Source: a virus
Length of the DNA: 24,935 nt
Direction: 5' to 3' (one strand)
Virus record (IMG/VR): IMGVR_UViG_3300031957_000831
Coordinates: 1 to 24,935 of that record
Made by a program: the position numbers and the translations under genes. Shown here piece by piece: positions 1-24,935 of the stretch. Position 1 is the first letter of the stretch. Each line of letters starts with the position of its first letter. The notes under the pieces were generated by a model, which saw nothing but the letters and a program-made list of their open reading frames with translations, made no database searches and had not been told where the DNA came from.

Positions 1-1496
1 TCACCACTATTCATTTTAAATAATCTATCTACAAAATTAAGTATAGCAGATTCATCTGTGTTGAATTGGTTTCCAAGCTCAAGAATCTCACTTTGGTTTA
101 TATGTTGGCCAGGTAGTATGAACTTAAAGGTATCTTTTGGAAAAGATAAAAAATGATTGTTTCTAATCTTAACCGATTTTTTAATTTCATCATTTGATCC
201 CGTTGGAAATATTGTATCGATTGATCTAAACTCATTTATCAATTCTTTATCATCATTATCAGGATATAAAGAAGTATATCTGGATAATATATTATCTTCA
301 AACCAGCCCCATCTAACAAAAAAATCTTCTCTGACATTACTATCGTAATCTGATTTTGCAAATATTACATCGGATTCAAAAGAGCCTGGTTTTTTCGGTA
401 TATAAGCTATATAATGATCTTGAGCCTTATTACCTTTTTTAGCATCAGAATCGCTATCAAATACTTCGATGTTCAGGTTTGGATTTTCCCTTTTATCGCC
501 CGCATTATACTCATCAATAATATATTTGCTGGAAAAGCTTAAAAACTTTCCAGCTAAATTAAAACCCAAATCTTGAGCACCCCAATCAACCAATGCGTCA
601 TACTCTCCGGAATAGTCCACCGTTTCTATTTTTTCATCATATTTCAAATTAAAATAATCGTGAATTATTATTCTTGGTAAATTTATTATAGCATTTATCA
701 AACCATCCTTATTAACCTCTAATTTATCGTCTGAATTTTTTATCTGAGAATTAGCACCCTTATCCGTCTGCACGCTTTCAAATAAGTTAACCCCCATAGC
801 AGTTATTGTAGTCGAACAATCAAAAGTTCCATCTTCATTCAGCTTATAATTAAAATTTGAAATAGTTCCAGCCAAAGCGTCATAATCACCCTTATTCTCA
901 TATATCTTTCGTTGTGGATTTTTAAAAGCTTCAGGACTTATTACACCATCTTTAAAAAATGTAGATGGTGGTTCTTTCGTAACCCATCCCCAATCCAATA
1001 ATACAGTCAAACCAGGAGTTAAAAAGTGTGGTGTTAATCTATCTAAATCATCTAAGGAAGCTGCAGTCCAATTTACATTAGCGGTTCTTATAGCGTTGTA
1101 TCCACCTTTGTATTCAACCGATATATCCTTTATACCGGATAGATATCGTATAGTTCCATCGTTTGCTTCTTTATAAACATTGTTAAATCCGAATTGGGAT
1201 TTCATATCGTTATAGTCTGTATTTGTAGAAGCAGCGACTGGATTACCATCTGCATCAGTAGACGCTTCTGTAACCGTTTGATTTGGCTTCATCTCACCGC
1301 CTTGTAAAACCACAGGTTTTTGTCTATTGGAAATCATTCTAACGAATACTGTGCGAGATGCCATATCTGAAATGCTTAATGGTGGTTGAATATTATCATT
1401 AACGGGAACACCAGCAGTTGGAGTTTTTCTACCTAAAGCTCTCTCTCTATTCTTTAAAGTTTGTTGTATAACCTTATCTATGTTTTTTACTATCAT
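1..1496 (-). CDS. Baseplate hub-like structural protein (3' end outside window)
   Basis: An open frame starts with ATG at 1494-1496 and continues without a stop to the window edge, giving at least 498 residues. The start overlaps the stop of the LysM gene (ATGA), so the two are translationally coupled. Around residues 116-171 there is a beta-rich segment with YLSGIKDISVEYKGG, then LTPHFLTPGLTVLLDWGWV, a pattern I associate with baseplate/hub proteins of marine T4-like phages, where a tube-like fold carries an 'x-PGxTVLLxWGW' strand. The order tape measure, large baseplate protein, LysM protein, this protein matches the P2-type order T-U-X-D, in which the gene after the LysM protein is the hub. 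Hub identity (gp27/gpD-like) is inference from order and one motif; another wedge component is possible. Baseplate structural protein is the safer reading. Confidence 0.5.
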   Translation of the reverse strand, partial: MIVKNIDKVIQQTLKNRERALGRKTPTAGVPVNDNIQPPLSISDMASRTVFVRMISNRQKPVVLQGGEMKPNQTVTEASTDADGNPVAASTNTDYNDMKSQFGFNNVYKEANDGTIRYLSGIKDISVEYKGGYNAIRTANVNWTAASLDDLDRLTPHFLTPGLTVLLDWGWVTKEPPSTFFKDGVISPEAFKNPQRKIYENKGDYDALAGTISNFNYKLNEDGTFDCSTTITAMGVNLFESVQTDKGANSQIKNSDDKLEVNKDGLINAIINLPRIIIHDYFNLKYDEKIETVDYSGEYDALVDWGAQDLGFNLAGKFLSFSSKYIIDEYNAGDKRENPNLNIEVFDSDSDAKKGNKAQDHYIAYIPKKPGSFESDVIFAKSDYDSNVREDFFVRWGWFEDNILSRYTSLYPDNDDKELINEFRSIDTIFPTGSNDEIKKSVKIRNNHFLSFPKDTFKFILPGQHINQSEILELGNQFNTDESAILNFVDRLFKMNSG

Positions 1497-1765
1497 TTTA
1501 TTATATCGTCTATTTCAATTGGAATCCTAATCCTTCTTTCAGGATTTAAACCAATCTGACCACGACTGATTTTATTTGCTTGTGCTATTATCCACCATAG
1601 TGAAGAATTCCCATAATATCTTTGTGCTAACCCATCTAATCTATCGCCGTCAACAGGAACAATAAATATATCTGTATCTTTTAGCGGTATCCCTCTAAGA
1701 ACACCTGATTTATAGTATCTCTTACCATCTTTATCTTTTGTTATTATCGCATCCTTATATCTCAT
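1493..1765 (-). CDS. LysM-domain baseplate protein (gp53 / P2 gpX-like)
   Basis: A 90-residue protein. Residues 32-82 carry the LysM-like pattern of tail protein X and T4 gp53: DIFIVPVDGDRLDGLAQRYY, then LWWIIAQAN and a closing IRIPIEID strand. In P2-type and contractile-injection systems the equivalent protein sits between tube end and hub and helps fasten the baseplate; the LysM fold here is structural, not necessarily peptidoglycan-binding. It lies two bases after the 1038-aa baseplate gene (stop at 1768) and overlaps the next gene by ATGA, so it is in the middle of a baseplate operon. The start is ATG at 1763-1765, preceded by GAGGGG. The LysM call is firm; equivalence to gp53 specifically is inference. 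Confidence 0.7.
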   Translation of the reverse strand: MRYKDAIITKDKDGKRYYKSGVLRGIPLKDTDIFIVPVDGDRLDGLAQRYYGNSSLWWIIAQANKISRGQIGLNPERRIRIPIEIDDIIK

Positions 1766-1767
1766 AA

Positions 1768-4700
1768 TTACCCCTCAGCATTTGTTGCGCCTATTGCATC
1801 TATATAATTAAATTTTGTTCTAACTCTGACTTTCTCGCCGTCTGCTGGTGTTGGTTCAAATCCAGGCAATTGTGGATTCATCTGATCTCTAGCAATATTT
1901 AACCAACCTAAATCATAGTGTTTGCTATTTGCAGCAGGAACATAATTTCCAATATGTTTAAATGTGCAAGCAGCAGATATAAAATGTGGATATTGCAATC
2001 CCTCTTCAATCTCCCAAGTAGTAGCATCCTCTACTGTTAAAGTTAGACTTTCAAGCAAACCAGGAGTGTGATTAAACATATCACCGAGAGTTAATTCCAT
2101 AAATGGTGTTCTCATTCTCTGCCCTTCTGTGAATGATGGATAGCACATACCAACTAAATAATTTAACTTTTCCATCAGAACAGGCAATTCTTGCTTTGAC
2201 TTTGGATAAACCTTAAAATTAAATGAGACAGACCTATCAGTTCCGGTGTAAGTGTATAGTTTATCAGGTCTTCCGATATATTGAGCATCGCTGAAGTTAG
2301 GAGTTATGCTATCAGATACACCATCAAGTATTGCTCTGAATACCAAATACTTATTGTTTGTGACATCTTTAAACATAAATTTGATGAAGTCTGGATTGTT
2401 TTTTATAATATCAGGTAGTTTAGCAGTGCCATCGGCATTTGTTTCGCCAGCAATAGCAGGAATCATATTTATTTTATCTACGTTGGAATCACCAATTGTT
2501 CCCTTGCCTTTTATTGTTCCTAAAGTATCGTTAACAACTGGAGTATTACTAGTATCTAATTGACCTATGCCTTGATTTATCTTTACTCCAGCAGCTCTAG
2601 CATTTCCATCAAATGTGCCCACTGCAGTGTCTAAGTAATCCCCCATATTTTTTTCGCTAGGAGACATTGGAAGCGTTCCTTCGATATTGTAGCCAGAGTT
2701 TATTTGTAATTTACTATAAGCTAATGTGGAATGTCTTGTTACTAATCTTTCATTATTACCACCTTTTTTATCAGAATCATTTGTAAGTTTATTAAAAGTT
2801 CCACCAGGTGTATTCTGAGCTTTATTAGCATCTGCATCAGCTAAATCTATACCACCTACAAAAGATGGAACACCTCTTGTAATTGATTTAGGAGCTGAAG
2901 AAATTGGAAACAGGTATTTGTTTGGATTCATTAAAATTAAGCTAGTTTTTAAATCTGGTCCTCCGAATTTTACTGAGGGTAGCCCAAAAGGTAAATCAAT
3001 AGATGTTTCTGGAATTACTTCAGGATTAGCCTGCATAGCCAATCTACTTAACCCGCCCATCCTATCTGCAATTTTATTAATTTCTTTAAGAACTGTTCCA
3101 CCGATGATAGGTATTCTGGCTATTGATTTGCCTGGATCAGTATCATCTGACAATTCCTTTAGTGGATTTATATCTTCATACTTTAAACCACCTAAATGTC
3201 TTTCGGGATGTCCTATTGGAAGAAAGGCTGTAGCTAAAGCTGGTCCTAATCCACGAGCCAAGTCAGCAACATTTGCTCCTCCGGCGTCAACAGCACCCTT
3301 TACAGTGTCAAACAACTGACTACCACCGACTATACCCAATACTGATAATGGATTATAAAGTTTACTTTCTAATGTAGGATTAAGTCCCTGTAAGATAAAT
3401 TGTTTAGCTAAAAAAGCAATACCATTATTAGTTAGTAAGAATTTACCGATTCTAAATTTATCATTTATACTTCTACTCATCAAACCTGTTACACCTGGAG
3501 CGCCTCTTACGAAACCACCAACAAGCTCAGATAGAGAGTTATTACCAAAGGAATCCATTCCCCATTTATTTCCCACATCTCTTAGAATAAAAGGTTGTCT
3601 GAATTGTAGAAATCCAGCGTTAGGATCTGATACAGCTCTATATGATTTTGTTGAAACCTTTCCATTTTTATCTATACCAGCAGGAACATTCTTAAATGTA
3701 TTTGTTATACCGTATGCAAAGTAATCATCACTAAAATCATCATCATTATAACGAGACTTTAGTGTGCTTACTGAAAAGTCACCGCTAAAAGTGTTTGTGC
3801 TAATTCCACCATCATCGATATTAAAAGTAGGTAGATTTAAACTTAATTGACCACCTTCAAACCCATTTGGAATTGTATATTGTGGTTCAGAACCCGGCGT
3901 TTCATTAGAAGAGAATTGAGAGGTTCTGCCTGTTATCGGTGTTAATGTAGCAAATGGAGTTATTGTAGGAGATGTTACCACATCAGTTATAGAAGTATCA
4001 AAATTAATTTCACCATCTGAAGCAATCGCATCTGCGATTCCTTGAGAGAGATTATTAAACTGACCATTCTGTATAGCTCCGTATCGAAAACCAACTCTCA
4101 ATTCTCCAGCAGGAGATATATGAATTGATTTACCTGAATTTTCACCAAAGTATCTATCATATGTTGGACTAAAGACGCTCTGTGGATTCTGAGAAATTGG
4201 AAATGATTGATGTTCAAAGGATGTATTTATCAAGTCATTATAAACACCACGCTTTTTAGAATGAGTTATAGAATGAGCTGATTGACCAGCAGTGCTTTTT
4301 AAGGGCGGCAAATTATACCCACCCCATTTTCCATCAGCATCAGCGATTTTATGTGCATTTGGAGTTGATGGAAAGCCGAAGTTATTTCCAGCCGGCTGAT
4401 TAGTTATATAATAGGTTCTATCATTAAATGTTTTGTCTCCTCTGATTGGAGCAGTCTTTGTGCCAAGAGTTTCTGAAAATGGATCAAACTTAAATTGACT
4501 CACGTGGTCAGCAATAGGAGTATCCATAAAAGGTGATTGAAATTGTGGCTGTATTCTTGCTCCTAATATATTATCATCCGATGAAATATAGCTTGGATTG
4601 GATAACCCTACGTTTCCAACTTCAGCATACTCACCCTGCGTTCCATATGCAGTTCTAGTCTTTTCATTACTTCTAGCTGCCTCTGGATATTTATTTCCAA

Positions 4701-4884
4701 TAGTTCCTTCTGTAAATTTTTTATAACGAGACTCTAAGTCTACATTTGGAGTAAAACCGGTAGCACCACCTGAATTATCATCGAAGAAGTCCACCCCATC
4801 TTTAATCTGAGAATCGACTTTATCCGGAGATGTTAATCCGTATTTAAAATTTTCTAAGTTAGATGCTAAGTCTTTGAGTGCCAA
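1768..4884 (-). CDS. Large baseplate / tail-tube initiator-like structural protein (1038 aa)
   Basis: The start is TTG (4882-4884), with AGGAG seven bases upstream overlapping the stop of the tape measure gene; no better ATG is available. The first ~450 residues are polar and Asn/Ser/Gly-rich, without a family I can name. Near residues 470-560 there is a moderately hydrophobic stretch including LAKQFILQGLNPTLE and YNPLSVLGIVGG. The last ~210 residues are the most family-like: DGVSDSITPNFSDAQYIGRP, YTGTDRSVSFNFKVYPKSKQ, ELPVLMEKLNYLVGMCYP and LTLGDMFNHTPG. This C-terminal part resembles tube-fold baseplate proteins (P2 gpU, T4 gp48/gp54 in role), which cap the tube or start its polymerisation. 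Position between tape measure and LysM protein supports a baseplate location. Precise T4 equivalent is not determined. Confidence 0.6.
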   Translation of the reverse strand: MALKDLASNLENFKYGLTSPDKVDSQIKDGVDFFDDNSGGATGFTPNVDLESRYKKFTEGTIGNKYPEAARSNEKTRTAYGTQGEYAEVGNVGLSNPSYISSDDNILGARIQPQFQSPFMDTPIADHVSQFKFDPFSETLGTKTAPIRGDKTFNDRTYYITNQPAGNNFGFPSTPNAHKIADADGKWGGYNLPPLKSTAGQSAHSITHSKKRGVYNDLINTSFEHQSFPISQNPQSVFSPTYDRYFGENSGKSIHISPAGELRVGFRYGAIQNGQFNNLSQGIADAIASDGEINFDTSITDVVTSPTITPFATLTPITGRTSQFSSNETPGSEPQYTIPNGFEGGQLSLNLPTFNIDDGGISTNTFSGDFSVSTLKSRYNDDDFSDDYFAYGITNTFKNVPAGIDKNGKVSTKSYRAVSDPNAGFLQFRQPFILRDVGNKWGMDSFGNNSLSELVGGFVRGAPGVTGLMSRSINDKFRIGKFLLTNNGIAFLAKQFILQGLNPTLESKLYNPLSVLGIVGGSQLFDTVKGAVDAGGANVADLARGLGPALATAFLPIGHPERHLGGLKYEDINPLKELSDDTDPGKSIARIPIIGGTVLKEINKIADRMGGLSRLAMQANPEVIPETSIDLPFGLPSVKFGGPDLKTSLILMNPNKYLFPISSAPKSITRGVPSFVGGIDLADADANKAQNTPGGTFNKLTNDSDKKGGNNERLVTRHSTLAYSKLQINSGYNIEGTLPMSPSEKNMGDYLDTAVGTFDGNARAAGVKINQGIGQLDTSNTPVVNDTLGTIKGKGTIGDSNVDKINMIPAIAGETNADGTAKLPDIIKNNPDFIKFMFKDVTNNKYLVFRAILDGVSDSITPNFSDAQYIGRPDKLYTYTGTDRSVSFNFKVYPKSKQELPVLMEKLNYLVGMCYPSFTEGQRMRTPFMELTLGDMFNHTPGLLESLTLTVEDATTWEIEEGLQYPHFISAACTFKHIGNYVPAANSKHYDLGWLNIARDQMNPQLPGFEPTPADGEKVRVRTKFNYIDAIGATNAEG

Positions 4885-4894
4885 TTTATATCTC

Positions 4895-6832
4895 CTACGA
4901 TGTTAAGGCTTGTTCACCAGTTTTTCTAATTAATGTATTGATTCCTTCGTTTACTTTAGTTAATAGTTGATTTGTTGTTTTAATTAAGGCTGTATTATCT
5001 ATCATAGCACCGCCACCAGAACCACCACCTATTGAGTCTGCGACATTTGATTGTTGAGCTGCATTTAATACAACTTCACCAGGAGTTAACATAGCAGGTA
5101 TTGTATCCGATGAACCAGGCACCCCACCATCTACACCAGCCATACCACCTTCTTCAAATCCCATAGCAGTTTTTCCTAATGCGAATAAACCAGCAGCTGC
5201 TGCAATTGCAAGAGGAATTCCTAAACCAAATGGAATCATACCAAATCCTGTGAATATAGAACCAACACCACTTGCAAGTGAAGCACCTATTCCGGCTACT
5301 CTTGTAGCCAACCCTTTAACTAAAGCAGTATTTTTACCCATTTCAAGAGCAAGAAGAGCAGTTTGAATTACTTGCATGCCCGCCATAGTTCCCATCATAA
5401 CCATCTGCATATCCATTTGCTTTCTTTGAGTTTCTGCTTGGTCTTCTTGAATTTGAGCAGAGGTTTTCTCACCAGCAACCATCTTACCTAAGTCAGCAAC
5501 ATTCATTCCAAGCGATTTAGCTAAAGCTTGTCTTTGAACCACATTCATCGCATTGAACTCTGCTTCCGAACCTACATTCTTTAATATTTCTTTTTGTAAC
5601 CCGTCTAAATCACCAGCAAGTGATAATTCCCTAGCCTTATCTAAATTAAGATTTTTTCCTAACAAAACTTCAGCTTCCATCTCATTGGTGATAGAACTTT
5701 CAAAGTCTAATAAAGACTCAGCAATACCAGCTACGGTAGACATATTCACACCGAGCTTTGCTGCTTGTATAGCTGCTAATCCGATGTTTTTTCCACCATC
5801 TTTACCAAATTTAGCAAAGAGTTCGGTATCAGAAGCCATATCATTTAATACTTGCGCTGGAGCAACTCCTTCTGCTCTAGCTAATTCACCTACTGTGGAT
5901 ATAAGATTTAAATTTGTCTCTATGGAAGCAGTGCTTATAGCATCCATAGACTTTAGTAACTTAGCAGCATTATCTCCACTTATACCAAACTGACCTGTTA
6001 TTAAACCTAATTGAGTAGATACTCCAAGAGTTACTACTGATAATGAACCAAATTCTCTAACCAAGCCTTTTACAGCAGCCTCAGCTTCTTGTGAGTTACC
6101 ACCGACAACTTTTGCAGCTGCACCGGCCGCTGTTATATTTCCAGCTAATTTAGCCGAATCTATTGCTGATATTCCTAACGATTGCCTTACTTCTAGCATT
6201 TTTCCGGCAAAGTCTGTTGCAATTTTAGCTGCTAAGCCTAAAGCAGCTACACCCATAGCTTTAGGGCTACTTAAAAGTGCTGAAGCTTCTGATATTTTAT
6301 CTTTGAAAGCATCTATTTTTGCTTGAGCATCAGCTTCCACTTTTAATTTTTTTGATAAATCGGGAGTTCCTTTTAAAACTTCTACTAACTCATCAGCCGC
6401 TCCATTTAAATCTCCGAAATCTTCTTCGGCTATTGTTCTTAAAGCTGACTCCAAGTCCATCGAGCCATTAGAAATACCCTCTAGTAATGTAGCATATTTT
6501 TTGGCATTTTTTATCTGTTCTACACTATCACCTTTTTGTATTTTTGCCAAGCCTACAAGCTGCTTTTCAAGACCTAATTCTTTCTGTGCAGCACCAAGAC
6601 CAGTATTCTTTATTCTTAAAATTTGCTTCTCTAAACTTAACTGATCAGCTTCTAAAAACTGACCTTTAGTTTTAGCAATTTTATCTTCTATATTAGAAAT
6701 TTCTCTTTGTAACTTTAAAGATTCTCTTAAAGCGGTCGTTCTCCTTTTATCAGCTTCATATAAACTCTGTTGAATAGACGCCTGTTCTTCTAATAGCTCC
6801 TTTTGTTCTTTTAAATCTGAAATTTTAGACAT
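4895..6832 (-). CDS. Tail tape measure protein
   Basis: At 645 residues it is close to T4 gp29 (590 aa), consistent with a tail of about 100 nm if the usual length rule holds. Residues 1-100 form a charged coiled coil (KEQKELLEEQASIQQSLYEA). Hydrophobic helices lie near residues 190-210, 475-505 and 525-565. The C-terminus has the tape-measure signature EEGGMAGVDGGVPGSSDTIP followed by AMLTPGEVVLNAAQQ and a glycine-rich linker. It sits directly after the gp26-family chaperone-like gene and before baseplate genes, as tape measures do. Its ATG overlaps the stop of the 56-aa gene as TAATG, so translation is probably coupled. In the tail it fills the tube lumen, sets length and is released ahead of DNA. 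Confidence 0.85.
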   Translation of the reverse strand: MSKISDLKEQKELLEEQASIQQSLYEADKRRTTALRESLKLQREISNIEDKIAKTKGQFLEADQLSLEKQILRIKNTGLGAAQKELGLEKQLVGLAKIQKGDSVEQIKNAKKYATLLEGISNGSMDLESALRTIAEEDFGDLNGAADELVEVLKGTPDLSKKLKVEADAQAKIDAFKDKISEASALLSSPKAMGVAALGLAAKIATDFAGKMLEVRQSLGISAIDSAKLAGNITAAGAAAKVVGGNSQEAEAAVKGLVREFGSLSVVTLGVSTQLGLITGQFGISGDNAAKLLKSMDAISTASIETNLNLISTVGELARAEGVAPAQVLNDMASDTELFAKFGKDGGKNIGLAAIQAAKLGVNMSTVAGIAESLLDFESSITNEMEAEVLLGKNLNLDKARELSLAGDLDGLQKEILKNVGSEAEFNAMNVVQRQALAKSLGMNVADLGKMVAGEKTSAQIQEDQAETQRKQMDMQMVMMGTMAGMQVIQTALLALEMGKNTALVKGLATRVAGIGASLASGVGSIFTGFGMIPFGLGIPLAIAAAAGLFALGKTAMGFEEGGMAGVDGGVPGSSDTIPAMLTPGEVVLNAAQQSNVADSIGGGSGGGAMIDNTALIKTTNQLLTKVNEGINTLIRKTGEQALTS

Positions 6833-7002
6833 TACTTTTTCTTATCTAACTTTTTGATTATTTTATCCCACTCATCATCCAATGCTCTTAAGCTTTTCTC
6901 AAGCTCAGGATTATCTTTCAATGTTTTTTTAGCAAATTTATTTAATCTTTTTTCTTTCCATTTCTCAAAAAAATTGAATAACATACTATCTCTCTTAGCC
7001 AT
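6832..7002 (-). CDS. Small hypothetical protein (56 aa) coupled to tape measure
   Basis: ATG at 7000-7002 is preceded by GGAGAG, and the frame runs 56 codons to TAA at 6832-6834, whose last base is the A of the tape measure ATG (TAATG). The peptide is highly charged and helical (FFEKWKEKRLNKFAKKTLKD near residues 11-30; KIIKKLDKKK at the end). No family recognised. A late-promoter-like motif lies 41 nt upstream. Position between the frameshift extension of the gp26-family gene and the tape measure suggests a tail-assembly helper, but that is inference from position only. The good ribosome binding site and the tight stop/start overlap are the reasons to call it real. Confidence 0.6.
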   Translation of the reverse strand: MAKRDSMLFNFFEKWKEKRLNKFAKKTLKDNPELEKSLRALDDEWDKIIKKLDKKK

Positions 7003-7039
7003 TACTACTCTCCGTGTATTAATTTTGTGTGGATTGGTT

Positions 7040-7056
7040 CAATAATAAATATCAAC
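7040..7056 (-). promoter_or_regulatory. Late-promoter-like motif, copy 1
   Basis: Plus-strand core AATAAATAT at 7044-7052 (coding strand ATATTTATT), 8 nt past the end of the frameshift extension and 41 nt before the 56-aa gene. One of nine same-orientation copies in this window. Promoter function is inferred from placement. Confidence 0.4.
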
Positions 7057-7060
7057 TTTC

Positions 7061-7294
7061 TTATTTTTTGAAGTTTGGATGAGAGCTTTTATTTTTACGA
7101 TTAGCCTTTTCCATCTCCTCATTTCTCTCCTTATAGTATTTAGAGAGCCTTTTAAAATAAAATTTTCTTAAATAGATAGGCATGTTATACACTTCGGAAA
7201 ATGAAAACATGCCCTGAGAATTAAAGCTTATTTGAAATAGTTGTTCGTGTATTTCTGTTTTGTAGCTAAGAGGAAGGCCAAAGAAACGTAACGG
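7061..7294 (-). CDS. Probable +1 frameshift extension of the gp26-family protein (gpGT-like T segment)
   Basis: A 77-codon frame opens after TGA (7295-7297) and ends at TAA (7061-7063). It has no ATG, GTG or TTG in its first 28 codons, so it is not a good independent gene, yet it encodes a protein-like sequence: FFGLPLSYKTEIHEQLFQIS, then MFSFSEVYNMPIYLRKFYFK and a charged C-terminus. I recall similar short segments (aromatic-rich, 'VYNMPI-x-LR-x-FY') following gp26-type genes in other T4-like phages. It is in the +1 frame relative to the 246-aa gene, and the two overlap for only 27 nt, containing TTT CTT TGG (7278-7286). A +1 slip on TTT would fuse residue 241 to this segment, giving about 314 residues. 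An internal ATG start (FSFSEVYN segment) is the alternative. Confidence 0.55.
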   Translation of the reverse strand, partial: PLRFFGLPLSYKTEIHEQLFQISFNSQGMFSFSEVYNMPIYLRKFYFKRLSKYYKERNEEMEKANRKNKSSHPNFKK

Positions 7295-8006
7295 TCATAG
7301 GGACCGTAAACTCCTTTTCAGTTCCTTCTGAATCTATATATGTAGATGTCATATCAACATCAGGCATTATACGAGAGACTTCATTTCTGAAAGCCATAGA
7401 GTCTCGTGATAAAAATTCATTTTCTACAAAGGAATTTATACTAGCTCTTTTGCTATCACCATCTATAGAAACTATCTGATATTTTAAACGTGTAGTTAAA
7501 TCATAACCAATACCATCTCCAATTTTTCTATATCCCTCTATTTCTTTTTCTATTTCTTTCTCATCGCCGGATGTAAGCAATTTAAATGTTAATTTTCTTT
7601 TAGTAGCAGGTAATTCAAAGTCAAATTCATTAACACCTTTAGATACCTTAGACTCATCTAACTTCTTATCTTTCAACTGAGTTAAATCAACCTCTATCTT
7701 TTGTCCATCATATTCTACACTATACTCTTTACCATATGCAAGAATACGAGCAGCTATAAGAACTGCGTTTTTATCTCCGATTAGTAAATCATCTATTTTG
7801 ATTGATTTATCTATTACTAAAGATTCTAATAACTTCTCAATCACCACACCTTTTTTAATTAAATTTGCCGATGTGAGGATATCCTCTTCTCTTGCCGTCA
7901 TATATTTTATTTCTATTTTACCACTAGATAAAGGACTATCTGTTGGATATAGTAATCCTTGTGACGGCAGATCCACTACTTCCGTAGGGAATTTAACTTC
8001 TGCCAT
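7266..8006 (-). CDS. T4 gp26-family baseplate / tail-assembly chaperone-like protein
   Basis: A 246-residue protein opening with EVKFPTEVVDLPSQGLLYPT and YMTAREEDILTSANLIKKGV, the typical start of the 'T4 bacteriophage base plate protein' family (PF12322, T4 gp26). T4 gp26 is about 208 aa. It lies between the tail tube region and the tape measure, the slot occupied in lambda-like tails by the G chaperone. The frame ends in FLWPSS; an extension in the +1 frame begins in the same place (see the frameshift entry), so two products, 246 and about 314 residues, are likely. ATG at 8004-8006 follows AGGAGTAAAAT. Family call is strong; chaperone role is inferred from gene order and the probable frameshift, and classical annotation would be baseplate hub subunit. 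Confidence 0.75.
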   Translation of the reverse strand: MAEVKFPTEVVDLPSQGLLYPTDSPLSSGKIEIKYMTAREEDILTSANLIKKGVVIEKLLESLVIDKSIKIDDLLIGDKNAVLIAARILAYGKEYSVEYDGQKIEVDLTQLKDKKLDESKVSKGVNEFDFELPATKRKLTFKLLTSGDEKEIEKEIEGYRKIGDGIGYDLTTRLKYQIVSIDGDSKRASINSFVENEFLSRDSMAFRNEVSRIMPDVDMTSTYIDSEGTEKEFTVPMTVTFLWPSS

Positions 8007-8038
8007 ATTTTACTCCTATTGATTTATCTTAACTATAA

Positions 8039-8248
8039 CTATTTTTTACCAAACTTTTCAGCAGCTGTAACTCCTAAACCGACAACGGTTATATACATAA
8101 AGCATTCTAATATCTTATCCTTAACCTCAAATGCTGTGAATGTATCTGCACCCCAACAACATATTAGCATAAAAAAAGAAGCGAAGCCAACAAATCTTTT
8201 TGAAGATATCTTGGCATCGCTTGATAACATTTCTTTTATAAATTGCAT
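8039..8248 (-). CDS. Small two-helix membrane protein, candidate holin
   Basis: A 69-residue protein with a short charged N-terminus (KEMLSSDAKISSKRF), a hydrophobic helix at about residues 18-37 (FVGFASFFMLICCWGADTF), a short turn containing charged residues (EVKDK), a second helix at about 46-62 (LECFMYITVVGLGVTAA) and a basic end (EKFGKK). 'SSKRF-x-G...LG-x-TAAEKF' is a recurring layout of small phage inner-membrane proteins, some annotated as holins. It starts 10 nt after the tail tube stop with AGAGGT as ribosome binding site. Two-helix hairpin topology fits a class II holin but no lysin is in the window, so the role is only a suggestion. Confidence 0.6.
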   Translation of the reverse strand: MQFIKEMLSSDAKISSKRFVGFASFFMLICCWGADTFTAFEVKDKILECFMYITVVGLGVTAAEKFGKK

Positions 8249-8258
8249 TCCGAACCTC

Positions 8259-8747
8259 TTAGAATTGTAAGATAGCGTAATCGTATCTTAGTGTTAGTGT
8301 TATGTCATTAGGTTCATTTGAATCCCAAGCCATATCACCGAAATTAGCAGATTGTATCATAGCACCTTTTAGTGTCCATTCCTCAACCTTATCACCTACA
8401 GGACCTAATACATTGAAAGTAATGTCTTTCTTATAGAAGTCTGAATACCCATCCCTACCGGTAACAGATTCTTTATGTAATCTTACCCATTCCATAACGG
8501 CTTGTGCGCCAGATGGAACAATTGGATCATAAAGAGTAACTTCTAAAGTATCCCAACTTCCCTTTCCTTTTACATATCTCTTTACATTGATATGATTTAA
8601 TTCTATTTCTTCAAATGTTATAGATGGTCTTGCAGCAGTTTTTATTAAATATGCAGGTATCCCTTCAATATACATAATGAACCTATTCTTAACCTTTGGT
8701 TCAAAAGGAGTGAACATTATTTCTGAAGGATCTATTAAATCTGGCAT
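8259..8747 (-). CDS. 19: Tail tube protein (gp19-like)
   Basis: At 162 residues this matches the length of T4 gp19 (163 aa). It has the tube-protein opening EPKVKNRFIMYIEGIPAYLI, the central AARPSITFEEIELNHINVKR and YVKGKGSWDTLEVTLYDPI, and the final strands ANFGDMAWDSNEPNDITLTL followed by RYDYA. These are hallmarks of the T4-like gp19 tube family (PF06841). The protein polymerises as hexameric rings to form the inner tail tube under the sheath. Its own promoter-like motif lies 33 nt upstream and AGGAG precedes the ATG. The gene is separated from the sheath by an independently transcribed 161-aa gene, unlike T4 where 18 and 19 are adjacent. Confidence 0.88.
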   Translation of the reverse strand: MPDLIDPSEIMFTPFEPKVKNRFIMYIEGIPAYLIKTAARPSITFEEIELNHINVKRYVKGKGSWDTLEVTLYDPIVPSGAQAVMEWVRLHKESVTGRDGYSDFYKKDITFNVLGPVGDKVEEWTLKGAMIQSANFGDMAWDSNEPNDITLTLRYDYAILQF

Positions 8748-8775
8748 TACAGTTCTCCTGTTAGTATTTTAATTC

Positions 8776-8793
8776 TCATATATAAATATAAAC
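8776..8793 (-). promoter_or_regulatory. Late-promoter-like motif, copy 2
   Basis: Plus-strand core TATAAATAT at 8781-8789 (coding strand ATATTTATA), 33 nt upstream of the tail tube ATG. Same orientation as the other eight copies. Confidence 0.45.
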
Positions 8794-8860
8794 ATTTGAA
8801 AAAATCGATAGAAGTTATTACCTTATTATTTCATAGTTTTTTTATAGTTTTATAGGTAAT

Positions 8861-8888
8861 AAAAAAGGGGAGCGTTAAACTCCCCTTT
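8861..8888 (-). terminator. Intrinsic terminator after the 161-aa gene
   Basis: On the coding strand the stem GGGGAG (8885-8880) pairs with CTCCCC (8872-8867) across a 7-nt loop and is followed by six T (8866-8861). It lies 28 nt after the stop of the 161-aa gene. On the plus strand the stem is followed by only three T, so it acts mainly in the minus direction. Confidence 0.85.
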
Positions 8889-8916
8889 AATATCATTGTT
8901 TAATAAGTATTAGTTA

Positions 8917-9402
8917 TTAAGCTGCAGTTACTGGTAATTCACCACTAAACCATTGAACAGCATCTTGTGCTATACATATGAGCATAGTGTCAGCGGCTAT
9001 TGTAACAGCACCATTATCAGCTACTGGATTTATAGCATCACCTGATCCAGGATACACTTCTAATGTTTTGGCTGCGAGGTTATTTAAAATTATATACACC
9101 TCACCCACAGTCACAGCGGATAGTAGTGGTAATCTAATACCCTTTGTATTATCTGCAGTTGAACAAAGCACTATTGTTCCACCTTGAGCAGTGATAGCTC
9201 CTGCGCCAGCTTGGTCTGAACCAGCTGCTACTACAGTTTGTAATCCTAATACAAGTCCTGCATTTGCAACTAAGTTTGCACTAAGTGTTTGAACTCCTGT
9301 GAATGTATTTGCATCATCTACGTTTACCACATTTTGATCGATTGATGATAATCCAGGATACAACTCTCTGGATAGTTTAGCTAAAGAACTTCTTGTTCCC
9401 AT
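8917..9402 (-). CDS. Beta-rich structural protein of unknown role (161 aa)
   Basis: No named family recognised. The N-terminus is short and basic (MGTRSSLAKLSRELYPGLSS); the rest is a run of short beta-type strands rich in Ala, Val, Gly and Thr, with TIVLCSTADNTKGIRLPLLS and EVYIILNNLAAKTLEVYPGS, ending AVQWFSGELPVTAA. Proteins with this makeup occur in marine T4-like phages as virion components. The gene is a self-contained unit: a promoter-like motif 123 nt upstream, a terminator directly before that, and its own strong terminator after. That arrangement suggests high, separately set expression, as for a decoration or abundant tail protein; the role itself is inference. AGGAGAAAAATA precedes the ATG. 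Confidence 0.7.
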   Translation of the reverse strand: MGTRSSLAKLSRELYPGLSSIDQNVVNVDDANTFTGVQTLSANLVANAGLVLGLQTVVAAGSDQAGAGAITAQGGTIVLCSTADNTKGIRLPLLSAVTVGEVYIILNNLAAKTLEVYPGSGDAINPVADNGAVTIAADTMLICIAQDAVQWFSGELPVTAA

Positions 9403-9521
9403 TATTTTTCTCCTAATTTAATTTAAGTCCTACTCAAATTAGTTGTTAATTGTTATTGAACCTTTTTTTTATATTAAGACATTGATGAACTACTGATCTT
9501 AGTGATTCAACTTATTTTCAT

Positions 9522-9537
9522 CATATATAAATATCAA
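9522..9537 (-). promoter_or_regulatory. Late-promoter-like motif, copy 3
   Basis: Plus-strand core TATAAATAT at 9526-9534, exactly 9 nt after the T-tract of the sheath terminator and 123 nt upstream of the 161-aa gene, which would give an unusually long leader. Confidence 0.45.
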
Positions 9538-9543
9538 TAAAAC

Positions 9544-9573
9544 AAAAAACCCCACTATAAAAATGGGGCTTTT
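9544..9573 (-). terminator. Intrinsic terminator after the tail sheath gene
   Basis: On the coding strand CCCCA (9568-9564) pairs with TGGGG (9554-9550) over a 9-nt A/T loop and is followed by six T (9549-9544). The plus strand has C then four T after the stem, so it could also stop antisense transcripts weakly. It lies 25 nt after the sheath stop. Confidence 0.8.
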
Positions 9574-9598
9574 CGCACTTTGTATGTGAATTTACTGA

Positions 9599-12094
9599 TT
9601 ATTCAGGAAAAGCAGCGCCTGTCGGCAATACTGAGAAGTCCAAAATAATAAATTCAGCTGTTCTTGTAGGTTGAATGAAGATTTGACCAACCATCTGATT
9701 TCTATCGATAACATCAGGTGTATTGTTCGTATCATCCATTACAACTTTGAATGCACTTAATCCACTATTGGATTGAACTGATTCTAAGAACGGATTCACA
9801 ATGTTTAAGAATCTACTTCTTGTAGATGAGTTATTCTGTTCAAATACTAAGTATCTTGAAGAACTCGCAATAAATTTCTTCAATCTGATTAGTAATCTAC
9901 GAACATTAATCCTATCTAAAGCAGATGGCTTAGCCTGTAGTGTTTTTTGTCCAAACACTACAACTCCTTGACCAGGAAATGTTGCAATTGGATTAACCCT
10001 ACCCTCATAAAGAGTATCTCTATCAGTATGAGTAAGTTTCTTTTTAGCTATCCTAACTGAAGTTAAACCACCACGATTCAATCCAGCAGGAGCAAACCAT
10101 TCGTGAGCTACACTATCTGTGAAAGCAATCACACCAGGTATAACTACTGATGGCGGCACCCACTCTCCCTTTCCTGTATCGGGACTAGCAATCTTAACCC
10201 ACGGAAAGTAAGTAGCTACATAGTTTGTATCTAATGTTTGAACATTAGCAACGGCAGTATCTACTGTATCATCCCACTTAGCAGAATCCATAACATAGAA
10301 AGCATCAGCTCTCGCCTCTATCTTATCTATAGCATGATTCGTAACAGATGGGTGTAGTGAATGAATAATGCCTGGTGTTACCAACATATTAATATCAATT
10401 TCATCAGGATTACTTATAGTATTAATAGCTTTTTTATAAGCAACTGAACCACTTTTTGCTGAAGCACTACAATCAAATCCCATTACATTAGCAGCGGTTA
10501 TATCACCACCTGTATTAGGTGTAATTGCTGGAGACCTTCCATCAAAACCATGTTGCATTGGAACAGCAAACTTCAACTGAACCTTTGGAGATGATGTTGT
10601 AAGCTTTGAAGCGGCGAGAACAAATCCAGAATATTTAGCTATCTGATCTGTAGCATCACCCTGCGCTCTACCAGCAGCTGCTGGAGTGTTATGTCCATTA
10701 ATACCTTCTGAACCACCAACACTACCAAATCCATACATATTTGTCAATAGAAAATTAGTATTAATACCTGTAGTAGCACCTGATGGAATAGCAGATTGAT
10801 ATTGCTGATTAAGAGAGCAACTTACTGAATGAAAATATGTTTCATCTATTTTAAATCCATAAGGAACATCTGGGTTGTATACAAGCGGCGTTGTGTCTTT
10901 TGCCTGAATACTTGAAGTTGTTGCAAATGGAACAGTTTTAGTAGTCGCAACCGGATTATATGGAGCAGCATATCCCATAGGCATAAGACTCTTATTACCA
11001 GTAAATGTTTTTTCATCATAATCACCAAGTCTGATATATTGCGATTGATTAGCATAATCACCATTTAAAGTTACTTCACCAGCAGCGCTTACAGTATTGA
11101 ATTGATCTCCAATTACTTTTGGAGCGTAGTTAGATGAATCAGGATCAAAATTTAGTCTTGTAAAAGTTTCCAATGGAGAAGCCTTACCAGCACTAACTCT
11201 TGATACTGTAAGTGTGAATTGAGCATAATCCGGACTTGAATTACCATTTAATGGTCTGGTAACATCAGAAATTGTTACAATGTTTTGATTTCCTTCGATA
11301 CCATCTATTCTGTTGTAAACCTTAAATAATTCTGTGCTATCTTGCGCAATTATAAAAGGTGTTCTAGCAGCAGCAGCATCTGAGTTTCCAGTAATGGTAG
11401 ATTTATAAGTTGTAGAATTTACTGTTTCTGTTCCACTATTGAAATTCAATCCACTGGTTACTGACTCCAATGCTACGACAGTGGATGCAGATCCAAAGTT
11501 TCTAATTAAATCTACTACTGGTTGGTCACTAAAGTTTCTATACATATAACCAGCAGTTGTAACGTTACCGAGCTTTGGAGTCAAAGCATCATCATGAACA
11601 GCGTTTTCTAAAGTTAAGCCAGTTCCACTATGAATCGAAGTAGCACCTAAACTAGCTTCAACTGTAACACCACTTCCGGTTAATCCCATAGTAAAGCCAT
11701 CTACTATTGGTGAAGCAGCAAGAGAACCAGTAATAGTTCCTGTGCCTGACGAATTTTGTGCGGATGGTGCAAATGTTGCTACAACATGACCATTCGATAT
11801 AACATTCATACTATCAGCTTTATAACCACCGATATATCCAACCTTAACGATTGTTACTGATGCTGCGTTTCCTCTAAAATATTCTTGAACTGCATATGGT
11901 GTATAGTAATCTGTAGTGTAAGATCCAAACTTCGTTTCAAAGTCTGCAAAGCTTGTTACTACTGTTGGAACGAATGAAGGACCTTCTTTTGTTGGTCCTA
12001 CTATAGCTGCTCCAATTTCTCCTATACCTGCAGGTAAGAAAGATAGATCCCTTTCTCTGGTAAAAACACCAGGACTGACAATTCTTTCTGCCAT
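9599..12094 (-). CDS. 18: Tail sheath protein (gp18-like)
   Basis: The opening RIVSPGVFTRERDLSFLPAG followed by IGEIGAAIVGPTKEGPSFVP is the classic contractile-sheath N-terminus. The C-terminal domain is also diagnostic: LINVRR-type segment DRINVRRLLIRLKKFIASSS, RYLVFEQNNSSTRSRFLNIV, NPFLESVQSNSGLSAFKVVM and IFIQPTRTAEFIILDF. The sheath surrounds the tube and contracts to drive it into the cell. At 831 residues it is longer than T4 gp18 (659), the extra length lying in the middle (roughly residues 120-550), where surface domains are inserted in sheath proteins. AGGAG precedes the ATG and a promoter-like motif lies 41 nt upstream; a terminator follows. Very confident in the family. Confidence 0.93.
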   Translation of the reverse strand: MAERIVSPGVFTRERDLSFLPAGIGEIGAAIVGPTKEGPSFVPTVVTSFADFETKFGSYTTDYYTPYAVQEYFRGNAASVTIVKVGYIGGYKADSMNVISNGHVVATFAPSAQNSSGTGTITGSLAASPIVDGFTMGLTGSGVTVEASLGATSIHSGTGLTLENAVHDDALTPKLGNVTTAGYMYRNFSDQPVVDLIRNFGSASTVVALESVTSGLNFNSGTETVNSTTYKSTITGNSDAAAARTPFIIAQDSTELFKVYNRIDGIEGNQNIVTISDVTRPLNGNSSPDYAQFTLTVSRVSAGKASPLETFTRLNFDPDSSNYAPKVIGDQFNTVSAAGEVTLNGDYANQSQYIRLGDYDEKTFTGNKSLMPMGYAAPYNPVATTKTVPFATTSSIQAKDTTPLVYNPDVPYGFKIDETYFHSVSCSLNQQYQSAIPSGATTGINTNFLLTNMYGFGSVGGSEGINGHNTPAAAGRAQGDATDQIAKYSGFVLAASKLTTSSPKVQLKFAVPMQHGFDGRSPAITPNTGGDITAANVMGFDCSASAKSGSVAYKKAINTISNPDEIDINMLVTPGIIHSLHPSVTNHAIDKIEARADAFYVMDSAKWDDTVDTAVANVQTLDTNYVATYFPWVKIASPDTGKGEWVPPSVVIPGVIAFTDSVAHEWFAPAGLNRGGLTSVRIAKKKLTHTDRDTLYEGRVNPIATFPGQGVVVFGQKTLQAKPSALDRINVRRLLIRLKKFIASSSRYLVFEQNNSSTRSRFLNIVNPFLESVQSNSGLSAFKVVMDDTNNTPDVIDRNQMVGQIFIQPTRTAEFIILDFSVLPTGAAFPE

Positions 12095-12130
12095 TAGATT
12101 TCTCCTAAGTTAAATTAAATAAAATTTTGG

Positions 12131-12147
12131 TTATATATAAATATAAC
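12131..12147 (-). promoter_or_regulatory. Late-promoter-like motif, copy 4
   Basis: Plus-strand core TATAAATAT at 12136-12144, 41 nt upstream of the sheath ATG, inside the 102-nt gap after the 98-aa gene. Confidence 0.45.
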
Positions 12148-12196
12148 TTAAAATTCCCAAATACAATTACTGAGGAATTTATTTTTTTACTATTTA

Positions 12197-12493
12197 TTAC
12201 TTATCTTCCTCTTCGGAAACTTCTTCTGTTGGTGTAAATACTCCTGTTTGTGGATCTAATGTGCCTGGTCCATATTTTTCATTCAATTCCGATACTAAAG
12301 ACCGTTCTGAATTTTGGTTATCAATATAATCAGCTTCTAATTTAGCTTCAGCTTCTTCAAGATTAGCTTTCTGTTGATCTAATAGAATTTTTTGGACACG
12401 AATTTGACCAAATCCCATTTGAACTGATTGATATTTTTGACTAAGCTCATTTAATGATGCTATATCCTCTTCGGTGAATTTAATTTCAGCCAT
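12197..12493 (-). CDS. Hypothetical coiled-coil protein (98 aa)
   Basis: The protein starts MAEIKFTEEDIASLNELSQK and is helical through residue 70, with QIRVQKILLDQQKANLEEAE AKLEADY in heptad-like spacing (written in two parts), then a short tail KYGPGTLDPQTGVFTPTEEV and an acidic end EEEDK. No named family; similar short acidic coiled-coil proteins ending in 'KYG-x-G-x-LD-x-x-TG-x-FTP' are, as I recall, common in marine phage structural regions. AAGGAG lies 8 nt before the ATG; a promoter-like motif lies 80 nt upstream. It sits between the NUMOD3-like gene and the sheath. Role unknown. Confidence 0.7.
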   Translation of the reverse strand: MAEIKFTEEDIASLNELSQKYQSVQMGFGQIRVQKILLDQQKANLEEAEAKLEADYIDNQNSERSLVSELNEKYGPGTLDPQTGVFTPTEEVSEEEDK

Positions 12494-12570
12494 AATTTTA
12501 ACTCCTTATGTTTATTTTAATATATATATATATCTTTTTTACAAATTTTACAACTTTATTATATATCTAT

Positions 12571-12585
12571 TGATATAAATAGAAC
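12571..12585 (-). promoter_or_regulatory. Late-promoter-like motif, copy 5 (variant)
   Basis: Plus-strand core TATAAATAG at 12574-12582, the only copy ending in G. It lies 80 nt upstream of the 98-aa gene in a very A/T-rich 135-nt gap that also holds a TA dinucleotide run near 12520-12533; nothing else is seen in that gap. Confidence 0.35.
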
Positions 12586-12628
12586 TTTTTTTTACTAAAG
12601 TGTATTTTTTATTTACTAATTTATATAA

Positions 12629-12913
12629 CTAATCTATTTGTTTTGTATTACTCCACTCTACATCGATATTTTTTTTAGTTTCCCACCACTTCTGTAAGCC
12701 TTTTGATATTTTCTCTTTGTGCTGAATGGTTTTTGGCTGTTTCATCTTTTCAATCGTATTTAAGGCTAACTTTCTGTCCATTTGAGCGCATGATTTACAG
12801 ACTGTATTGTTACCTACTGCTCTATCAAACGAATCTTTTCTGGTATAATAGATTAATCTATTACAATCAGGACATTTTCTATTTTTTCTATCCTTCCAAT
12901 GGCGTTTTCTCAT
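12629..12913 (-). CDS. Small zinc-finger / NUMOD3-like DNA-binding protein
   Basis: A 94-residue basic protein. Cys14-x-x-Cys17 and Cys39-x-x-Cys42 form a likely zinc ribbon, and residues 60-77 (PKTIQHKEKISKGLQKWW) resemble the NUMOD3 helix found in homing endonucleases and phage DNA-binding proteins. There is no GIY-YIG or HNH catalytic core, so it is either a stand-alone DNA-binding protein or the remnant of a homing endonuclease. It lies between the fibre paralogue and the 98-aa gene, an insertion-type position. No ribosome binding site precedes ATG (12911-12913); instead a promoter-like motif ends 3 nt before it, suggesting leaderless initiation. Gene reality rests on the four cysteines and the NUMOD3-like motif. 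Confidence 0.6.
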   Translation of the reverse strand: MRKRHWKDRKNRKCPDCNRLIYYTRKDSFDRAVGNNTVCKSCAQMDRKLALNTIEKMKQPKTIQHKEKISKGLQKWWETKKNIDVEWSNTKQID

Positions 12914-12929
12914 AGTAATAAATATAAGA
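12914..12929 (-). promoter_or_regulatory. Late-promoter-like motif, copy 6, abutting a start codon
   Basis: Plus-strand core AATAAATAT at 12917-12925, ending only 3 nt before the ATG of the zinc-finger gene. If transcription begins 4-8 nt past the core, the mRNA would be leaderless. Confidence 0.4.
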
Positions 12930-12963
12930 AAATAGTAAAAGAAAAGTGGAACTATTGTTTTTT

Positions 12964-13932
12964 TTACGAATTAAATTTACCCATAGTAACCACTTCATCG
13001 GTATAAGCATCTAAAGAATATCCTAAAGATGAAGTATTAACATTCAAAGCAAAGATAGAGCTATTTTGTTGAATTGAAAGAGCATCCGGCTCCATCAACA
13101 TTCCATTAATCCAAAAATAAAAATCGTTTAAATCGGTAGCCTTTAGTCTAAAATCATCAGATGCGGTTACGGCAGTGAAATGAACTGTATCTCCGCTTTG
13201 TATACTTCCTGTATGAACAAAATTCTTTCTTAAATGTTTATAGTTATGTATACTATCCAAATAGTTACGAGCGGTAAATTCGCTAACCAAGCTACTACTA
13301 CTTTCTCCATAAGCTAGTCCCATTTCTCTAAAAGAGGATGTTACATAAGCAATTGTCTTTACCCAAGGCTTTTGAGAAAAGTCATCGATGGTATAATTAT
13401 TAAAAGTAAAAGTGCTGTATTTAATATCACCTATCTGTTCTCCAGTCATAGAGAATGATCCGGATACTCCGTGAACATCATCATTGGTATCACCAAATAA
13501 TGTCGATCCGCTTTTAAATATTGCTGATGAGGTTACTCCACCATGAAGCACTATAAGATTTTTAGAGGATACCTTACCACCAACGAATAAACCAGCAGTT
13601 GGTGAGGGATTATAACCCTTTATCATACTAAAATCACCTGATATAACTAAGTCATGATACATATCGCCTGATCCTGATATACCATGATAATGTAAAATTA
13701 TATGTCTATCTTTTGTTCCAATAGTAACTGCTTTGCTTGAATTACCGCTGGCAGAAACTTGGTTGAATACAGGAGAAGCAGTAGGGTCTACTGCCTGTGC
13801 AATTTTAAAGTTTGTATTTGAATCGTCTGATACATCACCCATTGAAAAACTATCTGTTCGTATTCCATTGAGACTACCAGTTACCCCCAGTCCCATTTCA
13901 AAGGTTAATGGTTTTTTAAATACTATGGACAT
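12964..13932 (-). CDS. Fibre-like structural protein, paralogue of the gp15-fusion C-terminus
   Basis: A 322-residue protein, Ser/Gly/Thr-rich and made of short beta strands. It shares three blocks with the C-terminal half of the preceding 559-aa protein: FKSGSTLFGDTNDDVHGVSG (there LLSSGSTKFGDSLDDRHRFT), a 'YLRKN/HLRKNF' helix, and the last 60 residues including FYFWINGMLMEPDALSIQQN (there FIFFINGQYMEHDAISLKQN) and the shared end GKFNS. It starts 2 nt after the stop of that gene. The repeat type 'GSTxFGD-xxDDxHxxxGSxSxTG' is common in phage fibres and whiskers. Collar fibre or another virion fibre attached near the neck is the likely role; receptor binding is not shown. Confidence 0.6.
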   Translation of the reverse strand: MSIVFKKPLTFEMGLGVTGSLNGIRTDSFSMGDVSDDSNTNFKIAQAVDPTASPVFNQVSASGNSSKAVTIGTKDRHIILHYHGISGSGDMYHDLVISGDFSMIKGYNPSPTAGLFVGGKVSSKNLIVLHGGVTSSAIFKSGSTLFGDTNDDVHGVSGSFSMTGEQIGDIKYSTFTFNNYTIDDFSQKPWVKTIAYVTSSFREMGLAYGESSSSLVSEFTARNYLDSIHNYKHLRKNFVHTGSIQSGDTVHFTAVTASDDFRLKATDLNDFYFWINGMLMEPDALSIQQNSSIFALNVNTSSLGYSLDAYTDEVVTMGKFNS

Positions 13933-13934
13933 TA

Positions 13935-15614
13935 TTAACTATTAAACTTTCCGAAAGATACTATTTCATCATCAGCCTCTAAGCTATAACCTATACTACC
14001 AGTATCTACTTGTAGATGGAGCGTAGAACCATTCTGCTTTAATGATATAGCATCGTGTTCCATATATTGACCATTAATAAAAAATATGAAATCATTTTCG
14101 GTGGTTGGTGTATAGCCAGTTGGAGCTGAAGCGGTAACAGCACTAAAGCTTGCGGTATTCACTCCTACTATACCACTAGATATCTTGTAGTAATTTTTTC
14201 TAAGATAATTAATTATAGCAACATCTCTAGTATAATTAGAGCCTGTAAATTGAGTTAAAGCATTTTCAGTTATTAGCTTATGAGGTGAAGCGCTAGATGT
14301 TATAAGTCCACCATCATTTTCTATCTTAGTAACAGTGGTTTGATTTAATGTAAATGTTGAACCTGTGACTGATAAGCTACCTGTAAATCTGTGTCTATCA
14401 TCTAATGAGTCACCAAATTTTGTAGAACCGCTAGATAAAAGAAATGAAGATGAGACAATTTTTGTATGGTAGTCCGAAACCGTTAACGTTCCTGCTATAA
14501 TTGCATCACCACTAATAGACATATCACCGCCAACATTCCAAGAACCGGTTACATGCATACTACCACTAATAAAGTTATGACCAAATGTAGTTGGGTTACC
14601 AAGAACTAACTGACCAACTGAAAGTTCGTTGAATGTAACATCCGATGTTGTAGATATATGCTGACCTAATGATAAGGTATTGGTAACCGGAGTAGAACCA
14701 TCAAAGCCAACTGCAGAATCAGAGGTAATAGTTATGCCTTCACCACCTACAAATTTCAATGGAAAAGTTGTAGATAAAGCAAAGTTTGGATTTACTGGTG
14801 GATTTGAATCTTTTCCCTTAGCCTTCTTTAATTCATCAGGTGTGTATGTTGTATCTAAATTAAAAATTACTCTTTTAGGAGAAAATGATTTTTCGGTTGT
14901 TACTTTGTTATTAAATTCATCAGGAATCAAATAGCCGTTTAGAGTTACACTAAATGTAGTCTTAATAATTCTTTCTTGATTAATATTTATTTCACTAGCA
15001 TCCGTATAATTATCTATCTGTGTTCTGAATTTAAACTTACCATCTTCTCCCCAATAAGCGCCTTCGCTATAAACTAATTTTTCTACTATAGAGTTCATTT
15101 GTTCTGTATATGATGTCCACACAACAAAGTCATAACTTAGCTTTACATAATCAGGAACTGCAACTTTGTATAATTCTTTTGATTTATTTAATCCTTGTTG
15201 AACCGAAAATTTATCGTATCTATTTACATTACTATATTTTTTCTGAAAGCTATAGAACAATTGTGGATCTTGTGGGTTGAATTTATCAACAGACATACCA
15301 GCATCTTTTTCAATAGAAGTTCTTTTGAAAGCAATAAGCGGGATAACTAATTGTTGTTTATTATCGTAGAGAAATCCATTTTTTTGAACTTGATTCCACC
15401 TTTCAGGATTAGCATACATAATTGGAACTTTTACTAATGAACCATTTTCTGAAACTCGTGGTTTGATAACATTGTTAAAATAAAACATTATGGTTGAATC
15501 AATATCCATTAATCCAATCGATATATTTTTTACCTTATCATTATTTCTAGACCTTTTTAAACCACGATTTATAGGTTTTCTTCTATTTCTTGGTAACGGT
15601 TTGTCTCGTGCCAT
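13935..15614 (-). CDS. gp15-like tail completion protein fused to a fibre-like domain
   Basis: Residues 1-30 are a basic leader. Residues 36-235 follow T4 gp15 (tail sheath stabiliser / tail terminator) in order: FYFNNVIKPRVSENGSLVKV with PIMYANPERW (T4: 'RVPITYASKEHF'), KLSYDFVVWTSYTEQMNSIV (T4: 'MIYELSIFTRYEDDMFQIVE'), and TTFSVTLNGYLIPDEF (T4: 'LTFEVNGWMYPP'). T4 gp15 is 272 aa; here about 300 more residues follow, with beta-repeat fibre-like sequence (SGSMHVTGSWNVGGDMSISG, SSGSTKFGDSLDDRHRFTGS) and a C-terminal domain shared with the next gene. gp15 closes the tail tip and joins it to the neck, so the extra domain should project at the collar. Position after gp13- and gp14-like genes supports gp15. 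ATG overlaps the upstream stop as TAATG. Confidence 0.65.
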   Translation of the reverse strand: MARDKPLPRNRRKPINRGLKRSRNNDKVKNISIGLMDIDSTIMFYFNNVIKPRVSENGSLVKVPIMYANPERWNQVQKNGFLYDNKQQLVIPLIAFKRTSIEKDAGMSVDKFNPQDPQLFYSFQKKYSNVNRYDKFSVQQGLNKSKELYKVAVPDYVKLSYDFVVWTSYTEQMNSIVEKLVYSEGAYWGEDGKFKFRTQIDNYTDASEININQERIIKTTFSVTLNGYLIPDEFNNKVTTEKSFSPKRVIFNLDTTYTPDELKKAKGKDSNPPVNPNFALSTTFPLKFVGGEGITITSDSAVGFDGSTPVTNTLSLGQHISTTSDVTFNELSVGQLVLGNPTTFGHNFISGSMHVTGSWNVGGDMSISGDAIIAGTLTVSDYHTKIVSSSFLLSSGSTKFGDSLDDRHRFTGSLSVTGSTFTLNQTTVTKIENDGGLITSSASPHKLITENALTQFTGSNYTRDVAIINYLRKNYYKISSGIVGVNTASFSAVTASAPTGYTPTTENDFIFFINGQYMEHDAISLKQNGSTLHLQVDTGSIGYSLEADDEIVSFGKFNS

Positions 15615-16102
15615 TAAATGCTCCTAACTCTTTCTATCTGTATAGAACTCTTTCTTATTAAGAAAGTGTTTGCTATAACCGAATAGTTCTGGTCAAATTG
15701 ACCACCTATTAACTGATTTTCGTTTATAGAACCAACCTCAAAATATCCATAGTTCCAATCTATTAAATCACCAATCTCTAATACCATTGAAGCTTCTATA
15801 AAAGATTGCCGTAGAAATGAAAATTTTGCTGATTGATTGTTATTAACTCCAAAATCATCTTGATTGAAGTCAAAGTCATCAGCTTCTATCAGTGCATTCA
15901 TTTGAACTCCATTCTTATATAACTTCTTACCACCAGCGCTTTCACCATACATATTAGTAGCAGATTCTTGCAGCGATGGTTTATATATAACACATTCCTG
16001 GTTTATAATACCATCTTTATTATTTTGTTTATCCCCTACTAATTCTTTAGTTACTCTCGTAATTAAATCCACATCACTTTGAGGTAAAAATCTGCCAGCC
16101 AT
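15614..16102 (-). CDS. gp14-like neck protein (tentative)
   Basis: A 162-residue protein between gp13-like and gp15-like genes. It has CVIYKPSLQESATNMYGESA, KLYKNGVQMNALIEADDFDF and EIGDLIDWNYGYFEVGSINE. T4 gp14 (256 aa) has a comparable 'P-x-GDLIYFPMDNSLFEI-x-WV' block and an early 'FGED..' element; the layout 'ES-x-x-MYGE', then 'GDLI-x-W-x-x-x-YFEV' fits that family. It is shorter than T4 gp14, as in many distant T4 relatives. gp14 with gp13 forms the neck connecting portal to tail. The call depends as much on gene order as on the motif. A ribosome binding site of weak AGGATAACAAT type precedes the ATG. Confidence 0.5.
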   Translation of the reverse strand: MAGRFLPQSDVDLITRVTKELVGDKQNNKDGIINQECVIYKPSLQESATNMYGESAGGKKLYKNGVQMNALIEADDFDFNQDDFGVNNNQSAKFSFLRQSFIEASMVLEIGDLIDWNYGYFEVGSINENQLIGGQFDQNYSVIANTFLIRKSSIQIERVRSI

Positions 16103-16116
16103 ATTGTTATCCTATT

Positions 16117-17280
16117 TTAACCAATGAAAATTGGTATTGGAACTTTATTTAATTTCTCATTTAGAAATTCAGCTTCATCTTTGTCAGCCTCTAAAAGAGC
16201 TTTTCTACTCATTTGATCTAACATTTCTCTGAGCTGAGTTACTAATGTTTCTTTTTCAGTTTGAGCTTCTGTTCTTAGTGTATCGCCATCTAATGTTGTT
16301 TCAGCACCAGGTATTGGAAGTGAAGCATATTTACTTCTTATTGTTCCTAATAATTCTTTACAAAGAGCTAATCCATATTTCTTAATCCATTGTTTTCCAA
16401 CTTCATTGATATTAGCAAATGTCATATTATTGAAAGGAGCATTTGAAAAATCTGTTATTACGCCATTCGATGTCCCCTGCAGTGTATTGTTTCTATCTTT
16501 CTTTACTATATAGTCAAAGTGAAGTGTGTAAGTGCTTGTAGGGTTAGGAAAAATCCTTAATTTATTATTTCTTAATTCAAATGAGTAAGCAGACTTTCTT
16601 ATCTGGTCATTAAACTCTATAGCCTGAACCTTTAATAAATCAGCATATATAGGCATCATCATAAATGAAACACCTGGAGAATAATTTCCCCACCCGAATG
16701 AATCTAGCATATTGTAAGAACCATCGCCTGTTCCGGCATAAGGATCAAAATATCTGGTTATTGCAGGAGTGCCTTCGTAATGAATCTTTCTGATTTCTAT
16801 GTCATCACCACCTTCTTTTACATCAGCATAAAGAACATCTAAATCATAAACCTGAGAACCACTTGATATTTCTATTGAGCCTGTCTTAAAGTCTACTGTC
16901 CCACCAACACCAGCTTCTGAACCATATTGTTCGGCTAGTTGTATATTTCTACCAATTGTAGGAGTTAGCTTTCTGTGTGTTAAATTTGTTTTTGTATCAC
17001 CAGAACCTGTTTCTTGCCCTTGCAATGCTAACATATTATCTTTTATATTAAATTGATTTACTTGGGCTGAGTATTCTGTGATAGCTTCTTCATAACAAGC
17101 ATAAAATTGTTCTTTTTGTAATTCTACTGCTACTATAGGATACCCTAACCTTTTAGCAGACCAATCAGCAAACTTATCTACGGAATGAGAGCCAGTCCCA
17201 AATTGTGCATCCGTATCATAAAATCCATATGGCGTATCGCCAGATGAAAATGAACTACTTCCTGCCCAAACTATTTCCAT
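16117..17280 (-). CDS. gp13-like neck protein (head completion)
   Basis: A 387-residue protein. Residues 43-75 (KRLGYPIVAVELQKEQFYAC then YEEAITEYSAQ) match the gp13 opening 'LGAPVI-x-VE-x-x-x-x-Q-x-x-D-x-I-x-x-A-x-x-x-Y'. A later segment, KVQAIEFNDQIRKSAYSFEL RNNKLRIFPNP (two parts), then YTLHFDYIVKKD, is a strand-rich core also typical of connector proteins. T4 gp13 is 309 aa. The C-terminus is helical and charged. It leads a neck operon (gp13, gp14, gp15-like) directly after the capsid terminator, with a promoter-like motif 35 nt upstream and TAGGAG before the ATG. It should bind the portal side of the neck. Confidence 0.6.
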   Translation of the reverse strand: MEIVWAGSSSFSSGDTPYGFYDTDAQFGTGSHSVDKFADWSAKRLGYPIVAVELQKEQFYACYEEAITEYSAQVNQFNIKDNMLALQGQETGSGDTKTNLTHRKLTPTIGRNIQLAEQYGSEAGVGGTVDFKTGSIEISSGSQVYDLDVLYADVKEGGDDIEIRKIHYEGTPAITRYFDPYAGTGDGSYNMLDSFGWGNYSPGVSFMMMPIYADLLKVQAIEFNDQIRKSAYSFELRNNKLRIFPNPTSTYTLHFDYIVKKDRNNTLQGTSNGVITDFSNAPFNNMTFANINEVGKQWIKKYGLALCKELLGTIRSKYASLPIPGAETTLDGDTLRTEAQTEKETLVTQLREMLDQMSRKALLEADKDEAEFLNEKLNKVPIPIFIG

Positions 17281-17312
17281 TATATTCTCCTAAAAAAAAG
17301 ATGTATTTATTC

Positions 17313-17328
17313 ATTAATAAATATAAGA
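17313..17328 (-). promoter_or_regulatory. Late-promoter-like motif, copy 7
   Basis: Plus-strand core AATAAATAT at 17316-17324, 9 nt after the T-tract of the capsid terminator and 35 nt upstream of the gp13-like ATG. This terminator-then-motif layout repeats that at 9522-9573. Confidence 0.45.
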
Positions 17329-17333
17329 TATAC

Positions 17334-17363
17334 AAAAAAAGGGAAGATTTCTCTTCCCTTTTT
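17334..17363 (-). terminator. Intrinsic terminator after gp23 (bidirectional)
   Basis: Seven-base stem: GGGAAGA (17358-17352 on the coding strand) with TCTTCCC (17347-17341), 4-nt loop, then seven T (17340-17334). The plus strand has five T after the stem (17359-17363), so it can stop transcription both ways. It ends the gp22-gp23 unit. Confidence 0.88.
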
Positions 17364-17390
17364 AAGTTATTTAATTAATTAAAAAATTAA

Positions 17391-19040
17391 TTAAACTTGG
17401 TCGATATCAGTAACGATAACTTTTCCGTAGAATTCGTTACGAACCATCTTCTTAGCATAACGAGTCATAACACCTTTACGTGGAGTAAAGTTCTTAGGAT
17501 CGTATACTAATGGAGTCATAATCATCGGAACATATGGAGCATAGACAGCACCAGTTTCTAAGAAATTACTTCCTCTGAAACCCATAAGGATACTATTGTC
17601 CAACATGTAAGGATTCTTATAAACAGTGAAACGATTATTAATCGAACCAACTGCTTCGACACCCATTGAATAGGTTTTTCCTGCGCCATCAGCACTAGCA
17701 ACATATCCACTTACTGATTCTAAAATTGTTGCAACTTCCGGAGAAACCACAGCAAAGTTAGCACCACCACGTAGTGTTTTCTGATGTATAGCGTTAGAAA
17801 CAGACTGCATCTTAATACCTAATGTCTGAAACCATTGAGATTTCGTATAAGCATTAGAAGCACCACTAATCTGTGAAAAAGCACCTGCGCCTGTTCCAGA
17901 ACCATCATACTCATAGCCAACTTTAGCTGACCAGTATTGTGTTTTAGCATCAGCGTTTAGCTTTAACATATCTAGGATTTCTAAATCGATTTCCATAGCG
18001 ATATATTCACTAAGCATAGCAGTTAATTCAGCTTCAGCATCAACAGAATGATAAGCGTTAAGATCTTGAGCAAGCTCAGGAGTCCAAACAGCTTTCAACT
18101 TACGAGTTTTAGCAACGATAGCTTCACTCTTTAGTTGAATATCAATTTCTGGAATGTTGATATCAGTTTCAGGATTAGCAGCTGAGGCAGCTGAAGAAGC
18201 TTCAAAATCACCACGATCTGTAGCAACTGGCTGCTGATGATAATTAACAGAAGCAGTAGCTGCTGTATTTGTGATAACTGCAGGAGCAACTTCGCCTGTT
18301 AATACAAAGAAACTAACATCACCATTAGAAGCAACAGTTGTGTATGCAGGATAAACAGCATCTATGAAAGAACCGCTGATTTCAAAGGCTTTAACACCTT
18401 CTTTATCATGACGAGTAAAAGCGTCATTATCAATAGTTATCTTTCTAATAAGACCACCGTGAACTGAAGCACTTAAATCTGGCTCAAATTCTACATCTTT
18501 CCAAGTAGCTGTAGCAGCAGTAAATTGTCCTGAAGCAACAGAACCTGATAACTGTATAGCAGTTACTTTGTCGTTAATTGAATATCCAGATTTACCTGAA
18601 CCATATAAACCACCACTAGCATCAGCATTAGAAGCAGATGTGTTACCAAACACGTCTGTATTCTGTGCGATATTAGCTTGATTCGCTGTTCCATACTTAA
18701 AATCTAGAAAGAAAATTAGACCTGAAGGTAGATTCATTGGCTGAACACTAACAAACTCTTGTGCTGATAATTCACCAAAGATTCTACGAACCAATGGTAA
18801 AGCAACACCAGACCATTCTTCTTTAGATCCACCAGTGCCTGTCGCTGAAGCTTCTTTAATAAGCTGCGTTGCCTGGTTTTCTAAAAGAACAGCCATTCCT
18901 GTTTTCTTAGTGGAGTCCTCAATACCATCTAACAATCCGGTTGGCTCCCATTTGCCGACTAATTTACGAGTCTGCTTTAGAAGCTCTTGATGTGGGTTAT
19001 GTCCGCCCATTACATCATTTACATCGTTAAAGTTTGACAT
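17391..19040 (-). CDS. 23: Major capsid protein precursor (gp23-like)
   Basis: A 549-residue HK97-fold T4-type capsid protein. The N-terminal ~63 residues form a helical delta-domain; ATQLIKE-ASATG has the prohead protease pattern (I/L)-x-E|A after Glu63, very near T4's cleavage after Glu65. Downstream are GVALPLVRRIFGELSAQEFV and SVQPMNLPSGLIFFLDFKYG (T4: 'MGMVRRAIPNLIAFDICGVQPM'), KLKAVWTPELAQDLNAYHSV, the conserved 'E-x-x-x-x-E-x-x-x-x-MLSEYIAMEIDLEIL' helix, GGANFAVVSPEVATILE, and the final YDPKNFTPRKGVMTRYAKKM. It follows the scaffold gene by 14 nt with GGGAGA as ribosome binding site and ends in a strong terminator. The capsid forms hexamers of the head. Confidence 0.95.
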   Translation of the reverse strand: MSNFNDVNDVMGGHNPHQELLKQTRKLVGKWEPTGLLDGIEDSTKKTGMAVLLENQATQLIKEASATGTGGSKEEWSGVALPLVRRIFGELSAQEFVSVQPMNLPSGLIFFLDFKYGTANQANIAQNTDVFGNTSASNADASGGLYGSGKSGYSINDKVTAIQLSGSVASGQFTAATATWKDVEFEPDLSASVHGGLIRKITIDNDAFTRHDKEGVKAFEISGSFIDAVYPAYTTVASNGDVSFFVLTGEVAPAVITNTAATASVNYHQQPVATDRGDFEASSAASAANPETDINIPEIDIQLKSEAIVAKTRKLKAVWTPELAQDLNAYHSVDAEAELTAMLSEYIAMEIDLEILDMLKLNADAKTQYWSAKVGYEYDGSGTGAGAFSQISGASNAYTKSQWFQTLGIKMQSVSNAIHQKTLRGGANFAVVSPEVATILESVSGYVASADGAGKTYSMGVEAVGSINNRFTVYKNPYMLDNSILMGFRGSNFLETGAVYAPYVPMIMTPLVYDPKNFTPRKGVMTRYAKKMVRNEFYGKVIVTDIDQV

Positions 19041-19054
19041 TATATGTCTCCCAA

Positions 19055-20086
19055 TTAAATAAGGTTAGCTAATTTCTTAAACCTATCTCTCAACTCTGTG
19101 CTTTCAGAAATTACTTTCTTTTCAGACTTTGTTGAAGCGACTGGCTTAGAAGCAGCTCCCTTAGATTCATTAATATTGTTTCTGACAGTTACGAAAGATT
19201 CGCCAAGTGTAGAATACACTAACTTGACTTCTCTTAGGCTTCCTGCCCTGTCGAATTGCTCAACGACTTTCATCTTCTGTTCATTGTTCAAACCATACTT
19301 TCTGAATAGTTTGTTTGTGAATAAAAGTTTAGCATTTAGCAAATTAACTTCATTAAGCTTTCCACGAAGTGTTTCGATTACGGAACGATGTTCAGCAAGA
19401 TCAGATTTTAGTTCGGAAACTTCATTCTTTTCTTCTTCTTCATCTTCTTCCTCAGAAAGAGCTTTAAGAACTTCATCGAGATCGATATCTTCATCCATCT
19501 CATCTTCATCCTTTTCTTCTCCCTCTTTGAGTTTAGCACCCTGAGGATCTTCTTCATCAGAAGAAGAAGCAAGCTTTACGCCAGTTCCTTTTCCAATTCC
19601 TGAAGATGTAGATTGTTCTTCAACTTCTTCCTTATCATCATCTTCTTCGCCGTCTTCAAGCTCAGACTCTAACTCTTTAATTACAGATTCTAAATCAAGA
19701 TCTTCTTCCATATCTTCATCATCATCTTTAGCGATTTCATCCATCTCATCATCTTCTTCTTCTTCAGAAACGACAGGCGCATACTTCACACCATCGATTT
19801 CAATGATACCTTCTTCTTCCATTTCAGGTTCGCTCATTGGCTCTTCTGAAGCTTCATCTGACGGATCTTCATCTTCATCATTCATAGCTCTTTCTTCCAT
19901 CTCGTCATCATCACCTCTTTCTTCTAAATCGTCATCTTCATCTTCGATTTCGTTTTGGATTTTTTGTGAGAGCATATTCTGTAATCTTGGAGTAAAAGCC
20001 TCTTCTAAAGCCATTTTTGCATTTTCTAAAGCAGTCTCACGGACAGCTTTTGCGTCAGCAATTGCTTCTTTTAAGAGATCATCCAT
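19055..20086 (-). CDS. 22: Prohead core scaffolding protein (gp22-like)
   Basis: A 343-residue protein. The start DDLLKEAIADAKAVRETALE followed by NAKMALEEAFTPRLQNMLSQ is typical of gp22 in marine T4-like phages. Residues 50-215 are an extreme Asp/Glu region. The last 130 residues form a coiled coil and core domain: HRSVIETLRGKLNEVNLLNA, KLLFTNKLFRKYGLNNEQKM, ending FKKLANLI. Candidate gp21 cleavage points include KLNE|V and NINE|S. T4 gp22 is 269 aa. It forms the core on which gp23 assembles and is then digested to peptides. Its leader carries two hairpins and a promoter-like motif 108 nt upstream; AGGAGAATAATA precedes the ATG. Immediate neighbour of gp23, as in T4. Confidence 0.85.
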   Translation of the reverse strand: MDDLLKEAIADAKAVRETALENAKMALEEAFTPRLQNMLSQKIQNEIEDEDDDLEERGDDDEMEERAMNDEDEDPSDEASEEPMSEPEMEEEGIIEIDGVKYAPVVSEEEEDDEMDEIAKDDDEDMEEDLDLESVIKELESELEDGEEDDDKEEVEEQSTSSGIGKGTGVKLASSSDEEDPQGAKLKEGEEKDEDEMDEDIDLDEVLKALSEEEDEEEEKNEVSELKSDLAEHRSVIETLRGKLNEVNLLNAKLLFTNKLFRKYGLNNEQKMKVVEQFDRAGSLREVKLVYSTLGESFVTVRNNINESKGAASKPVASTKSEKKVISESTELRDRFKKLANLI

Positions 20087-20111
20087 TATTATTCTCCTAT
20101 TTAGGATTTAG

Positions 20112-20131
20112 TATAGTTATTGGGAACTATA
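20112..20131 (-). promoter_or_regulatory. Leader hairpin 2 before the scaffold gene
   Basis: Perfect 7-bp inverted repeat: TATAGTT (20112-20118) and AACTATA (20125-20131) with a 6-nt loop. It lies about 25 nt upstream of the gp22-like ATG and ends before the ribosome binding site. No T-tract follows, so it is not a terminator. A role in mRNA stability or translation is inference. Confidence 0.4.
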
Positions 20132-20153
20132 ATAGAATTATTATATTTCGATT

Positions 20154-20178
20154 ACACCGTATGCAATAGGAACGGTGT
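20154..20178 (-). promoter_or_regulatory. Leader hairpin 1 before the scaffold gene
   Basis: Perfect 7-bp inverted repeat: ACACCGT (20154-20160) and ACGGTGT (20172-20178), 11-nt loop, G+C-rich in an otherwise A/T-rich gap. It lies just after the promoter-like motif, so it would be near the 5' end of the capsid-operon mRNA. No T-tract follows it. Confidence 0.45.
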
Positions 20179-20189
20179 GTTTAGTTTTG

Positions 20190-20207
20190 ATATATATAAA
20201 TATAACG
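20190..20207 (-). promoter_or_regulatory. Late-promoter-like motif, copy 8
   Basis: Plus-strand core TATAAATAT at 20195-20203, 108 nt upstream of the gp22-like ATG and 6 nt beyond the stop of the S21 gene. It would drive the scaffold-capsid unit. Confidence 0.45.
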
Positions 20208-20209
20208 AA

Positions 20210-20437
20210 TTAAAATTTTCTTCCTCTTTTTCGACTATCTTCTTCCATTAGTTTTATTTTCTTCCAATGGTTACGAGCTTTTGCTTTGTTCTTAATCTCT
20301 TTTTTAATAGCAGATGGTTTTTTGTAAAACTCTCTTTCTCTCAGCTCATACATCATATTTGAGTCTTTTACTTTTCTTTTAAATATGCTGATAGCTTTCT
20401 CAACATTATTATTCTTTACTACAACTTTTATTGACAT
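20210..20437 (-). CDS. rpsU: Phage-encoded ribosomal protein bS21
   Basis: A 75-residue very basic protein. It has the S21 layout: KVVVKNNNVEKAISIFKRKV, then ELREREFYKKPS (E. coli S21 'EVRRREFYEKPT') and a long Lys/Arg-rich helix ending RKRGRKF. E. coli S21 is 71 aa. bS21 sits on the 30S subunit beside the anti-Shine-Dalgarno helix and affects initiation; phage copies are known, including in pelagiphages, and are thought to swap into host ribosomes. Here it lies between prohead-core genes and the scaffold gene, in a late operon, so it should be made with capsid proteins. AGAGGT precedes the ATG. The form resembles the proteobacterial rather than the Bacteroidota type. Function in this phage is inferred. 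Confidence 0.85.
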   Translation of the reverse strand: MSIKVVVKNNNVEKAISIFKRKVKDSNMMYELREREFYKKPSAIKKEIKNKAKARNHWKKIKLMEEDSRKRGRKF

Positions 20438-20483
20438 ATTTACCTCTTATTTTAACATATTTCTTAAATTGTGAGCACCAAAT

Positions 20484-21530
20484 TTACGCTATTATAGTAT
20501 GATACAACTTACCCCCTAAAGCTATTTCAGCACCAAATTTACGATTCCAAATAGTTCTGTAAGCATCTTTCATTCTTTTTATTGCAGCCTTTGATGGTTT
20601 AGAAACAACAGCATCTGCTATTTTTTGAAATTTTTTAAGTTCCGATTGGAATGTTTTAATTTTAGCATCTGCGCCCTTAGCCTTTGGGTGTGGTTTATAT
20701 TTATGTGTTATACCTACTTTAATAGAATTTTTAAGTGGCTTTTCAAAAGCCCTCACTATCTCTTTAGGGTCTTTACCATCTTGAATCACTAACTCATATA
20801 TATGATCAACATTATTATGGATTGCCTGAGCAATTCTCACACCACCCTCATCTTTTGCTTCCCTGTAACCCTCATTTATTAAGTCTTTTAATTTTAAAAT
20901 ACCATACTCCTTTACTTCGTTTTTCGCCTTGTAATTTCTATCAACATAGTTAAAGAAATCATCTTTATCTTCTGGTTTTAAATCTTTTGGAGAATTTATA
21001 CCGAACTTCTTCATAGCTTTATTGAAGAAAGCTTTATAACCATCATCTTCTCTGAACATCATATCTTTACTTTCATTAGCTTCACTATCCTCATCGTCAT
21101 GACCAGGAACATGCTTTTCACCAATTGTGTAATATCTACTTAAAATATTCCCCATATCTTCATATAAACCGCTCATTCTTTCCTGTAAGGAATTAGCTTC
21201 TTTAGCAACTTTACCAAATTGTCCTGAAAGACCTTTTAATTCTTTCATATTACGACTAATTGTAACTTTGTCGAACATATCATCGGCTTCAGATAAAGTG
21301 TGCTGTGCAGCACCTTCAGCAATCGATGATAGTGATTCTGCGACTTCCTTCAAACTACCTTTACCATAAATATTTTCACCTAAAGAACTGAAATTATTAA
21401 TCTTACTAACCAATTCTTTAACATCAATTTGTGGTGTATCATCATCTTCCTTTAACCAAGGATTATGAGATACCATTCCGCCAGCAGCAGATACTTCTTT
21501 TAATAAATCTTTTAATTTAATCTTTGCCAT
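20484..21530 (-). CDS. Prohead-region protein of unknown function (348 aa)
   Basis: Not a family I can name. The start AKIKLKDLLKE|VSAAGG has the form of a T4 capsid-targeting sequence (T4 IPIII begins MKTYQEFIAE|A), with a candidate gp21 cut after Glu12; a near copy of this element, LKLKDLINE|GY, recurs at about residue 213. Between them are helical segments (ADDMFDKVTISRNMKELKGL) and an acidic patch (HDDEDSEANESKDMM). The C-terminal 100 residues are basic and helical (THKYKPHPKAKGADAKIKTF; KPSKAAIKRMKDAYRTIWNR). A basic, processed protein in the prohead operon is likely packed in the core or as an internal protein. A promoter-like motif lies 18 nt upstream, overlapping the region of AAGGAG. 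Confidence 0.7.
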   Translation of the reverse strand: MAKIKLKDLLKEVSAAGGMVSHNPWLKEDDDTPQIDVKELVSKINNFSSLGENIYGKGSLKEVAESLSSIAEGAAQHTLSEADDMFDKVTISRNMKELKGLSGQFGKVAKEANSLQERMSGLYEDMGNILSRYYTIGEKHVPGHDDEDSEANESKDMMFREDDGYKAFFNKAMKKFGINSPKDLKPEDKDDFFNYVDRNYKAKNEVKEYGILKLKDLINEGYREAKDEGGVRIAQAIHNNVDHIYELVIQDGKDPKEIVRAFEKPLKNSIKVGITHKYKPHPKAKGADAKIKTFQSELKKFQKIADAVVSKPSKAAIKRMKDAYRTIWNRKFGAEIALGGKLYHTIIA

Positions 21531-21544
21531 AATATTATTCTCCT

Positions 21545-21561
21545 TAGATATAAATATCTAC
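21545..21561 (-). promoter_or_regulatory. Late-promoter-like motif, copy 9
   Basis: Plus-strand core TATAAATAT at 21549-21557, 18 nt upstream of the 348-aa gene and adjacent to its AAGGAG ribosome binding site, in the 41-nt gap after the 104-aa gene. Confidence 0.4.
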
Positions 21562-21571
21562 TTTCCTAATT

Positions 21572-21886
21572 TTATTTCTGAAATTTATCTTCTAAACCAT
21601 CTTTACCATCTAAGTAATTATATACACTCTGTAGATAGTCCATAGATTTAGTTAGTTTAGATTGAACCCAAGCCGGTATTTCTACCTCACCATCTTTACC
21701 TACATTATCAATTATTTTGTAAATCATCTTAGAATATTTCATAGAACGTTCTAATTGAGCCTTAGCCATCTTACCTTCGTGATCATCAGTTTCATTTATA
21801 GATTCTACTTTGAACGGTGGTCTATCTTTATCCGTATAGACTTTACCTAATTCTAAATCTTCTAATATATCTTTTATCTTAATCAT
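21572..21886 (-). CDS. Small prohead-region protein (104 aa)
   Basis: The start MIKIKDILEDLELGKVY again resembles the short N-terminal element of its neighbours. Residues 30-100 hold VESINETDDHEGKMAKAQLE, MKYSKMIYKIIDNV and IPAWVQSKLTKSMDYLQSVY, ending NYLDGKDGL. I recall the block 'DHEG-x-MAKA...YS-x-x-x-Y...W-V-Q-x-K-x-T-x-x-x-DY-x-x-x-V-x-x-YLDG' from other marine T4-like phages, where it is unnamed. SINE|T is a possible gp21 site. The ATG follows the upstream stop with no gap (TAAATG), so it is co-translated with the DUF3008-like gene. Role unknown; probably a head-associated protein. Confidence 0.7.
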   Translation of the reverse strand: MIKIKDILEDLELGKVYTDKDRPPFKVESINETDDHEGKMAKAQLERSMKYSKMIYKIIDNVGKDGEVEIPAWVQSKLTKSMDYLQSVYNYLDGKDGLEDKFQK

Positions 21887-22945
21887 TTATTTCTTTATAA
21901 CTTTGAAAGCAATATTCTGCATTTTCAGTATTGGTAGTTTAGAAAATTTCTTTTTATTTGATGCATTGATAGCGTCATATACTTGAGTTATAGCAGATGC
22001 TGTATAACTATCCATTTTCATTTTTTTACCAGAAACAGGATCTTTTACATTAGAGTATCCTTTCTTTAGAACACCTCTTATTTGAGCTATCACATCCGGA
22101 TCTTTAGCTTCATTTACAGATTCACCAGCATACTGCCTTTTATAAAAATCTGCATCTGCTTTAGATTGTTTCTTTGGTTCTTCTTTTTTCTTCTTAGAAA
22201 ACTTATCCTTTAATCTTTGAAATATACTCTTAGCTTTCTTATGATTTGGATTATCTTTATTCTTTAAAGCACTAGCTGCAGATACATCCTTACCTGTTTT
22301 AGGATTTTTCATTTTAATTTTTGTCATCGCTGTCGCAGCTGCCATAGCTGCTGGATTTTCGTTTAACTTACCTTCTTTCTTTAAACGACTCTTTTCAGCC
22401 CTTCCTCTGTTCTTAGACTCTGATTCAAATCCCACAATTTTTCCTCCTTTGTGTGATGCGTCTTTTCCATCACCATTTCCATAAGTTCCCTTTTGACGGT
22501 TATACTTATTTAATTCTGCTCTATACTTTTTAGACTTAGTAGATGATTGAAATTTTTTATACTCTGCTTTATAGTCTCTTTTAACAGCCTCACCTAAACT
22601 AGAAAGTCCTACAAGTGCTATAGCTTTACTTCTCGGAGTTGAATTCCTGTATGTTTTATTTACATACTTTAAATTCTTTTTAATCATAGCTGCAGCATCC
22701 TTTCCGCTATTTCCATATTTGAGAAGAAGTTGATATATCTTCTTCAATTCAGAATTTACTTTTTCACTTACTTTTTTTGGTAAATCATCGTGTTTTGTTT
22801 TAGCATACTTTTTAACACTACTCTTCTTCATAGACTTAGCAGCCTTCTGAGCTGCTTTTGAAAATTTGCCAGCAGGTGCTTCTCCCTTTTGTATAGCCCT
22901 AACAATACCCATAAACTTTTGTTGTTGTTTGGACTTAGATGGCAT
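21887..22945 (-). CDS. DUF3008-like basic protein of the prohead operon
   Basis: A 352-residue lysine-rich protein. Residues 1-60 match the DUF3008 layout: PSKSKQQQKFMGIVRAIQKG, AAKSMKKSSVKKYAKTKHDD and LPKKV. The middle is low in hydrophobics with many Lys (KDKFSKKKKEEPKKQSKADA). The last 75 residues form a separate conserved block: DPVSGKKMKMDSYTASAITQ, VYDAINASNKKKFSKLPILK, MQNIAFKVIKK. Two internal (L/V)NE sites, KLNE|N and SVNE|A, fit the prohead protease and would cut it into N-terminal, middle and C-terminal pieces. Immediately after gp21 with no gap between stop and ATG. A basic, cleavable protein next to the protease suggests an internal head or core protein; function is inference. 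Confidence 0.65.
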   Translation of the reverse strand: MPSKSKQQQKFMGIVRAIQKGEAPAGKFSKAAQKAAKSMKKSSVKKYAKTKHDDLPKKVSEKVNSELKKIYQLLLKYGNSGKDAAAMIKKNLKYVNKTYRNSTPRSKAIALVGLSSLGEAVKRDYKAEYKKFQSSTKSKKYRAELNKYNRQKGTYGNGDGKDASHKGGKIVGFESESKNRGRAEKSRLKKEGKLNENPAAMAAATAMTKIKMKNPKTGKDVSAASALKNKDNPNHKKAKSIFQRLKDKFSKKKKEEPKKQSKADADFYKRQYAGESVNEAKDPDVIAQIRGVLKKGYSNVKDPVSGKKMKMDSYTASAITQVYDAINASNKKKFSKLPILKMQNIAFKVIKK

Positions 22946-23554
22946 TTAGCCTCTCATTATATCGTTAATTACTGCTTCAACCTTACCATACTTAGTATCA
23001 CGAACAGCAGAATGACTTATATTCTCATTTACTCCACCGGTTGGATACATAAAAGCACCATGCGTAGATGGATTTGATACGAAGTCAAATGCAATTAGTT
23101 CAAAATCATCTTGCACTTCTTGAGCTCCACTTTCATTTACAGATTCAACAGAACCCATACCACGAGAACTAATACCCAATCTAATACCCGATTTAAATAA
23201 TTCTTTTAGGATGTTACCGCTTGGAGTTGGAAGAACTTCTACTGTTCCAATCAAATCGTCACCATTCCAATTCATCTCTGTAATATTATGCGATACGTTG
23301 GATAGGTTTACAACAGAAGATTCAGGATGGTCTAACTCACCCATAGCCCTTTTCTGTCCAATGAAGTTTTCAAAATACTTCTTAGCTTCACGCATTAGTA
23401 TTTCTCTTGGATAAACCCTTCCATTTTGATTTTTGGTGTCTGCTCTTTGTAGAACACCCTTAACAACTAACTTTCCGTTGTTTTCTTTCATAGCCTCAGT
23501 TATCTGATCGGCCTGTATATCAAATGGTAGATAATCTACTATTAGTTGTTTCAT
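22946..23554 (-). CDS. 21: Prohead core protease (gp21-like)
   Basis: A 202-residue serine protease of the T4 gp21 family (212 aa in T4). Seen in order: QRADTKNQNGRVYPREIL, MGELDHPESSVVNLSNVSHN with the likely catalytic His76, LIGTVEVLPTPSGNILKELF, LGISSRGMGSV with the likely catalytic Ser129/Ser130, and FELIAFDFVSNPSTHGAFMY. gp21 matures the prohead by cutting after Glu in (I/L)-x-E contexts in gp23, gp22 and internal proteins; its own VNE|N and VNE|S sites suggest autoprocessing. ATGA overlap with the upstream gene and zero gap to the downstream gene mark one tight operon. Confidence 0.93.
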   Translation of the reverse strand: MKQLIVDYLPFDIQADQITEAMKENNGKLVVKGVLQRADTKNQNGRVYPREILMREAKKYFENFIGQKRAMGELDHPESSVVNLSNVSHNITEMNWNGDDLIGTVEVLPTPSGNILKELFKSGIRLGISSRGMGSVESVNESGAQEVQDDFELIAFDFVSNPSTHGAFMYPTGGVNENISHSAVRDTKYGKVEAVINDIMRG

Positions 23555-24540
23555 TTTCTACTCCTAAATATTCTATCATAATTTTCTTTTAGAATGTGTT
23601 TCTTTGATTCCTTTATTGGTTTATATTTTACACCATTAATAACTTTGGTTTCATTCTTATCTGAACCACCAGCCAGCTTTTCTCTTTTTGCCTTTAGTTT
23701 TTCTAAGTCTTGGAATAACTCACCGGCCAACTCTTGCTGTCGAGGATCACCATAATTTGAACCGGCCATATTCATTGCTACTTCTGTAGATTTTATGTCT
23801 TTATCTAATTTTTCTAATTCACTTTCTGGTTTATCCTCTTTACCTTTCAAAAGAGATTCTATATCGCCTTTTAAATCAAATACAGTTTTATCACCTTCAC
23901 CATTCATAGCTTTTTTTATTTGTTCATCATCAAGCACTTTTTTGAGTGCTTCATCTCCTTCCTCTTTACTGTCGAAATAAATTGGAGCATTTCCTGCGCC
24001 TAATTCTATAGCATATTGAGCACCATCAGTCATATTTCCATCATTATCATAATTTGGAGCTGCATGAAATCCTACATAGTTATCGGGATCGTCATCTTTA
24101 CCAATCAAATTATGAATCTCTCCACCGTGGTTTGCCTCTTCTGAACCAACTGTTAGTCCTCTATCCTTTGCAATGCTATTCAACTCATTTTCAATTTTTT
24201 CATTTTCTTTTTCTGATGCATTTTTTTCGTCATCTTCATCATCAGCATCAAATCTCGCATCTCTATCCATATCGTCAGCATCATCATCACCGTCTCTATC
24301 GAAATCACCACCACCTAATTTACCACCAGAATCCTTTTCACTATCATCACCACCATCGCCCTGCATCTTATCATATGATATCTTAGCTGGATGATCTTTA
24401 GGCATAGTTTTAGCAGAACCGGCTTTCATTTCACCAGGCTCACCATCTTTGGTTTTATATTTAATGATTTTTTCATCATCTACATCAGCTTCATTGATAA
24501 ACTCCATCATCATTCTTTTGTAGGATTTTAGTATTTTCAT
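23551..24540 (-). CDS. Acidic prohead-core-like protein (329 aa)
   Basis: I place the start at the ATG at 24538-24540, because it overlaps the upstream stop as TAATG and has GGAGAAAG before it; an ATG 54 nt further upstream lies inside the previous gene. The protein begins KILKSYKRMMMEFINE|ADVD, a likely targeting/cleavage element (FINE|A). Residues 20-55 read KYKTKDGEPGEMKAGSAKTM PKDHPAKISYDKM (two parts). A long Asp/Glu/Gly region follows (DRDGDDDADDMDRDARFDAD), then helices (EKLDKDIKSTEVAMNMAGSN; ELAGELFQDLEKLKAKREKL), ending KESKKHILKENYDRIFRSRK. Place just before gp21 equals that of T4 gp67/gp68 core proteins. No homology to these is visible; core role is from place, acidity and cleavage-like sites. 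Confidence 0.65.
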   Translation of the reverse strand: MKILKSYKRMMMEFINEADVDDEKIIKYKTKDGEPGEMKAGSAKTMPKDHPAKISYDKMQGDGGDDSEKDSGGKLGGGDFDRDGDDDADDMDRDARFDADDEDDEKNASEKENEKIENELNSIAKDRGLTVGSEEANHGGEIHNLIGKDDDPDNYVGFHAAPNYDNDGNMTDGAQYAIELGAGNAPIYFDSKEEGDEALKKVLDDEQIKKAMNGEGDKTVFDLKGDIESLLKGKEDKPESELEKLDKDIKSTEVAMNMAGSNYGDPRQQELAGELFQDLEKLKAKREKLAGGSDKNETKVINGVKYKPIKESKKHILKENYDRIFRSRK

Positions 24541-24725
24541 TAGTCTTTCTCCATCATAATTTCGGTTCTGAGACTTTCCAATTGTTCTATCCATTGGCCA
24601 AGTCTCCTTATCATGTAATTCTTATCCACTTCTTTTTTCTGTATCTCTATCTGCCATCGTTTTAACAATGTAGAAATACTAAAAAGTGTGTCCATATAGG
24701 ACTTCTTTTTATCTTCAAAAGGCAT
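24540..24725 (-). CDS. Small hypothetical protein (61 aa)
   Basis: Begins PFEDKKKSYMDTLFSISTLL and is helical and amphipathic throughout (KRWQIEIQKKEVDKNYMIRR; LGQWIEQLESLRTEIM). No family recognised. AGAGGT lies 6 nt before the ATG, the upstream stop is 11 nt away, and its TAA shares a base with the next ATG (TAATG). Position before the core and protease genes is where T4 has the small core genes 67 and 68, but sequence gives no support for equivalence. Confidence 0.6.
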   Translation of the reverse strand: MPFEDKKKSYMDTLFSISTLLKRWQIEIQKKEVDKNYMIRRLGQWIEQLESLRTEIMMEKD

Positions 24726-24736
24726 AGTGACCTCTG

Positions 24737-24935
24737 TTACTGTAAATGACCTACTTTATTCGCTAGTTTAACTAACCTCTCACTTATTTTATTTAAAGCC
24801 TTGTGTGTATTTTTCCAATATGACTGTGAATTAACTTTTAATTCATTTTTTAACTTAACGTTCATCTTAACAAGTCCTTCTAAATGCTGTAAACCATCAC
24901 GCACCTCTCTCATTGAACGACCAATTTTTTGATTT
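24737..24935 (-). CDS. Partial coiled-coil protein (5' end outside window)
   Basis: An open frame enters from the window edge and stops at TAA (24737-24739), with 66 codons visible. The visible part reads IGRSMREVRDGLQHLEGLVK, then MNVKLKNELKVNSQSYWKNT and HKALNKISERLVKLANKV: basic, helical, coiled-coil-like. An in-frame ATG exists at visible residue 8 without a ribosome binding site, so the true start is probably outside. It is followed 11 nt later by the 61-aa gene. No family recognised; in T4-like order the portal gene (gp20) would be expected somewhere upstream. Confidence 0.55.
   Translation of the reverse strand, partial: NQKIGRSMREVRDGLQHLEGLVKMNVKLKNELKVNSQSYWKNTHKALNKISERLVKLANKVGHLQ

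Follow-up and report, generated by a model that had tools for sequence, protein, structure and literature searches.

A probable tail assembly chaperone gene with an overlapping +1 segment

A probable tail assembly chaperone gene of a marine T4-like myophage was identified in a 24,935-nucleotide stretch of viral DNA (IMG/VR record IMGVR_UViG_3300031957_000831, hereafter the window), and it very probably yields two forms of the protein from one gene through a +1 frameshift, most likely at a YTT_TGG site. The features of the locus are listed in Table 1. The chaperone frame (ORF1) ends at the stop codon 7268-7266, while the +1 segment opens directly 3' of a TGA (7297-7295), is coding from 7294 to 7064, and has its earliest ATG at codon 29, with no ATG, GTG, or TTG among the preceding 28 codons. 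The candidate shift site, composed of the zero-frame codons TTT (7286-7284), CTT (7283-7281), TGG (7280-7278), and CCT (7277-7275), is located inside the overlap of the two frames, and its post-slip +1 reading is GGC CT. A preliminary description had reported both the 246-codon frame with its overlapping 77-codon segment and the opening of that segment without a start codon, and these coordinates were verified on the window sequence. Its central proposal, a +1 frameshift that would generate a pair similar to G/GT, is well supported by the conserved frame, the conserved site, and the selection described below.

Table 1. Features of the chaperone locus and the flanking tail genes, in positions of the window
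Feature	Position	Strand	Description and evidence
TAC-N, gp26/gp51-family tail assembly chaperone ORF (ORF1)	7266..8006	-	246 aa, zero frame; PF12322/phrog_150 profiles, AlphaFold2
TAC-C, C-terminal extension, +1 frame	7061..7294	-	77 codons, stop 7063-7061; conservation, profile match
Putative shift site TTT CTT TGG CCT (zero frame)	7275..7286	-	Site conservation, 155 loci
Candidate hairpin ACGGT-CCCTATG-ACCGT, just 5' of the shift site	7291..7307	-	Conserved in the window's own clade, absent from the Flavobacterium-type clade
Tail tube protein, gp19 family, upstream	8259..8747	-	phrog_4542, E=4.5e-29
Tape measure protein, downstream	4895..6832	-	BLASTP match (E=2e-19) to the protein annotated as tape measure in immuto

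Conservation of the +1 frame and the putative shift site

Related viral loci were identified through two scans of viral contigs, where ORF1 and the segment were queried separately and a locus was counted if both could be placed. The segment was found in the +1 frame relative to ORF1 in all 151 such loci, which represent 91 distinct fused proteins, and TTTYTTTGGCCT occurred within every overlap. In addition, an independent scan of contigs from the genomes of bacteria and archaea (MAG contigs) identified 12 loci whose junction could be read, and several of these were binned as Bacteroidota. All 12 were +1, with TTTTTTTGGCCT present in 11 and TTTTTTTTCCCT in one. The interval from the ORF1 stop to the first ATG was compared among 85 sequences, where the +1 frame contained zero stops and had a pS of 0.62 and a pN of 0.06 (dN/dS ~0.05), while the other two frames demonstrated the opposite pattern, with stops present. 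The uniform frame relation in both collections and the selection on the +1 frame place the layout beyond chance.

The overlap and the frame relation about which the preliminary description had asked were recovered in the relatives, and the part of the site to emphasize is YTT_TGG instead of TTT-C. Among 155 loci, TTT CTT TGG CCT was the dominant variant (114 occurrences), followed by TTT TTT TGG CCT (39) and TTC TTT TGG CCT (2). When 35 representatives of less than 85% nucleotide identity were considered, 11 of the 12 site bases were invariant and the remaining base was either C or T. Two relatives have no TGG, LR756508 (TTT CTA TTC CCT) and L344 (TTT TTT TTC CCT), indicating that the site is not universal and that the slip codon may differ in them.

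The +1 layout was also found in three isolated phages: Flavobacterium phage immuto (GGG GTT AGC TTT CTT TGG CCT), Microcystis phage Mel-JY01 (AAC TTT TTT TGG CCT), and Rhodothermus phage RM378 (TCC TTT TTT TGG AAT, followed by the +1 segment). The extension has been overlooked or split in present annotations, as the immuto annotation covers no more than a 36-codon fragment of the segment, and the segment is a separate hypothetical ORF starting at TTG in Mel-JY01. Immuto and Mel-JY01 each encode one member of the gp26/gp51 family, and T4 encodes two.

A +1-type chaperone locus was additionally observed at 2763506-2770258 of CP070664.1 (L353), a 2.8 Mb contig that is the chromosome of a WOR-3 MAG. 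A search of this genome for a Gp23 capsid gene found none, and the locus may be a prophage, a tail-like device, or a misassembly.

Membership in the gp26/gp51 family

ORF1 matched the phrog_150 "baseplate hub" profile with an E-value of 4e-8 and PF12322 with an E-value of 1.1e-4, where its 22.4 bits fell just below the cut-off of 24.5. The relative LR756508 scored 55.9 bits against PF12322, and T4 gp26 and gp51 are both full members of this family. Along the phrog_150 profile, gp51 covered positions 3-281 and gp26 covered no more than 10-236, indicating that gp51 is equivalent to gp26 plus an extension. The two proteins are paralogs, with gp26 being the copy without the C-terminal extension.

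The extension of the window type was linked to gp51 through proteins with a -1 layout, which are described in the next section. In profile-profile comparisons, the window-type extension matched the -1-type extension (88%, E 2.8e-6), the whole fused proteins of the two types aligned along 238 columns (96%), and the C-terminus of T4 gp51 was in turn matched by the -1-type extension (96%, E 5.5e-9). A direct profile comparison of the window-type extension with T4 gp51 was not significant, and the long form is therefore assigned a gp51-type extension by way of this chain. Searches of the window-type profiles against the single T4 sequences of gp26, gp51, and gp28 also returned no match.

An AlphaFold2 model of ORF1 had a pLDDT of 89.9, and in BFVD it matched numerous baseplate hub and hub-assembly proteins of the T4-like type (best E 6e-20). 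A fold search of the same model against the PDB gave no significant match, the HK97 chaperone 2OB9 being among the insignificant ones, and the single-sequence AlphaFold model of the fused protein was poor.

Distribution of the +1, -1, duplicated, and split arrangements

The phages P-SSM2, Syn9, HTVC008M, Cr30, and phiM12 encode a gp26-like ORF followed by a match in another frame to the extension part of phrog_150, and this other frame is -1, with T_TTT_TTY preceding the extension. Extensions of the -1 type were distributed among cyanophages, a pelagiphage, Sinorhizobium and Caulobacter phages, and KVP40. By the same frame-reading procedure, approximately 60 distinct cyanophage-type loci all contained TTTTTTC, and their intact segments were all -1. 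In KVP40 (L198, Straboviridae), a -1 site (GAT TTT TTC GTA TAA) and a gp51-type extension were read directly; the Straboviridae thus comprise both a frameshift-type layout (KVP40) and a duplicated one (T4).

A maximum-likelihood tree of ORF1 divided into a side that holds the -1 and duplicated forms and another that holds the +1 forms, and the arrangement labels required the minimum possible number of changes (3) on this tree, where RM378 and T4 are long branches of unsure exact placement. Nested within the +1 side is a pair of loci, L307 (a 187.8 kb contig) and L312, in which the segment (2694-2900 in each) does not open until the stop of ORF1, lies in the third frame, and has its own ATG and ~20-25 additional residues. 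The TTTGG was lost in L307, while L312 retains CTTTGGCC. Relatives with a separately started segment had been named beforehand as the case that would refute the frameshift; such relatives were found, although confined to this one nested pair. Their position in the tree suggests a later loss of the frameshift layout, and L307 and L312 read as descendants that start the segment separately.

It is likely that one deep half of the T4-like chaperone family uses a +1 shift at YUU_UGG without a stop codon or a Shine-Dalgarno (SD) stimulator, and that the same pair of proteins has been kept through the -1 shift, the +1 shift, the duplication in T4, and the split in L307 and L312. In a broad T4-like group the direction is probably +1 with the product unchanged, which suggests that selection maintains the short and long pair rather than the decoding trick.

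Proposed mechanism

The conserved frame and site, the selection, the homology of both parts to the T4 and cyanophage proteins, and the gene order are seen in the sequences, and a model is inferred for whether and how efficiently the shift happens, which codon slips, whether ribosomes pause at TGG, and what the two chaperone forms do. Most ribosomes would finish at the ORF1 stop and produce the short form TAC-N, which would correspond to gpG of lambda and gp26 of T4. Some would instead slip at YTT_TGG near the end of ORF1 and continue in the +1 frame to produce the long form TAC-NC, which would carry a C-terminal domain of ~70 aa and correspond to lambda gpGT and T4 gp51. By analogy to lambda, the short form may coat the tape measure protein, while tail tube subunits may be recruited by the long form.

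In the window, CTT would be the P-site slip codon and TGG the A-site codon, and the tRNA on CTT (or on TTT in relatives) would re-pair with the overlapping +1 triplet TTT, possibly assisted by slow filling of the A site at TGG. A peptide expected across the junction of the fused product is, for example, ...TVTFLGLPLSYK, and in immuto it would be GVSFLGLTPEYR if the +1 slip occurs at CTT or GVSFFGLTPEYR if it occurs at TTT. The preliminary description had offered slips at TTT-C and at CTT-T as two options, of which the latter is favored by the relatives L297-L309, where the site is TTC TTT TGG CCT. Because TCT does not pair either with the tRNA from TTC after a +1 slip or with that from TTT after a -2 slip, a +1 slip from TTT to TTT before TGG is what remains in these relatives, making YTT_TGG the most likely slip point on such pairing arguments. 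In LR756508, a slip on TTT-C would be needed.

No conserved downstream RNA structure was found in the family, and no SD sequence at a prfB-like position was seen upstream of the site, where a GGAG is located ~28 nt away. The upstream hairpin (ACGGT/ACCGT) is absent from the Flavobacterium-type clade. As it is kept in only part of the family, it was left out of the core claim, and its role in the shift is uncertain.

Alternative explanations

The downstream segment could instead be a separate small gene, translated from an internal start (the ATG at codon 29 or, in some relatives, a TTG at codon 9) or through reinitiation once ORF1 has terminated. This ATG is common among the loci of the window's clade, the annotations of Mel-JY01 and immuto include a separate ORF and a fragment, respectively, and the sister pair L307/L312 clearly has such a layout. 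However, strong purifying selection acts on the stretch from the ORF1 stop to this ATG, and many of the loci L054-L071 have their first possible ATG, GTG, or TTG late in the segment or have none. In nearly all relatives, the +1 frame also opens within ORF1 and takes in the FGL encoded at the shift site. A separate gene is therefore very unlikely.

The preferred +1 shift shares its final frame with a -2 shift, as in phage Mu, and the tRNA-Leu on CTT might conceivably pair with TTC two bases back. The two would differ at the junction, with F-L-G-L expected from +1 at CTT and F-L-F-G-L from -2. The bases before TTT vary among the relatives (ACG, TCG, CAG, CGA, and AAC), so that TTT would be unable to re-pair two bases back, and in relatives with TTC TTT TGG the tRNA-Phe would need to pair with TCT, which renders the -2 shift highly improbable. 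RNA polymerase slippage on the T-run, which would produce messages in the other frame, has a negligible probability: although TTTTTTT is present in some relatives (those with TTT TTT TGG), most loci, including the window, have TTTCTTT, a run too short and interrupted for such slippage.

Comparison with known systems

Frameshifts of tail chaperone genes are nearly always described as -1. The lambda gpG/gpGT proteins and other chaperone pairs resemble the system proposed here, in which a single gene would likewise give short and extended forms through a shift close to its 3' end, and the lambda genes are likewise located between the tail tube and tape measure genes, whereas the lambda shift is -1 and the one proposed here is +1. 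ORF1 belongs to the same family as T4 gp26 and gp51, and the extension corresponds to the part of gp51 missing from gp26, but in T4 the two forms are separate paralogous genes instead of the one gene with a +1 shift proposed here. The genes 26 and 51 of T4 were reportedly assigned as chaperone genes by Vladimirov, Gautam and Davidson in 2022. The gp26 genes of the cyanophage, pelagiphage, and KVP40 type have a homologous ORF1 and extension with a 3' overlap and a U-rich site, but shift -1 at T_TTT_TTY, in contrast to +1 at YTT_TGG. The canonical -1 heptamer (X_XXY_YYZ with a -1 extension) does not describe the present locus, whose extension is consistently +1. The prfB (release factor 2) site CUU_UGA is similar in that CUU in the P site re-pairs on UUU in the +1 direction, yet its A site is a stop codon with an upstream SD, while the site here has the sense codon UGG (CTT_TGG) and no SD-like element at the prfB spacing. 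The chaperone gene of the haloarchaeal myovirus HSTV-2 also has a shift that is very likely +1 (PMC5009743), a system of an archaeal virus likened here by its description.

T4 was long listed as the exception among long-tailed phages, in which Atkins and others (2016, PMC5009743) describe G-T frameshifting as conserved. As cited in PMC12846349 and PMC10885494, the tail assembly chaperone genes of T4-like phages were identified by Vladimirov, Gautam and Davidson (Virology 2022, PMID 34826709). The PRFect paper describes a short gene and a fused long gene as separate copies in some T4-like phages (PMC10885494), and poly-T signals in T4-like TAC-N genes are cited in PMC12846349. The earlier reading of gp26 as a tape-measure chaperone accordingly holds, but not as a novelty, the T4-like chaperones having been identified in 2022. 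No report of a +1 shift in the T4-like chaperone family was found in open papers, and against these papers the +1 version, its slip site on a sense codon, and the breadth of its occurrence appear to be new. The conserved YTT_TGG offers a compact natural system for the study of +1 slippage on a sense codon.

Neighboring genes in the window

The tail tube protein shares 53% identity with the immuto protein encoded directly ahead of the chaperone gene, and the gene order of tube, chaperone, and tape measure is that of G/GT-type genes. The earlier placement of the pair between the tail tube and tape measure genes is therefore correct, with the amendment that two small ORFs intervene. One of them (8039-8248), between the tail tube gene and ORF1, encodes a 69-aa protein with a hydrophobic stretch and no Pfam or PHROG match. 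The other (6832-7002), a charged ORF of 56 aa, separates the extension from the tape measure gene, whose start overlaps the stop of this ORF (TAATG).

Rfam and tRNA scans across the window returned no matches. Elsewhere in the window, two adjacent proteins of 322 and 559 aa (12964-13932 and 13935-15614) are alike in their C-terminal domain, which is characterized by NYLRKN...INGxxMExDAxSxxQN...GKFNS, and are apparently paralogous.
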